Origin: Pseudomonadota bacterium
GTDB taxonomy: Bacteria; Pseudomonadota; Gammaproteobacteria; Steroidobacterales; Steroidobacteraceae
Direction of reading: 5' to 3'
Assembly (NCBI GenBank): GCA_025355245.1
Contig: JANXZZ010000037.1
Span: 1 to 64,000, forward strand
DNA length: 64,000 bases
Part shown: positions 1 to 64,000 of the stretch, piece by piece
Layout of the letters: each line of letters begins with the position of its first letter
Numbering within the stretch: the stretch's first letter is position 1
The notes under the pieces: model-generated
What the model saw: only the letters and a program-made list of their open reading frames with translations
Databases searched by the model: none
What the model was told of the DNA's origin: nothing
Program-made: the position numbers and the translations under genes

Positions 1-3000
1 GGTCGGACGTCTCGAGCACGCGGCGGCGCAGGGCGTTGCGCTCGGTGACATCGACCGCGAAACAAAGCTGCTCGATGTCGTCGTCGAGGTTCACGCGCGT
101 GAGCGAGAGTTCGACGTCGAAGCGCTCGCCGTTGCGCGCACGATGAACGCGCGACTGCACGCTTTGCTCGAGGACCGTCGCCTCGCCGCCCGCCGCGACG
201 GGCAGGTCGTCGGCAAAGAGTTTCGACGGAGCCAGCGCGAGGAAATCGGAGCGGCCGTATCCGTACTTGCGGATGGCTGCCGCGTTGACCATCGTGATGC
301 GACCCGTTGGCTCGCTGTACGCGTAGAGCGGCCGCGGGATCGCCTCGAACAGGGCCTCGTAGCGAGCGCGCAAGACTTTGAGTCCACGCATCGTCGCCTC
401 GTGCTCGGCGACGACGGTCGTGAGAAAGAGTCCGGTCGCGCCTAGGAGTCCGATGAATCCCCAGAGCACCTCGGGACCCTCGTCCGGGCCTGCCGGCGCT
501 ACCGGTCCAAGGCCCATATCGTAACCGAAGGTTGCGGCAAGCGAGAGTGCGAGGGCCGCCGCTGAGGCGAGCGCCACGCCGAAGCGCACCGCCGCCCAGG
601 CGACCAGGACGACGCCGAGTCCAAGCACCGTCAATCGCCAGTTCGCAGGAGGGCCACCCCCCGTCGCCATGCCGGCGATCCCGAGCGCAAGCACGAACAC
701 GCTCGCTTCGCGCCAGCGCCGGCGAAGCGTGCGCCCGAATTCCGCGGAACTCGCGACCAGCACCGGCACGACAAGAGTGACTCCGGCAAGATCGTTGGTC
801 CACCAGCGCAGGTAGCCCATGAGCTCGAAGCGCGTGAAACCGAGGATCTTTTCGCCGGCCGGGGCGACGGCCGCAAGCAATTCGGGGGTTAGGGTGTCGG
901 GCGTCCAGACGCTGGCAAGATGCAGCCCGACCGTATCGAAGATCGAGGCGAACACGCGGCCGCAGGCGGCGGCGGCAACGAGGACTGCGAGGTCACGGAA
1001 GCGATCGAAGTTGCGGCGAAATCCCCAGCGCTTGAGCAGATAGACGATGACGAGCGCGGCGGTGGTCTCGCCGAGCGCATCGGCGATGACCGGAATCCAC
1101 GGCTCGTGGGCGAGGCCGCGCCAGACGAATACCGCGCCGAGAAAGATCGCAGGAGCCAGGCGCGTGCCCCTGAGGAGCAGTCCTGCGACCGCGACGCCAC
1201 TCGCGATCCAGGGTACCGCGGCGGCTGGAAAGAGCACTGTGTGGCGGGAATCGATCTGCTGCAGAAAGCGTAGCCCCGCCGCACCGCAGGCCGCGTAGAG
1301 AACGAACAGCGCCGCACCGGCAAGCCATGTGTGCAGGTGCCGCAAGCGCGGATTCGCGTCATGGCCTGCCGACTCCTCGGCCGCGGCCTGCGGCGGTGCG
1401 TCAACGCCGGAGTCGGCAGCGAGTGCGTCGGTCGGGCGCGGTAGCGGCTCGACCGCCTGGCTGCACTCGAACCGCACTCGCGTGCCACCGCCGTGGCGTA
1501 CGCCGATCTCGAGCTGCGCGCGCGCGGCGGCGGCGCGGACGTCCATCGGCAGGACTTCCGGATGACGCAGCGATGGGCTGTCCGGCGCGGTAACTCCGTC
1601 ATCGTCTATCGTCACTCCGATCTTCTCGGCACTTACGTCGATCGCGACGTAGACCCGCTCCGTGCCCGGACGCAGCAACGCCGCGCGAACCGCGTCCTGC
1701 GCGATCCGGTAGACGTGCTCGGCTCGCTCCACCGAGAGCCGCACCGGTGCGTGGGCGCGCACCGACACGCTGACATCGGCGCCATCGTGCACGGCGAGCA
1801 CGTCGGGCATGCGCTGCAACGCCTCGAGCAGGTTGCCGGAGGCAAACTGGATTGGCGAGGCGCCGCGCGTGAGCTGGCGGCATATCGCGCTGCCCGCCAC
1901 GGCGTCCGCCTCGGTTGCGCGCGCCAGCTCGAGGTCCACCGGCTCGTTGCAGGTGGCGGCGACGAGGAGTTCCTCGACGCGCCCCGCGAGGCGCGCGAGC
2001 ACGCGACCGAGGCCCTCGCGAATTTCCTGCCCGAGACGGTGGCGTTCGAGGTCGGCCGCACTCAGCACCGCGAGCCGCAGATCGTTGCGTTCGCTCACGA
2101 CGTCGATGAAGCACACGCGCAGCCGAGCACCGTCGAGTCCGACTTCGACGGGCGTCACCTCGACGTCCAGGTCGCGGCCCGCGGCGGTACGATGCGTTGT
2201 CTCGTAGGGATCCCGCGCGGCGCCCGGAGCGGGTTCGTCGGCTACCGCAGCGTCCGTCGGTTCCGCGAGCAGGTCTCGAGCATTCAGCCGCAGGAACGCA
2301 GCCTCCGCGTAGCCGTAGGTCCGCACTGCCGCGTCGTTGACCACGAGAATTCGACCGGTGGCGATGTCCTCCGCCCACATCGGGCTCGGGTTCGCGAAGA
2401 ACAAGCGTCGGTAACGCTCCACCGAAGCGGCGAGATTTCGTTGAGAGCGAGCCCGGCCCGCGAGAAGCGGGGTCAGGAAGAGTCCCGTACCCACCAGCAG
2501 GCCGATGAAGCCCCACACGACCTCGATACCTTCGCGCCCGGCGATGCCGGCGAATGCGCCGAGCTGCAGGCCGAAGCCGACGGTCGCGCTGGTGGAGAAG
2601 AGGAGCGTGCCGGCGGATGCGACCGCGACGCCGAATCGCAGCGCCGCCCACACGACCAGAATCAGCGCGAGCGCAAGCAGTGCGACGCGCGGCGCGAGCC
2701 CGGGAAGGGCGATCGCCCCGATGAGCCAACAGAGGCTCGCGAGGCACCACAGCGCTCGCTCGCTGCGCGGGGCGGCACGCTCCCGTCCGGACGCACGCGT
2801 GGCGAAGGCCAGCAGCGGCACGACGAGCACGATGCCCGCTACCGAATTTGCCCACCAGCGGAAGTTCGTGGTGAACAGCGACGGGTGGACCACGAACACG
2901 TTGCCGTCGCGGTAAACGCCCGCCACCTCGAGGATCGCGCGCGTTTCGGGCGTCGAGTAGACCCACGCAGCCGCGAAAGTCGCGATCACGTCGACACCCG

Positions 3001-3463
3001 CCGACAGGAGACGACCCACGGCCGCCGCCGCGACCAGAATCAGCGCGTCCTGGTAGCGCGCGAGCGACGGCCGGTAGTCCCAGCTGCGCAGCAGCGCGGC
3101 GATCAGTGCGATGCTCGCCGTTTCGCCGAGCGCGTCGAGCGTGACGGGCATCCAGGGATCTCCCTGCACGATGCCCCAGGTCGCATACGAACCGACGAAC
3201 ACCCCGGGTAGCGCGCGCTTGCCGAACAGGAGTACGCCGACCACGCCCGTACCGACCGCCAGCCAGGGCACGCCGAGCGCCGGGGCGACTGTCGCGACAT
3301 CGGGCGAGAACACGTTGTGCAGGAGCCAGAGCCCGAGCGCGCCCGCGAGCACATAGACCGCCGCAACGGCGGCGCTTGCCGCCGCCGCCCAGCCGAGCCG
3401 CACGCTAAGCGCAGCCTGCCGGTCCGGCCGAAACACCGCCCCCGTACGCGAGGGGCTATTCAT
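1..3463 (-). CDS. Tandem MASE1-PAS membrane sensor with degenerate histidine-kinase core (C-terminus beyond window)
   Basis: A single open frame runs from ATG at 3463 to base 1, at least 1154 codons, so the C-terminus lies outside. Order seen: MASE1-like membrane block (residues ~20-310, many hydrophobic segments), PAS (~330-440), NarX/HisKA_3-type helix (~465-500), weak HATPase-like region (~570-640), a second MASE1-like block (~705-990) and a second PAS (~1020-1130). MASE1 is a known membrane input domain of kinases and GGDEF proteins, normally present once. The phospho-acceptor motif reads EIREGLGR, with Arg482 where His is expected, and the N-box region (IAQDAVRAAL) lacks Asn. The first half therefore cannot act as an ordinary kinase; it may be a receiver-less sensor or dimerisation scaffold. 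The true output domain may follow the second PAS outside the window. Two adjacent genes fused by a lost stop are another explanation. Confidence 0.8.
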   Translation of the reverse strand, partial: MNSPSRTGAVFRPDRQAALSVRLGWAAAASAAVAAVYVLAGALGLWLLHNVFSPDVATVAPALGVPWLAVGTGVVGVLLFGKRALPGVFVGSYATWGIVQGDPWMPVTLDALGETASIALIAALLRSWDYRPSLARYQDALILVAAAAVGRLLSAGVDVIATFAAAWVYSTPETRAILEVAGVYRDGNVFVVHPSLFTTNFRWWANSVAGIVLVVPLLAFATRASGRERAAPRSERALWCLASLCWLIGAIALPGLAPRVALLALALILVVWAALRFGVAVASAGTLLFSTSATVGFGLQLGAFAGIAGREGIEVVWGFIGLLVGTGLFLTPLLAGRARSQRNLAASVERYRRLFFANPSPMWAEDIATGRILVVNDAAVRTYGYAEAAFLRLNARDLLAEPTDAAVADEPAPGAARDPYETTHRTAAGRDLDVEVTPVEVGLDGARLRVCFIDVVSERNDLRLAVLSAADLERHRLGQEIREGLGRVLARLAGRVEELLVAATCNEPVDLELARATEADAVAGSAICRQLTRGASPIQFASGNLLEALQRMPDVLAVHDGADVSVSVRAHAPVRLSVERAEHVYRIAQDAVRAALLRPGTERVYVAIDVSAEKIGVTIDDDGVTAPDSPSLRHPEVLPMDVRAAAARAQLEIGVRHGGGTRVRFECSQAVEPLPRPTDALAADSGVDAPPQAAAEESAGHDANPRLRHLHTWLAGAALFVLYAACGAAGLRFLQQIDSRHTVLFPAAAVPWIASGVAVAGLLLRGTRLAPAIFLGAVFVWRGLAHEPWIPVIADALGETTAALVIVYLLKRWGFRRNFDRFRDLAVLVAAAACGRVFASIFDTVGLHLASVWTPDTLTPELLAAVAPAGEKILGFTRFELMGYLRWWTNDLAGVTLVVPVLVASSAEFGRTLRRRWREASVFVLALGIAGMATGGGPPANWRLTVLGLGVVLVAWAAVRFGVALASAAALALSLAATFGYDMGLGPVAPAGPDEGPEVLWGFIGLLGATGLFLTTVVAEHEATMRGLKVLRARYEALFEAIPRPLYAYSEPTGRITMVNAAAIRKYGYGRSDFLALAPSKLFADDLPVAAGGEATVLEQSVQSRVHRARNGERFDVELSLTRVNLDDDIEQLCFAVDVTERNALRRRVLETSD

Positions 3464-3640
3464 GCCGGTCAAGCAAAGCCCTGCGCGGGGCACGCGCCGG
3501 GGTGCTGGGGGATTCCTGCAGTAGGGGAGGCTGCATGATGTGGTGGCGCCGAGCTGGCGGGGTGAACGCTAGCGATTCCGTGCCAAGGGTTCAACTACGC
3601 GCTTTCCCGCGGGGCGGACGGAACCGAAACGACGTCGGCG

Positions 3641-6600
3641 TCAACCGGCACCGACATTGAGTTTGGGCGCGAGCGCCGCGGCCTCGGCCGCGCTTCGCGC
3701 CTGGCGGGCGGCGGCTTCGGTGAGCGCCCACGCCTCGCGGATGTTGGCGATGAGCTCCGGCCGCAGGATGTCGTCCGCGCGTTCGAGGGACGCTGCGGCG
3801 CGCGCGAGCCGGGTCGCGCGCACGTTCCCGGCGGACCCTTTGAGCTGGTGGGCGGCGCGGCGACTGGTATCGGCATCGACTCCGGCCGAAAGCTGGTCGA
3901 CGAGGCCTGCCGCGGAATCGAGGAATGTCGTCAGCAGCTCCGCAACGAAGCCCTGGTCGCCGTCAAGCTGGTGCAGCAACTCATCGAGGTCGAGGACGTC
4001 CGCGGAGGTCGCGGTCGACGGCGGTGGAAGCTCCGTCGGGGCGACCGGGCCGGAAGCAGCCGTTCCAAACGCGCGCTCGAGGGCGAAGCGCAGGCGTGCG
4101 AGTTCCACTGGCTTTGAAACGTAGTCGGACATGCCCGCGGCGATGCAGGCCTCCCGGTCCCCGGCGAGCGCGTGCGCGGTCATCGCGATGACCGGGACCT
4201 CGCGGTTGGCGGACCCGCATTCGCCGGCGCGCAGGGCGCGAGTAGCCGCATAGCCGTCCAATTCGGGCATCTGGCAGTCCATCAGCACCACGTCGAAGGC
4301 CTGGGTCTTGAGGCGCTCGAGCGCCTCCCTGCCGTTGTGCGCGACGACCACGTCGAAGCCCAGCGGTTCCAGCAGGCGAACCGCGAGCTTCTGGTTGACG
4401 GGATTGTCCTCGGCGAGCAGCAGTCGCCGCTTCTCGAAGTGCTCGAGCGCCGGCGAGGCTTCACGCCCGGCGGCGCGATTCTCGCCGAGAAGGTCCGTCA
4501 GCACGCGGATGAGCGCATCGCGCTTGACGGGCTTCGTGAGCAGGCGATCGAAGCGGCCGCGTACTTCACCGTCGAGGCGGCTCGCGAGCGAGCTCAAGAG
4601 CACCAAGCGGCACGCGCCTTCGGGGTCGCGGCGGCGAATCTCGGCCGCGAGCCAGGTTCCGTCGTGACCGGGCAGGTGGTGATCGAGCACTACCAGGCGC
4701 GGCGTGCGGCCGCGCGCGCTGCTGCTTTCCCAGCACTCGAGGCCCTCCTCGGCGCTCGCGGCACTTTCGACCGTGAATCCGGCCGATTCGAGCTGCGCGC
4801 TCAGGACGCGGCGATTGACGGGGTGGTCATCGACGAGGAGCGCGGCTGGACGGCCGTTCACCCGCGGCGCGGGTTCGGCTTCTGGGGACCGCGCCGGCGC
4901 GAGCAGCACCTGAAAGGTGAAGCTTGCACCTTCTCCCGGCTGGCTCTTGACCTCGATGCTGCCGTCCATGGCCTCGACCAGGCGCTTGCAGATCGAGAGT
5001 CCGAGGCCCGTGCCGCCGTGGCGACGCGTGGTCGAGGCATCGGCCTGTGAGAACGGCTTGAAGAGCCGCGCGACCTGGTCCGCCGGAATGCCGATGCCGC
5101 TGTCCTCGACGGTGCCGATGAGCGCCAGGCGTCCGATCGGCGCCGGCAGCGGCGAGATCGTCAGCAGCACCTCGCCGCGCTCGGTGAACTTGACTGCGTT
5201 GCTTAGCAGGTTGAGGAGTACTTGTCGCAGGCGCGTCGGATCACCCCGGCAGGTCGTCGGGCAGCTGCGATCGATGTCGATGATGAGTTCTAGCCGCTTC
5301 TCGGACGCGCGCAGCGCGACCGCATCCACCGCCTCCTCGACGACGGCGTGCAAGTCAAAGTCGATGTCCTCGAGCTCGAGGTGCCCGGTCTCGATCTTGG
5401 AGAGATCGAGCACGTCGTTGATGAGCGCCAGCAGCGACTCGCCGCTCGAACGCGCGATCTCCGCAAACTCGCGCTGCTCCGCCCCGAGCGGCGTATCGAG
5501 CAGCAGCCCGGTCATGCCGATGACACCGTTGAGCGGTGTGCGCAGCTCATGGCTCATGTTCGCGAGGAACTCGCCCTTGGCACGGCTGGCGGCTTCCGCG
5601 GCCTCTTTCGCTTCGCTGAGCGCGTGAGCGGCGTTCCGTTCCTGCGTGACGTCCTGGACAACGCCGACGATGCGCACGCAGCGCCCGTCGACAATCTGCG
5701 GTTCGCCGATCGCACGCACCCAGCGCGAACCGCCGCTCGGAGTGACGAGCGGCCAGACACGGTCGAAGGCGATGCCGGCGGTGATGGCGCTGCGCATCGC
5801 GGCAAGCGCCTCCGCGCCGATGCCGGGTGCGTAGCACTGGTTCAGGCGCTCGACAGACATGGGCTCCGAACGCGGCAGGTCGTAAATCTCGTAGACGACG
5901 TCGGAGCACTCGGACCGGTCGGTATGCGGGTCGTATTCCCAGCCGCCGACGCGCGCGATCCGGCTGGTGCTGCGCAGGAGTGCGTCCTGGCGAACGAGCC
6001 GTTCCTCGGCGAGCTTGCGCTCGGTGATGTCCGTACGGATCGACACGAATCGCTCGATCGTGCCGTCCGGGCGCTTGAACGGCACGATTGTCGTGTCGGT
6101 CCAGTAGATGTGGCCGTCCTTGGCGCGATTCGCGAGCTCGCCGCGCCACACCTGGCCGGCGTCGATTTGCGCCTTGATCTCGACGAACACCCCGTCGGGA
6201 TGCACGCCCGATTTCTCGATGGCGAGGGACCGGCCGACCAGTTCGTCGCGGCGGTATCCCGACGTCGCGCACTGGCGGTCGTTCACGAAGGTGATCGTGC
6301 CTTCGAGGTCGGTCACGACAAGGTGAGCGTGCTGGTCGAGCGCGTATTGCAGGCTCTCGACGCGCGCCAGCGCTGCTTCCGAGCGCGTCTTCTCATCGAG
6401 CAGCAGGTCGCGAGCCTGCGCCGCGCGCGTCTCGTCGAGCAGCACGCCCGCGAGCCTGAGCGGGCGATAGTTCTCATCGAGCTCGAAGAGGCCTACCAGG
6501 GTCAAGTGCCGGTCGGCAAGTCCGTCGGTGACCGTGCGGAAATTGATCCTGAGTTCGCCCTGGTTGCGCAGCGCCCGCTGCCAGCCTTCAAGTACGCCGG

Positions 6601-7819
6601 GCCGATCGGCCGCGTGCACGCGCGCCTGCAGCGCGTCGAGCGCAATGGCATCGCTGTCGTCGGGCACGCCGAGCAGGCGACGCGCGGTCGGGTCGAGCCA
6701 GATGAGTGCGGCTCCGACCGACCATTCCCAGAGGCCGACGCCACCCGCCTCGGTTGCTGCGGTCAGCCGTCGCGTGGTGATCGCGACGAGCCGTTCGGCT
6801 TCCTTGCGATCGGTCACGTCGAGCGCGAGCAGGATGTAGCCGGTCAGCCGCCCGTGCGCATCGTGGACGGGTTTGCCGTCAACCAGCGCCCAGTAGGCGT
6901 GCCGATCCCTGCGATAGTTAATGAACTCGTCGCGAAATTCCGCGCCCTGCTTCTGGGCCTGGCGTAGCCGGAAGCGGGACTGGGGGTCGGTCTCGGGCCC
7001 GCACAGCAGGTCCGCGGGGTTTTGTTCCAGCGCCTCGGCCGAGGAGTAGCCCGTCAGGCGAACGAAGCCGTCGTTTACCCACTCGATCTTGCCCGCCGTG
7101 TCGGTGATGATGACCGCGTTGTCAGTGCGCTCGGCGACCGCCGCGAGGCGGGCTCGCTCGCTGGCCATCGCATCGAGCAGGTCGCGCTCCCGCTGCAGGC
7201 GACGGATCGCGGGCTCGAGCAGCAACAGGATGAGCAGCAGGGTCGCAACGGTTGCCGCCGCCGCGACGCCCGCGGCGCGGCGCAGCTCCGCGTCCGCTCG
7301 CGCCGTCAGCCGGTCAACGAGCGCAGCGGTCCAGAGGTCGGCCCCCGCCGAGTAGTCGGCGTCGAGTACCTCTAGACGTCGTAGCTGGTCGAGACGCTCC
7401 GGGGAGTTCGCGCCGAACAGGAGTCGCTCGGTGAACTCGCGAATCTGGCGCTGGGCGTTGGCGAGCCGCTGGAAGCGCTGGCACAGCGGGTCGCCCGTGC
7501 TGCAGAGCGGCGCGAGCAGCGCGGCGACCTTGTCTTGCTGCGAGTCCCAGTGGGCAAGCGCCTCGTCGAGCTCCGCCGCCTCGTGGCGGGTGGGATCGAT
7601 CGTGATCTGCCAGGCGCGCTCGATCAACCTCGTTCCGAGCTCGCGTTGCCGGCCGGCGGCATCGATAAACGCCGCCTGTTCCACCGCGCGATGCAGATAC
7701 CGATGCAGCCCCACGCCAACCGTCGCGAGTGGCAGCGCGATTATGACAAGGAGGGAGGCATAGGTGAGCCGGATGCGGCGACCCAGGCTGCGGGCGGCGG
7801 ACGACGAGGCTCGGGGCAT
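3641..7819 (-). CDS. Hybrid sensor histidine kinase (PilJ-type sensor, 4 PAS, HisKA, HATPase, 2 REC, Hpt)
   Basis: This 1392-residue protein is a complete membrane phosphorelay. Two transmembrane helices (~20-42 and ~183-203) flank a PilJ/NarX-like helical periplasmic domain. Four PAS domains follow (~225-345, 350-475, 485-605, 615-735), then HisKA with [11 protein letters not shown] (phospho-acceptor His757), HATPase (~800-925 with [12 protein letters not shown]), a first receiver (~965-1080, Asp in VVLDHHLPG), a second receiver (~1105-1220, Asp in [12 protein letters not shown]) and an Hpt domain (His in [11 protein letters not shown]). This matches the BarA/ArcB type of unorthodox kinase that relays His-Asp-His to a separate regulator. 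No response regulator gene lies next to it, so its partner is elsewhere. The ATG at 7819 is chosen because the membrane helix follows about 20 residues later. Two tandem hairpins sit just upstream (7830-7875). Confidence 0.93.
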
Positions 7820-7829
7820 GCGACGTTTA

Positions 7830-7875
7830 TCGGGATAAGGCTATCCCGACCTATCGGCACAGGGTGAATACCCTG
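7830..7875 (-). promoter_or_regulatory. Two adjacent perfect inverted repeats upstream of the hybrid kinase
   Basis: TCGGGATA (7830-7837) pairs with TATCCCGA (7842-7849) around a 4-base loop, and CAGGGT (7860-7865) pairs with ACCCTG (7870-7875) around GAAT. Both lie 11-56 bases before the start codon of the hybrid kinase at 7819. They could be operator sites or leader hairpins that shape translation. No T-tract follows, so termination is unlikely. The function is inferred only from position. Confidence 0.35.
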
Positions 7876-7979
7876 AACCGGGCCGCCGAAGACGCCCAAA
7901 ATCACCCGGTCAAAGTGTGCGCTGCTCGTGGTTTTCTTGGCGCCCCGACTCCCCGGTTACTCCAGGAAGGTCCGGTCAT

Positions 7980-8393
7980 TCAGGGTTCCCACTGCGCCTG
8001 CTGCGGAACACCATCGCCTATGGCGTAGTAGTCCGATTTATCGGCGACGAAGATGTGTCTTTCAGTCTTGAGGTGGGTCGGCCCATCGAGCGTGCCGGCC
8101 ATGATGCTGGTCCACGCCGAGTTCCCCCGCGTGGGTCTCCAGAACAGGCTGCTGCCGCAGCGCGAGCAGAAGCCGCGCTCGGCCCAGTCGGAGGAGGCGT
8201 ACCAGGAGAGCGTATCGCTCGCGGTCAGCGTGAGTTGCGCCGACGGGGCGCCGGTCGCCGCGACAAAGTGCCCGCTGAACCGGCGGCACTGCGAGCAATG
8301 ACAGGCGATGACGTCGCGCAGGGCACCCCGAACTTCGTAGCGGACGCCGCCGCACAGGCAGCCACCGCGGTGGACGGTCTCGTTGCTGGACAT
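7980..8393 (-). CDS. GFA-family zinc protein (glutathione-dependent formaldehyde-activating enzyme-like)
   Basis: At 137 residues this is a typical single-domain GFA (Mss4-like fold) protein. The cysteine pattern is complete: CLCGGVRYE near residue 12, CHCSQCRRFSG near residue 31, and FCSRCGSSLFW near residue 75, which form the two zinc sites of the family. Most GFA proteins lack proven activity on S-hydroxymethylglutathione and serve as generic zinc carriers or detoxification enzymes, so the substrate is unknown. The gene stands alone between the hybrid kinase promoter and the divergent SDR pair. Start is ATG at 8393 with a GGAG-type site just upstream. Confidence 0.88.
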   Translation of the reverse strand: MSSNETVHRGGCLCGGVRYEVRGALRDVIACHCSQCRRFSGHFVAATGAPSAQLTLTASDTLSWYASSDWAERGFCSRCGSSLFWRPTRGNSAWTSIMAGTLDGPTHLKTERHIFVADKSDYYAIGDGVPQQAQWEP

Positions 8394-8528
8394 CGTCGCG
8401 CTCCTTGAGGTTCGCGGGCGAGAGAGAGGTCGAGTAGATTGATCGGGCGGGGGCTGCGGACGCTATTCTAGCGCGCGCTCGCGGCCGGTCGACGCGTGCA
8501 TGGCCCGGGTGTGGAAGGAGAATCGACA

Positions 8529-9281
8529 GTGACTACGAGCGACGGTTGGGCCCTTGTGACCGGAGCGGGGTCCGCGACCGGCATCGGCTTTGCGATCGCC
8601 GCCGCGCTCGGCGCACAGGGACGGCGCGTAGCGATCACTTCGACGACCGATCGCATCCACGAGCGCGTCGCCGAACTCGAGAGTCGCGGCATCAAAGCGA
8701 TGGGCCGGGTTGCCGATCTCATGAACCCCGCCGCGGCCGGGCGGCTGGTCGCCGAAATCGGTGAGGTCGACGTCCTCGTCAACAACGCAGGGATGGCGGT
8801 TCTCGGCGTATTCGACGCGCCCGCGTCGCTCGAGGACATGCCACTCGAGATCTGGCGGCGCGCTCTCGACCGGAACCTGACGACCGCCTTCCTGATGACG
8901 GGGGCGGTCCTCGCCGGCATGAAGGCGCGGCGCTGGGGCCGCATCGTCCACGTCGCTTCGACCACGGGTCCGATCGCCGGCATCGCCCACGATGCCGGTT
9001 ACGCGGCCGCAAAAGCCGGCCTTGTCGGCATGATGCATTCGCTCTGTCTCGAGGTCGCGCCGTTCGGGATCACGGTCAACTCCGTGGCCCCGGGCTGGAT
9101 CTCGACCGGCTCGCAGACGGAGTCCGAATCGCGCGCCGGACGCGCCTCACCGTCGGGTCGTTCGGGCACGGCCGCGGAGGTCGCCGCGGCTGCGGCGTTT
9201 CTTTGCAGTACGGGCGCGTCGTATGTCAACGGCCATCTGCTGGTGGTCGGCGGCAACTGCGTGCTGGAGAGTCGAGCGTGA
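8529..9281 (+). CDS. SDR-family oxidoreductase (FabG-like)
   Basis: Classical short-chain dehydrogenase of 250 residues. The N-terminus carries the cofactor motif TGAGSATGIG (TGxxxGxG with a one-residue variant), NNAG occurs near residue 89, and the catalytic Tyr158/Lys162 lie in YAAAK. The C-terminal ASYVNGHLLVVGG resembles the usual SDR ending before the last strand. I place the start at GTG 8529 because AAGGAG ends eight bases upstream; the frame is open to an ATG at 8496 but without a ribosome site. The gene overlaps the next SDR by 4 bases, so the two are translationally coupled and probably act on one hydroxy/keto intermediate. The substrate cannot be read from sequence. Confidence 0.9.
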   Translation: MTTSDGWALVTGAGSATGIGFAIAAALGAQGRRVAITSTTDRIHERVAELESRGIKAMGRVADLMNPAAAGRLVAEIGEVDVLVNNAGMAVLGVFDAPASLEDMPLEIWRRALDRNLTTAFLMTGAVLAGMKARRWGRIVHVASTTGPIAGIAHDAGYAAAKAGLVGMMHSLCLEVAPFGITVNSVAPGWISTGSQTESESRAGRASPSGRSGTAAEVAAAAAFLCSTGASYVNGHLLVVGGNCVLESRA

Positions 9282-10045
9282 GCGCGGCGGTCAAGACGGT
9301 TCTTGTGACCGGAGCGGGCGGTGGGATCGGTTCGGCTGTCGCGCGTCGCTTTAAAGCATCGGGATGGCAGACGCTTCTCACGGATGCCAACGAAGCGCGG
9401 CTCGCCGCCGTGTCTCGCGAGCTTGGCGACTCCCCCTTCCACACGGCGGACCTGCGCCTGCGAACATCGTGCATCGAAACGCTGCGCTGGGCATCGACGG
9501 TGAGCGCAGCCCTCGATGGCCTCGTCAACGCCGCCGGCGTGTGGCGCGAGGGTCCGACGGAAGCGACGACCGAGGAGGACTTCGATGTGCTCTTCGATGT
9601 GAACGTCAAGGGGCTTTATTTCATGTCGGCGGCGGCGATTCCGCAGCTTCGCAAGACGGCCGGGTTCATCATCAACCTATCGAGCGACGCCGGAATCCAG
9701 GGGAATACGGGGGCGGCAGCATACTGTGCGAGCAAAGGTGCGGTATCGCTCTTGACCAAGGCGCTAGCGCTCGAGCTTGCTCCCGACGGCATCCGCGTGA
9801 ACGCAATCTGTCCGGGCGATGTCTCGGGCCCGATGCTCGACCTCCAGGCGCATACGTATGGCGGCGGTGATCCGGACGGTTATTTCAAGAAGCTCCTCGC
9901 CGGCTATCCACAGGGGAGCGGACGTGCGCGCTTCATCAAGCCCGACGAAGTGGCCGGTTTAATTCACTACTTGGCCCAGCCCGAGGCGGCGCCGATCACC
10001 GGGGCGCTCCTGTCCATTGATTTCGGCTATTCGTCTGGCAAGTAG
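9278..10045 (+). CDS. SDR-family oxidoreductase, second of a coupled pair
   Basis: A 255-residue short-chain dehydrogenase starting at GTG 9278, which overlaps the TGA of the previous gene (GTGA arrangement) and has GGAGAG about seven bases upstream. It has TGAGGGIGSAVA at the N-terminus, NAAG near residue 80, Ser in INLSSDAG and catalytic Tyr149/Lys153 in YCASK. An insertion around residues 200-225 (LQAHTYGGGDPD) is a little longer than in FabG and probably forms the substrate lid. The tail ITGALLSIDFGYSSG is typical of the family. With the upstream SDR and the downstream TonB receptor it may belong to a catabolic set; this is inferred from order only. Confidence 0.9.
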   Translation: MSAAVKTVLVTGAGGGIGSAVARRFKASGWQTLLTDANEARLAAVSRELGDSPFHTADLRLRTSCIETLRWASTVSAALDGLVNAAGVWREGPTEATTEEDFDVLFDVNVKGLYFMSAAAIPQLRKTAGFIINLSSDAGIQGNTGAAAYCASKGAVSLLTKALALELAPDGIRVNAICPGDVSGPMLDLQAHTYGGGDPDGYFKKLLAGYPQGSGRARFIKPDEVAGLIHYLAQPEAAPITGALLSIDFGYSSGK

Positions 10046-10146
10046 CGGCAAAACGGTGCGCGGGCGATCGCTTGCCGCGGTCCGGGCAGTCACGGATACT
10101 TGCCTCCCCGTGGCCCGATCGGGCCGCAACCAAGACGAATCCCCCC

Positions 10147-12303
10147 ATGTCCGCAGTCCTTGGCCGCGGCCTTACGCTGCCGAGCTTCTCGCTGTGCCGT
10201 AAGCGCGCGCTCACGGCGGCGGTGGTCGCCGCCGCGTGCTGCGCTGCAAACGCGCACGCCGATCCGGCGTCGGTCGACCACCCCGACGTGCAGGTGACCG
10301 CGACGCGGCTAGCCTCGCCGGTGGATCTGTTGCCTGCGTCGGTCACCGTGATTTCCGGTGCCGACCTCCGGGCGCGCGGAGCCAATGACCTTCGGTCCGC
10401 GCTTGCACTGGTCGCGGGAGTCGACGCCCCGCCGGGCGGCGACGCGGGGCCCGCGAGCTCGGTACCGTCGCTGTGGGGCCTGCACGAGTTCGATGCGTTC
10501 CTGCTCGTCGTCGATGGCATCCCGTGGGGCGGCGCTTTCAACCCGGCGTTGCCGATCCTCGACCTGCACGACGTCGAGCGAATCGAAGTCATGAAGGGTG
10601 CGGCCCCGGTCATGTACGGCGCGACGTCCTTCGTCGGCATTATCCAGGTCATTCGCTACGCCGCCGGGGCGAGCACCGATGAAGCGCGCTTCGCGGTGCG
10701 CAGCCAGTCGGGCGGGGCATTCGACGTCGCGACGGCACTCCCGGCGGTCGGCGCTTTCAAGCAGTCGATCGTCCTCGGCTTCGATCGCAACCGCCTGAGC
10801 GGGCGCGCTCAGGCAACGGATCGCGGGCATCTTCTCTACCGCGGTGCCACGCCGTTCGCCGGGGGAACGGGAACCGTCGATTTCGAGTACACCGCGCAGA
10901 CGCAAATGCCGACGAGCCCGGTCGTGCGCACCGACGCGGGACTCGAAACCCTGACGCCGCTTGATGCGAACCTGAACCCGTCCGACGCGGGGATCGTCGA
11001 GCACCGTACCCGCCTGACGCTCGGCTACAGCCATCCGCTTGCGATCGGGGAGTGGGACACGCGCGTGTCCTATACCCGCTCAACCGTGCACGACATTCGC
11101 GGTTTCGTAAGACCGGAACTCGCGATCGGCGATGATGGCAACAACGCGGACGGCTTCAACCAGATTCGCACCATCGACGATGCCTACTTCGACAGCTTCG
11201 TGGCCATACCGCTGGCGCGCAGTGTCGATTGGACGACCGGGGTCGACTGGCTGTACGGGCGCGGACTGCAGCAAAGCTACAATTTCGCGTACGTCGCAGC
11301 GCTCGATGGGAGTGCGATACCGCCACCTTCGGATAGCCGACACGTGGACGAGGTCAACGGACTGCGCAACACCCGGAATTTCGGCGGCGTCTATACGCAG
11401 CTCAATTGGGCACCCACCGAGGCCGTGACGGTGCTGGCGGGACTGCGCCTCAATCACACGGAGGAGCAGCAATACTCCTCGCACATCGATACGATCGATT
11501 CCACTGCGAGCTTCGCCGGCGCGGATTCGCGCACGGCGACGCGCCTGAGCGGCTCCGCGGGCGTCACGGTAAGGCTGTGGGGCAGTAGCGCCGCCGGCGC
11601 AGACGGGCGCTTCTTCGTTGACTACCGCAACACCTTCAAGCCGGCCGCAATCGATTTCGGGCCGGACGTGAACGTGCCGATCCTGACACCGGAGCAGGCC
11701 GATGGCTTCGAGGCGGGACTGCGTGGCCACGCGCTGCAGGGGCGCCTGGAGTGGGAAGTCGCGGCGTTCTCGCTCGATTTCGCCAATCTCGTCGTCAATA
11801 CTGTCGACGCGCTCGGCAATCGCATTCTTGCCAACGCCGGCACCGAACGCTTCAAGGGCATCGAGACGGAGCTGCGCTGGCATCTGTCGACCGACGTCCT
11901 GGTCAACGGCGCATTCAGTTACCACGACGCACGCTTCGGCCAGACGCAGGAGGCCGAGGAGGGGGTAGTCGTGCAACTGCAGGGCCACCAGCTCGACATG
12001 TCACCCCACGTCACGGGCTCCGCCGGGCTGCTCTATACGCCGGAAAGCGGCCTGCAGGGGTCCGTCCAGGTCGCCTACATCGGCCGGCGCTTCCTTGATC
12101 GCCTCAACGCGATTCCCGTCGGTGGCTACGAAACGGTGGACGCTTCGCTCGGCTACCGCTTCGACCACTATACATTCAGCCTGACGGCCCGGAATCTCAC
12201 CGACAAGCGCGTCCCGGTGAGTGGGAGCGAGTTTGGCGACGAGTCCTTCTACCTGCTTCCCGCGCGGCAGATCGACGCGGCGTTCGCCGTGCGGCTGCAC
12301 TAG
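10147..12303 (+). CDS. TonB-dependent outer-membrane receptor
   Basis: About 718 residues. A signal peptide (residues ~15-40, hydrophobic ALTAAVVAAACC ending near ANAHA) is followed by a plug domain (~45-170; VTVISGADLRARG, then IERIEVMKGAAPVMYG-like text) and a 22-strand-type beta barrel up to the C-terminus. The start at ATG 10147 places the signal peptide correctly; the frame is open further upstream. The protein ends in AVRLH rather than the usual terminal aromatic residue, a small oddity for barrel assembly. It follows the two SDR genes by 101 bases in the same direction. The transported compound is unknown; no Fur-like or riboswitch signal is visible before it, only a 14-base GGCCCGAT-type palindrome at 10112-10125. 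Confidence 0.9.
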   Translation: MSAVLGRGLTLPSFSLCRKRALTAAVVAAACCAANAHADPASVDHPDVQVTATRLASPVDLLPASVTVISGADLRARGANDLRSALALVAGVDAPPGGDAGPASSVPSLWGLHEFDAFLLVVDGIPWGGAFNPALPILDLHDVERIEVMKGAAPVMYGATSFVGIIQVIRYAAGASTDEARFAVRSQSGGAFDVATALPAVGAFKQSIVLGFDRNRLSGRAQATDRGHLLYRGATPFAGGTGTVDFEYTAQTQMPTSPVVRTDAGLETLTPLDANLNPSDAGIVEHRTRLTLGYSHPLAIGEWDTRVSYTRSTVHDIRGFVRPELAIGDDGNNADGFNQIRTIDDAYFDSFVAIPLARSVDWTTGVDWLYGRGLQQSYNFAYVAALDGSAIPPPSDSRHVDEVNGLRNTRNFGGVYTQLNWAPTEAVTVLAGLRLNHTEEQQYSSHIDTIDSTASFAGADSRTATRLSGSAGVTVRLWGSSAAGADGRFFVDYRNTFKPAAIDFGPDVNVPILTPEQADGFEAGLRGHALQGRLEWEVAAFSLDFANLVVNTVDALGNRILANAGTERFKGIETELRWHLSTDVLVNGAFSYHDARFGQTQEAEEGVVVQLQGHQLDMSPHVTGSAGLLYTPESGLQGSVQVAYIGRRFLDRLNAIPVGGYETVDASLGYRFDHYTFSLTARNLTDKRVPVSGSEFGDESFYLLPARQIDAAFAVRLH

Positions 12304-12337
12304 GGCGGCAGCAACCACCGCAACACAGAGGCCTGCC

Positions 12338-13186
12338 GTGCAGATCATCGCGGTCACAAACATCAAGGGCGGGGTTGGGAAGACCACGACCGCTGTTAAC
12401 CTCGCCTACCTTGCCGCACGCGCGGGGCAGGCGACGCTGCTCTGGGACCTCGATCCGCAGGGCGCGGCGACGTGGCTGCTGCAGGGCGTCCCGAACGCGG
12501 AGGCTTCCGCCAAGAAACTCGTGCAGGGCAAGCGTGCGCTGCCCGAGCTGATCGTGCAGACGGAGTTCGAGAAGCTCGATCTGCTGCCGGCCGATTTCTC
12601 GTATCGAAACTTCGATCTGCATCTCAACGAGCGCAAGCACCCGACCGAACGACTGCTGCGGATGAGCGCGGCGCTCGGTGAACGTTACGACTACCTGTTC
12701 CTCGACTGCCCGCCGGGGATCTCACTGCTCTCCGAAAACGTTCTGCGCGCGGCGGATGCGCTAGTGATCCCGATGGTGCCATCGCCACTGTCGGTGCGCA
12801 TGCTCGCGGCGCTCCAGGAATTCGCCGCGCGCGAAGGCTGGTCGGACCTCAAGCTTTTGCCTTTCTTCTCGATGGTCGATCGGAGACGTTCCCTGCACGT
12901 CGACGTCGTGGCGACGACACGCGCCCGGTTTGCGATGACGCTCGCAACGGAGATGCCCTACTGGAGCGAGATCGAGCGCATGAGCGTGCGGCGCGCACCG
13001 CTGCCCGCCTACGCGCCACGGTGCGAGGCCGCCAAGCTCTACGAGGAGCTGTTTTCCGAAATCCGGGCCGCCCTGCTGGGCGGCGTTGCGGCGCCGCCGC
13101 AGAGTGCGCAGGATCGCGGCGCTTCGGCCGCAAACGACGAGGCAGGGCCGCGCGCGGCGCCACGGGAATTGACCCGCAACGCCTGA
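12338..13186 (+). CDS. Orphan ParA/Soj-family ATPase
   Basis: A 282-residue ParA-like deviant Walker ATPase. The N-terminus has NIKGGVGKTTTAVNLA (Walker A with the signature Lys), DLDPQGAATW follows at switch I, and the Walker B-like strand reads LFLDCPPGISLL. Family members position plasmids, chromosomes, chemoreceptor arrays or other cargo by cycling on DNA. No parB or centromere-like repeats lie nearby, so this is an orphan copy that probably places some other cargo. GTG 12338 is chosen as start because Val-Gln-Ile leads straight into the first strand and AGAGG lies seven bases upstream. It follows the TonB receptor by 34 bases and converges on the GGDEF-EAL gene. The C-terminal ~35 residues are low-complexity Ala/Arg. 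Confidence 0.88.
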   Translation: MQIIAVTNIKGGVGKTTTAVNLAYLAARAGQATLLWDLDPQGAATWLLQGVPNAEASAKKLVQGKRALPELIVQTEFEKLDLLPADFSYRNFDLHLNERKHPTERLLRMSAALGERYDYLFLDCPPGISLLSENVLRAADALVIPMVPSPLSVRMLAALQEFAAREGWSDLKLLPFFSMVDRRRSLHVDVVATTRARFAMTLATEMPYWSEIERMSVRRAPLPAYAPRCEAAKLYEELFSEIRAALLGGVAAPPQSAQDRGASAANDEAGPRAAPRELTRNA

Positions 13187-13211
13187 TCGTGCGGAGTCCT
13201 CAGGACGGCTT

Positions 13212-15992
13212 TCACGCAGTCGGACGGCGGAATCGCCCGGTCGCGGTGAACTCGACCGGGCCAGTCATGTTTTCGGCGAGCACTTCGCGACGACGCGCCG
13301 CGTGGCAGGTCAGGAGCTCGCCGAGTGGCATGGGCCGCCCGAACGTGAAACCCTGGCCTGTCTGGCAGCCAAGCTTGAGCAGCGCTTCGCGCTGCGATTC
13401 GATTTCTATTCCCTCGGCAACCGTATCGAGCCCTAGCGCCTCGGCGAGCGAAAGGATCGCGCGTGCGAGCGCGCTGGCATCCTTGACCTTCTCGTCAGGT
13501 CCACCGCTCAGCTGCTGGATGAACGAGCGGTCGATCTTGAGGACGTCGAGCGGAAAGCGGTGCAGGTAGGCGAGCGACGAATAGCCGGTGCCGAAATCAT
13601 CGAGCGCGAGGCGCACGCCGAGCGACTTGAGCTCGGCAAGGCGTCGTTCGAGCTCCGGTGACTCTTGCAGCAGCAGGCTCTCGGTCACCTCGAGGACGAG
13701 CGAATCCGAGTCGAGTCCGCTGTCGCGCAATGCCGCGGTGATGTCCTCGACGATGCTCTTGTGCTGCAGGTAGCGCCCGGAGATGTTGACCGACAGGCGC
13801 AAGCCCTCGCCGTGGTGGATGGCGCGCTTCAAGTTAGCTGCGTCGAAGCAGGCCTGGCGCAGTATCCATTGCGACATCGGCACGATCTGGCCGGTCTCCT
13901 CGGAGATCGGGATGAACTCGGCGGGCATAACGACGCCGCGCGTCGGGTGCTGCCAGCGCATCAACGCCTCGATGCCGACCAGATGCGCGCTCTTGAGGTC
14001 GACGATCGGCTGGTAGTGGACGAACAGCTCTTTGCGCTCGACCGCTGCTGCGAGTTCCTGCTCGATCAGCAGTCGGCGGCGGGCGGCAGTCGCCATCTCG
14101 GCCTCGAACAGCACGGCCTGTCCCTTGCCAAGTGCTTTGGCGCGATACATCGCCGCGTCGGCATTTCTGAGGAGATGCTCGGTCGTCGTCTGCGGGCCGG
14201 CGAGGCAGATGCCGATGCTGGCGGTGACGTGGAGTTGCCGACCCTCGATGTCGATCGGCATCGTGAGCGCCTTCAGGACGTGGCTGGCGACCGCCTGGAC
14301 GGCGTCGGCACCCGTCGTGTGATCGATGAGGACGGCGAATTCGTCGCCGCCCAGGCGCGCGACGGTGTCGGCGGCGCGCGTCCCTTGGACGATGCGTTGC
14401 GCGCAGGCGCAGAGTAGCTTGTCACCCGCGCTGTGGCCGAGACCGTCGTTGATGTTCTTAAAGTTGTCGAGGTCGATGAACAGCACCGCGGGTGTCAGGC
14501 CGTCGGCGATCCGGTCGACCGCATGGTGCACTCGATCCGAAAAGAGCGAGCGATTCGCGAGCAGGGTCAGCGGATCGTAGAATGCAAGCGCACGCAGCTG
14601 CTCTTCAAGCCGCTTGTGCTCGGTGACATCGCGGATGGTAAGCGTGAGACCGGCGATCGCCGAACTCATCCGGTGGTCACTGCCGCTGATCTGCAGGTAG
14701 CGTCGCTCACCACCCGGCGTCTTGAGCTCGACATCCAGATCGGCCGAGCCGAGGTTGCCTGCCTCGAGCTCGCGCAGGAATGACTGCAGGCGCCCCTCGT
14801 TGTCGGGACCCAGCATCGCGAGTGCAGGCGTGTGCTGCAGCTCTTCGGGCGGCAACCCGAGCACGTTCTCGGCGGCCGGGCTTACGTAGGCAAGCTCGCC
14901 GTCGACGTTGATCACGACAATCAGATCTGAGGAGCGCCGCACGAGCTCCGTGAGTCGGGCCTCGGTCTGCCGTGTCGCCAGCGCACGATTGAGCCGCAGC
15001 ACGTCGTGGCGCACGCTCATCTGCCGCGCGACCACCAGGCCCGCGCCGGCCGCGACAACCGCAAGCAGCACGGTCGACTCGAACCCGTGCGTCCCGACCT
15101 GCTCGCCGAACAGCAGCAGGATTGCCATCAGCACGGCGAAGACCGGCAGGAAGCTGTAGACGTTGCCCTCGTTGTTGGGTTCGGCGTCCAGGGCGCGAAC
15201 GCGGCTATACTCGAGGAGTGCTGCGCTCGCGATGAAGGCGGAGTTCACGCAGTAGCCAACGTCGATGAGCGCGCCAAGAACGTAGGTCCCCTTGATCTGG
15301 GCGATGACCCACCACACGTCCGTCACGAGCGTACAGGCGGCCGAGGCGAGCAGCAGCATCGTCGGCCGCTCGCTCTTCCAGTGCATGACCTGCATGAACA
15401 GGAGCGCGGCCGCCACCATCGTGATCGTGTTGCCGGCGCTGTAGCCGAAGGTCGCGATGACGGACGCGTCGGTATGGCCGGCGGCCTTCGCGGCGGGCCC
15501 GAAGATCAACACCCAAAGCGCGGTGCCAAGGCCGAGGGCGAAAGTTGCGCTGTCAAGCCAGATACGACGGCGCCGGAACGAGCCGCCCTGTTCCTTGAAG
15601 AGGAACACGCAGCCGGTCGCGAACAGCGGGTAGTAGAGAACGTAGAGCGCGTCGACCCAGGTGCCGTAGTAACTGTTGTCGAGGAGCGCGAGGTAGGCCC
15701 AGGCGGAGCTCGCGAGGAAATCGCTGACGAGCGCGGCGAGCACGAAATACCACGCGAGCCGGCGGTAGCCTGTCGCCGCTTTTGTCGTCAGGAGGCGCAG
15801 CACGACTGCGATCGCGGCGAGCTGCGCGAGCAGTGGGTTGTAGGACGCAACGATGTTTGTGACGCCCTCGCCGCCCCAGGAGCCAAGGAGCCACGCGGCG
15901 ACGAAGATGGGATAGATCCACAAGCCGGCCACCGCCAGCTTGGACCCACGCAACCCTGATCCGGACCCCATGAGCTCTGCACCCGACGTCAT
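13212..15992 (-). CDS. Membrane-anchored GGDEF-EAL protein (c-di-GMP synthesis/breakdown)
   Basis: About 926 residues. The N-terminal ~300 residues form a multi-pass membrane domain of unnamed type, followed by PAS (~345-470), GGDEF (~485-640) and EAL (~650-905). The cyclase site RLGGDEFAVL is intact, and RAAD five residues before GGDEF is a proper inhibitory I-site. The EAL half keeps EALMRW, the ESLLL region, DDFGTGYSSL and the late EGIE motif, so both activities look possible. ATG 15992 is the chosen start, with CAGGGTG just upstream. The membrane and PAS parts closely resemble those of the histidine kinase at 26669-28735, including the shared EGNVYSFLPV and TELVRRS. A c-di-GMP riboswitch lies about 1.1 kb away on the other strand. 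Confidence 0.93.
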   Translation of the reverse strand: MTSGAELMGSGSGLRGSKLAVAGLWIYPIFVAAWLLGSWGGEGVTNIVASYNPLLAQLAAIAVVLRLLTTKAATGYRRLAWYFVLAALVSDFLASSAWAYLALLDNSYYGTWVDALYVLYYPLFATGCVFLFKEQGGSFRRRRIWLDSATFALGLGTALWVLIFGPAAKAAGHTDASVIATFGYSAGNTITMVAAALLFMQVMHWKSERPTMLLLASAACTLVTDVWWVIAQIKGTYVLGALIDVGYCVNSAFIASAALLEYSRVRALDAEPNNEGNVYSFLPVFAVLMAILLLFGEQVGTHGFESTVLLAVVAAGAGLVVARQMSVRHDVLRLNRALATRQTEARLTELVRRSSDLIVVINVDGELAYVSPAAENVLGLPPEELQHTPALAMLGPDNEGRLQSFLRELEAGNLGSADLDVELKTPGGERRYLQISGSDHRMSSAIAGLTLTIRDVTEHKRLEEQLRALAFYDPLTLLANRSLFSDRVHHAVDRIADGLTPAVLFIDLDNFKNINDGLGHSAGDKLLCACAQRIVQGTRAADTVARLGGDEFAVLIDHTTGADAVQAVASHVLKALTMPIDIEGRQLHVTASIGICLAGPQTTTEHLLRNADAAMYRAKALGKGQAVLFEAEMATAARRRLLIEQELAAAVERKELFVHYQPIVDLKSAHLVGIEALMRWQHPTRGVVMPAEFIPISEETGQIVPMSQWILRQACFDAANLKRAIHHGEGLRLSVNISGRYLQHKSIVEDITAALRDSGLDSDSLVLEVTESLLLQESPELERRLAELKSLGVRLALDDFGTGYSSLAYLHRFPLDVLKIDRSFIQQLSGGPDEKVKDASALARAILSLAEALGLDTVAEGIEIESQREALLKLGCQTGQGFTFGRPMPLGELLTCHAARRREVLAENMTGPVEFTATGRFRRPTA

Positions 15993-16209
15993 TCGGCACC
16001 CTGAATTAGAGACATGAGAACGCCGGCCCAGGCATCGTCGCCGGGGTCGTCCGTTTACCTTATCCAAGGGACGTGCCCGCAAACTGTGATGTAGGCAACG
16101 CTTGTGATTTTGATGCGGGGCCGCATTGCCGAACTGAGGCGCCGGTCGGGCGCCCAAGCTCGGGTGCGCGGATGAGAGCGGGACGCCGCCGCGATGCCGC
16201 GCTGCGATG

Positions 16210-16473
16210 CTAGCGAACGGCCGATCCGGAGGTGGGCGGTCCGCCGAGAATCCTGAGGACCACCACGGCGCGGTTGGTACCGGCGAACGTCGTCGCGACC
16301 TCCGACTGCAGGGCCGCGAAGACGGCTTCGAGCTCCCCGCGGACCTGCGTGCTCATCGAGTTGTACTCGATCGCAAGATCGGGATGCCGGCCGATTCGAT
16401 CGATGAAGTCCTTGATCGGTGGCACGTAGTCCGCGTTCAGGGGATAGAGGCTGATATCGACGGCGATTTGCAT
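16210..16473 (-). CDS. YkoF-like / MTH1187-type thiamine-binding fold protein
   Basis: A small protein of 87 residues that starts MQIAVDISLYPL and contains EYNSMSTQVRGE, both characteristic of the YkoF/MTH1187 ferredoxin-like family whose members bind thiamine or hydroxymethylpyrimidine. The ATG at 16473 is preceded by GGAG six bases upstream. It stands alone after the GGDEF-EAL gene on the same strand, with about 217 bases between them, so its own promoter is likely. No thiamine genes are nearby, so the ligand is unproven. Confidence 0.8.
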   Translation of the reverse strand: MQIAVDISLYPLNADYVPPIKDFIDRIGRHPDLAIEYNSMSTQVRGELEAVFAALQSEVATTFAGTNRAVVVLRILGGPPTSGSAVR

Positions 16474-17060
16474 GCAAGCTCCTGGAGCATCGGCGGGTCG
16501 CCGCGGCTCAGGTGAATCTTCTGATTGTAGCTCGGAGTTTCCCGGCATCGGCGTGATGGCAGGCACCGTCCGTGTCGTGCCTGGAACTACCATCGGCAAA
16601 ATGACGCGGAACGCGCCGGCAGTGACGATGCTTTCGTCGAATGACCCACATGAATCTGCAGTGACTCGGCACGAGCGCGCCGGGCCCATCTAATGTTCTG
16701 GTCGGTCGCTGGCCGGCGCCGAGCAGCGCGGAGTAACGGGTCCTCGCACGGCGCCGCGTCGCGCGCGGGACCCCCCAAGATGCGCACCATGGCCGCCAGG
16801 AATACCTCGCTCGGATGCATCACTCTTTGTTCTTGGAGGCCCCGACGCAGTGTACCGGCAGTTCCGCCTGACCGAATCCGGAATGGGTTCGTCGCGAACG
16901 AAGAACGTCCCCGGGTGCCGCGCGCCCCTAATCGTCCGGCTGATGGCAGCGGGAAAGACCGGTATCCGTAGGCTGTGCGGTCTTATGACACCTTTTGGCG
17001 ACAGTTGCTGCCCCACGAGTGGGCGGATCGCCCCGATATGTCCGTGCTTGCGATTCCTCA
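16474..17060. other. Non-coding stretch before the c-di-GMP riboswitch
   Basis: About 590 bases without a convincing gene. Open frames exist on both strands but their translations are rich in Arg/Pro/Ser with no recognisable fold, no good ribosome sites and no third-position bias. I see no tRNA or strong terminator here. The region upstream of 16473 must hold the promoter of the YkoF-like gene. Confidence 0.5.
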
Positions 17061-17089
17061 TTGCGTCCCGGCGGGCGTCGGTGCATAGT
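17061..17089 (+). promoter_or_regulatory. Sigma-70-like promoter for the c-di-GMP riboswitch transcript
   Basis: TTGCGT (17061-17066) and CATAGT (17084-17089) are separated by exactly 17 bases, a good match to -35 and -10 boxes. Transcription would start near 17096, a few bases before the aptamer begins. The agreement between spacing and aptamer start makes this more than chance. Confidence 0.5.
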
Positions 17090-17097
17090 TTCTCTCG

Positions 17098-17180
17098 TGT
17101 AAACGGCAAACCCGTCGAAAGGCGGGGACGCAAAGCCACCGGTCGTCGGGACGCAGTCCAACGACAGCGGGGTTGCCACA
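17098..17180 (+). ncRNA. Cyclic di-GMP-I (GEMM-I) riboswitch
   Basis: The aptamer matches the GEMM-I consensus closely. P1 pairs GGCAA (17105-17109) with TTGCC (17173-17177). P2 pairs CCCGTC (17111-17116) with GGCGGG (17121-17126) around a GAAA tetraloop. The invariant joining segment ACGCAAAGCC is at 17128-17137. P3 pairs GTCGT (17142-17146) with ACGAC (17161-17165), and AGCGGGGTT closes the core. It lies 143 bases before the SPOR-domain gene on the same strand. No terminator with a T-tract follows, so control may act on translation or through a weaker structure around 17250-17320. Confidence 0.93.
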
Positions 17181-17322
17181 GTCGATCTCGGTTGTAGAAC
17201 CGCAGTTCACGCGGACGCATCCGGGATAGCAGGCGCGGTCACCACAGGGCCGACGCGCTGCCGGCCGGCAATTCCCCTTCGATCGGTGCACGGGAGCGAT
17301 CTCTTGTCCGGGGGGACTTGCG

Positions 17323-18387
17323 ATGAATAAGCGAACTGAATCGTTTGGCTTTGTTGCCGGCGCGACGGGTGCCGGCACGAAATCCTCTGTTGGCTGGGAC
17401 GGCGCCGGGGATGAAGCGGTGCCGCTGCACGTGATCACGCTGGTCGCGTCGGTTGCACCGATCCCATTGCGCGCGCCGACCGCGCCCGGGCTCGCGGGTC
17501 TCGCGGTATTCCGCTCCCGCAGCGTCGAGGATGGCCGGGAACGGTTCCGTCTTCACATCGGATACTTCCCGTCAGCGGCGGCCGCCGAGAAGGTCCTGCC
17601 CCAAGTGCGGGAATCCTATCCCGCAGCGATCGTTGCCGTTGCGCCGCAGTCCCGCATGGGCTCGCTCGACGACACCGCGATCGCGCGTTTCAGCATCCTG
17701 CGCCCCGTCGAGACGGCTGCGCCTAAGGTTGAGGCACCGGTGATTGCGCGCGCCCCAGTGCACGCCGCTCCGGTCGCGCCGCCCGCGGCGCGCGCGGTGC
17801 CGAGTTCCGCGCCGCGCACCACTCCCAGGCCCGATAACCGCGCGCCGAAATCGGTATCCCCGACGACCCGCTCGCTCCTCGATGATTCGCCGGCGTTGAA
17901 CGCGGCGGCACCGGCCCCGGCACCACCGGTGCTGCGCCGGGTCGACGCGGTCGTGCCAGCACCGATGATCCGTCCGCTCGAGGAACCGCCCACGCGCGAA
18001 GCGCAGCACTACGCCGTGCAGCTGATCTGGAGCCGCGACGCGATCGATCTTGGCAAGATTCCATCGCTGGCCATCTTTAGCGGCTATCTGCTCTACGCGG
18101 TCGAGACGGAGCCCGGACCGCGTCGCTTCTTCGGAGTGCGCCTTGGCTTCTACACGGATGCCTTGTCCGCGCGGCTGGTCGCCCAGTACGTGCGTTCGGA
18201 CTTCAAGAGCGTCGCCGTCGTGCCGGTGAGCGCACGTGAAATGACGCGTGCCTCGACCGCCGCCATCCGCCTCAGTGCCGCACGCCGCTCACCGCACTCG
18301 TCGGACGCGCGTACGCGCTGGCCGTCCGGGGCGCTCGCGGTGGACGCCGCGAACCTTGGTCGGGCCTTCAGCCCGGGCATGACTTGA
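17323..18387 (+). CDS. Two-SPOR-domain-like protein under c-di-GMP riboswitch control
   Basis: A 354-residue protein with two SPOR-like repeats, at ~35-115 (RLHIGYFPSAAAAEKVLPQV) and ~225-305 (GVRLGFYTDALSARLVAQYV), joined by a ~100-residue Pro/Ala-rich linker. SPOR domains bind denuded septal peptidoglycan in cell-division and lytic proteins. No signal peptide or clear membrane helix is visible, which is unusual because the ligand is periplasmic. The linker and double domain resemble FimV/FrzS-like or polysaccharide-associated proteins controlled by c-di-GMP, but I cannot assign a name. The start ATG 17323 follows GGGGGGA by six bases. The GEMM riboswitch upstream ties expression to c-di-GMP. 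Confidence 0.75.
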   Translation: MNKRTESFGFVAGATGAGTKSSVGWDGAGDEAVPLHVITLVASVAPIPLRAPTAPGLAGLAVFRSRSVEDGRERFRLHIGYFPSAAAAEKVLPQVRESYPAAIVAVAPQSRMGSLDDTAIARFSILRPVETAAPKVEAPVIARAPVHAAPVAPPAARAVPSSAPRTTPRPDNRAPKSVSPTTRSLLDDSPALNAAAPAPAPPVLRRVDAVVPAPMIRPLEEPPTREAQHYAVQLIWSRDAIDLGKIPSLAIFSGYLLYAVETEPGPRRFFGVRLGFYTDALSARLVAQYVRSDFKSVAVVPVSAREMTRASTAAIRLSAARRSPHSSDARTRWPSGALAVDAANLGRAFSPGMT

Positions 18388-18432
18388 ACCGCGGCGGCGG
18401 ATAGAGACCGTAGCGCCGAGTCCTCGGCGTCG

Positions 18433-18864
18433 CTAGCAGCGCCGCCAGCGAAGTCGGTGCGTGCGCTGCTGCCCGCCATCGGCCTCCGTAGCCGATAGCG
18501 TGAGCTCCGCGCCGCGGAGCGCGACTTCGCGCACCTGGCGAGTTCCCAGCAACACGGGATTGAGCGCGAGCGAGACCTCGTGAATCACGGTGCTGCCTTC
18601 CATTGACCAGCGACCACCGTAGGCCAGGTACTCCGTAACGATGCGGGCGCGCGAGGTTTCGTCCGCCCGGCGGACACTCCCCGCCGACAGCGGCGTGCGC
18701 CTGCGCTGTGAGAGCGTCGCGCTCATCCAGCCGGGGGCGTAGACGAGGAGCCCCTCCGCATCGCGCCCGAACGGCCAAGTCAGCCGGTCCGTACCCGCCG
18801 CTTCGACGTGCCACTCCAACAAAGACCACGCGCCGAGCAGTGACTCCGGGGCAAGACGAGTCAT
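18433..18864 (-). CDS. Lipocalin-like domain protein
   Basis: 143 residues, a single lipocalin-like (Lipocalin_5) domain. LLGAWSLLEW opens the barrel, and PFGRDAEGLLVYAPGWMSATL matches in pieces the family core (G.dp.G.LiY...G.Ms). There is no signal peptide, so it is probably cytoplasmic. Its ATG overlaps the stop of the upstream hydrolase by 4 bases (ATGA), making it the last gene of a five-gene operon. Small members of this family bind or hydrate hydrophobic substrates; a role in handling the operon's lipid-like substrate is inference. Confidence 0.75.
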   Translation of the reverse strand: MTRLAPESLLGAWSLLEWHVEAAGTDRLTWPFGRDAEGLLVYAPGWMSATLSQRRRTPLSAGSVRRADETSRARIVTEYLAYGGRWSMEGSTVIHEVSLALNPVLLGTRQVREVALRGAELTLSATEADGGQQRTHRLRWRRC

Positions 18865-19817
18865 GCAGTGGTCCCGGCAGTCAGCCGGGCGCGAAACCGC
18901 AGGTAGTCACGTGCCACCGTGCGGGGTCGCTCCACCATCGGTAGGTGCCCGACCTTTGGCATCACGATGACTTCGCTCGTGCGAATGCGGCCGCCCAGGG
19001 CGGCGGCGGCGGACGCGCTCAGCACCAGGTCCTCGGCACCCCAGACGATCAGCGTTGGCGCCGCGATGGCGGGCAGCACGGGCTCGAGAAGCGGCGAGTC
19101 CTCGTCAACTTCCTTGAAGATTCGCGCATGGAGCGCGAAATCCGCAGCCGCGCGCCGGGAGAGTACGTGCCTTAGCGAGTGCGGCAGGGGCGTCGGCCGG
19201 TACGTCACGACTTTCAGAAGTGCGGCATAGGCATCGGTGGTTCTCACGAGAAGCGGGATCTCGCCGGTGTCCAGATAGCGCCGCATGAGGTCGGTGTCGA
19301 GGGCCGCCTTCGTGCCCGCGGGTCCGAGGAGCCAGAGGCTCCCGACCTCATCCGGATACGAAGCGGCGTACTGGGCCGCGATGAACCCGCCCATCGAGCT
19401 GCCGCCGAGATGCACCTTGGGGAGTCCGAGCCGTTGCACGAACTCCCGCAAGCGCGCCACCTGATCCTCGATGCGGTAGCGGGCGCCACGGTCGCGTGGC
19501 GCCGCCCCGAAGCCCGGCAGGTCGGGAACTATCAGCCGCAGGTGCTCGGTGAGATACGGCGCGACCAGGGAGAAATTATCCTTGTCGGCGCCGAAGCCGT
19601 GCAGAAGCAGGAGCGGCGCGCCGCTCCCGCCCTCGAGATAGGGGAGGGCCGTGCCGCCGAACTCCATGCGCCGCTCGACCAGCCTCGCGCGGCGCCGACC
19701 GAGCGCGATCCACAGCCGCGCCGCCGGTTCCGGGCACATGAAATCGAAGGCGCCGAGCGCAAGCGCCGCAGCCACCAGGAACTGCGCGATGCTCACCAGC
19801 AGGATTGTCACCGCCAT
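18861..19817 (-). CDS. Alpha/beta hydrolase with N-terminal membrane anchor
   Basis: 318 residues from ATG 19817. A hydrophobic N-terminal helix (MAVTILLVSIAQFLVAAALA) is followed by a standard hydrolase fold: LLLLHGFGADKDNF (oxyanion region), GGSSMGGFIA carrying the nucleophile Ser, VWGAEDLVLS with the acidic residue, and KVGHLPMVERP with the catalytic His. The family includes meta-cleavage hydrolases and ester hydrolases. It lies 28 bases after the stop of the Baeyer-Villiger-type monooxygenase gene, so hydrolysis of the ester or lactone made by that enzyme is the natural inference. A longer frame reaches 19943 but would overlap the monooxygenase gene and lacks a ribosome site. Confidence 0.87.
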   Translation of the reverse strand: MAVTILLVSIAQFLVAAALALGAFDFMCPEPAARLWIALGRRRARLVERRMEFGGTALPYLEGGSGAPLLLLHGFGADKDNFSLVAPYLTEHLRLIVPDLPGFGAAPRDRGARYRIEDQVARLREFVQRLGLPKVHLGGSSMGGFIAAQYAASYPDEVGSLWLLGPAGTKAALDTDLMRRYLDTGEIPLLVRTTDAYAALLKVVTYRPTPLPHSLRHVLSRRAAADFALHARIFKEVDEDSPLLEPVLPAIAAPTLIVWGAEDLVLSASAAAALGGRIRTSEVIVMPKVGHLPMVERPRTVARDYLRFRARLTAGTTA

Positions 19818-19845
19818 TGCACTCCGGGCGTCCGTCGATGGCACA

Positions 19846-21309
19846 TCAGGCGGGCTCGCGCGGGGAGAAGCGGAAGTCACGGAAATCGGGTCGGCGCATC
19901 TCGAGCAGATAGCGCGTGCTGTGTCCGGGATAGATCGCGACAATCTTGCCGGCCGCCGTCTTGTACCAGCTGCCGCAGGCCGGGGAGGCCCAGACAGTGC
20001 GTGCTAGCCGCGCCTGCAGGTCGTGGTTGTGGCGTCGTACCACGTCCGCGCGTACTTCCAGGCTCGACTGCCCCTGCCGCCCGAGCTCCTGGATGCACTT
20101 GAGCGTGTAGGCCGCCTGCGCCTCGATGAAAATAAGTGCCGACGTGTGTCCGGTCGCCGTGTTGGGACCGAGCAGCAGGAAGAGGTTCGGAAACCCCGGC
20201 ACCGCGGTCCCGCGGTAGGCTTCGGGGCCGCCGCGGGCGGCATTGGCAAGCGCCAGTCCGCCGAGGCCGTGGATGGGAAGGCCGGGCAGCAGCTCGAGTG
20301 TGTCGAATCCCGTGGCGCAGACGATCGCATCGACCGCGTGCAGCTTGCCGTCCGCTGCCACGATGCCGTCGGAGGTGAACGCGCCTGCGGCGCCGTCGAT
20401 GATTTCGACGTTGGGCCTGCATAGCGCGGGATAGTAATTGCTGGAGATCAGCACGCGCTTGCATCCCATCGGGTAGCGCGGCCTCAGGAGCTGGCGCAGC
20501 GCGGGGTCACGCACCTGCGCGCGGCGGTGCGAGTCGGCGAGGGCGACCATCCCGCGATGCACGAGCCCGCGGCCGCCGAAGGCAAGGTAGCGGATGTCGT
20601 GTGCCCAGTAGTGCCACCAGCGATTGAGGGTCGCGAGCGGCTTGAACTTGAGGACCGTCTTTTCGATGCGCCGGTAGGCGCGGTCGGGGCGTGGCAGGAT
20701 CCACGAGGGTGTGCGCTGGAAGATCGTCAGGCGCGCGGCGGATTCCGCAAGTGGCGGCGTGATCTGAATCGCGCTCGCCGCGCTGCCAATGAGCGCGACG
20801 CGCTTCCCGTCGAAGTCATACGCCGGATTCCACCGCGCCGAGTGCATGACCTCGCCCTTGAATGCCTCGATGCCGGGTGGCATTCGCGGTGTGTTGAGCG
20901 GCCCGACGCTGCAGACAAAGATCCGTGGACTCAGCGATGACCCGGTTGAAGTCGTGAGCTGCCAGCGCGACTCGTCGGCCGCATAGCGCGCCGCGGTCAC
21001 GGCGGTATCGAGCCGCAAATGGCGACGCAGGCCGTACTTGTCCACGCAATGCTCGACGTAGGACTGGATCTCGCGACTCGGCGCGAATACGCGCGACCAG
21101 TCCGCCTTCGGCTGGAACGAGAAGCTGTACAGGTGCGAACGGACGTCGCACTGGGCACCCGGGTAAATGTTGTCCCACCACGTCCCGCCAACGGCGGGAG
21201 AGCGCTCGACGATCAGGAACGAATCGATTCCGGCGCGCTTGAGCATGATGCCCATGCAGATGCCGGACATACCGGCGCCGAGAATGACGACGGTCGGCGA
21301 GTCACTCAT
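19846..21309 (-). CDS. Flavin-containing monooxygenase, Baeyer-Villiger type
   Basis: 487 residues with FAD site GAGMSGICMG at the N-terminus, the motif GGTWWDNIYPGAQCD typical of class B monooxygenases, the fingerprint FKGEVMHSARWNP near residues 148-160 (FxGxxxH...W form of Baeyer-Villiger enzymes), a second Rossmann motif GSAASAIQ for NADPH, and CATGFD near residue 335. Such enzymes insert oxygen into ketones with NADPH and O2, producing esters or lactones. Upstream in the operon is an acyl-CoA ligase, downstream an esterase-like hydrolase. The substrate (steroid, cyclic or long-chain ketone) is unknown. Confidence 0.9.
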   Translation of the reverse strand: MSDSPTVVILGAGMSGICMGIMLKRAGIDSFLIVERSPAVGGTWWDNIYPGAQCDVRSHLYSFSFQPKADWSRVFAPSREIQSYVEHCVDKYGLRRHLRLDTAVTAARYAADESRWQLTTSTGSSLSPRIFVCSVGPLNTPRMPPGIEAFKGEVMHSARWNPAYDFDGKRVALIGSAASAIQITPPLAESAARLTIFQRTPSWILPRPDRAYRRIEKTVLKFKPLATLNRWWHYWAHDIRYLAFGGRGLVHRGMVALADSHRRAQVRDPALRQLLRPRYPMGCKRVLISSNYYPALCRPNVEIIDGAAGAFTSDGIVAADGKLHAVDAIVCATGFDTLELLPGLPIHGLGGLALANAARGGPEAYRGTAVPGFPNLFLLLGPNTATGHTSALIFIEAQAAYTLKCIQELGRQGQSSLEVRADVVRRHNHDLQARLARTVWASPACGSWYKTAAGKIVAIYPGHSTRYLLEMRRPDFRDFRFSPREPA

Positions 21310-21385
21310 TGCGAACCGTGACGGCAGCGGCTCCCGCGGGACTTCGGCAGCACGAATTGCGCGAACCGGGATGGGGATATTTCAA

Positions 21386-22885
21386 CTAGCGAACCTCAAA
21401 CGTTGCCGCGAAGCGCTCGCGAAGGTCCGCCTTCTGCACCTTGCCCATCGCATTGCGCGGCAATTCGTCGAGGAAGAACAGCGCCTTCGGCAGCTTGAAG
21501 TTTGCGAGCTGCCGGCGCGCGCCGGCGAGTAGTACGTCCGCTGCGGGCGGCGCCGAGCCACACGTCGCGCTGATGACCGCGACGACCGCCTCGCCGAAGT
21601 CAGGGTGTGGGAGCCCAATCACCGCGCTCTCCGCCACACCCGGGAGCGCGTCAAGCACGAGCTCGATCTCGCGCGGATACACGTTGAGTCCGCCGGTGAT
21701 GATGAGATCTTTGGCGCGACCCACGATATGGACGTAGCCGTCGTCGTCCACTTGACCGACGTCACCGGTCATGAAGTAGCCGTTTTCCCTGAATCCGGTC
21801 GCGGCACGATCGGGACGCCGCCAGTATCCGCTGCAGACATGATCGCCCCGCACCTCGATCCCACCTGCCGTGCCGGAAATGACCGGTTCGCCGCGCTCAT
21901 CCGCGATCCGGAAGTCGACGCCCGGCAATGGGCGGCCGACCGAACCTGGACGACGGGGGCCGTCGACGGGGTTTGAGCAGACGATGCCGCATTCTGACAT
22001 CCCGTAGCGTTCGACTATCCGCTGTCCCGTCGCGCGCTCGAAGCCTGCGAAAGTCTGCGGGAGGAGGGGAGCCGATCCCGCGATGAAAAGGCGCACCGTG
22101 CGGACCGACTCGCGGCTGAGGACCCCGCTCGCCAGGAGCCGCGTGTAGTGGGTTGGCACGCCCATGAACAGCGTCGCGCCCGCCAACGCCTCGACGACGG
22201 CCGCGGGCTCGAAGCGACGCAGCCAGCGGACGCGACCGCCCGCCAATAGCATCGTATTGAATGCGACGAAGAGCCCGTGGATATGAAAGAGCGGCAGCGC
22301 GTGAACGAGCACGTCCGTGGCGTCGATTTTCCAGACATGAATGAGGGCGAGCGCATTCGCGAGCAGGTTGCGGTGGCTCAAGAGCGCACCCTTCGAGCGC
22401 CCGGTCGTTCCCGAGGTGTAGATGATCACCGCGGGATCGTCGCCGCGAAACGTCGCGGCGGGCGCCGGAGTATGGGTACCGGCCAACGCGGCCGCCAGCG
22501 ATCCGTCGCCCTCCGCATCGAGCGTGAACAGCCGCGCGCCGACCCCGGCGGCAAGGGGCGAGCGGGCGATCGCGTGAGCGGGGTCGCAGACGTAGAGCGC
22601 GGGCTGCGAATCCCCCAGAAAATATCCGACTTCTTCGACGCCATAGGCCGGATTGAGCGGCACGAAAACGGCACCGACGCGCAACGTCGCGAGATAAAGG
22701 AGCGCCTGCGACAGCGACTTCTCGGTCTGCACGGCGACTCGTTCGCCTTTGACGATGCCGAGCGCGGTGAGCCCCGCTGCCATTCGCTCGACCTCGGCGA
22801 GCAGCTGTGCCGCCGTGAGCGTATTCGTGGCATCGGTGATCACGACCTGGTCGGCGCGCGCCGCCAGCGCGGCGCCGATGGCCAC
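21386..22885 (-). CDS. Acyl-CoA synthetase (AMP-binding family, malonyl-CoA synthetase-like)
   Basis: 499 residues from GTG 22885, complete for the ANL superfamily: P-loop YTSGTTGRSKGAL, YGMSEC (A5), TGDVGQVDDDGYVHIVGRAKD (core A7/A8 text, hinge Asp/Lys), and NAMGKVQK with the catalytic C-terminal Lys. The architecture and length resemble MatB or medium-chain acid ligases. It activates a carboxylic acid to its CoA thioester using ATP. In this operon it probably activates the acid released by the hydrolase. The frame is open to 22996, but that overlaps the upstream HD gene; the start is placed before the first conserved helix, with only a weak ribosome site. Confidence 0.9.
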   Translation of the reverse strand: MAIGAALAARADQVVITDATNTLTAAQLLAEVERMAAGLTALGIVKGERVAVQTEKSLSQALLYLATLRVGAVFVPLNPAYGVEEVGYFLGDSQPALYVCDPAHAIARSPLAAGVGARLFTLDAEGDGSLAAALAGTHTPAPAATFRGDDPAVIIYTSGTTGRSKGALLSHRNLLANALALIHVWKIDATDVLVHALPLFHIHGLFVAFNTMLLAGGRVRWLRRFEPAAVVEALAGATLFMGVPTHYTRLLASGVLSRESVRTVRLFIAGSAPLLPQTFAGFERATGQRIVERYGMSECGIVCSNPVDGPRRPGSVGRPLPGVDFRIADERGEPVISGTAGGIEVRGDHVCSGYWRRPDRAATGFRENGYFMTGDVGQVDDDGYVHIVGRAKDLIITGGLNVYPREIELVLDALPGVAESAVIGLPHPDFGEAVVAVISATCGSAPPAADVLLAGARRQLANFKLPKALFFLDELPRNAMGKVQKADLRERFAATFEVR

Positions 22886-22916
22886 GATGAGGTTGCCACC
22901 GGGCGGCCGTTCCGCG

Positions 22917-23618
22917 CTAGAGAGACTTGAGATCGTCGGACTCCCGGCGCAGGTCCTTGAGGAACGTGGCGAGCTCCGCTTGCCGCGCCGGCACAAGTGC
23001 CCGGCCAGCCAGGGAAATCACGCGGCTGGGGACCTTCGCGAGATTGTCCGCGAGCATGGCGACGGCCTTGGGTCCGTCCGGGGCCCCGCCGTTGGGATCG
23101 ACAAGCGCGATGACGCGCGCAATGCCGATCGCGCCGAGCCAGTCGAGGGCATCCGCGTCGTGCAGGTAGATGGCTTCGGGTCCGACCGGCTCGCGGCTGA
23201 ACATGTGGGTGCGAATCGCCGCGCGTACCGCCTCGATCTTGACCATCGGGAATCCCGTGTCCTTCAGGATCGTGTCGACGATCCGCGCGCCCTCGTCGGC
23301 GTGATCAAGGTGCTCGTTCTCCCACGGGGCAAACGCTGCGACGTCGTGAAGGTACGACGCGGCATAGAGCACGTCGTCGTCCAGCGTCGCGTGATCCGCA
23401 GCCGCGAGCTCGCGTGCGAGCGCATAGTCGCGCCGCGAGTGCGAATATCCCCACGCGGGCTGGTGAAAATGCTGCTGCGCGAATGCACGCACCTTTTCGC
23501 GCCACACGGGCGTCGCCGGGGCACTCGACGTGGCGGCAAGCGTGGCCGTGACCGCCACCAGAATTCCGCCCAGCAGGCACGCGGCCTGTACTCGGATCGG
23601 GGAAGTCTCTCTTGCCAT
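22917..23618 (-). CDS. HD-domain phosphohydrolase-like protein with N-terminal signal/anchor
   Basis: 233 residues from ATG 23618 (GAGGGG seven bases upstream). An N-terminal hydrophobic stretch (residues ~11-30, ending near SSAPA) suggests export or anchoring. The HD core is visible: HSRRDYALARELA, ASYLHDVAAF with the paired His-Asp, EGARIVDTIL, and LHDADALDWLG. It resembles small metal-dependent HD hydrolases of the YfbR/ predicted nucleotide-hydrolase type, but an exported one is unusual. It is the first gene of the minus-strand operon with the acyl-CoA ligase 31 bases downstream. The substrate is unknown. Confidence 0.8.
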   Translation of the reverse strand: MARETSPIRVQAACLLGGILVAVTATLAATSSAPATPVWREKVRAFAQQHFHQPAWGYSHSRRDYALARELAAADHATLDDDVLYAASYLHDVAAFAPWENEHLDHADEGARIVDTILKDTGFPMVKIEAVRAAIRTHMFSREPVGPEAIYLHDADALDWLGAIGIARVIALVDPNGGAPDGPKAVAMLADNLAKVPSRVISLAGRALVPARQAELATFLKDLRRESDDLKSL

Positions 23619-23787
23619 GTCGCGGCCCCTCGGCCCCGCCTGGGCCTTGTTGTGTGCAGTCGTCCAAGGATAGCGCGGCATCGCGTCGCGCCGCGACCGG
23701 AGTCAAGAGCCGGGAGGCCCGCGATCGCAATTGGCTGGCTATACTGGCCCGTTCCACCCATTCGCCGCCCGACCGCCGGAGTGACTC

Positions 23788-24459
23788 ATGGTTACGGTGC
23801 ACCACCTCAACAATTCGCGCTCGCAGCGCGTCCTGTGGCTACTCGAGGAACTTGGCGTCCCGTACGACATCAAGCACTACCAGCGGAATCCCGAGACGAT
23901 GCGGGCGCCGCCTGAATTGACGGCGGTGCATCCGCTCGGACGCTCGCCGGTCGTGACCGACGGGGCCATCGTCATCGCGGAGACCGGCGCAGTCATCGAG
24001 TACCTGCTCGAGACCTACGGGAACGGCCGGCTCCGGCCGCCGGCGGGATCGCCCGAAGCGCGGCGCTTTACCTACTGGCTGCACTTCGCGGAAGGCTCGG
24101 AGATGACCCCGCTGCTGATGCGGCTGGTGTTCGACCGACTCGCAGCATCGCCAATGCCGTTCTTCGTGCGGCCGGTCGCGAAGCGGATCACGAAGAAGGT
24201 CCGCGCCTCCTTTATCGATCCGCAGATCACCGCGCACCTCGATTTCATTGAAGCGGAGCTTCGCCGCTCCGAATGGTTCGCGGGAGATGCCTTCAGCGCC
24301 GCCGACATCCAGATGAGCTTCCCGGTCGAGGTGAGCGCGATGCGGGCGGGCTTGGGAGCGGGGCGGCCGAAGCTGAAGGCCTTTCTCGATCGCGTCCACG
24401 CGCGGCCCGCCTACGTTCGCGCGCTGGAGCGGGGTGGACCGTACCTCTATGCGAAGTGA
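23788..24459 (+). CDS. Glutathione S-transferase
   Basis: 223 residues with an N-terminal thioredoxin-like domain (VHHLNNSRSQRVLWLLEEL; Ser in the SRSQR position is the usual thiol-activating residue of this bacterial class), the cis-Pro region HPLGRSPVV, the glutathione contact ETGAVIEYLL, and an all-helical C-terminal domain with AADIQMSFPVE (N-capping/hydrophobic staple Asp). It starts at ATG 23788 after CGGAG and is divergent from the HD operon. It overlaps slightly with, or directly precedes, the amidohydrolase gene, which suggests cotranscription. Confidence 0.92.
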   Translation: MVTVHHLNNSRSQRVLWLLEELGVPYDIKHYQRNPETMRAPPELTAVHPLGRSPVVTDGAIVIAETGAVIEYLLETYGNGRLRPPAGSPEARRFTYWLHFAEGSEMTPLLMRLVFDRLAASPMPFFVRPVAKRITKKVRASFIDPQITAHLDFIEAELRRSEWFAGDAFSAADIQMSFPVEVSAMRAGLGAGRPKLKAFLDRVHARPAYVRALERGGPYLYAK

Positions 24460-24502
24460 TCTGCAGGCCTTTGCTGGCCCCGTTGGCAGGAGGGAGAGAG
24501 GA

Positions 24503-26539
24503 GTGCGAGCGGTAGCTGCCGGGAAAGTACTGCTGCGTGCGGGAGTCGCGTTGGCAGCGGCTTTTGCGACCGACTCGATTGCTGCCCCCGCAGCGGATCT
24601 AGTAGTCAGCGATGCACGGATCTACACCGCCGATCGTGCGCACTCGATGGCCGAGGCGCTGGCTGTGAAGGACGGCCGCCTCGTCTACGTCGGCACCACC
24701 GCGGGCGCACTCGCGCTCGCCGGTCCCGGGACGCGCATTGAAGATGCGCACGGCCAGCTGATTCTGCCCGCGCTCGTCGACTCGCACATTCATCCGACCG
24801 ATATCCCGCAGTGGGACGTGTGCGATCTACACAATCGCCCGTACAGCCTGCCGGCGCTCGCCGAGTTCGTACGCGGCTGCATCAAGCGCTACCACACCGC
24901 CCCCGGCCAGTGGGTTAGCGTGCGGCAGTGGAACTACAGCGAAGGCAACCGTCCTGATGCCGCGCACCCTAACCTCCGCGCTGCGCTCGACGCCGCATCG
25001 ACCGAGCACCCGATTCATCTGCTGGGGAACGACGGGCACCACGGTGGTTTCAATAGCAAGGCGCTTGCGGGGGCGCGCAATGCTGCCGGGAAGGCTGTCG
25101 GACTGTCCGCGGCGACGTTGGTGACCGACTTCGCATCACAGCGAATCAACGTCGGCGTCGATGCCAATGGCGAGCCCGACGGCGGCATCAACGAGACGCT
25201 CCAGTATGCCCTCGACGGGCCCGGTGCATATGCCTCGGAGGTCGAAGACTTCGCGGCATTGATGCGTTCACCCGAACGCGTGACGGCGGCGCTCAATCGG
25301 GTGGGCATCACGGCGGTGCTCGACGCCGCCGTTGCGCCGCGGCTGCTGCCGTTCTACGACGCCCTGGCGCATTCGGAACACCCGAGCGTGCGCGCGGTGA
25401 TCGCGCAGTTCTACGACCCGGAGGAGTACCGCGGCGCCGACGGCCACATCGAGTGGCGACGCATGCTGGACCAGGCGGAGGCGACCCGCGCCCACTTCGC
25501 CGGCCAGCCCCTGTTTCGCGCAGACGTCGTGAAGCTGTTCGCCGATGGCGGCATCGAAGGTGATCCGCATGCGGTGCCGCCGACACCGCCTAACGGGGCG
25601 GTACTGCACCCGTTCCTGCAGCCGCTGTTCGGCCACGACGCTGCCGGTCGCGCGGCGGTGGTTGGCTACGTGGACACCGAGTCCGCCGAATGCGTCGCGG
25701 TCCGCGCCGACCCCATCGCCTACACCGTTGCGGTAACGATCGAGGCGTTCGTGCGCGCGCATGGTCACTACCCGAGCCAGTGCGCGGTGTCGGACGGCCA
25801 TCTTTATCACTCGCGCGAGGACATTCTGGAGTTCGTGAGGCAGTTTCACCTCGACGGCTTTGCGCTGCACATCCACGTGATTGGCGACCGTGCGGTCCGC
25901 ACCGCGCTCGACGCGCTCGAAGCCGCCCGTGTTGCAGGCGGTCCGGACCTGGGACGCGACGGTCTGGCGCATCTGCAACTTGCGAGCCCCGAGGACGTCG
26001 ACCGCATCGGCCGCGACCACGTCTACGTCGCATTCACCTACGCGTGGGCGTACATCGAGCCCTCCTACGACCTCATGGTCACGCCTTTCCTCGGCAAGGT
26101 CTCGGGTGGAACCAGCGCCGACCTGCATCCGGCCGGCAGCTACTACGACGCGAACGCGTATCCGGTGCGCGGCGTGCGCGACGCCGGGGGGATCGTGGTC
26201 GGCGGCTCCGATGCGCCGGTCGATACGCGCGATCCGCGGCCGTTCATCAACATGGCCAAGGCAGTGAGCCGGCATCTGCGCGGCGAGCCACCGCTCAACC
26301 CCTCGCAAAGCATTTCGATCCGCGATGCGATCGATTCCTACACGATCAGCGGAGCGCGATTTCTTGGGTGGGGCACCGAGACGGGTTCGCTCGAGTCAGG
26401 GAAATCTGCAGATTTCATCGTTCTCGACCGCGACATCGTGGCGCTCGGCGACCGCGGGCGGACGGTCGATATCGAAGGGACCCGGGTGCTCGAGACCTGG
26501 TTCATGGGTCGGCGCGTGTACGCGGAAAAGCGACACTGA
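24503..26539 (+). CDS. Exported amidohydrolase (YtcJ/Amidohydro_3 family)
   Basis: 678 residues from GTG 24503, chosen because AGGAGGGAG lies seven bases upstream and a signal peptide (residues ~5-32, LLRAGVALAAAFA) follows at once. The metal-site opening is DSHIHPTD; later His residues occur in LGNDGHHGGF and LHIHVIGDRAV, and the final Asp in VGGSDAPVDTRDP, all typical of YtcJ-like enzymes that hydrolyse amide or ester bonds. It is longer than the family norm (~540-570) because of an insertion around residues 380-440. It follows the GST by 43 bases. The substrate is unknown. Confidence 0.87.
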   Translation: MRAVAAGKVLLRAGVALAAAFATDSIAAPAADLVVSDARIYTADRAHSMAEALAVKDGRLVYVGTTAGALALAGPGTRIEDAHGQLILPALVDSHIHPTDIPQWDVCDLHNRPYSLPALAEFVRGCIKRYHTAPGQWVSVRQWNYSEGNRPDAAHPNLRAALDAASTEHPIHLLGNDGHHGGFNSKALAGARNAAGKAVGLSAATLVTDFASQRINVGVDANGEPDGGINETLQYALDGPGAYASEVEDFAALMRSPERVTAALNRVGITAVLDAAVAPRLLPFYDALAHSEHPSVRAVIAQFYDPEEYRGADGHIEWRRMLDQAEATRAHFAGQPLFRADVVKLFADGGIEGDPHAVPPTPPNGAVLHPFLQPLFGHDAAGRAAVVGYVDTESAECVAVRADPIAYTVAVTIEAFVRAHGHYPSQCAVSDGHLYHSREDILEFVRQFHLDGFALHIHVIGDRAVRTALDALEAARVAGGPDLGRDGLAHLQLASPEDVDRIGRDHVYVAFTYAWAYIEPSYDLMVTPFLGKVSGGTSADLHPAGSYYDANAYPVRGVRDAGGIVVGGSDAPVDTRDPRPFINMAKAVSRHLRGEPPLNPSQSISIRDAIDSYTISGARFLGWGTETGSLESGKSADFIVLDRDIVALGDRGRTVDIEGTRVLETWFMGRRVYAEKRH

Positions 26540-26668
26540 CAGCCGAGCTCTCCGGCGGCGGGGCCGCAAATTGATCGGCTGACTGACTCCGGGACGCGAC
26601 ATATTTCGGCCCCTGCCGGGCCCGGTCGGGCGGTGCGGACGCGCTAGACTAGCGGCGGGGGTATCGCG

Positions 26669-28735
26669 TTGACCCAACGAATAGACCAGGTGCCGCGCGG
26701 CGGGCTTGCGAATTGGCTGCGCGCGGCGTGGTCCGACGAACTCGCGCGCCGCTGGAGCACGCTGCTGGTGGCGGGGCTCTGGATCTATGCCGCTGGCCTG
26801 ACCGGGTGGCTGGCGCGCCTCTGGCTTTCCGGGCTCACGGGCGACGTTCCCGCGTGGACGTTGATGCTGCCGCCGCAGTTCGCGACCGCGATTGCGATCT
26901 GGGCGCTGCTGGCGGACGCGCGACTCAAGCGCGCGCGCCGGATCGGCTGGTGGCTCCTGCTGGCCGCGACGATCGTCGACATTCTCGCGGTCGTCGACTG
27001 GCGCTACGTCATTTCCGTGACGGGCCAGCCCTTCGGCACCTGGGCCGACGTCCTCTACATGCTGAACTACGGACTGGTGGCCGCTGCCATATCCTCGTTC
27101 TTCATCAGTTGCGGCGGTTCCTTCGCGCGGCCGCGCGTCTGGATCGATGCGGCGACGCTCATGCTCGGCGCAGTCGCCGCGCTGCTGCCGTTCCTGTTTC
27201 GCCCGCTTCTCGATCCGCTCGCGACTTTCCACGCGAGTGTCGCCGCAACGCTGGGGTACTCCGTCGGCATCGGCGTGACCGGTACTCTGGCGCTGCTGCT
27301 GTTCACGCAGGTCATGGACTGGCGCCGCAACCGCGCGATGTTGCTCATTCTGCTCGGCATTGCTGCGGACGTCGGTACCGATATCCTGAGCGTCGCCGCG
27401 AACGTGCGCGGCCATTTCCAGCTCGGCAACCTCGATGATCTCGGCTACTGCTGGTTCTACGTCTGGATCGCGAGTGCCGCGCTGGTCGAACGCCGCCGCG
27501 GGAGCATCGCGGATCCGACGGCGGCGGCTGAGGGCAACGTCTATAGCTTCCTGCCGGTGGTCGCAATCCTGTTGTCGATTGCGATTTTGATGGGCGTCGG
27601 AGCGTGGCGGACGGATTTCAGTCTGCTCACGGCCGCGGTGTTGCTGACCGTGGGCGGCGCCCTGCTGATCGCGCGCCAGCTCGGCGTACGTTACGAGATG
27701 CGTCGCCTGAGCGCGGCGCTCGCAATGCGGGCCGCGGATGCGCGACTGACGGAGCTCGTGCGACGTTCCGCGGACATGATTGCGGTCGTTGGCGCCGACG
27801 GTGTCCTCTCCTACGTGAGCCCCGCAGCGGGCGCTATCCTGGGACAAGCTCCGGAAAAGCTCGTGGGTCTCGATGCCAAGACATTGCTGGGCGAGGCGAA
27901 CGAGGGACGACTCTGGGCCGTGCTGAACGACACGCGGCGTCGGCCCGCGGATCCGCTAGAGCTCGAGTTCAGCGTCGAGCGCCTGCCGGGAAAGCCGCGG
28001 ACCGTGCTTCTCACGAGCAGCAACGAGCTCGCGAATCCGCTGATCAACGGGCTCGTGCTGACGGCCCGCGACGTGACCGAACAACGCGCGACCGAACGCG
28101 AGGTCCTTGAAATCGCGAGCCGGGAACGACAGCGCTTGTCTGGGGAGGTCCACGAAGGCATCGGCCAGGACTTGACCGGCATTTCGCTAATGCTCAAGAG
28201 CCTGTCGACTGCACCCGAGAGCGACTCGCGCGCGGTGCGTCACGCGCTTGGTCCGATCGTCGACGAGGTCAACCGGACGGTCGGCTCGGTGCGCGCCCTC
28301 GCGCGGGGTTTGTCGCCGCTTGGCGTGGTTCGCGGATCGCTCGTGTCTGCGCTGCGCTCCCTCGCCGCCGACGTTGAGGATCGGCAACGGATTCCGGTTC
28401 GTCTGCGTTGCGAGGCGACGACCATCGAAGGCACCGCTGCCGCGGAGCATCTTTACTACATAGCCCACGAGGCGATATCGAGAGCCGTGCGGCGCCGTCA
28501 CTGCACGCGCGTCGACGTGGAGCTGCGCGCCGCGAACGCCGCCACGATTCTTTCGGTTTCGGACGATGCGCTCGGCGGATCGGCCGACGAAGAAGCGGCC
28601 GACGAGCTGCCGCACCGGCTGATGGGCTACCGCGCGCGACTCATCGGCGGCACGCTGCGTATCGTCAGGCGCGTGGACGCCGGCAGCCACGTCGAGGTGA
28701 CCGTTCCCGCGCTCGCCTCACCGCCTCCGATCTAG
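26669..28735 (+). CDS. Membrane sensor histidine kinase (NarX/HisKA_3 class) with atypical ATPase motifs
   Basis: 688 residues from TTG 26669 (GGGGG eight bases upstream). About eight membrane segments (residues ~30-330), PAS (~365-480), then the HisKA_3 helix ERQRLSGEVHEGIGQ with phospho-acceptor His495. The ATPase domain is divergent: the N-box reads YYIAHEAISRAVRRRH, with Arg in place of Asn, and the D-box reads SDDALGGSADE. The C-terminal LMGYRARLIGGTLRI still fits the family. Kinase activity is therefore uncertain. The membrane and PAS parts are close relatives of those in the GGDEF-EAL protein at 13212-15992. It is 103 bases before the phosphonate-like operon, in the same direction, with no response regulator nearby. 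Confidence 0.85.
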   Translation: MTQRIDQVPRGGLANWLRAAWSDELARRWSTLLVAGLWIYAAGLTGWLARLWLSGLTGDVPAWTLMLPPQFATAIAIWALLADARLKRARRIGWWLLLAATIVDILAVVDWRYVISVTGQPFGTWADVLYMLNYGLVAAAISSFFISCGGSFARPRVWIDAATLMLGAVAALLPFLFRPLLDPLATFHASVAATLGYSVGIGVTGTLALLLFTQVMDWRRNRAMLLILLGIAADVGTDILSVAANVRGHFQLGNLDDLGYCWFYVWIASAALVERRRGSIADPTAAAEGNVYSFLPVVAILLSIAILMGVGAWRTDFSLLTAAVLLTVGGALLIARQLGVRYEMRRLSAALAMRAADARLTELVRRSADMIAVVGADGVLSYVSPAAGAILGQAPEKLVGLDAKTLLGEANEGRLWAVLNDTRRRPADPLELEFSVERLPGKPRTVLLTSSNELANPLINGLVLTARDVTEQRATEREVLEIASRERQRLSGEVHEGIGQDLTGISLMLKSLSTAPESDSRAVRHALGPIVDEVNRTVGSVRALARGLSPLGVVRGSLVSALRSLAADVEDRQRIPVRLRCEATTIEGTAAAEHLYYIAHEAISRAVRRRHCTRVDVELRAANAATILSVSDDALGGSADEEAADELPHRLMGYRARLIGGTLRIVRRVDAGSHVEVTVPALASPPPI

Positions 28736-28838
28736 TAGGGTTCGTGCGTCGCGCCACGAGTGCTGTGCGGCGTGCACGGCTGGCGGCGCGTTCGGGCGCG
28801 ACCGTCGGAGTCGAACGGTCCACCGGACGGGGTATCCA

Positions 28839-30173
28839 TTGAGCAGCATCCCCGAGACTCCGTCTCCGGCGCCCGCGGGCCTGGCGCACCCGCCGGGTCG
28901 CCTGTGGCGGCGCCAGGCAGCCACGGTCGCGCTCCTCTTCACGGGATACGCCGCGTACTATTTCTGCCGGGCCGATTTCGCGGTGGCAACGCCGCTACTC
29001 GCGGACGAGCTGACCGCCGGGGGAATGGCGACCAAGGATGCGCTCATCCGCCTCGGCGATGTCTCCTCCCTCGGCGTCGCCGCCTATGCGCTTGGCAAGA
29101 TGTTCCTCGGCGGGCTCGGTGACTTCTGGGGCGGGCGTCGCAGCTTCCTGATCGGCCTCGGCGGTGCGACGGCATTTACGCTTATATTCGCCTCCGGGGG
29201 AATGCTGCCCCTCTTTACGATTGCCTGGATCGGCAACCGGCTGACGCAGTCTATTGGCTGGGCCGGGCTCCTCAAGGTCTGTTCGCGCTGGTTCGACTTT
29301 TCTTCCTACGCGAAGATCGTCGGCTTCCTCAGCCTGAGTTACCTGATCGGCGACGTCGTCGCGCGCCACTCAATGGGCGTGCTGATCGAGCACGGCTACG
29401 GATGGCGTGCCCTCTTTTGTTTCGCTGCCGCGGTCGCGGGGCTGCTGCTAGTGCTCAATCTGCTCTTCCTGCGCGAGTCGCGAGTCGAAGCGGGATACAG
29501 CGAGGCCAAGGTCAACCCCGCGAACCTCTTTGCAGACTCGGAAGGGCGTCCGCGCTCCGTGCGCGCGCTGCTGATGCCGTTGCTGCGCAGCAAAGCCTTC
29601 GTGCTGGTCTGCCTCTTGTCGTTCGGTTGCACCGTCGTGCGCGAGACTTTCAACGCGTGGACGCCTCTCTACCTGCACAGCTTCGTCGGCTACTCGCAAG
29701 GGCGCGCCGCGAGTCTGAGTGCTGTCTTCCCGTTGCTCGGCGCCGCGTCGGTGCTCGCGACGGGCTGGCTGGCCGACCGGATCGGCGCCAATCGCCGGGC
29801 ACTGCCACTCCTCGTAGGCCTTATCGCAACGGCCGTGTCGCTCGCGATGCTGACGACCGTGCGCTCGGGAATAGACAACGCGTCCGCGGCACTGACGCTG
29901 ATCGGAGTGGTCGCGTTTTGCCTGTTGGGGCCCTATTCTTACCTTGGCGGTGCGTTCGCCCTCGACTTCGGCGGCAAGCAGGCGGGCGCGATGTCTTCCG
30001 GCATCATCGACGGTGTCGGGTATCTCGGCGGCATCCTTGCCGGGGACACGGTCGCGCGGATCGCGGGCGCATTCGGTTGGCGGGGCGTCTTCATCGCGCT
30101 CGCGATCGTGAGCATGGTTTCCGCAATGGCGGCCGCGAGCCTGTTCATTGTTCAACGACGACAAGTGGTGTGA
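28839..30173 (+). CDS. MFS transporter, organophosphate:phosphate antiporter (GlpT/UhpT) family
   Basis: 444 residues, twelve predicted membrane helices. The first helix contains GYAAYYFCRADFAVATPLL, the typical GlpT/UhpT opening with Tyr-Tyr-x-x-Arg; GLGDFWGGRR after helix 3 is the MFS loop motif, and GWLADRIGANRRALP mirrors it in the second half. OPA carriers exchange phosphate for organophosphates such as glycerol-3-phosphate and also admit the phosphonate fosfomycin. Placed eight bases before the TmpA-like gene, it most likely imports a phosphonate or phosphoester. Start TTG 28839 follows ACGGGG. The N-terminus has a ~20-residue Pro-rich extension. Confidence 0.87.
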   Translation: MSSIPETPSPAPAGLAHPPGRLWRRQAATVALLFTGYAAYYFCRADFAVATPLLADELTAGGMATKDALIRLGDVSSLGVAAYALGKMFLGGLGDFWGGRRSFLIGLGGATAFTLIFASGGMLPLFTIAWIGNRLTQSIGWAGLLKVCSRWFDFSSYAKIVGFLSLSYLIGDVVARHSMGVLIEHGYGWRALFCFAAAVAGLLLVLNLLFLRESRVEAGYSEAKVNPANLFADSEGRPRSVRALLMPLLRSKAFVLVCLLSFGCTVVRETFNAWTPLYLHSFVGYSQGRAASLSAVFPLLGAASVLATGWLADRIGANRRALPLLVGLIATAVSLAMLTTVRSGIDNASAALTLIGVVAFCLLGPYSYLGGAFALDFGGKQAGAMSSGIIDGVGYLGGILAGDTVARIAGAFGWRGVFIALAIVSMVSAMAAASLFIVQRRQVV

Positions 30174-30181
30174 GGTAACGC

Positions 30182-31339
30182 GTGAGCACGATGCCGGGGG
30201 GCGATCTCAAGACGTTTTCATTCACGCCGGAGTCCTTGCGCATCGAGTGGCAGGGCGGCGAGCGGTCGGAATACGCGAGCCTGTGGCTGCGCGACAACCG
30301 TCCCGTCGACCGGGACGTGCAGAGCGGACAACGCCTCGTCGACGTCGTCGATCTGCCTGCGGCTCCCAGGATCCGCGCCGTAGCGGCGGCCGGTGACTCG
30401 GTCACGGTCGAATGGGGCGATGAACAGGTGCCAGCGTCCTTCGACATTCGCTGGCTTCGCGAGCACTCGCCCGGTGGCGGCCACCGCCCGCCCGAGTTGT
30501 CGATCACCTTCTGGCTCGAAGGCGCGACGCTGGAGGCGTCGCGGGATCTTGCGTGGCTCTCGCTGCCCGTATTCCGTTCGGATTCGACCCGCCGGCTCGC
30601 GTGGATGACGCGTCTCGTGCAGGAGGGCATCGCGTTCGTCAGCGAGGTGCCATCGACCGAGCACGCAATTCTCGATGCCGTCGCGCCGCTCGGCCTCGTC
30701 ATGGATACAAACTACGGACGTGTGTTCGACGTGCGCTCGGTGCCGCAGCCGGAAAATCTGGCGTACTCCGATCGCGGGCTCGGCCTGCACACAGACAACC
30801 CGTATCGGGATCCGGTCCCGGGGTTCCAGGCGCTGCATTGCCTCATCGCGTCGCGGGAAGGGGGCGAGAACATATTCGCCGACGGTTTCGCGATCGCGGA
30901 GCACCTACGCAGGACCGATCCGAAGTCGTTCGCGACACTGACCGAGACTCCGGTCCTGTTTCGCTACCGATCGAAGGACGCGGAACTCTTCTCCGAGAAG
31001 CCGCTGATCCAGTTGTCGACGCGCGGAGATGTGCGGGCGGTGCACTACAACAACCGCTCGATCGCGCCGCTGCAGCTCGCACCCAACACCGTCGCTGCGT
31101 TCTACGCGGCCTACCGCGGATTTGCGCTGCTGCTTCGGGAGCCGCGTTTCCAGGTGCACACGAAGCTGCACGATGGCGACCTGGTCGTGTTCGATAACCG
31201 CCGCACCTTGCACGGCCGGACCGGCTTTTCGTCCGCCCGCTTCGGGCGTCACCTGCAGGGTTGCTACCTGACGCGTGACAGCGTGTTGAGCGAAACAGCG
31301 TTGCTTCGGCGCCGCGTAGAACGGGATCGCGCCCGATGA
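30182..31339 (+). CDS. TmpA-like Fe(II)/2-oxoglutarate dioxygenase (trimethylaminoethylphosphonate hydroxylase / gamma-butyrobetaine hydroxylase family)
   Basis: 385 residues. The N-terminal DUF971-like domain (~15-110) starts LRIEWQGGERSEYASLWLRDN, then a TauD catalytic domain. Iron ligands are His203 and Asp205 in GLHTDNPYRDPVP and His344 in RTLHGRTGF; Arg356 fits the 2-oxoglutarate site. The pattern HTDNPYRDP is what I know from TmpA, which hydroxylates 2-(trimethylamino)ethylphosphonate at C1. In gamma-butyrobetaine hydroxylase the N-domain binds zinc by cysteines just after WLRDN; here that place reads RPVDRDVQSGQR, with none. Its stop overlaps the next start (ATGA), and the next product is a TmpB/PhnZ homologue, which strongly supports a phosphonate role over carnitine synthesis. 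GAGGTAA precedes GTG 30182. Confidence 0.8.
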   Translation: MSTMPGGDLKTFSFTPESLRIEWQGGERSEYASLWLRDNRPVDRDVQSGQRLVDVVDLPAAPRIRAVAAAGDSVTVEWGDEQVPASFDIRWLREHSPGGGHRPPELSITFWLEGATLEASRDLAWLSLPVFRSDSTRRLAWMTRLVQEGIAFVSEVPSTEHAILDAVAPLGLVMDTNYGRVFDVRSVPQPENLAYSDRGLGLHTDNPYRDPVPGFQALHCLIASREGGENIFADGFAIAEHLRRTDPKSFATLTETPVLFRYRSKDAELFSEKPLIQLSTRGDVRAVHYNNRSIAPLQLAPNTVAAFYAAYRGFALLLREPRFQVHTKLHDGDLVVFDNRRTLHGRTGFSSARFGRHLQGCYLTRDSVLSETALLRRRVERDRAR

Positions 31340-31887
31340 ATGTCACCGACGAGGTGGTCGCACTGTTCGCCGGCCGGGGCGGCGGCGCGTATTTTGGCGA
31401 GCGAGTGTCGATGCTGGAGCACATGCTGCAGGCCGCGCACTTTGCCGAGCAGGAACGCGCGCCAGCGCACCTGGTCGTCGCGGCGCTGCTTCACGACGTC
31501 GGCCACCTGGTCGAAACAGTCCCCGATGACATCGCCGACTGGCACGAGGACGCTAAGCACGAGGAAGTCGGCGGTGCGTGGCTGGCGCGGCGATTCGGGC
31601 CCGACGTCAGCGATCCCGTGCGCCTGCACGTCCCCGCCAAGCGCTACCTGTGTGCAACCGAGCCGTCGTACTTCGCGCAGCTGAGTCCGGCTTCCGTGAT
31701 CACCCTCAAACTGCAGGGCGGGCCAATGAGTACGGCCGAGATTGGCGCTTTTGAGCTCGAGCCCCACCACAGCGAAGCCGTGCGCGTACGAAAATGGGAC
31801 GATCGCGGTAAGGTCTTGAATCTCAGCACCCGTGGACTGACCGAATATCGATCGCTCATCGAAGCTGTGGCGACTCGGCCCCGCTGA
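31336..31887 (+). CDS. TmpB/PhnZ-like HD-domain mixed-valent diiron oxygenase (C-P bond cleavage)
   Basis: 183 residues, the length of PhnZ. The HD ligands all have counterparts: His29 (MLEHML), His53-Asp54 (LLHDVGH) with His57, His75 (KHEEVGG), His98 (LHVPAKRYL) and Asp155 (KWDDRGK). The gating pair of PhnZ/TmpB, Tyr and Glu in Y-x-G-E, is present as Tyr19/Glu22 in AYFGERV. These features separate the oxygenases from ordinary HD phosphohydrolases. Known members oxidise 1-hydroxyphosphonates to a carboxylate and phosphate. Coupled by a 4-base overlap to the TmpA-like gene, it would cleave that enzyme's hydroxylated product, releasing phosphate. Confidence 0.87.
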   Translation: MNVTDEVVALFAGRGGGAYFGERVSMLEHMLQAAHFAEQERAPAHLVVAALLHDVGHLVETVPDDIADWHEDAKHEEVGGAWLARRFGPDVSDPVRLHVPAKRYLCATEPSYFAQLSPASVITLKLQGGPMSTAEIGAFELEPHHSEAVRVRKWDDRGKVLNLSTRGLTEYRSLIEAVATRPR

Positions 31888-31934
31888 CAGGCGCGCGGCA
31901 GCCCGATTCGGCGAACAGGGGAGGGGGTAGCTTC

Positions 31935-32738
31935 GTGGTAGTGAAACTCGATCAGCCGAGCGCGGCCGGGGAATACGACGCCTCGATGCAGGCGCTGTTG
32001 CAGATCGTGTGGGGCGAGGGGTTCCTGTCGCCCGGCGGTCCCGAGGAGATCGCACGGCTCCTGGAGGGTACGGACATCGGCGGCTGTTCGGTCCTCGACA
32101 TCGGCTGTGGCCTCGGCGCGGTCGATCAGCTGCTCGTCACGCGCCACGGTGCGGGGGCGGTCGTCGGCATCGACATCGACCCTGACCTGCTCGCGCAACT
32201 GCACTCGCGAATCGAGGCCGCGGGCCTGTCAGACCGCATCCGTGGGCAGCGCGTCGAACCCGGGCCTCTGCCGTTCGCGGACGCGAGTTTCGAAGTCGTC
32301 TTTTCCAAGGATTCGCTCGTGCAGATTCCGGACAAGGTCGGGCTTTTCGCCGAAGTGCACCGAGTGCTCAAGCCTGGCGGGCGGTTCATCGCGAGCGATT
32401 GGTTGCGAGGCGGGGAGGGTGCGTACTCGGCGGCGATGCTGGAATTCTTTCGGCTCGAGGGAATCGCGTACAACATGGCGACGCTGGGTGCGAGCGCGCA
32501 GGCGCTCCAGGCCGCGGGCTTCGCGGACGTCGAGGTGCGCGATCGCAATGCCTGGTATCTCGCACTTGCCGAGCGCGAGGTCGCTGCGATCGAGGGTCCG
32601 TGGAAGCCGCTCATCACGCGGCAGATCGGGCAGGAACGGGCCGAGCATTTCATCGCGAACTGGCGCCAGCTTGTTGTGGTGCTGCGTGCCGGGGAGCTGC
32701 GGCCGGGCCACCTCAAAGCCGTGAAGAGAGTGAATTGA
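31935..32738 (+). CDS. SAM-dependent methyltransferase resembling phosphoethanolamine N-methyltransferases
   Basis: 267 residues. Before the SAM motif the protein reads IVWGEGFLSPGG, the counterpart of the IFGEGFVSTGG segment that marks phosphoethanolamine N-methyltransferases of plants, nematodes and Plasmodium. Motif I is LDIGCGLGAVDQ, the acidic end of strand 2 is GIDIDPDLLA, and motif post-I/IV reads FSKDSLVQIPDK. The RVLKPGGRFIASDW segment is the usual strand 5 region. The gene lies 48 bases after the HD oxygenase with GGAGGGGG before GTG 31935. N-methylation of an aminoalkyl phosphonate or of phosphoethanolamine is my inference; glycine/sarcosine methylation is an alternative. Confidence 0.8.
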   Translation: MVVKLDQPSAAGEYDASMQALLQIVWGEGFLSPGGPEEIARLLEGTDIGGCSVLDIGCGLGAVDQLLVTRHGAGAVVGIDIDPDLLAQLHSRIEAAGLSDRIRGQRVEPGPLPFADASFEVVFSKDSLVQIPDKVGLFAEVHRVLKPGGRFIASDWLRGGEGAYSAAMLEFFRLEGIAYNMATLGASAQALQAAGFADVEVRDRNAWYLALAEREVAAIEGPWKPLITRQIGQERAEHFIANWRQLVVVLRAGELRPGHLKAVKRVN

Positions 32739-32763
32739 ACATCGCATCCGGACGGGAACAACC

Positions 32764-33588
32764 GTGACGGACGCGCGTTTGGCGCCGATCGGCGTCTTCG
32801 ATTCTGGCGTCGGTGGCCTATCGGTGCTCGACGAAATTCGCCGCCTGCTGCCGAACGAGTCGCTGCTGTACGTCGCCGATTCGGGGTTCGCTCCGTACGG
32901 CGAGCGCGGCACCCCTTATATAGAGCAGCGTTGCGCGGCTATTGCCGATTTCCTGGTCGGGGCGGGGGCGAAGACGATCGTCATCGCCTGCAACACGGCG
33001 ACCGCGGCGCTAGCGCCGGCGCTGCGCGAGCGGATCGCTGTGCCCGTCGTTGCAATCGAGCCGGCGGTGAAGCCCGCTGCCGGGGCATCCCGCTCCGGAG
33101 TCGTCGGCGTGCTCGCGACCCAGCAGACCCTCGCCAGCGAGCGGTTCACGCGCCTGGTCGGCGCGCATGCCGCGGGCGTGGAAATTGTCTCCGAGGCGTG
33201 CCCCGACCTCGTCAGCCTGGTCGAGCGTGGCGTAACGTCCGGAATCGAAGCCGAATCCATGGTCGCAGCACACGTCGCCCGGCTCCGCGAGCGGCGCGCC
33301 GACACGATCGTCCTTGGCTGCACGCACTTTCATTTCCTGCGCGGGCTCGTGGAAAAAGCGGCCGGGCCGGACGTTCGCGTGATTGATCCCGGACACGCCG
33401 TCGCGCTCGAGGTGCGCCGCCGGTTGGCGGCGCGCGAACTGCTCAGTGACCAGCCGCGCAACGGCATGGATCGGATCTGGACGACCGGCGACGTCGCGGC
33501 CGGCAACGTCGTCATCGGAAAGTTGTGGCCGTGGCCCCGGGAGCTCGCACCGCTGCCCGCCGCGTACTGCATGCCGCCAGCCGCATGA
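32764..33588 (+). CDS. murI: Glutamate racemase
   Basis: 274 residues, the normal length. It interconverts L- and D-glutamate in the cytoplasm for peptidoglycan. Seen: VFDSGVGGLSVL with Asp13, YVADSGFAPYGE, the catalytic Cys76 in ACNTATAAL, and Cys186 in LGCTHFHFL. GTG 32764 is 25 bases after the methyltransferase stop, so this housekeeping gene is read through from the phosphonate-like operon or from a promoter inside it. Directly after it comes an abrupt AT-rich stretch. Confidence 0.96.
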   Translation: MTDARLAPIGVFDSGVGGLSVLDEIRRLLPNESLLYVADSGFAPYGERGTPYIEQRCAAIADFLVGAGAKTIVIACNTATAALAPALRERIAVPVVAIEPAVKPAAGASRSGVVGVLATQQTLASERFTRLVGAHAAGVEIVSEACPDLVSLVERGVTSGIEAESMVAAHVARLRERRADTIVLGCTHFHFLRGLVEKAAGPDVRVIDPGHAVALEVRRRLAARELLSDQPRNGMDRIWTTGDVAAGNVVIGKLWPWPRELAPLPAAYCMPPAA

Positions 33589-33600
33589 GTGGGGCGTTCT

Positions 33601-33700
33601 TTGTCACGAGACTAAAAAATTATTGTTTATAATCAATAGGTTATATTGTATTCTACGCATAATGATTCTTATGTTAAATGATAAGTTAGCAGCTCCTTAG
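33601..33700. other. AT-rich intergenic patch after murI
   Basis: Between about 33611 and 33690 the sequence turns sharply AT-rich (long A and T runs, TATAAT at 33628-33633, and TAATGATTCTTAT near 33660), unlike the rest of the window. It holds no gene. It could be a promoter/UP region for the small membrane protein at 33814, an A/T-rich regulator target (Fur- or H-NS-like), or a scar of an inserted element. Confidence 0.6.
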
Positions 33701-33813
33701 GGCCGGATGTGGCATGGCAGGGATCGTGAGACTGACGCACGATTTCCGAGATTTGCCGCTTAAATGAAATCACCGACGTACGTTGCAGTAGTGGCGGACG
33801 CGGAGGCGAACCA

Positions 33814-33999
33814 ATGAGCATCAACGATTTACCGGCGATTATGGGAACAGTTCTGATTGTTGCTGGGCTCGCCTTAGTGGGCGTTTCCACATGGTCCCGC
33901 GCCGATGGGAGTGAAAAGACCACTCAGGCCGGGGCACTCATCATTGTGGTCGGCGCATTCCTCTTGGGGCTGTCGATATTCGCGTCGCACGGAAAATAG
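33814..33999 (+). CDS. Small two-helix membrane protein
   Basis: 61 residues with two hydrophobic helices, at ~9-24 (IMGTVLIVAGLALVGV) and ~41-57 (ALIIVVGAFLLGLSIF), joined by a short polar loop SRADGSEKTTQ. The N-terminal end MSINDLP is probably cytoplasmic. GGAGG lies eight bases before ATG 33814, which supports real translation. I do not recognise a family; tiny two-helix proteins like this often modulate transporters or sensors. It sits alone between the AT-rich patch and a ~340-base non-coding stretch. Confidence 0.65.
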   Translation: MSINDLPAIMGTVLIVAGLALVGVSTWSRADGSEKTTQAGALIIVVGAFLLGLSIFASHGK

Positions 34000-34343
34000 C
34001 ACTCAAATTAGGACACTACCGCCGCCTGTCGAGCGTGACGCGCGCTCGCCGGTCAGCGACGAAACATTCGCAAATGTCGCTGCGCCGCCGCTGGCCAGCG
34101 TGAACGGCACTCTATCGTCCCGAGTCCGTTCGAGGGCACGGCGATCGCATACAGCGTCGACAAGTGCCTTCACCACCTCGCCGGCGAAATGCGGGCGGCT
34201 AGCTTACGCCCACCGCCGGAAGCTGCTGAGCCCCTATCGCGGCGGCTGCCGTGCCGCTGAGCGTCGTTTGGCGGGGTAGCTCGCGGCCAGCCCTTCGGGC
34301 CTGTCAGTCGCGATCCAAGTCACTGTGCTGCAACAGGCTCCTG
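34000..34343. other. Non-coding stretch between the small membrane protein and the RcnR-like gene
   Basis: About 340 bases with no credible gene. A bulged hairpin occurs at 34054-34082 (CAGCGA with TCGCTG, inner CATT with AATG), but no T-tract follows. It separates two convergent genes, so inefficient or factor-dependent termination is all that is suggested. Confidence 0.4.
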
Positions 34344-34625
34344 CTAGCGTTTCAGATATTGGTGGACGATGTCGATCAGCTCTTCGGCGGCGGCCGCGCG
34401 CGGATCGGTCGAGGACGATTTGGCGTCGACCATGTGTTCCCGGATGTGATCCTCGATGACTTCCGCGATGAAGCCATCGAGCGCTCCCCGGCACGACGTG
34501 GCCTGCTGCAGTACGCCTGCGCATTCCTCGTCCGTTTCAACGGCTCGCTCGATCGCGGAAATCTGACCGCGCAAGCGCCGGAGTCGATTCAGCAGTTTCG
34601 ACTTCTCGTTAGCGACGTGACGCAA
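34344..34625 (-). CDS. RcnR/FrmR-family repressor with the nickel/cobalt ligand set
   Basis: 93 residues from TTG 34625, preceded by GGGAG about nine bases upstream. The fold is the all-helical CsoR/RcnR class: LNRLRRLRGQISAIERAV, ECAGVLQQATSCRGAL and FIAEVIEDHIREH. With this start the metal residues fall at His3, Cys35, His60 and His64, exactly the set of E. coli RcnR (Ni/Co); FrmR (formaldehyde) keeps Cys35 and His60 but has Pro2 and Glu64. The frame remains open for another 445 codons upstream, antisense to the porin, which is a high-GC artefact. It is divergent from the porin across a G-tract operator, so it probably represses both. Confidence 0.88.
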   Translation of the reverse strand: MRHVANEKSKLLNRLRRLRGQISAIERAVETDEECAGVLQQATSCRGALDGFIAEVIEDHIREHMVDAKSSSTDPRAAAAEELIDIVHQYLKR

Positions 34626-34643
34626 CGGGGCCGTCTCCCTTGA

Positions 34644-34668
34644 ACATATAGGGGGGTATAGTATATCT
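34644..34668. promoter_or_regulatory. G-tract operator of the RcnR/FrmR class
   Basis: Six consecutive G residues (34651-34656) are flanked by AT-rich partly symmetric arms, ATATA on the left and TATAGTATAT on the right. RcnR, FrmR and related repressors bind G/C tracts flanked by AT inverted repeats. The site lies 20-40 bases before the repressor start at 34625 and about 100 bases before the porin start, in the shared promoter region. Confidence 0.7.
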
Positions 34669-34769
34669 TCCGAGGCTCGAAAGCTCGTCGGCTCGCCGTG
34701 CTCGATGGCAATCCGACCGAGCCGCCCGGGAGCCACGACCGCCCTCGCCTTCTTGCCACCGGACATCCC

Positions 34770-36170
34770 ATGTCTTCGAGACGGCCGACGTCGCCCTTCG
34801 CAGGGCGACAGATCCCTGACCGTGCTGACGGCGCGCTCGCGTGCGCGCGTGCGCGGGGGGCGGCTATTTGGGCGGTCATCGGGGCGCTCCAGAGCCCGCT
34901 CGCGGCGTTCGCGGCCGAGGCGCCCGTCACTAGTGACGAAAGCTTCGCCGTCCACGGGCAGTTCACTTATGTCGAGCAGGAGACCGGCTCGTTCAATGCT
35001 CCTTACCGCGGCGCGAATAGCCTGAGCCCCGACAGCGGCAGGGAGACCATCGACGCTACCCTCTACGTCGGACGGAAGCTGTGGCAGGACGCCGAGGCGT
35101 GGGTGAACATCGAGGTCGACCAGGGCTTTGGGCTCGACAATACGCTTGGCGCGGCGGGCTTCCCGAGCGGCGAGGCCTACAAGGTCGGGAAGACCGAGCC
35201 GTACCTGCGCCTCTCGCGTACGTTCGTGCGCCAGACGTTCAACATCGGTGGCACGCGCGAGACCGCCGAACCTGCGCAGAACCAGCTTGCGTCCTCCTAC
35301 AGCGCCGATCGCGTCGTGCTGACGGCCGGCAAGTTTGGCGTCGGCGATGTGTTCGACACGAACCAGTTTGCGCACGACCCGCGCGGCGACTTTCTCAACT
35401 GGTCGGCGCTCGATGCTTCGACGTTCGACTATGCCGCCGATGCGTGGGGCTACACGGTCGGAGTGGCAGCCGAGTGGTACACCGGTCCGTGGACGTTTCG
35501 CGCCGGCGCCTTCGACCTCTCCGACGTCCCCAACAGCCCGCGGCTCGAGCCGGGAGCGGATGAATTCCAACTCGTTGTCGAGGTCGAAAGGCGCTTCGAG
35601 CTTGCGGGTCACCCGAGTCGGGTGCTGGCGACGGCTTACGACAGCCGCGGCCGCATGGGACTGCTCACCGACGCGGTCAACTTGAGTGAAGCGACGGGCA
35701 ATCCCGTGGACGTCGCGGCCGTGCGGCACACCCGCAACAGGACGGGCGTCCACGTCAGCCTTGAGGAACAGCTTTCCGAAGACCTCGGCGCCTTCGCGCG
35801 CGCCGGCGGCGCGTCCGGGAATGTCGAGGTTTACGAATTCACCGACGCGGACCGGACCCTGGAACTGGGCCTTTCGCTCAAGGGCGCGCGTTGGGGTCGG
35901 GCGGACGATCGGGTGGCGATTGCCGGGGTGGTCAATGAGGTGTCCGCGGCGCGCCAGCAATACCTCGATGCGGGCGGTCTCGGGCTATTGATTGGTGACG
36001 GTCGGCTTCCCCACCCGGGGCCCGAGCGGATTCTCGAGACCTACTACGACTTCAACGTCTACTCGAGCGTGCACGTCACGCTCGACTACCAGCGGATCGT
36101 CAATCCAGCCTACAACCGCGACCGCGGTCCGGCGTCGGTATTCGCGATCCGCCTGCACGCGCAATTCTGA
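34770..36170 (+). CDS. OprB-like carbohydrate-selective porin
   Basis: About 466 residues from ATG 34770. A signal peptide (hydrophobic AAIWAVIGALQSPLAAFA, cut before AEAPV) follows a long basic N-region. The mature part has the OprB hallmarks: FAVHGQFTYVEQ, Asp/Gly-rich strands, a central segment LTAGKFGVGDVFDTNQFAHDPR, DFLNWSALDASTFDYAADAWGY, and a C-terminal strand ending in Phe (IRLHAQF). Members form 16-strand barrels for sugars and small molecules. The divergent RcnR-like repressor and G-tract operator suggest metal-dependent control, so uptake of a metal chelate is possible. The frame is open 24 codons further upstream. Confidence 0.85.
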   Translation: MSSRRPTSPFAGRQIPDRADGALACARARGAAIWAVIGALQSPLAAFAAEAPVTSDESFAVHGQFTYVEQETGSFNAPYRGANSLSPDSGRETIDATLYVGRKLWQDAEAWVNIEVDQGFGLDNTLGAAGFPSGEAYKVGKTEPYLRLSRTFVRQTFNIGGTRETAEPAQNQLASSYSADRVVLTAGKFGVGDVFDTNQFAHDPRGDFLNWSALDASTFDYAADAWGYTVGVAAEWYTGPWTFRAGAFDLSDVPNSPRLEPGADEFQLVVEVERRFELAGHPSRVLATAYDSRGRMGLLTDAVNLSEATGNPVDVAAVRHTRNRTGVHVSLEEQLSEDLGAFARAGGASGNVEVYEFTDADRTLELGLSLKGARWGRADDRVAIAGVVNEVSAARQQYLDAGGLGLLIGDGRLPHPGPERILETYYDFNVYSSVHVTLDYQRIVNPAYNRDRGPASVFAIRLHAQF

Positions 36171-36329
36171 GGCGACGACGGAGGCCGGTCGATTCCGTGC
36201 ACCCGGCGAGCTAGGATGCGAAATGAACGGCCCCAGCCAATCGGCGGTGAGTCGCCGCGCACGGCCGATCGGTGCCGAAGCGGTCGTCTCCCCCGGGCGT
36301 CGGCGTCTCGCCGCCAGGCGCGCGGGCGC

Positions 36330-37064
36330 GTGACGTCGGGTCCCGTCCTTGCGCCGACTCCTACGCTCGCCGAACTCGCCAGGCGAGCCGAAGCGGTCGG
36401 GCTCGCGGTACGCGGCGCATTCCATCCGACGGACGACGAAGAGATCCTTCGGCCAATAGGGGTGCGAGCCGGCACCGTCGTGCTACTCGGCTTCACCGGC
36501 AGCGTGCAGTGGGCGAACTTCGCAGGCTCCGCGGAGGCCGCCGACGGTCTGCCCGATCCGCTGGACCGTTGGTCGCAGCGAGTAACTGGCGCGCTCGCCG
36601 CTGACATCGGCGCACTTGCCATCTATCCCGGAGGCGCGCCGCGTCTGTCGTTCCAGCGGCTGGCTGCTCGATGCGAGGCCGTGCACCAGAGTCCCATCGG
36701 GCTCCTGATCCACGAGCGCTGGGGTCTTTGGCATGCCTACCGGGGTGCGTTGCTGCTGTCGGGCAAGGTGGAGCTGAGCCCGCTCGACCGCGCCGCGCAT
36801 CCCTGCTCCGCGTGCCGCGCGCAGCCGTGTCTGACGTCGTGTCCGGTCGCCGCATTTGGAGCTGACGGATTCAATCTCGCAGCTTGCGCAGCACACGTGG
36901 CGGGCGCGGCCGGTTCAGAGTGCCGAGATCGCGGTTGCCTGGCTCGTAGGGCCTGCCCCGTCGGCGCGGAATTCCGGTACGTCGACGAACAGGCCAAATT
37001 TCACACCGCGGCGTTTCTGCGTTCGGTCGCGCTGACGTCGGCAACCGAAGCGTCGCGGCTGTGA
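36330..37064 (+). CDS. Ferredoxin-like protein related to the Fe-S domain of QueG
   Basis: About 244 residues from GTG 36330 (weak ribosome site; the frame reaches 36216). The C-terminal third has an Fe-S pattern CSACRAQPCLTSCPVAAF (~159-176) followed by CAAHVAG, CRDRGCLARRACPVG. This resembles the dicluster domain of epoxyqueuosine reductase-type proteins, but the first cysteine group is irregular and the cobalamin-binding part is not evident. The N-terminal half (GTVVLLGFTGSVQW and SFQRLAARCEAV) resembles uncharacterised ferredoxin-like proteins. Function unknown; a redox role is likely. Confidence 0.7.
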   Translation: MTSGPVLAPTPTLAELARRAEAVGLAVRGAFHPTDDEEILRPIGVRAGTVVLLGFTGSVQWANFAGSAEAADGLPDPLDRWSQRVTGALAADIGALAIYPGGAPRLSFQRLAARCEAVHQSPIGLLIHERWGLWHAYRGALLLSGKVELSPLDRAAHPCSACRAQPCLTSCPVAAFGADGFNLAACAAHVAGAAGSECRDRGCLARRACPVGAEFRYVDEQAKFHTAAFLRSVALTSATEASRL

Positions 37065-37158
37065 GGGAACGAGCTGGCGGGTGCTCCGTGGACGCGGCGG
37101 CACCGGCCAAGCCGACCGACCCCCGCGAACGCGCGAGGCGTCGCGGGGCCGGAGACGC

Positions 37159-37311
37159 TTACCGATAGACGCGGACGCCGACGACCGGAACCGGAGCGAC
37201 CACCGCGACGGCCGGCCGCACGTAGACACGGCGCTCGCCGTACGGTACGACGACGCATCCACCCAACGTCAGGGCCAAGACGATCAGGGAACCAATTCCG
37301 ATGCGCTTCAT
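37159..37311 (-). CDS. Small lipoprotein
   Basis: 50 residues from ATG 37311 with GGAG seven bases upstream. MKRIGIGSLIVLALTLGGC is a clear lipoprotein signal with lipobox LGGC. The mature peptide is short and rich in Val, Pro and Tyr (VVVPYGERRVYVRPAV), typical of the many tiny YXR-motif lipoproteins of Proteobacteria. Probably attached to the outer membrane. No function can be assigned. Confidence 0.75.
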   Translation of the reverse strand: MKRIGIGSLIVLALTLGGCVVVPYGERRVYVRPAVAVVAPVPVVGVRVYR

Positions 37312-37457
37312 GTTTGCTTCTCCGCCGCACAATTGCGGCATAGGGGTATGAACGCACCGACCGGGATCCGGCTGACGGGCCGCGCCCGGAACCGATTAAC
37401 TCCGCTTCATCTGCGCGGGGGCCTCCCGAGAGCGTCTCCAAGGGCCTCGGCCGACTG

Positions 37458-37844
37458 TCAGGCCCGACGGATCTCGCGCAGCCGATGAAGCAAATACGCG
37501 AGCAGGAGCGCGGCTGTTGCGACCTCGCCGCAAATGCTCGCGTTCATGCCCGACGAGTGAGCGGAGAACGGTGCGAGCCGGTAATGGGCTAACCCGAGCA
37601 AGCCAAGCCCTGCGTACACCGTGAGAATCAGGAGGCCCGCCAGCTGCTTGCCGGACCGGCAGAGCAGGTAACCCAGAACTCCGAGCACCCCCGTGACGGA
37701 CCACGCCGCCGCCACCTTCGCAATCGAAAGGCTGTGCGGCAGATTGGGGTACGCCTGCAGGTAAACGGCGTTGTGGACGTGATGAAAAAGGCTTGCGCAG
37801 CCGTATAGCAGCACGAGCGCCAGCAGCCAGTCGATGCGCTTCAT
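37458..37844 (-). CDS. Four-helix membrane protein of unknown function
   Basis: 128 residues, about four transmembrane helices (~5-20, 43-62, 67-86, 104-121). HHVHNAVYLQAYPNLPH after helix 1 is a conserved-looking polar loop with several His. ATG 37844 has GGTCTCC-type upstream sequence only, so the start is less sure. It is 61 bases downstream of the next membrane protein gene on the same strand, and the two could be cotranscribed. Family not recognised. Confidence 0.7.
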   Translation of the reverse strand: MKRIDWLLALVLLYGCASLFHHVHNAVYLQAYPNLPHSLSIAKVAAAWSVTGVLGVLGYLLCRSGKQLAGLLILTVYAGLGLLGLAHYRLAPFSAHSSGMNASICGEVATAALLLAYLLHRLREIRRA

Positions 37845-37905
37845 GGAGACCTCGGCCTCGCGTGCCCACGGCTTGAGTGAGGACTACCTCGCTCGCGAGC
37901 GCGAA

Positions 37906-38466
37906 TCACCTGGGCCACAGCCAGCCAAATACGCCGGCGCTCAGGAGCGCGTAGACCAATCCGTCGACGGTTCCCTTGAGCGTGGTGGTCCACGCGCGGC
38001 GATACCAGATCGACATCTGCCAGAGCGCCAGCGCGTAGCCGACGAAGGCCGTAACCCCGATGAACCGGAACACCTCGAGATAGCGAGCGCCCACCGGCAG
38101 GGCACTGCCGGCAACGTACGCGGCGAACACGCCGACCACGCAACAGTACGCAAACCAGCCTCCGAGGCTGCGCCCTATCGACATCATCCCGTTCGGCCAC
38201 ACGGTTACGATCATGACCGGGCCGCGCTTGATCTTTTCCTTGAAAGAGTCGGAGCGCATCTGCTCCGTGCTGTCGGCGCGCGGCACCATATAGTCACCCG
38301 GCGGGATCGCCATCGGCCGCAGCGCATCGAGGAACCGGTCTTCGCCCGGGATCTTCGGGTAGTCGCTCTTGTGCCAGGGCGTGCTCATGTGCAGGAGTGA
38401 ACTCACGACGAACACAAGAACGGCCGCAAGCAGGATCGGCAACCAAAGTTCGTAGATCGGCGTCAT
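37906..38466 (-). CDS. Four-helix membrane protein of unknown function
   Basis: 186 residues from ATG 38466, with GGGGAGA six bases upstream; a frame reaching 38562 lacks a ribosome site. Helix 1 ([17 protein letters not shown]) is followed by a ~75-residue polar domain ([18 protein letters not shown], then PPGDYMVP) and three more helices ending [15 protein letters not shown]. It resembles small conserved inner-membrane proteins seen beside respiration or sterol-related genes, but I cannot name it. It probably forms a two-gene unit with the protein at 37458. Confidence 0.75.
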
Positions 38467-38685
38467 CGTTGTCTCCCCAGACAATGTTCTTTTCAAAGTC
38501 GCCCACCGGGAAGGCTGCGCTCCTGAAACGGCCGCGTCGGCCCGCGCGTGCCCGCCCTTCACGCCACCTCGAGCTCCGCCGGAGCCGGTCGGCGATCCGA
38601 TGCTACCCCCTTCAAACGCGCCGGCCTACCGTTGGCCATAACCGGGCTTGGGACGCGCGGCCGGGTGATCAAACATCATTTGCAA

Positions 38686-38709
38686 ATATAGTAAGCACGC
38701 TTACTATAT
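38686..38709. promoter_or_regulatory. Perfect palindromic operator before the SRPBCC-MarR unit
   Basis: ATATAGTAAGC (38686-38696) and GCTTACTATAT (38699-38709) are perfect inverted arms around a 2-base centre. The site ends 28 bases before the start of the SRPBCC gene and is AT-rich, as MarR-family operators usually are. The co-encoded MarR regulator is the obvious ligand (autoregulation). Confidence 0.75.
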
Positions 38710-38737
38710 CCCCTCCGAGGAATCGAAGGAGCGCGAC

Positions 38738-39202
38738 ATGTGGAGCGAAACGCATCAGAGAACATTCGCAGGGCTTAGCCGCGAATCAGTTTGGGCTGTG
38801 TGGGAAGACGTCAACAACTGGCATCGCTGGGACCAGGACATCGAGTACGCGCGGACGAACGAACCGTTCCGAGCGGGGGCGCGGCTAGAGCTCAAGCCGA
38901 AAGCCGGTCCCAATGTGAAAATAACCGTCGTTCGGGCCGAACGCCTGCGCGGTTATACCGATCTCGCGGTCTTCCCGCTCGCCCGGATGTACGGCATCCA
39001 CGACATGATGGAAACGCCGGACGGGCTGAGGCTTACGATCACGATCCTTGTCGAAGGGCCGCTCGGCTGGCTGTGGAAGGCGCTGGTCGCAAAAAACGTC
39101 GCGGCCGAGGCGCCTGCGCAGATGGAATCGCTCGCCGCCTACATCGCACTCCGCGCTCCGGACCGCGCAGCCGGGGGGGCTCGTGGGTCGGCTCAACACT
39201 AG
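38738..39202 (+). CDS. SRPBCC-fold (polyketide cyclase/START-like) protein
   Basis: 154 residues of the SRPBCC superfamily. It opens MWSETHQRTFAGLSRESVWAVW, the usual strand-helix start (polarised by 'ETH..F'), then WHRWDQDIEYAR after helix 1, and ends with a long helix EAPAQMESLAAYIALRA. Members bind hydrophobic ligands in a deep pocket. GGAAGGAGCG precedes ATG 38738. The gene overlaps the MarR gene by 20 bases and lies under a perfect palindrome, so it is probably induced by the regulator's ligand. Confidence 0.82.
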   Translation: MWSETHQRTFAGLSRESVWAVWEDVNNWHRWDQDIEYARTNEPFRAGARLELKPKAGPNVKITVVRAERLRGYTDLAVFPLARMYGIHDMMETPDGLRLTITILVEGPLGWLWKALVAKNVAAEAPAQMESLAAYIALRAPDRAAGGARGSAQH

Positions 39203-39632
39203 TTTCCGGACCGCGGAAGACAGTCCCGGCTTCATGCTGTGGAAGGCCTCGAATCTCCTGCAGCGGCTGCACGCGGAGTGCCTGCGGCCACTCGGCCTGA
39301 CGCCGACGCAGTTCTCGTTGATGACCTGCCTCGTGTTCCTCCATCAGGACGGACTGGTTACCCCGTCGCGGATCGCGGGTCATTCCGGAATGGACAAGAT
39401 GCTGGTGTCCGATCTTGTGAGGGCACTCGAAAGAAAGCGCCTCATTCGCAAGCGACCGAACCCGCAAGACGGTCGTTCCTGGCTGCTCGAGCCTTCGGCG
39501 CTCGGAGTCACGATCACCAACTCGGCCGTCAAGGACGTGGAGACGGTGGACGCGCGCTACTTCAAGCGGCTCAGGAAGCTCAACGAATTTCACGACGACC
39601 TCCGCGCGCTGGTGGACGGGTCGAACACCTGA
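39183..39632 (+). CDS. MarR-family transcriptional regulator
   Basis: 149 residues from GTG 39183, just after a GGGGGG run. The winged helix is complete: LTPTQFSLMTCLVFL (helix 1-2), PSRIAGHSGMDKMLVSDLVRAL (recognition helix, broken here for length) and ERKRLIRKRPNPQDGRSW (wing with the conserved DxRxx-like tip). Flanking helices mediate dimerisation. It overlaps the SRPBCC gene and is therefore translated together with it. The palindrome at 38686-38709 is its likely operator. The effector is unknown, probably a small aromatic or lipophilic compound. Confidence 0.9.
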   Translation: MGRLNTSFRTAEDSPGFMLWKASNLLQRLHAECLRPLGLTPTQFSLMTCLVFLHQDGLVTPSRIAGHSGMDKMLVSDLVRALERKRLIRKRPNPQDGRSWLLEPSALGVTITNSAVKDVETVDARYFKRLRKLNEFHDDLRALVDGSNT

Positions 39633-39655
39633 CCGACGCGGGCCGGCCGCATCGG

Positions 39656-40153
39656 TCAGTGCTGGTCGAGCGAGGAACCTGTGGAGCCGGCGGATGGATC
39701 CTTCAGAATCGTGTCGCTCGGGCCGTACCCCGCGATCTGCACGACTACCTCTTCGGTCTTCGCGCCATCGTAGTGGTACGCGTTGGCCGGATGCATCATG
39801 TAGCTGCCGGGCTTCAACGGCACGGTTCGCTCGGGATCGAACGTCGGCCCTTCGCCCGTGTACCACGTTCCCGAGACGACGATCGCGTGGCGATCCTCGG
39901 GATGGCGGTGGGGTCGCGTCATGAGCCCCGGCGGAAACTTCACGCGAATTACGTAGAGGCCGACCTTCGAGGGGTCGCCCGCCAGAACCGCGACTTTAAG
40001 CCCCCCGTAGCCGGGCTCATCGTGCCACTGGATCTCATCGGGGCGGATCCTGACGAAGCCGAACTCGTCCCCCACAGGCGCAGCGGACGCGAGGACGGTG
40101 AGCAGGACAGCGCCGAGGGTGAGTGACAGAATTCGTAGGTGACGTGCTCTCAT
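39656..40153 (-). CDS. Exported cupin-domain protein
   Basis: 165 residues from ATG 40153 with GGAGGAAC six bases upstream. A signal peptide (LSLTLGAVLLTVLASAA) precedes a single cupin barrel. The metal motif is visible: PHRHPEDRHAIVVSGTW carries two His plus a Glu, and the second cupin motif AYHYDGAKTEEV carries His. It resembles the exported small cupins often annotated as ChrR-like or 'cupin domain-containing'. The periplasmic location argues for a dioxygenase or binding role, not regulation. It converges on the MarR gene. Confidence 0.82.
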   Translation of the reverse strand: MRARHLRILSLTLGAVLLTVLASAAPVGDEFGFVRIRPDEIQWHDEPGYGGLKVAVLAGDPSKVGLYVIRVKFPPGLMTRPHRHPEDRHAIVVSGTWYTGEGPTFDPERTVPLKPGSYMMHPANAYHYDGAKTEEVVVQIAGYGPSDTILKDPSAGSTGSSLDQH

Positions 40154-40325
40154 CGTTCCTCCGAGCTTTTCACAATTTTGGCACGCTTCCGTCAGCGTGG
40201 ACATGGCGGCGCGGAGACCGACCCGCCACCCTCCCCTGCAGAGGACGCTGCGCCCGCGTATCCTTGCGCGGCCGCCTCAACGCCGCGCACGCACGGTGCG
40301 ACGTGACTTTCCACGGAGCCAGCAC

Positions 40326-41792
40326 ATGCCGATCACCGACGTGACCGAAACACTGGACCCGGCCGACTGGGAGGCGATGCGAGCACTCGCGCACCGCGCG
40401 GTCGACGACGGGTTCAACTGGCTGCAGACGGTCCGCGACCGTCCCGCCTGGCAGCCGACGCCGGACAAGGTCATCGCCGAATTCCACCGGCCCTTGCCGC
40501 AGGAACCGCAGGGAGCGGAGAGCGCGTACCAGGATTTCGTGGACCTCGTGCTCCCTTACCCGCTCGGCAACGTGCACCCGAGGTTCTGGGCGTGGTACAT
40601 GGGCAACGGCACGCCGCTCGGCGCGATCGGGGATTTTCTCGCCGCGATCGTCAATCCCAACATGGGCGGAGGCAATCACGTCGCCAACCATGTCGAAAGC
40701 CAGGTCGTCGACTGGTGCAAGGAGATCGTGGGTCTGCCGCTCGACTCCGGAGGCCTTCTGGTCAGCGGCGGCTCGACCGCGAACCTCGTCGGCCTCACGG
40801 TCGCCCGCAACACGGCTACCGCGGCTGACGTGCGTGTCGCGGGCGTGCGTGGGTTGCCCGCGCCGCTCGTTTTCTATGCCTCGGTCGAAGCGCACAGCTG
40901 CATGCAGAAATCGCTCGAACTGCTCGGGCTCGGCAGCGGCGCGCTGCGCAAGGTTGCCGTCAACGCCGAATACCAGATCGACCTAAACGCCCTTGAATCC
41001 GTCATCGGCGCCGACCGCGCGGCGGGCCTCGTGCCCGCGTGTGTCGTTGGCAATGCCGGCACTATCAACACCGGAGCGGTCGACGACCTGGCCGCGCTGG
41101 CGCGAATCTGCGAGCGACACAAGCTCTGGTTCCACGTCGACGGCGCCATCGGCGCGGTCGTCGCACTCGCGCCCAAACATCGCCACCTTGTTGCCGGGAT
41201 CGAGGAGGCAGATTCGGTCGCGCTCGACCTGCACAAGTGGCTGCACGTGCCCTTCGAGGCGGGTTGCGCCCTGGTTCGCGACCGCGGCGCACAGCGCGCG
41301 ACGTTTTCTCTCACTCCCGAATATTTGCAGCATGCCGCGCGCGGCTTGGCGAGCGGACCAATCTGGTTCAGCGAATTCGGTCCGCAGCTCTCGCGCGGCT
41401 TCAGGGCGCTCAAGGTCTGGCTGTCGTTCAAGGAACATGGGCTCGCCAAGTTCGGCCGCCTGATTGACCAGAATATTGCGCAGGCACACGAACTCGCTGC
41501 GCTCGTGCGCGCCGAGCCGACTCTCGAATTGATGGCTCCCGTAGTGCTCAACATCGTCTGTTTTCGCTACCACCCCGCGGGAGTCGCGGATCCGGAGCTG
41601 AGTGCGCTCAACCAGGAACTGCTGATCCGGCTGCACGAGAGCGGAATCGCGGCGCCGTCCTACACGACGCTGAACGGACAGTATTGCCTGCGCGCAGCGC
41701 TCCCGAATCACCGCACGCAGTCGTCGGACCTCAGAATCCTGACGGACGCCGTCGTCCGAATCGGGCGGGAGCTGAGCGGACCGCGCACCTGA
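40326..41792 (+). CDS. PLP-dependent group II decarboxylase (aromatic amino-acid decarboxylase-like)
   Basis: 488 residues from ATG 40326 (GGAG six bases upstream). It follows the group II decarboxylase pattern: GGLLVSGGSTANLVGL (phosphate site), SVEAHSCMQKSLELLG (His stacking on PLP), FHVDGAIGAVVAL (Asp binding pyridine N) and LDLHKWLHVPFEAG (Schiff-base Lys). Family enzymes decarboxylate tyrosine, DOPA, tryptophan, glutamate or related acids; some homologues act as aldehyde synthases. Substrate not assignable. It is divergent from the cupin gene and convergent with the protease. Confidence 0.9.
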   Translation: MPITDVTETLDPADWEAMRALAHRAVDDGFNWLQTVRDRPAWQPTPDKVIAEFHRPLPQEPQGAESAYQDFVDLVLPYPLGNVHPRFWAWYMGNGTPLGAIGDFLAAIVNPNMGGGNHVANHVESQVVDWCKEIVGLPLDSGGLLVSGGSTANLVGLTVARNTATAADVRVAGVRGLPAPLVFYASVEAHSCMQKSLELLGLGSGALRKVAVNAEYQIDLNALESVIGADRAAGLVPACVVGNAGTINTGAVDDLAALARICERHKLWFHVDGAIGAVVALAPKHRHLVAGIEEADSVALDLHKWLHVPFEAGCALVRDRGAQRATFSLTPEYLQHAARGLASGPIWFSEFGPQLSRGFRALKVWLSFKEHGLAKFGRLIDQNIAQAHELAALVRAEPTLELMAPVVLNIVCFRYHPAGVADPELSALNQELLIRLHESGIAAPSYTTLNGQYCLRAALPNHRTQSSDLRILTDAVVRIGRELSGPRT

Positions 41793-41835
41793 GCCGCATG
41801 CCGGCGTACGCCGACGGGGCCCTGCCAACGGCCGG

Positions 41836-43176
41836 CTAGCGCCCGCTACCCGGCGGGTGGTGTGCTGCGTCGTACGCCTGGATGTCGGCGGCACCCACGT
41901 TTTCAGCCTTCCAGATCATCGCCCGGTGGATGCGATTCCAGCCGCTCGGGTGGTCAAAGAAAACGAATTCCTCGACCGGGCCAGGCTGCATCTTGCGGTA
42001 CTCCGACAGGTGCAGCGCGGCCTGCGCGAATCCATCGGGCTGGCGCGCAGCGTTGAGGCCGAAAATGTCTGCCTCGATCTCCATGGCCCGGCTGATCGTG
42101 TTGAGCACCGGCGTCAGCGCGAACATGTAGACGCTGAACAACGCCACCAGGAGCGGCAGTCCCGTGACATCCGTAACCCCCCGGATTCCCCAGCGCGACG
42201 CATGTCGCGCCGATATCCGCTCGAATGACCAGGACAGAAACGCAAAGCCGAACAGAACAATCAGCGCCACGAACGCAAAGCCCTTGTACTCGTGGTTGAG
42301 TACGTAATGGCCCATCTCGTGGCCGAGCGCCGCCGTCACTTCCTCGGGCGCGGCGCGTTCCATCAGATTGTCATTGATGCTGATTTGCGCGCTACCCCCG
42401 AAGCCACTCACGTGCGCACTCATCTTCGTCGTCTGCTTCGACTCGTCGAACTCGTATACGTTCGTGACCGGGATCTCGTTGGCCCGCGCAAGCGATAGGA
42501 TCTGCTGCTTGAGGCGGCTTTCCGGGAGCGGGTAGAACTTGTTGAAAACGGGTTCGAGGTAGGTAGGGCCGATGTAGGACCCGGCCATGAAGCACGCCAA
42601 CACGACGCCGGCGCCCCAGATCCACCAGCTCTTTCCGGCCTTGCGGACAACGGCGTAGATGATGACCAGCGCTAGCGATCCCAGGGTCACGCCAAGCAGC
42701 AGCGCCTTGAACTGCTCGCCGAGCCAGCCGAGGAGGCTCAGGTTCGACATCCCGTACTGGTGCTCGCGGAAGTAGCCCTCGTACGCCGCCCAGGGCAGCA
42801 GGATGAGCGTCGATAGGACGAAGTACTGGACCGAGTAGAGGGCAGTCTGCAGCCATTTGAACCGGGTGGTTCGCTCAGCCCAGTCCCGCATGCGCGCCGA
42901 CAGCCTGGTGCGCAGCAGCAGCCACGCGGCGAATACAGTCGCGATCGCGTCCCACAGGATGAGCCAGTAGCCGCCCTCGAAGTACGCATTCGAGCGCGCG
43001 ACGGCCTGGGGGGTCATCGTAGCCATGTAGGCGGCGGTGGCGGCATCGGCGTCGAAGGCAGCGGCGCCTGGCGCGGCGGCGTCGACAACCACGGGAGCGG
43101 CAGGCTCGGCCCACGCCTGCGACATTGCCGCGGCCAATAGCAACGCGGCCAACAGGACGAGTGTGCGAAAGCTCAT
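41836..43176 (-). CDS. M48 family zinc metalloprotease (Ste24/CAAX prenyl protease-like)
   Basis: 446 residues. A signal-like N-terminus and an Ala-rich linker are followed by several membrane helices, with the zinc motif HEMGH in ALGHEMGHYVLNHEYKG near residue 287-291 and the third ligand Glu in ISRAMEIEADIFGL. This is the architecture of Ste24-type proteases, which in bacteria take part in membrane or lipoprotein quality control. The C-terminal FDHPSGWNRIHRAMIW is the substrate-guiding tail typical of the family. ATG 43176 follows GGGGAGAC. Confidence 0.92.
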   Translation of the reverse strand: MSFRTLVLLAALLLAAAMSQAWAEPAAPVVVDAAAPGAAAFDADAATAAYMATMTPQAVARSNAYFEGGYWLILWDAIATVFAAWLLLRTRLSARMRDWAERTTRFKWLQTALYSVQYFVLSTLILLPWAAYEGYFREHQYGMSNLSLLGWLGEQFKALLLGVTLGSLALVIIYAVVRKAGKSWWIWGAGVVLACFMAGSYIGPTYLEPVFNKFYPLPESRLKQQILSLARANEIPVTNVYEFDESKQTTKMSAHVSGFGGSAQISINDNLMERAAPEEVTAALGHEMGHYVLNHEYKGFAFVALIVLFGFAFLSWSFERISARHASRWGIRGVTDVTGLPLLVALFSVYMFALTPVLNTISRAMEIEADIFGLNAARQPDGFAQAALHLSEYRKMQPGPVEEFVFFDHPSGWNRIHRAMIWKAENVGAADIQAYDAAHHPPGSGR

Positions 43177-43412
43177 TCGTGTCTCCCCTTATTTCGTTTT
43201 GTGCGCCGGTGTGCCCGTCCGCGCGTGGTGCGCATTGTAGACGCGATTGGGCGAGGCTCGCGATGGCAGGCGACGAACCGAGGCGTTCCTGCGACGGTAA
43301 CGCGCCGCTAGTCAGCGCTCGCGGGATGACGATGCGGGGGCGAAAGCGGGCGGCGTATCCCCACCGGCCCAGCTGCATGCGATGAGCGCGAGCGAGGCTC
43401 CAAGTGCGGGCT

Positions 43413-44210
43413 TCACGGCAGAACCGTGAAGCCGAAGCTTTCGAAGACGACTTTCGCGGGCGCCGCACGCAGGAAGTCGTTGAAGCGCGCGGTGTCCTTC
43501 GATGCGTTCGCTGTAAGCGCAACCGGGTAGACGATCGGGGCGTGGGAACTTTCCGGAAACAGGTCCACGATGCGGACCTGCGGATCAATCTTCGCGTCGG
43601 TCTCGTAGACGATACCGAGCGGCACTTCGCCACGGGCGACGAACATCAGGGCACTGCGGACGTTCTCCGCACGGACCAGCCGGTCCGAAATCTCGCCCCA
43701 GACGCCGAGCGAGGTCAGTGCCTCGCGCGCGTATCGACCCACTGGGACCGACTCGGGGTCCCCGGTCGCGAGCCGTTGGTCGCCGAGAGCCGCGCGCAGC
43801 GCGACGTGAGGGGCGATCCTGAGCGTAAGTTTGCTGTCGGCCGGTGCGACCAGCGCCAGCCGGTTGCCGAGCAAGTTGTGCCGGCTGGCCCGCTGGATGA
43901 GGCCGCGCCGCTCGAGATAGTCCATCCACTCGACGTCCGCGGACACGAAAATATCGGCGGGCGAACCGGCTTCGATCTGGCGGGCGAGCGCGGAACTCGC
44001 GGCGAAGGAGAGCTTGACTGGAATTCCCGTGTCCTTGGTGAAGTCGGCGCCCAGCCGTCGTAGCGAGTCGGTCAGCGAGGCGGCGCCGTACACGGTGATC
44101 GACGGCGGCGCATCGGCCGCGCTCGTGGCAGCAAACAAAAAGAGAGCCGCGAGCATGCCGGAAAGTCGTCCGCCGAGCGCCGCGCGTGCTAGTTTTTTCG
44201 TTATATCCAT
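43413..44210 (-). CDS. modA: Molybdate ABC transporter substrate-binding protein (orphan)
   Basis: 265 residues from ATG 44210. Signal peptide MLAALFLFAATSA-type, then ITVYGAASLTDSLRRLG (start of the ModA fold with the oxyanion-binding Ser), KLSFAASSALARQIEAGSPADIFVSAD (second anion-binding segment, quoted in part), and GIVYETDAKI (Tyr of the site). ModA delivers molybdate or tungstate to ModBC. No modB or modC is adjacent, so the permease must be elsewhere or the protein has another role. A weak ModE-box-like pair, CGTTATAT and ACATATCG, straddles the start codon at 44199-44222. Confidence 0.87.
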   Translation of the reverse strand: MDITKKLARAALGGRLSGMLAALFLFAATSAADAPPSITVYGAASLTDSLRRLGADFTKDTGIPVKLSFAASSALARQIEAGSPADIFVSADVEWMDYLERRGLIQRASRHNLLGNRLALVAPADSKLTLRIAPHVALRAALGDQRLATGDPESVPVGRYAREALTSLGVWGEISDRLVRAENVRSALMFVARGEVPLGIVYETDAKIDPQVRIVDLFPESSHAPIVYPVALTANASKDTARFNDFLRAAPAKVVFESFGFTVLP

Positions 44211-44471
44211 CCGAACATATCGTCGGCGAGATCGGCTTGGAGCGCAAGCCCGCCCGCCGCTGGCGGCAACGCCCGATCCACCAAGACCGAGCCCCTGCAC
44301 GGCGCGTTGTGGCCCCGGCGTGACGCCGGAACCCGCGCACCAAGGGTTTGCGGGATACCGGCGACGGGCGCGCCCGGCCGGTCACGGCCGCGCCTTCGCA
44401 GCGTTCCGGCGCTGACCGGCGACTTTCGCGGAGAACGCCGGTCGGGCTCTTCACCGAATATCAGCACGCGC

Positions 44472-45932
44472 CTATTTACGTGCTTTCGCGAGCGCCGCGC
44501 GAACTCCCGCCCCATAGGCGCCGTCGGCGCGCGCAAAATGCGCGAGTTGCCGTTCGCGGATCTCGGTCGACACGCCAGCCATGGCGCCCGCGATGTTGTG
44601 GACCAGGTTGCCCTGCTGCGACGCCGACAGGATCCGATAGAGATTGCCGGCCTGCGTGACATCGTCGTCCGTCGCGCGGGAATCGTATCGCCCTGCAACT
44701 CCGTCGAGGGTCCAGCCCGGGTCGCCGTGACCGAATCCGCGCGGTGACGTCCCTTGCGCGTTCACGGCCGCGTAGTTTGTGGACGCGCCACCGTTTGCAA
44801 ATGCCATGGCGCCATCGCGCTGCTGGTGATGAACCGGGCAGCGAGGCCTGTTGACCGGCAACTGCTGATGGTTGGTGCCTACCCTGTAAAGCTGCGCGTC
44901 GTGATACGCGAAGAGCCGGCCCTGCAGCATCTTGTCGGGACTAAGGCCGAGCCCGGGAACGACGTTCGCGGGAGAGAACGCCACCTGTTCTACGTCGCCG
45001 TGGTAGTTGTCCGGGTTCCGATTTAGTTCCAGTTGTCCGACGGGGAGCCGCGGAAAATCGGCGTGTGGCCAGACCTTGGTGAGATCGAACGCACTCCAGT
45101 TCGTGCGAGTTTCCCACGCCAGGCGCTCTTCCTCACGCATGACCTGCACCGAGACGTTCCACCGCGGGAACTCTCCGCGGGCGATCGCCGCGAACAGGTC
45201 CCGCTGCGCGTAATCCGGATCCGCACCGGCGAGACGAACAGCCTCCGCCGCCGACAGATTCTTGACGCCCTGCTGGGTTTTCAAGTGCCACTTCACCCAC
45301 ACACGCTCGCCGCGCGCGCTGATCAGGCTGAAGGTGTGACCTCCGAACCCATCCATATGGCGGTAGCCGTCGGGGGTACCGCGATCGGAGAAGAGCATCG
45401 TGACCTGATGCAGCGATTCGGGAGCGCGCGACCAGAAGTCCCACATCATCCTCGGCGACTTCAGATTGGTCTGCGGGTCGCGCTTCTGGGTGTGCACGAA
45501 ATCCGGAAACTTGATCGGGTCCTTGATGAAGAACATCGGCGTGTTATTGCCGACAAGATCCCAGTTGCCCTCGTCCGTGTAGAAGCGGACGGCGAAGCCA
45601 CGCGGATCGCGCTCGGTGTCCGCCGAGCCCCGCTCGCCGCCGACCGTCGAAAAGCGCGCGAAGGTCGGAGTCTGCTTGCCGACTGCGCCGAAGAGACCGG
45701 CCTTGGTATAGGCCGAGATATCGTGGGTGACAGTGAAGATGCCGAAGGCGCCGGAGCCTTTGGCGTGAACGACGCGTTCGGGAATCCGCTCGCGATTGAA
45801 ATGCTGGAGCTTCTCGATCAGGTGCGCGTCCTGAAGGAGCAGGGGGCCCGTGCGACCCGCGCTCAGGCTGTTCTGGTTGTCGGCAACCGGGATACCCGAG
45901 GCTGTCGTCAGTTGCGTCGCCTTGTCGTCCAT
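44472..45932 (-). CDS. katA: Monofunctional haem catalase (small-subunit, clade 3)
   Basis: 486 residues from ATG 45932 (GGAGAAC upstream), the length of small-subunit catalases. It disproportionates hydrogen peroxide in the cytoplasm. Seen: the distal catalytic His in RVVHAKGSGAFG, Asn in VGNNTPMFFIKDP, FARFSTVGGERGS near the start, and the haem-ligand Tyr in LFAYHDAQLYRVG. No large C-terminal flavodoxin-like domain is present. A half OxyR-type motif lies upstream at 46044-46058. It stands alone; ModA lies after it on the same strand with ~260 bases between. Confidence 0.94.
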   Translation of the reverse strand: MDDKATQLTTASGIPVADNQNSLSAGRTGPLLLQDAHLIEKLQHFNRERIPERVVHAKGSGAFGIFTVTHDISAYTKAGLFGAVGKQTPTFARFSTVGGERGSADTERDPRGFAVRFYTDEGNWDLVGNNTPMFFIKDPIKFPDFVHTQKRDPQTNLKSPRMMWDFWSRAPESLHQVTMLFSDRGTPDGYRHMDGFGGHTFSLISARGERVWVKWHLKTQQGVKNLSAAEAVRLAGADPDYAQRDLFAAIARGEFPRWNVSVQVMREEERLAWETRTNWSAFDLTKVWPHADFPRLPVGQLELNRNPDNYHGDVEQVAFSPANVVPGLGLSPDKMLQGRLFAYHDAQLYRVGTNHQQLPVNRPRCPVHHQQRDGAMAFANGGASTNYAAVNAQGTSPRGFGHGDPGWTLDGVAGRYDSRATDDDVTQAGNLYRILSASQQGNLVHNIAGAMAGVSTEIRERQLAHFARADGAYGAGVRAALAKARK

Positions 45933-46021
45933 TGATGTTCTCCGCGGTTGGTAGTGGCAGGTGCCGATCGCGCATGCCGCGCGGTGAGGCTTACTGTGGC
46001 GAGCGACGACTGATAGATCCA

Positions 46022-46058
46022 ATCGAAAGATCTTCTAGTAGCGATAGGTCCTGGCTAT
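46022..46058 (-). promoter_or_regulatory. Candidate OxyR-type site upstream of catalase
   Basis: ATAG (46044-46047), seven bases, then CTAT (46055-46058) match one half of the OxyR pattern of four tetramers spaced by seven. The next tetramers leftward, TTCT (46033-46036) and ATCG (46022-46025), match 2 and 3 of 4 positions. The location, about 110 bases before the catalase start, is suitable for peroxide control, but OxyR sites are degenerate and a chance match is possible. Confidence 0.35.
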
Positions 46059-46277
46059 TGATACGACCGACAAACGGTGTCTCGCCGGCGACGGCGCCGC
46101 CGTTGCACCGGGACTCGACGCCCGGGCCTCGCACTGGCCGCATTCTCGCGAGGCTCCGGTGAACCGGGTCGCCTCCGAAGCGGACTCCGTAGCTGTTGAC
46201 GGCGTCGCCCATGCCCGTCATCGTCACCCGTCCCGGCGGCAGCCCCGCCCGAGCCGCGACGCGGCGTTGGAGGCCGA

Positions 46278-46883
46278 GTGAAGAAGCAATCGCGCCCGGC
46301 GCGGACGCGCGTGAGCCGACGATCCGCCGAGGATGCGGTGCGGACGTTGCTGCGTTGGGCAGGAGAGGATCCCGAGCGCGAGGGGCTCCGCGACACACCC
46401 AAGCGCGTCGTGGACGCCTACGGCGACTGGTTCTCCGGCTACGCCATCGACCCGGCGGCGTACTTGCGGCGCACCTTCGAAGAGGTTGCGGGGTACGACG
46501 AGCTGATCGTGCTCCGCAACATCGAGTTCGAATCGCACTGCGAACATCACATGGCGCCGATCATCGGCCGCGCTCACGTCGGCTATCTGCCGACGAACAA
46601 GATCGTCGGCATCAGCAAGCTTGCCCGCGTCGTCGACGGTTACGGTCGCCGATTCCAGGTGCAGGAGAAACTGACCGCGGAAATCGCGCGTTGCATCAGT
46701 GACGTACTTAAGCCCCGCGGTGTCGGCGTCGTGGTCGAGGGTGTGCACCAGTGCATGACGACGCGCGGGGTCCACAAGGCGCGCGTCTCGATGGTCACCA
46801 GCAAGATGCTGGGCGTGTTCCGCGAGGACGCGCGGACGCGCGCCGAGTTCTTGCGCTTCGTCGGCATCGAAGGCATGACCTGA
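46278..46883 (+). CDS. folE: GTP cyclohydrolase I
   Basis: 201 residues from GTG 46278 (GGAGG five bases upstream). It makes dihydroneopterin triphosphate, the first step of folate and pterin synthesis. Zinc ligands and catalytic residues are in [19 protein letters not shown], quoted here in its key part CEHH; the third ligand Cys is in [25 protein letters not shown] and [20 protein letters not shown] complete the family signature. It stands alone before the cobalamin riboswitch. Probably housekeeping. Confidence 0.96.
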
Positions 46884-46990
46884 GGCCGACAGAAGGCGCG
46901 TCCAGCGCAGAGCGTACTCATCGCTCAAGGCCTCCTCGCCCCATACGGTCCCGTTGACCGGCCCGGCGAATTGAGGCAACGTAACGAATC

Positions 46991-47156
46991 ACGGCAAGTT
47001 CCCCTCACGGGGATTCAAAGGGAACTCGGGTTAAAGACCCGGGCTGCCCCCGCAACTGTAAGCGGTGTGCCCAGCATCGAAGACCACTGGATCAGTCGGA
47101 TCCGGGAAGGTGATGCAAGGGGACCCAGCCGCAAGCCAGGAGACCTGCTTGCCGTG
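46991..47156 (+). ncRNA. Cobalamin (B12) riboswitch
   Basis: The closing stem P1 pairs ACGGCAAG (46991-46998) with CTTGCCGT (47148-47155) perfectly. Between them are the conserved elements in order: AAAGGGAA (47017-47024), GCCCCCGCAACTGTAA (47045-47060), GACCACTGG (47082-47090), GGGAAGG (47104-47110) and the B12 box AGCCAGGAGACCTGC (47134-47148). It lies 174 bases before the btuB start, the standard arrangement for B12-repressed cobalamin receptors. Confidence 0.96.
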
Positions 47157-47329
47157 GTCGTCCATCGAACAGCCGGGGCGCGCTGTGCGAGCGGGAATAC
47201 CCGAGAGGCGACGGAGAGTTGGGCCGCGTGTGTGCGCGGGCCTGCGATGCCGTTCCCGTGTCCGGGATATGCTCGCACGCCCGGGAGCCGCGCGGTCCGT
47301 GGATCGTCGTCTCAATCGGGAGTGAACTC

Positions 47330-49279
47330 GTGATCAACCGGACTGGGTCCGTCGCGGCTGCGACGGCATTGTGCTTCGTTTCATTCTTGGCATGGGCGCA
47401 GACGCCGAGCGCCCCCTCACCGCAGGGGTCCCTGGAAGATGTCGTCGTCGTCGCCAATCGCATGGCGGAACCGGCTTCGAAGGTCGGCAGTTCTGTAACC
47501 GTCATTACGGGCGAGGACATCAAGGCGAGCCAGGCGATCGTCGTGTCCGACCTCCTGGCCACCACGCCCGGGCTCTCCGTCGTCCGCAACGGCGGTGTCG
47601 GGCAACCGACATCGGTGTTCATCCGTGGCGCCGAGAGTGCGCAGACTGTCGTGCTAATCGACGGCGTCGCGTTCAACGATCCCTCCTCCCCCGCTTCCGG
47701 CTACGACTTCGGGAGCCTGCTGACGGGCGACATCGCCCGCATCGAAGTCCTGCGCGGGGCACAGTCGACGCTGTACGGCAGCCAGGCAATCGGCGGCGTC
47801 ATCAGCATCGCGACGGCGGATCCGACCGGCGCATTCGGGGGGGGCATCACCGCCGAGGGCGGTTCGCGCGGCTCGGACTATGTCGCTGGACACCTGGGCG
47901 GCAAGAGCGAGGATGTTTCCTGGCAGCTCGCCGGGAACTACCTGCGCACCGACGGCATCTCGGCGTTCGACAAGAGCTTCGGCGGCACCGAGCTCGACGG
48001 CGCAAAAATCGGCGGGCTCTCCGGCCGCTTGCGCTACGACTTCAGCCCGGACGTGCAACTGGACCTGCGCGGCTACTATTCGCATGCGCGCACCGACCTC
48101 GACGGCTACCAGCCGCCGACCTACGCCTTTGGCGATGACAGCGAGTACGCCTACACGACCCAATCTGCCGAGTACGCGGGCCTCAATTTCAAGAGCCTCG
48201 ACGGACAGCTCAGCAATCGGGTCGCTTTTCAGTACACCGACTCGTACCGCAAGAACTTCGACCCGAACACGGGTCCGATCACCGAGACGTTCTACGGTAT
48301 CGGCCAGAACAAGCGCGTCGAGTACCAGGGAACCTGGAAGCCGGTTTCCGGTATGCAGGCGGTATTCGGACTGCAGCGCGAGCGGGCCAGCATCGACACC
48401 GACACGCCGGCCTTCGACTTCGTACCCGCGCCGCTCGAAAGCCACGCGACGATCGACAGCGCCTACCTCGAGCTCGAGGACGAGCTCGTGCCCGGACTGA
48501 CGGCGACGGCGGGAGGCCGCTACGACAAACACGACGTGTTCGGCAGCCATACAACCGGCCAGGGCGCGCTGGCGTGGGCGCTCAATGACGGCACGACGAT
48601 CCTGCGCGCGAGCATCGGGCAGGGGTTCAAGGCTCCCGCGCTCTACCAGCTCTTCAGTGCCTACGGAAACCTTGCGCTCGTGCCGGAGGAAGCGACCAGC
48701 TGGGACGCGGGAGTCGAGCAGCGCGCACTTGGCGGGAAGTTCGTGGCGTCGGCGACCTATTTCAATCGCGACAGCCGCAACCTGATCGGCTTCTTCGACT
48801 GCTTCACTCCGGGCCCGCTGTGCGCGACGGAGCCCTTCGGCTACTACGCGAACATTGCCCGCGCCGCCGCGCACGGCGTTGAATTGCTCGCCTCGTTCGC
48901 GCCGGATGCGAGCCTGAAGCTTTCGGCGAACTACACCTACACGGATGCGGAAGACCGCTCACCCGGAGCTTCGACGTTCGGCAACGAGTTGCCGCGTCGG
49001 CCGAAGTCGAGCGCAAACGCCTCGTTGGCGTACCTGTGGCCCGGCAACCTCAGCACCGTCGTCGCGCTGCGCTACTCGGGTGCGGCGTTCGACGACGCGG
49101 CGAACACGATCGTGCTCGCGAGCTACACCATTCTCGACCTGCGGGTGTCGTACCCGCTATCGACGCACCTCGAGGCTTACGGTCGTCTCGAGAATGCGAC
49201 CGACAAGCACTACGAGACGGCCTACCAGTACGGCACCGACGGGCGCGGCGTGTTCGTTGGGCTGCGGGCGACGTTTTAG
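47330..49279 (+). CDS. btuB: TonB-dependent vitamin B12 receptor
   Basis: 649 residues from GTG 47330 (GGGAG seven bases upstream). Signal peptide ALCFVSFLAWAQ, then the TonB box region LEDVVVVANRM, a plug domain (~45-160; TVITGEDIKASQAIVVSDLL and ARIEVLRGAQSTLYGSQAIG quoted in part) and a 22-strand barrel ending in the aromatic GLRATF. It carries cobalamin and related corrinoids across the outer membrane using TonB energy. The riboswitch directly upstream makes the substrate call firm. No other B12 genes are adjacent. Confidence 0.94.
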   Translation: MINRTGSVAAATALCFVSFLAWAQTPSAPSPQGSLEDVVVVANRMAEPASKVGSSVTVITGEDIKASQAIVVSDLLATTPGLSVVRNGGVGQPTSVFIRGAESAQTVVLIDGVAFNDPSSPASGYDFGSLLTGDIARIEVLRGAQSTLYGSQAIGGVISIATADPTGAFGGGITAEGGSRGSDYVAGHLGGKSEDVSWQLAGNYLRTDGISAFDKSFGGTELDGAKIGGLSGRLRYDFSPDVQLDLRGYYSHARTDLDGYQPPTYAFGDDSEYAYTTQSAEYAGLNFKSLDGQLSNRVAFQYTDSYRKNFDPNTGPITETFYGIGQNKRVEYQGTWKPVSGMQAVFGLQRERASIDTDTPAFDFVPAPLESHATIDSAYLELEDELVPGLTATAGGRYDKHDVFGSHTTGQGALAWALNDGTTILRASIGQGFKAPALYQLFSAYGNLALVPEEATSWDAGVEQRALGGKFVASATYFNRDSRNLIGFFDCFTPGPLCATEPFGYYANIARAAAHGVELLASFAPDASLKLSANYTYTDAEDRSPGASTFGNELPRRPKSSANASLAYLWPGNLSTVVALRYSGAAFDDAANTIVLASYTILDLRVSYPLSTHLEAYGRLENATDKHYETAYQYGTDGRGVFVGLRATF

Positions 49280-49295
49280 GAGTCCAGTAGAATTC

Positions 49296-49328
49296 ACCGG
49301 CGGTGCGGCGCGAATCCGCGCCGCCGGT
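49296..49328. terminator. GC-rich hairpin between convergent genes
   Basis: ACCGGCGG and GCGCG on the left pair with CGCGC and CCGCCGGT on the right, with a small bulge and an AATC loop. It lies 17 bases after the btuB stop and 43 bases before the convergent stop at 49371. No T-tract follows, so termination strength is uncertain. Confidence 0.4.
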
Positions 49329-49370
49329 CGAGTTCCCGCCGGCGCCACCGCTGACCGTGGTTAGCCGTGC

Positions 49371-50027
49371 CTATCGCGCCGCGGACGCAATCGCCGGCGG
49401 ATCGACGTCGCCCCAACAGGGTGCGAGTGCCGAGGCGTTCCCATCGACCCAGAGCGCGAGCGGTGAACCGGCGTCCGCGGTCAGGTGCAGGACCGCACCG
49501 TAGCCGGTGCCCCGGAAACGCGCCTCGCCCGACCAGAGGGCATAGCGAATGACGCCGACGGGGATCTCCGAAGGATCGCCTTCGCCCGGTACCGCGATCT
49601 CGAGCCGGTCGGAGATCTCCTCGCCCATCGTGCGGATCATCCCGTCGAGCGCCGGGCATTTTCCGGAGGACGCCCAATCGATCGTGACCGGTGTGTGAGT
49701 TCGATCGGCATCGTTGCCGGTCGCGCGGCGCGCGATCCAGTAGCTCTCGCGACGGCGAGCGTCGCCCTCCGCGACCTCGCGGTACATCACGTAAAACGTG
49801 ACGATCGTCCACTCGCGGGCCGGAATCTGGCGGACCGAAAAACCCGCGAATGGCACCTGCCTTGCGCCGGCCTCGTCGGTCACCGCAAGCGTGCGGGACG
49901 CCGAGTCGGCGACGCCAAAACGAACGGCGGGCGGTGGGTTTCGGGGCGGCTCGGCGCCGGTCGCGGTAAGCGCGCCGAACAACAAAAGCGCGCACGCCCA
50001 GCGCGCGGGACCCGCCAGTCGTCTCAT
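49371..50027 (-). CDS. Exported protein of unknown function
   Basis: 218 residues from ATG 50027 with GGGGAGGAG upstream. Signal peptide ACALLLFGALTATGA, cut before AEPPR. The mature part is mixed beta-rich, with GFSVRQIPAREWTIVTFYVMY in the middle (quoted in part) and two Cys (Cys near SSGKCPALDG and Cys in LAPCWGD) that may form a disulphide. It probably acts in the periplasm. I do not recognise a family. It converges on btuB and is followed upstream by the nickel/cobalt genes. Confidence 0.7.
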   Translation of the reverse strand: MRRLAGPARWACALLLFGALTATGAEPPRNPPPAVRFGVADSASRTLAVTDEAGARQVPFAGFSVRQIPAREWTIVTFYVMYREVAEGDARRRESYWIARRATGNDADRTHTPVTIDWASSGKCPALDGMIRTMGEEISDRLEIAVPGEGDPSEIPVGVIRYALWSGEARFRGTGYGAVLHLTADAGSPLALWVDGNASALAPCWGDVDPPAIASAAR

Positions 50028-50221
50028 ACGGCACTCCTCCCCGCCCCGTCCGGCGCAGTCGGCATCCGGACATCACGCTTCGTTTAGCACCGTTTGGCAG
50101 CCGTCGTCCTGTCGATTGGGTCGCGAATTCCCGACGGTCCGCGCGATTCGTCGGACAATCAGCAACTTACCGGTCGGCTCAACGCGTTGCTGCCCTGCAG
50201 CGCGATGGCACCCGGGAGGCA

Positions 50222-51922
50222 CTACGGCGCGAGAAACGCGGCCCGAAACGCGACCACGCAGAGTCCGGCGCCGACCGCCGTGATCGACGCGGCGCTCAGC
50301 ACCGGCAAGAGCGAAGGCCAGCGTGAAGCGCCGAGACGACCGCGCAAACGGTGCCGCGCGTACAGGAACGCAAGCCCGACGACCGTCAGCGTCGCGGCGA
50401 GCCCGACGCTGAAGCTCAGGACCAGCAGGATCCCGTACGCGGTCTTGTTGACCGCGACCGCGGCGAGGAGAAGCACGAGTGCGGAGGGGCACGGCACGAG
50501 GCCCCCCGAAACGCCGAGCGCCAGGAGTCCGCCCCACGAGAACGCGGTGCCGTCCGCGCCTGGCGGCAGGTGCGAGTGCGCGACCCCGCCGTGCGAATGA
50601 ACCGTGCCCGCGTGAATCGCGTGAACCGCGTGCGCCGGGTCGTGCGGCCCGCGTGAAGAAGGCTCGTGGACAAGAATGTTTGCGTGGGTGCGCGCCGAGG
50701 CGGGAGATATGCCGCGCGTCAGTACGAACACGCCAGCCCTCGAGGGTGCGATCGCGGCTGCGGCGCGCGCGGCATTCAGGGCATGGCGCGCGGCGCCTAG
50801 GCGCTGCACGAGCATCACGATGCCCATTCCGAGTACCAGCAGACCGGACACCACGCTCAAGGCGGGTACGAGCCGCTCCGCGGCGAGGAACTGCGACGCG
50901 AGCAAGGTACCAAACCCGAGCGCGAAGACTCCGAGAGTGTGGGTGACGGTGACGGTGAGACCGAGGAACACGGCGTGCCACGGCGTACCGTGCGAGCCGA
51001 CGAGGTACGCACCCACGATCGTCTTGCCGTGGCCCGGGGACAGCGCGTGAAATGCGCCGAGCAACAACGCCGCGGCCAGAGCGAGCGCCAGCACCGCCGG
51101 CGCGACGGACCGTGCCGAGATCGCCGCCACCAGCGCGCGCGTTTGTCGCTCCACCCAGGTGGGTCCCACCGCAACGCTGGCCGGAGCCGCATCGCGAGCA
51201 GGAAATGGGCGACTATCCGGTCGCGGGCCAAGCGAGGACGCTCCGGCGGGCGGCGCGCCGCGAATGAACGAGAGCCGCACGGCCCGCTCCGACAGCGGGC
51301 CGTTGTCGGGAAGGCTCTGCAGCGCCTCGGTGAGTTCGCCGGTCAGGGAATTGCTGTAGGCGTTGGTATTGAATACGGCGATCTGTGCTTCGGCTCCGAC
51401 GACGATCTCGGCCCAGCCCACGCGTCCCTGGAAATTTCGGTTGTCGAGTGCGAGCGACCGGGCGTGGCCCTCGCCGGTTCGCGTCAGCGCACCCTCGAAG
51501 TCGACATCGACGCGCAGCGAGAAGCCGCCCTGTTCGACCGGAAGGCTGCTGGTCCAGTGAGTCGCGCGCAGGGCAACCGGAACGTCGTCCACGGTCACGA
51601 TGAGCTCGCGTGCGAACTCCGCCGTCTGTCTCGCGACATGCGCGTCGCGTTCGACCTGGGTCGTCACGCCGTCACGGTTCGTATCGGCCTCGCGCAGCTC
51701 GCGCAGCGCCGGCAACTGTCCGTAGACGACCGCGTAGTGGACACGCACGGCGTCGGTTGCGACGTCAAGCTTGCAGAATTGGTTGATCGTGAAGTCGCCG
51801 AGCAGGCTCGCAACCGTGTCCGCGCGGCCCGGAGTCGACCCGAGCGTCGCGAACGCGTGCAGGCCGACGGCCAAGCCGAAGCGAATTCGACGGTGCCGAT
51901 GCGTGCCCCCGGTCACTTTCAC
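50222..51922 (-). CDS. RcnA/NicO-type nickel/cobalt exporter with EF-hand-like N-terminal domain
   Basis: 566 residues from GTG 51922, only three bases after the NiCoT gene stop. The N-terminal half (~35-240) is a periplasmic domain with an EF-hand-like DTNRDGVTTQVE. The C-terminal half has the NicO membrane core: SPGHGKTIVGAYLVG, a His-rich loop with HSHGGVAHSHLPPG and several earlier HxxH pairs (~430-470), and VSGGLVPCPSALVLLLAAVA. RcnA/NicO proteins pump out Ni(II) and Co(II). The His loop would collect metal. The added EF-hand-like domain resembles HupE/UreJ N-domains. It is paired with an importer, which is unusual. Confidence 0.82.
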   Translation of the reverse strand: MKVTGGTHRHRRIRFGLAVGLHAFATLGSTPGRADTVASLLGDFTINQFCKLDVATDAVRVHYAVVYGQLPALRELREADTNRDGVTTQVERDAHVARQTAEFARELIVTVDDVPVALRATHWTSSLPVEQGGFSLRVDVDFEGALTRTGEGHARSLALDNRNFQGRVGWAEIVVGAEAQIAVFNTNAYSNSLTGELTEALQSLPDNGPLSERAVRLSFIRGAPPAGASSLGPRPDSRPFPARDAAPASVAVGPTWVERQTRALVAAISARSVAPAVLALALAAALLLGAFHALSPGHGKTIVGAYLVGSHGTPWHAVFLGLTVTVTHTLGVFALGFGTLLASQFLAAERLVPALSVVSGLLVLGMGIVMLVQRLGAARHALNAARAAAAIAPSRAGVFVLTRGISPASARTHANILVHEPSSRGPHDPAHAVHAIHAGTVHSHGGVAHSHLPPGADGTAFSWGGLLALGVSGGLVPCPSALVLLLAAVAVNKTAYGILLVLSFSVGLAATLTVVGLAFLYARHRLRGRLGASRWPSLLPVLSAASITAVGAGLCVVAFRAAFLAP

Positions 51923-51925
51923 GCC

Positions 51926-53092
51926 TCAGCCATGCCGGCGGACGGTCCGGACGCACGCGTGCAGATGCGGGTGCGAATGCTTGAGACCCTCGCCGTGGCT
52001 GTGGTCGTGGCCGTGCGGCGCCTGGCTTGCGTAGCGCGATTCGAGGCGACCGAATTTCCACACCGCGACCGAAAGGCTCCAGGCCAGCAGGAACAGCCCA
52101 ACGATCAGGTAGCCGAGGCTGCCGAAATCGAGCCCCGCGACGTAGTCGAAGAATCGGCCGTGCAGATCGAGCACGTTGACAAAGACCTGCAGCAGTTCGA
52201 TCGATCCGACCAGCAGCGCGACCGCGGCCGAGAGGCCGGTTGTCGCGAGGTTGTAGAAGATCTTGCGCAACGGGTTGAGGAACGCCCAGTTGTAGGCTTT
52301 CGACATCAGCACGCCGTCGGTGGTGTCCATCAGCGACATTCCGGCCGCGAACAGGATGGGCATCGACAGGATCGCTCCAATCGGCAGGTTGCCGGCGGAT
52401 GCTCCCGCCGTCATTGCGAGAAGGCCCACTTCGGAAGCGGTGTCGAAACCGAGGCCGAAGAGAACGCCGAGCGGATACATCTGCCAACTGTGGTTCATGA
52501 GCCGCTGCAGTCGCCCGCCGAACAGCCGATTGAGCAATCCTCTGCTCGATAGCAGCTGCTCGAGGTGCGCGTGATCGTGCGTGCGGGTCTTCGCCGTCTG
52601 CCACACCTTGAAGATATCGAGGACGACCAGCAGGTTGAGTATTCCGATGAGCCACAGGAACGCGCCCGAAACGCTCGTGCCGATCACGCCACCGACGTTC
52701 TGCAGCGCCGGCAGCTGGTGCCTGACCGCGGTGGCGGCGAACGCGATCGCGATGGCGAGCGCGACGACAACGGTCGAATGCCCGAGCGAAAAAAAGAAGC
52801 CGACGCCCAGCGGCCGCTGGCCCTTTTGCAGGAGGTAGCGGACGGTGTCATCGACTGCGGCGATGTGGTCGGCGTCGAACGCATGCCGAAGGCCGAACAT
52901 GTAGGCGACGAAGCCGAGGCCAACCAGAGCCGGAAAGCGCGCAGCATAGTAGAGATAGAGCCCCCACCCCGCCACGTGCAGCAGCCCCACGAAACCATAC
53001 AGGCCCGCAAGGCGCGCCCATTCCGCCGGCGAGAACAGCGACTGTCGGGCACCTGACGAAATCGCTGGGGCGTTGAAGACGTACAAGGACAC
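51926..53092 (-). CDS. HoxN/NixA-family nickel/cobalt importer (NiCoT)
   Basis: 388 residues, eight predicted membrane helices. The NiCoT signature is complete: RHAFDADHIAAVDDTVR in helix II, SLGHSTVVV in helix III, and FGLGFDTASE in helix V. These residues bind Ni(II)/Co(II). A His-rich C-terminal tail (HGHDHSHGEGLKHSHPHLH) may concentrate metal at the mouth. GTG 53092 is the only reasonable start, with a poor ribosome site. It is cotranscribed with the NicO-type exporter downstream. No hydrogenase or urease genes are close. Confidence 0.94.
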   Translation of the reverse strand: MSLYVFNAPAISSGARQSLFSPAEWARLAGLYGFVGLLHVAGWGLYLYYAARFPALVGLGFVAYMFGLRHAFDADHIAAVDDTVRYLLQKGQRPLGVGFFFSLGHSTVVVALAIAIAFAATAVRHQLPALQNVGGVIGTSVSGAFLWLIGILNLLVVLDIFKVWQTAKTRTHDHAHLEQLLSSRGLLNRLFGGRLQRLMNHSWQMYPLGVLFGLGFDTASEVGLLAMTAGASAGNLPIGAILSMPILFAAGMSLMDTTDGVLMSKAYNWAFLNPLRKIFYNLATTGLSAAVALLVGSIELLQVFVNVLDLHGRFFDYVAGLDFGSLGYLIVGLFLLAWSLSVAVWKFGRLESRYASQAPHGHDHSHGEGLKHSHPHLHACVRTVRRHG

Positions 53093-53271
53093 GCGCGGCG
53101 AACTCCGGTTGGACGTCAGGTGGCCACCCGTCTAGTCGCAGCGCGGGCGTCGTTGGATTCATCCGGCGCGGATTTCTTGCATCCGAGCGGCCACCGCGTC
53201 CGAATCACTCAACATGCGGTCGCTCACCCTGGCGGCGTGCGAGTTGGTTGCGGGGGAAAGTGGTCACTCAC

Positions 53272-54534
53272 ATGCACAGCTCCGAGCCCAGCACCGTCGC
53301 GCAGCTCTGCCGCAGCGCCTTGTTATTCCTAGCGATTGTGATGCCCGCAGGCTCCGCCCTCCCTGCCGGTGCTGCGGGCGCCCCGCCGGTGTTCGGAAAG
53401 CCCTATTTGCCCACCGACGCGGCGCAAGTCCTGCAGGCAGTGCCGGGCACGTCCGACCCGGCCGTGCGGGAAATGAAGATTTTGCGCGCCGCATTCGACC
53501 GCAACCCGGCGGAGTTTCCCGCGGCGCTGGCACTCGCGCGCGCCTACGTCAGTTTCGGGCAGCAGGTCGGCGATGCTCACTACGCCGGCTACGCGGAAGC
53601 TGTCATCGCGCCCTGGATCGCCGCTGCACGGCCGCCGGTCGACGCGCTCGTCATCCAGGCGACGATCCTCCAGTACCGCCACCAGTTCCGCGAAGCCCGC
53701 GCGCTGCTGCGCGCCGCAATCAAGGGTGATAGCCGGAATGCCCAGGCCTGGCTGACGCTCGCGACGCTCGACATGGTTCAGGGTGAGTACAAGTCTGCCG
53801 CGATCGAATGCGCTCGCGTCGCGGGCGCGGCGGGCTTCGGCCTCGGCATCGCATGCTCGGCCTCGCTGCGCTCGTTCCTCGGGCAGGCGCAGCAAAGCAT
53901 CGCGCTGCTCGAGCAGCTGGAGCAGAGTTCCGCGGGCGAGTCCGCCCCGTTCAAGGCATGGATCGAGGGGCTCTTAGCGGAAAGCGCCGAGCGACTCGGT
54001 CGCTGGACGGACGCCGAGGTCCACTACCGCCAGGCGCTCGTCTGGGCACCGCGGGACAACTTCCTGCGCGTGGCCTACGCGGACCTGCTGCTCGACCGCC
54101 AGCGCCCGCGCGAGGTGCTCGCGCTACTCGCCGACGACCTTCAGTCCGACACGGCGTTCCTGCGCATTGCGCTTGCCGAGCACGCGCTCGGGAGCAGGGC
54201 CGCCGCCCGCGACGCATGGCTTATGAGCGCACGCTTTGAGGCGCTGACCCAGCGTGGCAGCGAGTTCTATGGACGCGAGCAGGTGAGGTTTGCGCTCGAC
54301 ATCCAACGGGACCCGCGGACGGCGCTGGCACTCGCCGAGCGCAACTGGCAGGCGCAGCGCGCGCCGTGGGACGCGCGCGTGCTGCTCGAGGCGGCGGAGG
54401 CCGCCCGCGACCCCGGCGCCGCGTCGGAGGTGCTGAAGTTCGTCGCTGACACGCATCTAGAGGACCCGGTCATCGCGACGCTCGCAGCCAGGCTGCGGTC
54501 TGGCGCCGCGACCAAAGGGGCAGGTACGCGATGA
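53272..54534 (+). CDS. Exported TPR-repeat protein
   Basis: 420 residues from ATG 53272 (GTG 53260 is an alternative; the GGGGGAAA run sits between them). Signal peptide LCRSALLFLAIVMPAGSALPAGA. Then about eight tetratricopeptide-like helical pairs (~70-400), e.g. DALVIQATILQYRHQF, QAWLTLATLDMVQGEY and YRQALVWAPRDNFLRVAYA (quoted in part). It likely binds a partner in the periplasm. Its stop overlaps the next start (ATGA). TPR proteins of this type occur beside HupE/UreJ-like and DUF4331 genes, as here. The partner is unknown. Confidence 0.82.
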   Translation: MHSSEPSTVAQLCRSALLFLAIVMPAGSALPAGAAGAPPVFGKPYLPTDAAQVLQAVPGTSDPAVREMKILRAAFDRNPAEFPAALALARAYVSFGQQVGDAHYAGYAEAVIAPWIAAARPPVDALVIQATILQYRHQFREARALLRAAIKGDSRNAQAWLTLATLDMVQGEYKSAAIECARVAGAAGFGLGIACSASLRSFLGQAQQSIALLEQLEQSSAGESAPFKAWIEGLLAESAERLGRWTDAEVHYRQALVWAPRDNFLRVAYADLLLDRQRPREVLALLADDLQSDTAFLRIALAEHALGSRAAARDAWLMSARFEALTQRGSEFYGREQVRFALDIQRDPRTALALAERNWQAQRAPWDARVLLEAAEAARDPGAASEVLKFVADTHLEDPVIATLAARLRSGAATKGAGTR

Positions 54535-55067
54535 ATTACTCCGTGCGCCTACACGCCCTTGCCGTTTGCATTGGGCTCGCGTGGGGACCGAGCGCCAGCG
54601 CCCATTCCGCGAGCGATGCCTATCTGATCCTCGATGTCGCCACCCCGCAGGGCACATCGGCGCGCACGCTCACGGGTCACGGGCAATGGGATATCGCGCT
54701 GCGCGACCTGGATTTTGCGCTTTCGCTCGATGTGAACGGCGACGGGAACATTTCCTGGGGCGAGGTTGCCGCGCGCCGCACCGACATCGAGCGTTATGCG
54801 TTCGCGAACCTGCAACTCAGTCGCGGCACGCAGCGCTGCGTGATCCGGCCGACGCAGCAGCTAGTCGATGGCCACGCCGACGGCAGCTACGCGGCTCTCC
54901 TCTTCGACTTCAGCTGTCCGGCGGTTGCCGGCGAGCTGCAGCTGGACTACCACCTGTTCTTCGCGATCGACCCGTCACACCGGGGCATCGTGACGGTCCG
55001 CGCCGGCACCAACGTCGCGACGGCGGTGCTCGCGCCGGATCGCGCGCGCATCGCGCTCGCGCTCTGA
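54531..55067 (+). CDS. HupE/UreJ-like N-terminal domain, membrane part missing
   Basis: 178 residues. Signal peptide CIGLAWGPSASA, then HSASDAYLILDV, GQWDIALRDLDFALSLDVNG (20 residues) and the EF-hand-like DVNGDGNISWGEV; these match the periplasmic N-domain of HupE/UreJ-type proteins, which normally continue into a ~200-residue membrane domain. Here the frame ends at ALAL, just where the membrane part should begin, and the 170 bases to the next gene code for nothing similar. It is therefore a truncated or separated domain. Upstream TPR gene overlaps by 4 bases; DUF4331 gene follows. Function of the family is a metal- or anion-transport role, inferred. Confidence 0.75.
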   Translation: MNYSVRLHALAVCIGLAWGPSASAHSASDAYLILDVATPQGTSARTLTGHGQWDIALRDLDFALSLDVNGDGNISWGEVAARRTDIERYAFANLQLSRGTQRCVIRPTQQLVDGHADGSYAALLFDFSCPAVAGELQLDYHLFFAIDPSHRGIVTVRAGTNVATAVLAPDRARIALAL

Positions 55068-55237
55068 TGAATCGCGCGGCTGCGGCAGCGCAGCAGACTT
55101 CGCAGTCGAGCCGACGCGCGTTCAGCTCAATTTATTTGGCCGCGTTTTGAATCCAAAGTCACGGCGCGGGCGATCTAGGTTGTGGTCGATCAGGTTGCGC
55201 TCAATGCGCGTGCACCATTCAACGTGAGGGGACCCCC

Positions 55238-56713
55238 GTGACTACATCCTATATTCCCCGAGCCCTGCTGCTCGGGGCTGCACTTCTTCCGCTTTGTGCG
55301 CTGGCCTCGAGCCACCGCGAGGCACCGGCGATCGCCGGCACGCCCCGGGTGGACGGAACGGACTTCTACATGTTCCGCAGCTACGAGCCTGGCCGCAGCG
55401 CCTACGTGACGTTCATCGCGAACTACATCCCGCTCGAGGACGCCTACGGCGGCCCGAACTATTTCAGCCTCGACCCCGACGCGGTCTACAAGATTCACGT
55501 CAGCAACGACGGCGGCGCGAACCCCGACCTGACGTTCGCCTTCCGCTTCACGAATACCTACAAGGACTTCGCCGTCAACGCGGGCGGCGTTAAGGTCCCG
55601 GTGCCGCTGATCAACATCGGTCCCATCGATGCTTCGGGTACCAACCTCAACTTGACGCAGAGCTACTCGGTCGCGGTCGAACGACCCGGGCACGGCCGCG
55701 AGTGGGCGGACAACCTTTCGAGCGGTGGCACGACGTTCTTCAAGCCCGCCGACAACATCGGCAAGAAATCGATCCCCGACTACGACGGGTACTCTGCGCA
55801 CTTCGTCTACGAGATCGGCATACCGGGGTGCCGGACACCGGGCCGTGTGTTCGTCGGCCAGCGCAAGGACGGCTTCGTCGTCAACCTCGGCGAGGTGTTT
55901 GACCTCGTCAACCTCAACCCCGCCGGCCCGCGTGACGGTGAGCCAAACACGATTCCGGACAAGAACGTGACGTCGATCGCGCTCGAGCTGCCGATCAGCT
56001 GCCTGACCCACGGCACTGAGACCGTTATCGGTGCGTGGACGACGGCGAGCGTCCGCGAAGCCGGTGATGGCCAGGGCCCGAACGTCGGCGGAGAGCACTG
56101 GCGCCAGGTGTCACGCCTCGGCATGCCGCTTGTCAACGAACTGGTCATCGGCCTTCCGGACAAGGACCTCTTCAACGCGAGCCATCCGAGCGCGGACACG
56201 CAGTTCCTCAAGTACGTGACCAACCCGTCGCTGCCGGTGCTGCTGAACGCGCTGTTCGGCAACGCCGCGGTGATTCCGGGCATGCCGCGCAACGACCTCG
56301 TGACGGCGTTCCTGACCGGAGTGCCCGGCCTCAACCAGCCCGCGAAAGTGACGCCGAGCGAAATGCTGCGCCTCAACACGGCGGTCGCGGTGACGCCGGT
56401 CGGAGCGCAGAACGACCTCGGCGTGCTCGGCGGTGACGTCGCGGGATTCCCGAACGGTCGCAGGCCCTACGACGACGTCGTCGACATCACGCTGCGGGTG
56501 GCGGAAGGCGCGCTGTGCGGCGCGATCGGCGCCTGCGGTACGCAGACGACGGATCCTAACCACGGGACGCCGTACACGGACGGTGCGCGTGCGGCGGGAC
56601 CGGACTCGGCGCATTCGCACGTGACCGGCGCGATCAGCGCCGGTGACACGTACCTCGACGTGTTCCCCTACCTGCTGACGCCGCTCCCGGGCTCGCCTAA
56701 CGGCGCGCAATAA
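55238..56713 (+). CDS. DUF4331-family exported protein
   Basis: 491 residues from GTG 55238 with GAGGGGA six bases upstream. Signal peptide LLLGAALLPLCALA, then SSHREAPAIAGTPRVDGTDFYMF, quoted in part, the unmistakable DUF4331 opening (SSHREAP). Later VYKIHVSNDG, FKPADNIGKKSIPDY, DVVDITLRVAEGALCG are typical of the family. DUF4331 proteins are beta-rich, often the most abundant of their cluster, and of unknown role. The gene closes the TPR / HupE-like / DUF4331 set and is followed by a strong terminator. Confidence 0.9.
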   Translation: MTTSYIPRALLLGAALLPLCALASSHREAPAIAGTPRVDGTDFYMFRSYEPGRSAYVTFIANYIPLEDAYGGPNYFSLDPDAVYKIHVSNDGGANPDLTFAFRFTNTYKDFAVNAGGVKVPVPLINIGPIDASGTNLNLTQSYSVAVERPGHGREWADNLSSGGTTFFKPADNIGKKSIPDYDGYSAHFVYEIGIPGCRTPGRVFVGQRKDGFVVNLGEVFDLVNLNPAGPRDGEPNTIPDKNVTSIALELPISCLTHGTETVIGAWTTASVREAGDGQGPNVGGEHWRQVSRLGMPLVNELVIGLPDKDLFNASHPSADTQFLKYVTNPSLPVLLNALFGNAAVIPGMPRNDLVTAFLTGVPGLNQPAKVTPSEMLRLNTAVAVTPVGAQNDLGVLGGDVAGFPNGRRPYDDVVDITLRVAEGALCGAIGACGTQTTDPNHGTPYTDGARAAGPDSAHSHVTGAISAGDTYLDVFPYLLTPLPGSPNGAQ

Positions 56714-56764
56714 GACTCGTCCGTCCGCTCGCTCGGCGAGGGGACGCACAGCGGTCGCGTACGG

Positions 56765-56797
56765 CGGCGAGGTCGACAATTCGACCTCGCCGTTTTC
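56765..56797 (+). terminator. Intrinsic terminator after the DUF4331 gene
   Basis: CGGCGAGGTCGA (56765-56776) pairs perfectly with TCGACCTCGCCG (56781-56792) around a 4-base CAAT loop, followed by TTTTCGTT. It lies 52 bases after the DUF4331 stop and ends the TPR-HupE-DUF4331 transcript. Confidence 0.9.
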
Positions 56798-56958
56798 GTT
56801 CGAGCCTGCCGGTGACGGGGTGCGAAGGGTTGCACGGCCGCCGGTGTGGATCCGGCATATAGAGGATGCGCAACAGGCACTTAGAGCCGCGGTGCCCGCT
56901 GGCCGCGGGCCGCCCGCCCGGCCTGCGGCAGTCGTGGGATCGCTTGATTTGTAATTAC

Positions 56959-56970
56959 GTTCGTACGAAC
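56959..56970. promoter_or_regulatory. Palindromic operator of the AbrB-Doc module
   Basis: GTTCGTACGAAC is a perfect 12-base palindrome eight bases before the antitoxin ATG. AbrB-type antitoxins bind such sites to repress their own operon. AT-rich TTGATTTGTAATTA directly upstream is a likely -35 region. Confidence 0.7.
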
Positions 56971-56978
56971 ATACTGCG

Positions 56979-57203
56979 ATGATCGAACTCAAGCTCACCA
57001 CGGTCGGCAACTCCCTCGGGGTCGTGCTGCCCAAAGAGGCCTTGAATCGCCTCAAGGTCGGCAAGGGCGACACGCTCTATATAACGGAGGCGCCGGACGG
57101 GTACCGGCTGACACCGTACAACCCGACGTTCGAGACGCACATGAACGCGGCGCGCAAGATCATGAAGAAGCGGCGCGCGGCGCTGCGTGAGCTCGCGAAG
57201 TAG
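56979..57203 (+). CDS. AbrB/MazE-family antitoxin
   Basis: 74 residues. The N-terminal swapped-hairpin fold reads IELKLTTVGNSLGVVLPKEA and continues LNRLKVGKGDTLYITE, the SpoVT/AbrB-MazE pattern of DNA-binding antitoxins. The C-terminal half, ETHMNAARKIMKKRRAALREL, is a charged helix that would cover the toxin. It starts at ATG 56979 just after a 12-base palindrome and is 14 bases before the Doc toxin gene. It neutralises the toxin and represses the operon. Confidence 0.92.
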   Translation: MIELKLTTVGNSLGVVLPKEALNRLKVGKGDTLYITEAPDGYRLTPYNPTFETHMNAARKIMKKRRAALRELAK

Positions 57204-57217
57204 TCAGGACCCGCGCG

Positions 57218-57598
57218 ATGCAGGAGCCAGCGTGGATCGGCGCGACCACGGTACTCGCCGTGCACGATGAACAGCTTGCCGAGCACGGCGGTGAGTCCGG
57301 CGTCCGCGACCAGGGGCTGCTCCAATCGGCGCTCGCCCGGCCGCGCCAGCGGTTCGCGTACGCCTCGGCGTCACTGCCGGAGCTGGGTGCGAGCCTTGCG
57401 TATGGCCTGTCCCGCAATCACCCCTTCGTCGATGGCAACAAGCGCACGAGTCTCGTGGTTGCGGAGCTCTTCCTGCATATCAACGGTACGGATCTCGTCG
57501 CCTCGGACGAAGACTGCGTCGTGACTTTCCTCAAGCTCGCCTCGGGCGAGCTGTCCGAGGCAGAGCTGACGGCCTGGATGGCGGCGCACTCCACCTAG
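57218..57598 (+). CDS. Doc-family toxin (Fic fold, death-on-curing)
   Basis: 126 residues, the length of Doc. The Fic motif is HPFVDGNKRTS (~66-76), identical in layout to the HxFx[D/E]GNKR of Doc kinases, which phosphorylate elongation factor Tu and stop translation. LAVHDEQLAEHGGESGVRD near the start is the usual helix before the flap region. It overlaps by 4 bases the convergent VOC remnant. The partner antitoxin is AbrB-like, not Phd. Confidence 0.92.
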   Translation: MQEPAWIGATTVLAVHDEQLAEHGGESGVRDQGLLQSALARPRQRFAYASASLPELGASLAYGLSRNHPFVDGNKRTSLVVAELFLHINGTDLVASDEDCVVTFLKLASGELSEAELTAWMAAHST

Positions 57599-57720
57599 CG
57601 CCGCGGGCCGGCGCTCGCTCGCGGGTGCACGAGGCCGCACGCTCGCGGAGCAGCGCGCTTGTAGAACTCGACGGCCGCTGCGCAGACGCCGTCGAAGAAG
57701 AGATAGGCCTGGATACGCAT
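57595..57720 (-). pseudogene. Remnant of a VOC (PhnB/glyoxalase-like) gene
   Basis: A 41-codon frame from ATG 57720 (GGAG seven bases upstream) to TAG at 57595-57597 reads MRIQAYLFFDGVCAAAVEFY and then degenerates. YLFFDG..AAVEFYKRA is the N-terminal signature of PhnB-like VOC proteins, which normally continue for ~100 more residues. The coding sequence has been cut here, where it meets the end of the Doc gene. It lies directly downstream of the YCII gene, as VOC and YCII genes commonly do. Confidence 0.65.
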
Positions 57721-57738
57721 CCTTTTGCTCCCGGTCGA

Positions 57739-58179
57739 TCAGAGCTTTGAGGGGCTGCCGCGTCCGGCGGTTTGCGCGCGCAGGTGCTTCTCGTTCGCGC
57801 GGATATCCGGCGTCAGCGCCGGACCGAAATCCTCGGCTTCGAACACCGGTCGGATCTCGATTTCGGAATCGCCCGGCATCGGATTCGGGCAGCGCTTGAC
57901 CCACTCGACGGCTTCTTCCATCGACTTGACCTGCCAGAGCCAGAAACCGGCTATCAGTTCCTTGGTCTCGGCGAACGGGCCGTCGAGGACGGTCCGTTTC
58001 GGACCCGTGAAGTGGACACGTTTGCCCTTGGCGCTCGGGTGCAGCCCCTCGCCCGCGAGCAAGACGCCCGCCTTCACGAGTTCCTCGTTGAATTTCCCCA
58101 TTTGGATCAATAGCTCCTGCGTCGGCATCACGCCCTGCTCGCTGTCCGTCGTCGCCCGGACCATTACCATCAGTCGCAT
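57739..58179 (-). CDS. YCII/DGPF-domain protein
   Basis: 146 residues from ATG 58179 with AGGAG eight bases upstream. It begins MRLMVMVRATTDSEQGVMPT and contains TVLDGPFAETKELIAGFW, the DGPF motif that names this YCII-related family, with E-x-A-x-E-W helix text in EEAVEWVKRC. Such proteins are commonly encoded with an ECF sigma factor and a VOC protein in small environmental-response sets; here the VOC partner is broken and no sigma factor is seen. The exact function is unknown. Confidence 0.9.
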   Translation of the reverse strand: MRLMVMVRATTDSEQGVMPTQELLIQMGKFNEELVKAGVLLAGEGLHPSAKGKRVHFTGPKRTVLDGPFAETKELIAGFWLWQVKSMEEAVEWVKRCPNPMPGDSEIEIRPVFEAEDFGPALTPDIRANEKHLRAQTAGRGSPSKL

Positions 58180-58380
58180 GACTAATTCTCCTGAATTACC
58201 AATGCCCTCGATCGTCTCAAAGATCCGGGACCGGCCCCTGGGGGCCTCCCGCGCCACCTCGGTGTTTGTACAACGACTGAGGCTCGGCGGAACCGACACG
58301 ATCCGAATGAATTTGGATGGACAACTTCCGCGGCGCGGAGTGTGCTGGCAATCGGCCGAGCCGTCGGGCGGCGCGCGGCG

Positions 58381-61300
58381 CTAGCGGCGGGGCCGGCTGC
58401 GGCGCGAAGCCTTGGTGCGCGGCGTTGCGGCTTCGGGCGCCGGCGCGGGCTCCGCAACGTCGGGTGGCGCGCTCGCGCGAACTTCCGCCTGCACCACGCG
58501 CCGCGCGGTCCACTGCCCATCGTCTGCCGGCGCCGCGCCAATCGGTTCGATGCCGAGCCGTTCCAGCATTCCGAACAGATCGTCGAGGACGTTCTCGCGG
58601 CGCAGCCAGAAGCTCGAAGCGAAGCATCGCCAGAACGTCCAGCCCGCGCGCTCGAGAACCCGCTGGCGGGCCATGTCGGCGAACCACTGCGGCGGGCCCT
58701 GCCGGCGGTCGCCGTCGCACTCAATCGCCAGACGCCGGTCGTGCGCACCCTCGACGACAAAGTCGATTCGAAACGCCGCGATTCGAACCTGTGGGCGCAC
58801 CCGGTAGCCGCGCGCCACCAGCGCATCGTATATCGCACGCTCGAAATCCGACTCGCACAAATCGCGCGGCGCGCCTTCTGTCGCGGCGTCGAGTCGAAAC
58901 GGCTCGCGAAAGTGGCGGATCAGGCGTGCGTTCAGCGTATCCGCGCCGACATCGCTTTCCTCTATCGAGCGGAACAGGTACATCCGGTCGCAGGCGCGCG
59001 ACGCGGCGACGTTGAAGCGCTGCGATATCTCGAGGCGGTTGCCGATCGCTCGATCGTTCTTCGCGAGCACCATCGAGAGCAGCATGATCGCCCGTTCACG
59101 GCCCTGGAAACTCGGCGGCGCGCCGGTCGAGATCCGGCGCGCCACAATGTCGCGCGGAGAAATGCGCCTGCGGATCAGCTTGTCGATCAGCTGCGCCTGG
59201 TCGTGGCCGAGGAGTGTGACGATGCCGATCGAGCGGTCCGCCATTGCGGGATCGGCAATGATCGCCTCGACCTCGCGGGCGATCGCGCGCGCTTCGCCCT
59301 CGTTCACATCCCCGACCCGGGACGCGCCCTCCACCAGCACGTCGATCAGCGGCGGGTCGAGGCGCTCGCTCGAACGGGCGATGCGCAGCGGGCGGATCGC
59401 GCCGCCGTAGAACTCGCGATTGGAGTACTCGATGATCGCAGGCACCGAGCGGAAGTGCTCGCGCAGCATGATCGAATTGCCGGCGAACACGACCCGCGCG
59501 AGGTCGTAGATCGACCGGTCCGGCGTCATCTGCGAACCGTGCGGCTGGTTCTTCAGGAAGCGACGCGACAGCTCCTTGATCTTCTGCTCGGCGATGCCGA
59601 CCGCAGAGGGCGAGACCTGCTTGTGATCGCCGACGATCAGCAGCTTTTTCCCGCGTACGAGCGCGGGCAATGCCCAAAGGTCCGACTGCGAAGCCTCGTC
59701 GATGACGACAAGATCGAAAAGTCCGATTTCCGAGGGCAGCGTCTCCGAGACGCGCCAATGCGGCAGGATCCAGCACGGAACTGCGCGATACGCGCGCTGC
59801 ATGGCGGCTCGGGCCACCTGCCGGTGCCGGATCGCCCGGATCCCTGTCCCGGCGCCGATCGCCTGCATTGCGTTGACGTACTCCTGCAGTGCCTGCCGAA
59901 CGCGCGCGGGTGAATTTCGATGGACGGCGAGCCACGCGCGGTCCGAGATCAGCGCCCGGTAGATCCGAGCGAGGTCGCCTTCCGCGGACTTGCGCTTTAG
60001 GAACAGCTGCTTCAGCGTGTCGTGTCCCTCGAGACTGCCGAGCTGCATCGCAGCCACCCGCCAGCGCCACGCGTCGAGCCAGGTCGGCGGCGTCAGTGGG
60101 TCGTCGATTGCCGTCGCCGGAAGCGTGCGCAGATTTTTCGCCCATCCGGCGGCGCCGGACGCCTCGACCGCGGCCGCGACACGCTCGACGGTTGCGAGGA
60201 GCGGCCCAAGATCGGAGACGCGGCGCAGTTCCGCCAGCAGATTGCGCCACTGGGCGGTCAGCGCAGCGTCGGTGGTGCCCGCCTTGCCGATGGCCGTCGT
60301 CAGGAACGTCCACAGCGCGTCGACGACCGCGCCGCCCATCCCCTCGAGCTTGACGAGTGCCTCGCGGACCTGGCCGCTGGCGTAAGTGAGCTGACCCTTG
60401 TCGAGGTGGCTGGCGAGACTCTCCGCGACCGCCTGGCGGCGCGACCCGTCGTGATCCGAGCTGTCCTCGAGAGCGCGTGCACTGAACACGGCGGGAATTT
60501 CGGTGCGGATCGGCGCCTCAATGCGTGTGACCAGCTCGTGCACTTTGAGCACGTGCTCGGCCCGCGCGACCAGGCTGCGGAAACCCGTCGGACCCGTCTC
60601 CTTGACGGGGTCGAGGCCGCACTCGCGGATCATCGCGTTCCACGACGCCAGCAGCTTACGCGCCTTGATGCGGTGCTCGAGCTCGTCCGCGACCCGCCGC
60701 CAGTCCTCGGCACCTTCCGGCTTCATGCCCGCGACGGTCACGGCGTCGAGGCAGGCGCGCGCTTCCCGCTTGCCGATCGGCATCAGAAACCCGAACTTGC
60801 CTTCCGCCAGCCGCTGGACGGCATCGACCACGTCGCGCTGCAGCTCGGCGTTGGTCGGCGCTTCGACCGCGCGCGCAAGCCGGGCCCGACGAGCGAGTTC
60901 CTCGACCGCGATCGAGCGTGCTGCCGTGATGAGCCCGCGGGCGAGCGGGTCCTCGCGTGCCTCGAACCTCACGCGCAACCGATCGGCCCACGCGAACGGG
61001 TCCTTCTGGATGTCGGCGCGCAGCGCGTCGCCCCTGCGCAGGAGTTCGCGGAGCTTGGCGGCGCGTTCGAGAGTCGCCGGCGTGCCGTCGATTAGCGGCA
61101 ATACCGCGCCCGAGCCGATCAGGGTCTCGATGTGGTGGGCCTGTAGGAGGTCCCGGTGCAGCACCAGAAGCGCGGCTTCCGTCGGCAGGCTCTCGATGAC
61201 GGGCAGACTGTCGTTCAGGTACACCAGATCGGCGCCGAGGCGCATGCGGGCGTCGCGAAGTTGGGCAAAGTCGGCGGCCGTGATCGCCGGCAGCCGTTGG

Positions 61301-62913
61301 GATTGCGGGTCGAGCGGATCGGTCAGCCAACCGTGCTCCGCCGCCTGCTCGACGACGAGCTGCGCGAGTTCCGAGGGCGCCACCTCCCGGTCACCCGCGC
61401 GCACGTGCGTCAGCTGCTTCTCGGCAAGCGCACTTATCTTCTGGTCGAGTGCGGCGACGGCCTCGTGGAGCCGGGCGAGCCGCGCCTCGTGGCCGGCGAT
61501 TTCCTGTTCGAGCGCTGCCGGCTTGAGCGCGCTGATGCGCTCGGCAATCGTCTGCACGGCGTGCCCGAACTGCTTAAGGCCGTCGCGCTCGCTCGAGAGG
61601 AGCGCGACCGTCAGCGAGCGTACTTCCTCCGGGATCTTCTCCTGAAGGACCGCCAGCGCCGATTCGCCTTTGGAGGTAACGAGAACGCGCTTGCCGAGCG
61701 CCAGAAAATGACAGATCACATTCGCGATCGTGTGGGTCTTGCCGGTGCCGGGTGGTCCCTGCACGACGACGCCGTCGCGCGTCTCGAGCTGCTCGATGAT
61801 CGACACCTGCTCGTCGTTGTAGGGCAGCGGGAAATAGAGCTCTTGCACGCCGGCGCCGGCGGCCGACGAGGACAGACCGCGGAACTGCACGCTCTGGTGA
61901 TCGTCCACCGACTCGCTGCCCGGGACGACGAAGCTCGCAAGCGCGGCCGGCAGCTCCGGAAGCGTCGCCAGGTGGATCTTCAGGCGTTCGATATCCTCGA
62001 GCAGCACGTGCTCGGAGCGGCGTCGCGCAAACAAGACCCAGCTGTCCGTGACGAGGACGTGTTCGCCCGGGTCCGGAAGCCGGTCAGCGTGGGTCCCCTC
62101 GAGGAAGCGGCCGTTGGCATCGAGGTGCCCGACGGCCGCCCGCAGCACCGGGGTCGTGCTCGCTGAGTCGAATGGCGACGGGCGATTGGTCGCCGACGGC
62201 AAATACTGGTTCCAGAACGCCTGCAGCGCGGCGACGCCGGGGTTCTGGAGCTCTGCGTACGCATCGAGCTCGATGACCGGATCAACGTTGCGCGGCCGGA
62301 CGGCGAGTTCGAAGGTCTGCTCGTTGAGCGAGATCTCGCAGGCCTGGGTGATGAGCGGGAACTTGACCACCGTGCCGTCACCGGGCGGCTTCCAGAGGGA
62401 AACGCCCATCCCCCAGACGAGCTCGAGCGGCATCTCCACCCCGCCTGTCGCGAGGACCTGGTGGAGCGCGAACAGCCTGTTGTAGAGCGCGATCGCCTTG
62501 CGCCGCGGGCGTTCGGCGACGGCCCAGGGCATCCATTGTTGCTCGAGGTAGGTCGCGAAGACCTTCTTGACGCCTGGAAAGCCGAAGAGGGTGAGCCGCG
62601 TCTCGCCGCTCGGGCCCGCGCGCACGACTTCGTCGCGCAACGTCGGCTCCTTGTCGGCGGTGTGCGAGAGTTCGATCCACGGCTCGAGCGAAGCGGTGGG
62701 TTCCGGCGGCGAGATGGGGCCGAGGCGCGGGAGGCTGAGCCAGACGTCGTCACCGTCGTGGAGCTGATTGTACGTGAGGCCGGGGAGCTCGCCGATTTCC
62801 ACCTCGAAAGCGTGGAAGAATTCGCCCGGCACCGTGAACGCCGCGGACTTGCGGAGCTTCTCGACCTGCTCGATGTACGAAAACAGCGAAACGAGCCCGT
62901 TCGCGGGATCCAT
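58381..62913 (-). CDS. Large SF1 helicase with C-terminal PD-(D/E)XK (Vsr/DUF559-like) nuclease domain
   Basis: 1510 residues from ATG 62913. The N-terminal ~340 residues are a family-specific domain (VEMPLELVWGMGVSLWK, FELAVRPRN). Helicase motifs: Walker A GPPGTGKTHTIANV near residue 385, a ~600-residue insertion with coiled-coil-like segments, motif II VVIDEASQSDLW near 1070, motif III LLIVGDHKQVSPS, motif V/VI SFQGRERAIMLL and FNVAASRACDRMYLF. These are Upf1/Dna2-type. After ~1340, DFERAIYDALVARGYRVRPQV, quoted in part, starts a Vsr/DUF559-like nuclease with FRIDFVVEG and LAIECDGD (the D...ExK-like acid residues; the Lys is not evident). Helicase-nuclease giants of this kind are common anti-phage proteins, but a repair role is possible. 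Confidence 0.85.
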   Translation of the reverse strand: MDPANGLVSLFSYIEQVEKLRKSAAFTVPGEFFHAFEVEIGELPGLTYNQLHDGDDVWLSLPRLGPISPPEPTASLEPWIELSHTADKEPTLRDEVVRAGPSGETRLTLFGFPGVKKVFATYLEQQWMPWAVAERPRRKAIALYNRLFALHQVLATGGVEMPLELVWGMGVSLWKPPGDGTVVKFPLITQACEISLNEQTFELAVRPRNVDPVIELDAYAELQNPGVAALQAFWNQYLPSATNRPSPFDSASTTPVLRAAVGHLDANGRFLEGTHADRLPDPGEHVLVTDSWVLFARRRSEHVLLEDIERLKIHLATLPELPAALASFVVPGSESVDDHQSVQFRGLSSSAAGAGVQELYFPLPYNDEQVSIIEQLETRDGVVVQGPPGTGKTHTIANVICHFLALGKRVLVTSKGESALAVLQEKIPEEVRSLTVALLSSERDGLKQFGHAVQTIAERISALKPAALEQEIAGHEARLARLHEAVAALDQKISALAEKQLTHVRAGDREVAPSELAQLVVEQAAEHGWLTDPLDPQSQRLPAITAADFAQLRDARMRLGADLVYLNDSLPVIESLPTEAALLVLHRDLLQAHHIETLIGSGAVLPLIDGTPATLERAAKLRELLRRGDALRADIQKDPFAWADRLRVRFEAREDPLARGLITAARSIAVEELARRARLARAVEAPTNAELQRDVVDAVQRLAEGKFGFLMPIGKREARACLDAVTVAGMKPEGAEDWRRVADELEHRIKARKLLASWNAMIRECGLDPVKETGPTGFRSLVARAEHVLKVHELVTRIEAPIRTEIPAVFSARALEDSSDHDGSRRQAVAESLASHLDKGQLTYASGQVREALVKLEGMGGAVVDALWTFLTTAIGKAGTTDAALTAQWRNLLAELRRVSDLGPLLATVERVAAAVEASGAAGWAKNLRTLPATAIDDPLTPPTWLDAWRWRVAAMQLGSLEGHDTLKQLFLKRKSAEGDLARIYRALISDRAWLAVHRNSPARVRQALQEYVNAMQAIGAGTGIRAIRHRQVARAAMQRAYRAVPCWILPHWRVSETLPSEIGLFDLVVIDEASQSDLWALPALVRGKKLLIVGDHKQVSPSAVGIAEQKIKELSRRFLKNQPHGSQMTPDRSIYDLARVVFAGNSIMLREHFRSVPAIIEYSNREFYGGAIRPLRIARSSERLDPPLIDVLVEGASRVGDVNEGEARAIAREVEAIIADPAMADRSIGIVTLLGHDQAQLIDKLIRRRISPRDIVARRISTGAPPSFQGRERAIMLLSMVLAKNDRAIGNRLEISQRFNVAASRACDRMYLFRSIEESDVGADTLNARLIRHFREPFRLDAATEGAPRDLCESDFERAIYDALVARGYRVRPQVRIAAFRIDFVVEGAHDRRLAIECDGDRRQGPPQWFADMARQRVLERAGWTFWRCFASSFWLRRENVLDDLFGMLERLGIEPIGAAPADDGQWTARRVVQAEVRASAPPDVAEPAPAPEAATPRTKASRRSRPRR

Positions 62914-63267
62914 TAGCGGGCGATCCGCCAGATCAGGCGCGAACCCTGCGGCGGCGGCGTCCTGCTGCGCACGCCCGCGTCGCGGGCCGCGGTCAGAAAA
63001 CGTACGGCGTCGGTCAATCGCACCATGAGTCGAGGCGTCCCTTCCTCGTCGGCATTGTAGAGGTATTGGTCAGGTGCGCCCGCACCCTTGGCGCGCAGCG
63101 ATGCCGCAGCCTCGACGTGTCGCGTGCGTTAGCCACCGTGGACACGAATTTCACACTAATTCAAAAAGTTGCGGGCGCATCGAGGCCAATATACTGCATG
63201 ACCGCGCGCCGCGGCGAGCGCCGTCGGCGGGAGCGGCCCGAGCCGCTGGCGGGCTCGCCGACGACCG
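62914..63267. other. Stretch without a clear gene upstream of the helicase
   Basis: About 350 bases. On the minus strand a frame from ~63130 to 62914 has strong third-position G/C and reads in part QYLYNADEEGTPRLMVRLTD and RLIWRIA, which looks protein-like, but it has no early start codon and does not stop before entering the helicase gene. It may be the end of a decayed or frame-shifted small gene. The rest, 63131-63267, contains a short AT-richer patch near 63150-63170 and probably the promoter of the helicase. Confidence 0.35.
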
Positions 63268-64000
63268 CTAATTGACGGGACCTACGTTGAACGTGAATTG
63301 ACCGGTCTCGAACTTGTCCACGTACTCGCCCCGGAAGACGCCGTTCGCAATTCGGCCGCGCATGGTCACCTGTGTGCTCGTGGTGCCATCGGCGTACTTC
63401 AGCTGGATTAGGCCGAATTTCTTCCCGAGCTGCGTGAAGCCTGTACCGGAAACGTTGTTCGGGTTTGAGAGGTTCAAGCTGCCGCGAAGTCGCGCGCCGT
63501 TCTCGCCCACGTAGGAGAAGCTTCCGTCTCTCATCAGGGAGAAGTTGCCGGGCAGGTTGGCGCCTGGAACCAAGGTACTCGTGATGACGCCGTTGAAGGA
63601 TCCGGACGTGCCCGTGGCGCTGCCGGGCGACGGTGCCGCGGTTGCCGTCGCCTGCGGAAACTGCCCGTCGTTCGCTGCGGCCGCGGGCGGCGCGTCCGCC
63701 GGGCGCGACGCCGCGGTTGCGGCACGCGTGAGTTTTCGCGACATCAGCGAAGCTTCGGCGGCGTGAACTCCCTTCGGAAACTGTGTGCGATAGTCGGTGA
63801 AGTCGGCTGGGTCGGTGCTGTCCTTGATGCGATCCCAGAACGACTGGTCGAGCTCCGCCGCCGATTCCACGTGGATCGTCGCGGGCAGTTGCACGGGGCC
63901 GCTCGGGGTCGCCTCGACATGGGCGGCGGAATCGGGCGGCCCGGCCGCGCCGGGCCGGAAAAAGAATTCGCCGATCGTCTGGTCGTAGAGTGCCGGCACC
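63268..64000 (-). CDS. C-terminal part of a protein with caspase-family-like tail (5' end outside window)
   Basis: At least 243 codons; the frame is still open at the right edge, so the beginning is missing. Residues near the visible start read DQTIGEFFFRPG and SFWDRIKDSTDPADF, followed by YRTQFPKGVHAAEASL; this text (FW..I..S.DPADF..Y..QFP.G) is familiar from C-terminal regions of caspase-like (peptidase C14) proteins of Proteobacteria. After a Pro/Ala-rich linker, ~100 residues (SFNGVITSTLVPGANLPGN onward) form a beta-rich domain of unknown type ending TFNVGPVN. No catalytic His or Cys is in the window, so the assignment rests on the tail only. Confidence 0.45.
   Translation of the reverse strand, partial: VPALYDQTIGEFFFRPGAAGPPDSAAHVEATPSGPVQLPATIHVESAAELDQSFWDRIKDSTDPADFTDYRTQFPKGVHAAEASLMSRKLTRAATAASRPADAPPAAAANDGQFPQATATAAPSPGSATGTSGSFNGVITSTLVPGANLPGNFSLMRDGSFSYVGENGARLRGSLNLSNPNNVSGTGFTQLGKKFGLIQLKYADGTTSTQVTMRGRIANGVFRGEYVDKFETGQFTFNVGPVN

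Follow-up and report, generated by a model that had tools for sequence, protein, structure and literature searches.

A conserved OPA-TmpA-TmpB operon joined by a PMT-fold methyltransferase that may make the substrate of its dioxygenase

Does a methyltransferase encoded next to a TmpA/TmpB-like gene pair supply that pair with its substrate inside the cell? The question is raised by a group of genes in a 64,000-nucleotide stretch of a Steroidobacteraceae contig (the window, by which we mean the whole stretch analyzed). An ORF check of the window genes found five open frames, all on the + strand, at the coordinates given by an earlier interpretation made from the letters alone (the sequence-only reading): an OPA-type MFS transporter (28839-30173, TTG start), a TmpA-like Fe/2-oxoglutarate dioxygenase (30182-31339), a TmpB/PhnZ-like mixed-valent di-iron HD oxygenase (31336-31887), a SAM methyltransferase (31935-32738) and murI (32764-33588). 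The described layout of four co-directional genes followed by murI is thus borne out, as are the first two of the reported gaps of 8, -4 and 48 bases; the third is 47 bases. We also considered the histidine kinase and amidohydrolase genes upstream, and murI downstream, as operon parts and rejected them: among 80 loci of methyltransferase relatives, the kinase and murI occur in one alone (L007). The other amidohydrolases in the neighborhoods of relatives are less closely related, at 27-46% identity.

A search of solved structures by sequence placed TmpA first among relatives of the dioxygenase (PDB 6npb, 236 bits), with human BBOX at 136 bits. Its score against the NF049936 profile (354 bits) is under the cut-off of 400 bits, a threshold that four TmpA homologues of other groups exceed. 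The Fe(II) facial triad and 2OG arginine (H203, D205, H344, R356) are kept in 32/32 aligned rows, from 34 rows found, and the HTDNPYRDP motif noted earlier is present and contains H203 and D205. The trimethylammonium group presumably sits in an aromatic cage at Y178, F182, Y195 and Y362, cage positions being those of human BBOX. The phosphonate ligands of TmpA, described as N187, N287 and R288 in TmpA numbering (PMC9296572), are present in the window dioxygenase as N192, N291 and R292; the arginine is found in 32/32 aligned rows and the second asparagine in 24/32. A gamma-butyrobetaine-type enzyme in an operon unrelated to phosphonates would agree with membership of the BBOX superfamily (TIGR02409, 296.5 bits), but that score is below both the profile's cut-off of 414.75 and the TmpA score of the same protein, the phosphonate-binding arginine is absent from human BBOX, and the next gene in the operon encodes a phosphonate-type HD oxygenase, so that we regard a carnitine-type function as highly improbable. 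The TmpA-like enzyme is predicted from its residues to hydroxylate 2-(trimethylamino)ethylphosphonate.

TmpB is likewise the best solved relative of the HD oxygenase by sequence (PDB 6npa, 141 bits; PhnZ, 105 bits). The protein scores under the cut-offs of both NF049941 (195.9 bits, cut-off 300) and the Phn-HD profile TIGR03276 (205.6 bits, cut-off 214.6). The ligand motif and the YxxE loop of HD oxygenases have been described (PMC8177086), and we located all six di-iron ligands (H29, H53, D54, H75, H98, D155) and the Tyr19/Glu22 gate, as the sequence-only reading had claimed, in 24/24 aligned TmpB rows (24 of 38 rows were included). The scores under the NCBI cut-offs mark the TmpA-like and TmpB-like proteins as divergent relatives, and the TmpB-like enzyme is predicted to cleave the C-P bond, yielding betaine and phosphate. 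Compared with TmpA/TmpB of Leisingera caerulea (6npb, 6npa), the window shares the tmpA-tmpB order, metal ligands, gate and phosphonate residues; it differs in its scores under both NCBIfam cut-offs, in having an OPA-type transporter at the head of the operon and in the methyltransferase joined on.

The transporter matched Pfam MFS_1 in a profile search, and its best NCBIfam match was TIGR00881 (145 bits, under that family's cut-off). The order OPA-type transporter, TmpA-like, TmpB-like, with the transporter as first gene, is found in the window and in 21/24 related regions, a recurrence that points to a gene grouping beyond chance; 13 other TmpB regions examined lack the leading OPA-type transporter of the window operon. 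The three genes form a conserved block to which the methyltransferase is joined in the window. Since the block retains the catalytic residues and the phosphonate-binding arginine of TmpA, its most plausible function is to oxidize trimethyl-aminoethylphosphonate to betaine and phosphate, a reading on which the residues, the best solved relatives and the conserved operon agree. The transporter is predicted to import the phosphonate.

The methyltransferase has the fold of phosphoethanolamine methyltransferases (PMTs), which are all of its leading solved relatives by sequence and by fold alike; the best are Arabidopsis PMT1 and PMT2 (C-terminal half), at 104 and 101 bits for whole chains. It keeps catalytic Tyr19 and Asp128 (PMT numbering). 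At catalytic His132 it has Q130, as do 21/21 rows of its close clade, whereas the histidine is present in 26/27 outer rows. The PMT phosphate site comprises Tyr27, Tyr160, Tyr175, Arg179, Tyr181 and Lys247 (PMC6705855). In the window enzyme Tyr181 is kept as Y179, and the other five are replaced by L22, W156, F171, E175 and L246, respectively; the F171 position is F in 11 and Y in 10 of the 21 close-clade rows. The close clade has invariant residues of its own, including R173, within the PMT phosphate-binding segment. Because most phosphate ligands are replaced, this is not a standard phosphoethanolamine methyltransferase, and the identity first proposed does not hold in that form. Plant, nematode and Plasmodium PMTs differ from it in the same ligands and in the dyad histidine, which is glutamine in the close clade. 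The sequence-only reading had offered a separate phosphocholine route as its alternative: a phosphoethanolamine methyltransferase feeding phosphocholine or phosphatidylcholine, apart from the phosphonate genes. The PMT relatives favor it, and several sources label close homologues phosphoethanolamine N-methyltransferase, but it has lost ground through the replacements (Arg179 to Glu, Lys247 to Leu, Tyr27 to Leu, Tyr160 to Trp, His132 to Gln) and through co-occurrence of the enzyme with TmpB, and we consider it unlikely.

General conservation of the methyltransferase beside tmpAB, on which the sequence-only reading had staked its proposal beforehand, was not found: among 80 loci of relatives, some with short flanks, the gene lies beside TmpAB in 2, in addition to the window. 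We therefore do not base the case for its role mainly on operon linkage. In the methyltransferase tree, adjacency to TmpB does occur on two distinct branches; the search for TmpB among outer-clade methyltransferase loci covered 32 of 55.

We also compared gene content across the family, with TmpB standing in for the TmpA/TmpB pair and two weak TmpB matches (G365 and G291, 34-41% identity) removed beforehand. TmpB is present in 26/29 genomes with the methyltransferase, as against 37/171 of the others (Fisher, 2e-12); when the window's genus is set aside, the counts are 13/16 and 36/169 (2.5e-6). Two of the 26 genomes with both (L187, L190) have TmpB without an adjacent TmpA. The methyltransferase is missing from 37 of the 63 TmpB genomes; conversely, TmpB is missing from 3 of the 29 methyltransferase genomes, including G260, which is rated 100% complete. 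Plain counts are insufficient as proof of co-occurrence because of kinship among the genomes. An independent-pairs test with 8 pairs, of low power, gave no significant result for TmpB (concordant 2.7, discordant 0.6), and the comparison gene PhnA did as well (concordant 3.1, discordant 0.3). Because of that low power, we ran a Pagel-type fit on a ParE tree with 110 genomes: all 29 methyltransferase genomes, same-genus negatives with a listed ParE place, 12 of 14 random draws and another 22 genomes taken from the 30 top ParE loci (G332 and G342 are not included, and TmpB state played no part in the choice). In this fit, gain and loss of the methyltransferase depend on TmpB (p = 3.8e-5; PhnA, 0.0055). 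The fit uses a single gene tree with fast support values and has PhnA as sole comparison gene without a neutral control, and it can be misleading if the signal comes from a small number of transitions. Among TmpB genomes, PhnA occurs in 19/26 with the methyltransferase and 17/37 without (p = 0.04), and through this skew general phosphonate use may explain part of the signal. The tie between methyltransferase and TmpB is mainly one of co-occurrence in the genome; adjacency is mostly absent.

These results leave a serious rival, to which we give a substantial minority share of the probability, in which the OPA-TmpA-TmpB block breaks down imported trimethyl-aminoethylphosphonate, whereas the methyltransferase has some other amine or a betaine-like compound as its substrate; what the two have in common would be no more than a way of life built on methylated amines or phosphonates. 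It is favored by the lack of linkage in nearly all relatives, the lost PMT phosphate ligands, the independent-pairs result and the neighborhoods of relatives: a permease cluster of polyamine-type ABC transporters in 28/80 related loci (including close-clade L023, L029 and L030), polyamine-type ABC genes and other methylated-amine-like genes near outer-clade relatives, and a DMSP-lyase-type cupin nearby in 14 loci (one cluster member tested). The two separate adjacencies to TmpB, the stronger model-test dependence on TmpB than on PhnA and the clade-specific residues in the substrate segment speak against it. A PLP gene often found near the methyltransferase (cluster c12) was considered as PhnW and rejected, being cysteine-desulfurase-like (three members tested).

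Our preferred reading, to which we give a little under an even chance, is that the conserved operon imports 2-(trimethylamino)ethylphosphonate and oxidizes it to glycine betaine and phosphate, and that the joined methyltransferase makes the dioxygenase substrate from less methylated aminoethylphosphonates. Operon position suggests that the transporter would take up the phosphonate; the methyltransferase would then use SAM to complete the methylation of dimethyl-aminoethylphosphonate, and perhaps of the monomethyl and unmethylated compounds, giving the trimethyl form; such N-methylation is its likely activity. The TmpA-like enzyme would hydroxylate carbon 1 and the TmpB-like enzyme would cleave the C-P bond, by their residues and the characterized Leisingera pair. 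Alternatively, the methyltransferase would turn dimethylglycine or sarcosine into betaine, completing TmpAB products of less methylated phosphonates, which we rate as quite unlikely.

The window's own genome encodes PhnW, PhnY, PhnA and a TIGR03364 flavoprotein. PhnW, PhnY and PhnA would already handle plain aminoethylphosphonate there, so three methylations solely for phosphate would be wasteful; completing forms that carry some methyl groups, or producing betaine as an end in itself, is more plausible. The earlier proposal of an intracellular supply of TmpA substrate from aminoethylphosphonate thus keeps the tie to TmpB and loses force for the plain compound as a phosphate source. The bolder version, in which three SAM methylations of imported aminoethylphosphonate itself would be the activating step for C-P cleavage, by a bacterial catabolic aminoethylphosphonate N-methyltransferase turning a common phosphonate into phosphate and glycine betaine, is doubtful. 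It would apply to G102, which has the four-gene operon and no PhnW or PhnA match at the thresholds used and, if the reading is true, would depend on methylation of plain aminoethylphosphonate.

Our literature search found no description of such a methyltransferase linked to TmpAB. The DfmD clade of dehydrofosmidomycin biosynthesis shares dioxygenase superfamily and substrate with the window, and its homologues' operons are reported to contain N-methyltransferases (PMC9296572). In that account DfmD serves antibiotic biosynthesis, with PEP mutase in the clusters of its closest homologues, whereas the window dioxygenase has a C-P cleavage type partner; PEP mutase over cut-off was not found in the window's genome and occurs in 1/29 genomes searched. 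PbfB, PbfC and PbfD are flavoenzymes described with PhnWAY as accessory enzymes funnelling N-methylated aminoethylphosphonate to C-P cleavage (PMC10590968), a likeness seen in the PhnW, PhnY, PhnA and flavoprotein genes named above. By that description the methylated amine is removed oxidatively, whereas a methyl group would be added in our proposal. If true, it would be a case of C-P bond catabolism fed by methyl addition, not removal, would connect the way the cell obtains phosphorus with its methyl cycle and betaine supply, and would offer a candidate for the enzyme that forms 2-(trimethylamino)ethylphosphonate. A laboratory host would allow a direct test, because apart from one transporter the system consists of three soluble enzymes. 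The betaine formed may serve as methyl donor via betaine-homocysteine methyltransferase, which is present over cut-off in 24/29 genomes searched and adjoins TmpB in several.

Contig C206 of a 4.04-Mb draft genome (87% complete) carries the window. Pfam and NCBIfam models identify four plus-strand genes: an OPA-type MFS transporter (28839-30173), a TauD/GBBH-type dioxygenase (30182-31339), an HD protein (31336-31887) and a class I methyltransferase (31935-32738), followed by murI (32764-33588). The gaps are 8, -4 and 47 bases; the sequence-only reading had this layout right except for the third gap, given as 48. Just 3′ of murI, about 100 bases (33605-33700) are strikingly A+T-rich in an otherwise G+C-rich window. 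Of the named relatives, the closest is L007, a MAG recorded as Proteobacteria bacterium.

The best-scoring model for the dioxygenase is TmpA (354 bits against a cut-off of 400), with gamma-butyrobetaine dioxygenase second (296.5 bits, cut-off 414.75), and the HD protein scores 205.6 bits against Phn-HD (cut-off 214.6) and 195.9 bits against TmpB (cut-off 300), all below cut-off. The TmpA cut-off is cleared by four homologues belonging to other groups, but by neither the window's protein nor that of locus L166. Among solved relatives, TmpA ranks above BBOX and TmpB above PhnZ. The TmpA phosphonate ligands named in the available text of PMC9296572 correspond to N192, N291 and R292; the arginine is kept in 32/32 aligned TmpA rows and the second asparagine in 24/32, with serine in the other 8. 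Each of the 24 aligned TmpB rows keeps the full set of six HD-oxygenase ligands together with the YxxE gate (available text of PMC8177086). The earlier TmpA-like and TmpB/PhnZ-like assignment is borne out by the nearest solved relatives and by the kept ligands and gate. Sub-cut-off scores together with these residues point to a divergent branch predicted to work like TmpAB, which we do not file as TmpA/TmpB proper.

The comparison covered 37 regions at TmpB homologues: 24 belong to the window's family or to the close clade of its methyltransferase, and 13 lie outside both. The order OPA-TmpA-TmpB is found in 21 of the 24, and L176 carries TmpA-TmpB without the OPA gene. At L187 and L190, TmpB has no adjoining TmpA; both genomes carry the methyltransferase. 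No OPA gene was found in the remaining 13 regions, six of which have a divergent gene of one cluster 5′ of TmpA (the single tested member is a LysR regulator). Besides the window, just L165 (L007 genome) and L166 (L012 genome) have the methyltransferase inside the operon.

The methyltransferase family is large (METHYLTRANSFERASE; 4,178 relatives at E 1e-3 among 7,999 scored). Window-like TmpA and TmpB occur in the fetched flanks of only L007 and L012 among 80 methyltransferase loci from species genomes, so the neighbourhood with tmpAB raised by the sequence-only reading is generally not kept (the window plus 2/80). The TmpAB-adjoining members fall on two separate branches of the methyltransferase tree, with spacers of 47 (window), 37 (L007) and 19 (L012) bases, counted on the printed sequence.

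In an order-wide set of 196 genomes, 9 carry a close methyltransferase (62-100% identity) and 12 carry TmpB (E 4e-44 or better), with all 9 falling within the 12; 12 further methyltransferase matches (35-43% identity) occur without strong TmpB. TmpB is found in the genomes of 22/25 close-clade loci (L007-L031; 15/18 in one search plus 7 others), not in those of L021, L023 and L024, and in 10/32 outer-clade genomes searched (from 55). Family-wide (n = 200, two weak TmpB matches dropped, 65 to 63), 63 genomes carry TmpB and 29 carry the methyltransferase (24 of them close, the other 5 at 47-49% identity); the two occur together in 26, two of which are the L187 and L190 genomes with unpaired TmpB. 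Outside the window's genus, TmpB occurs in 13/16 methyltransferase genomes versus 36/169 without (p = 2.5e-6).

PhnA, present in 39/200 family genomes, served as a comparison. TmpB is found in 7/10 PhnA-negative genomes with the methyltransferase versus 20/151 without (p = 1.5e-4), and in 19/19 versus 17/20 PhnA-positive genomes (p = 0.23). Within the TmpB carriers, methyltransferase genomes also tend to have PhnA (p = 0.04). Over a 110-genome ParE tree, letting gain and loss of the methyltransferase depend on TmpB fits better than independence (p = 3.8e-5 with 2 df; 2.4e-4 with 4 df for the full model); PhnA gives 0.0055 (2 df) and 0.0088 (full model). An independent-pairs test with 8 pairs did not reach significance, and PhnA scored as well as TmpB in it.

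Contig C70 of the same genome carries a complete PhnWAY-type cluster (L202:7977-14650) of PhnA, phosphonoacetaldehyde dehydrogenase, a TIGR03364 flavoprotein and PhnW. Flavoenzymes in such clusters oxidise N-methyl-aminoethylphosphonate, according to the available text of PMC10590968, and by analogy we infer that this flavoprotein may do the same. The portion available also gives two iron oxygenases as the only described route for 2-(trimethylamino)ethylphosphonate, and the word "methyltransferase" is absent from its main text. In this genome PhnWAY can deal with unmethylated aminoethylphosphonate, the flavoenzyme likely takes the N-methyl form, and the window's TmpAB is predicted to take the trimethyl form; the dimethyl form would therefore be the gap. 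One methylation by the putative methyltransferase would close it, and the methyl group spent would be recoverable from betaine. Where PhnW and PhnA both lack a match at the thresholds used, as in G102, complete methylation in three steps may provide the sole route.

Across 29 genomes searched, PhnW is over cut-off in 20 (this genome included), PEP mutase in 1 (not this genome) and betaine-homocysteine methyltransferase in 24; here the last lies in two pieces at contig ends. It directly adjoins TmpB, tail to tail, in L173, L174, L185 (8360-9430; 474 bits, cut-off 338) and L188, and lies within four genes of TmpB in L172 and L179.

The TmpAB, aminoethylphosphonate and dehydrofosmidomycin literature, covered mostly by title and with few subscription papers, yielded no description of a methyltransferase partnering TmpAB, in line with the sequence-only reading, which knew of none. 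The nearest precedent is DfmD, whose homologues are encoded alongside putative N-methyltransferases (available text of PMC9296572).

At eight outer-clade loci (L039, L043, L051, L054, L055, L071, L076, L081), the gene immediately upstream of the methyltransferase match belongs to one protein cluster. The member that was tested matches the family of DMSP-lyase cupins, and often nearby are ABC genes of the polyamine type plus a Rieske oxygenase with distant similarity to GbcA (120 bits, cut-off 670); these genes form a putative methylated-compound pathway. Around other relatives, L063:10777-16718 and L074:5364-13813 encode a sub-cut-off MttB-like (trimethylamine-methyltransferase) protein, GcvT-like demethylases, CrtO-like flavoproteins and a BetI-like regulator. 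An outer-clade relative at 47% identity (L044) sits in a record titled as a Klebsiella pneumoniae MAG, probably a misassignment; it shares its neighbourhood with L056, a gammaproteobacterial MAG.
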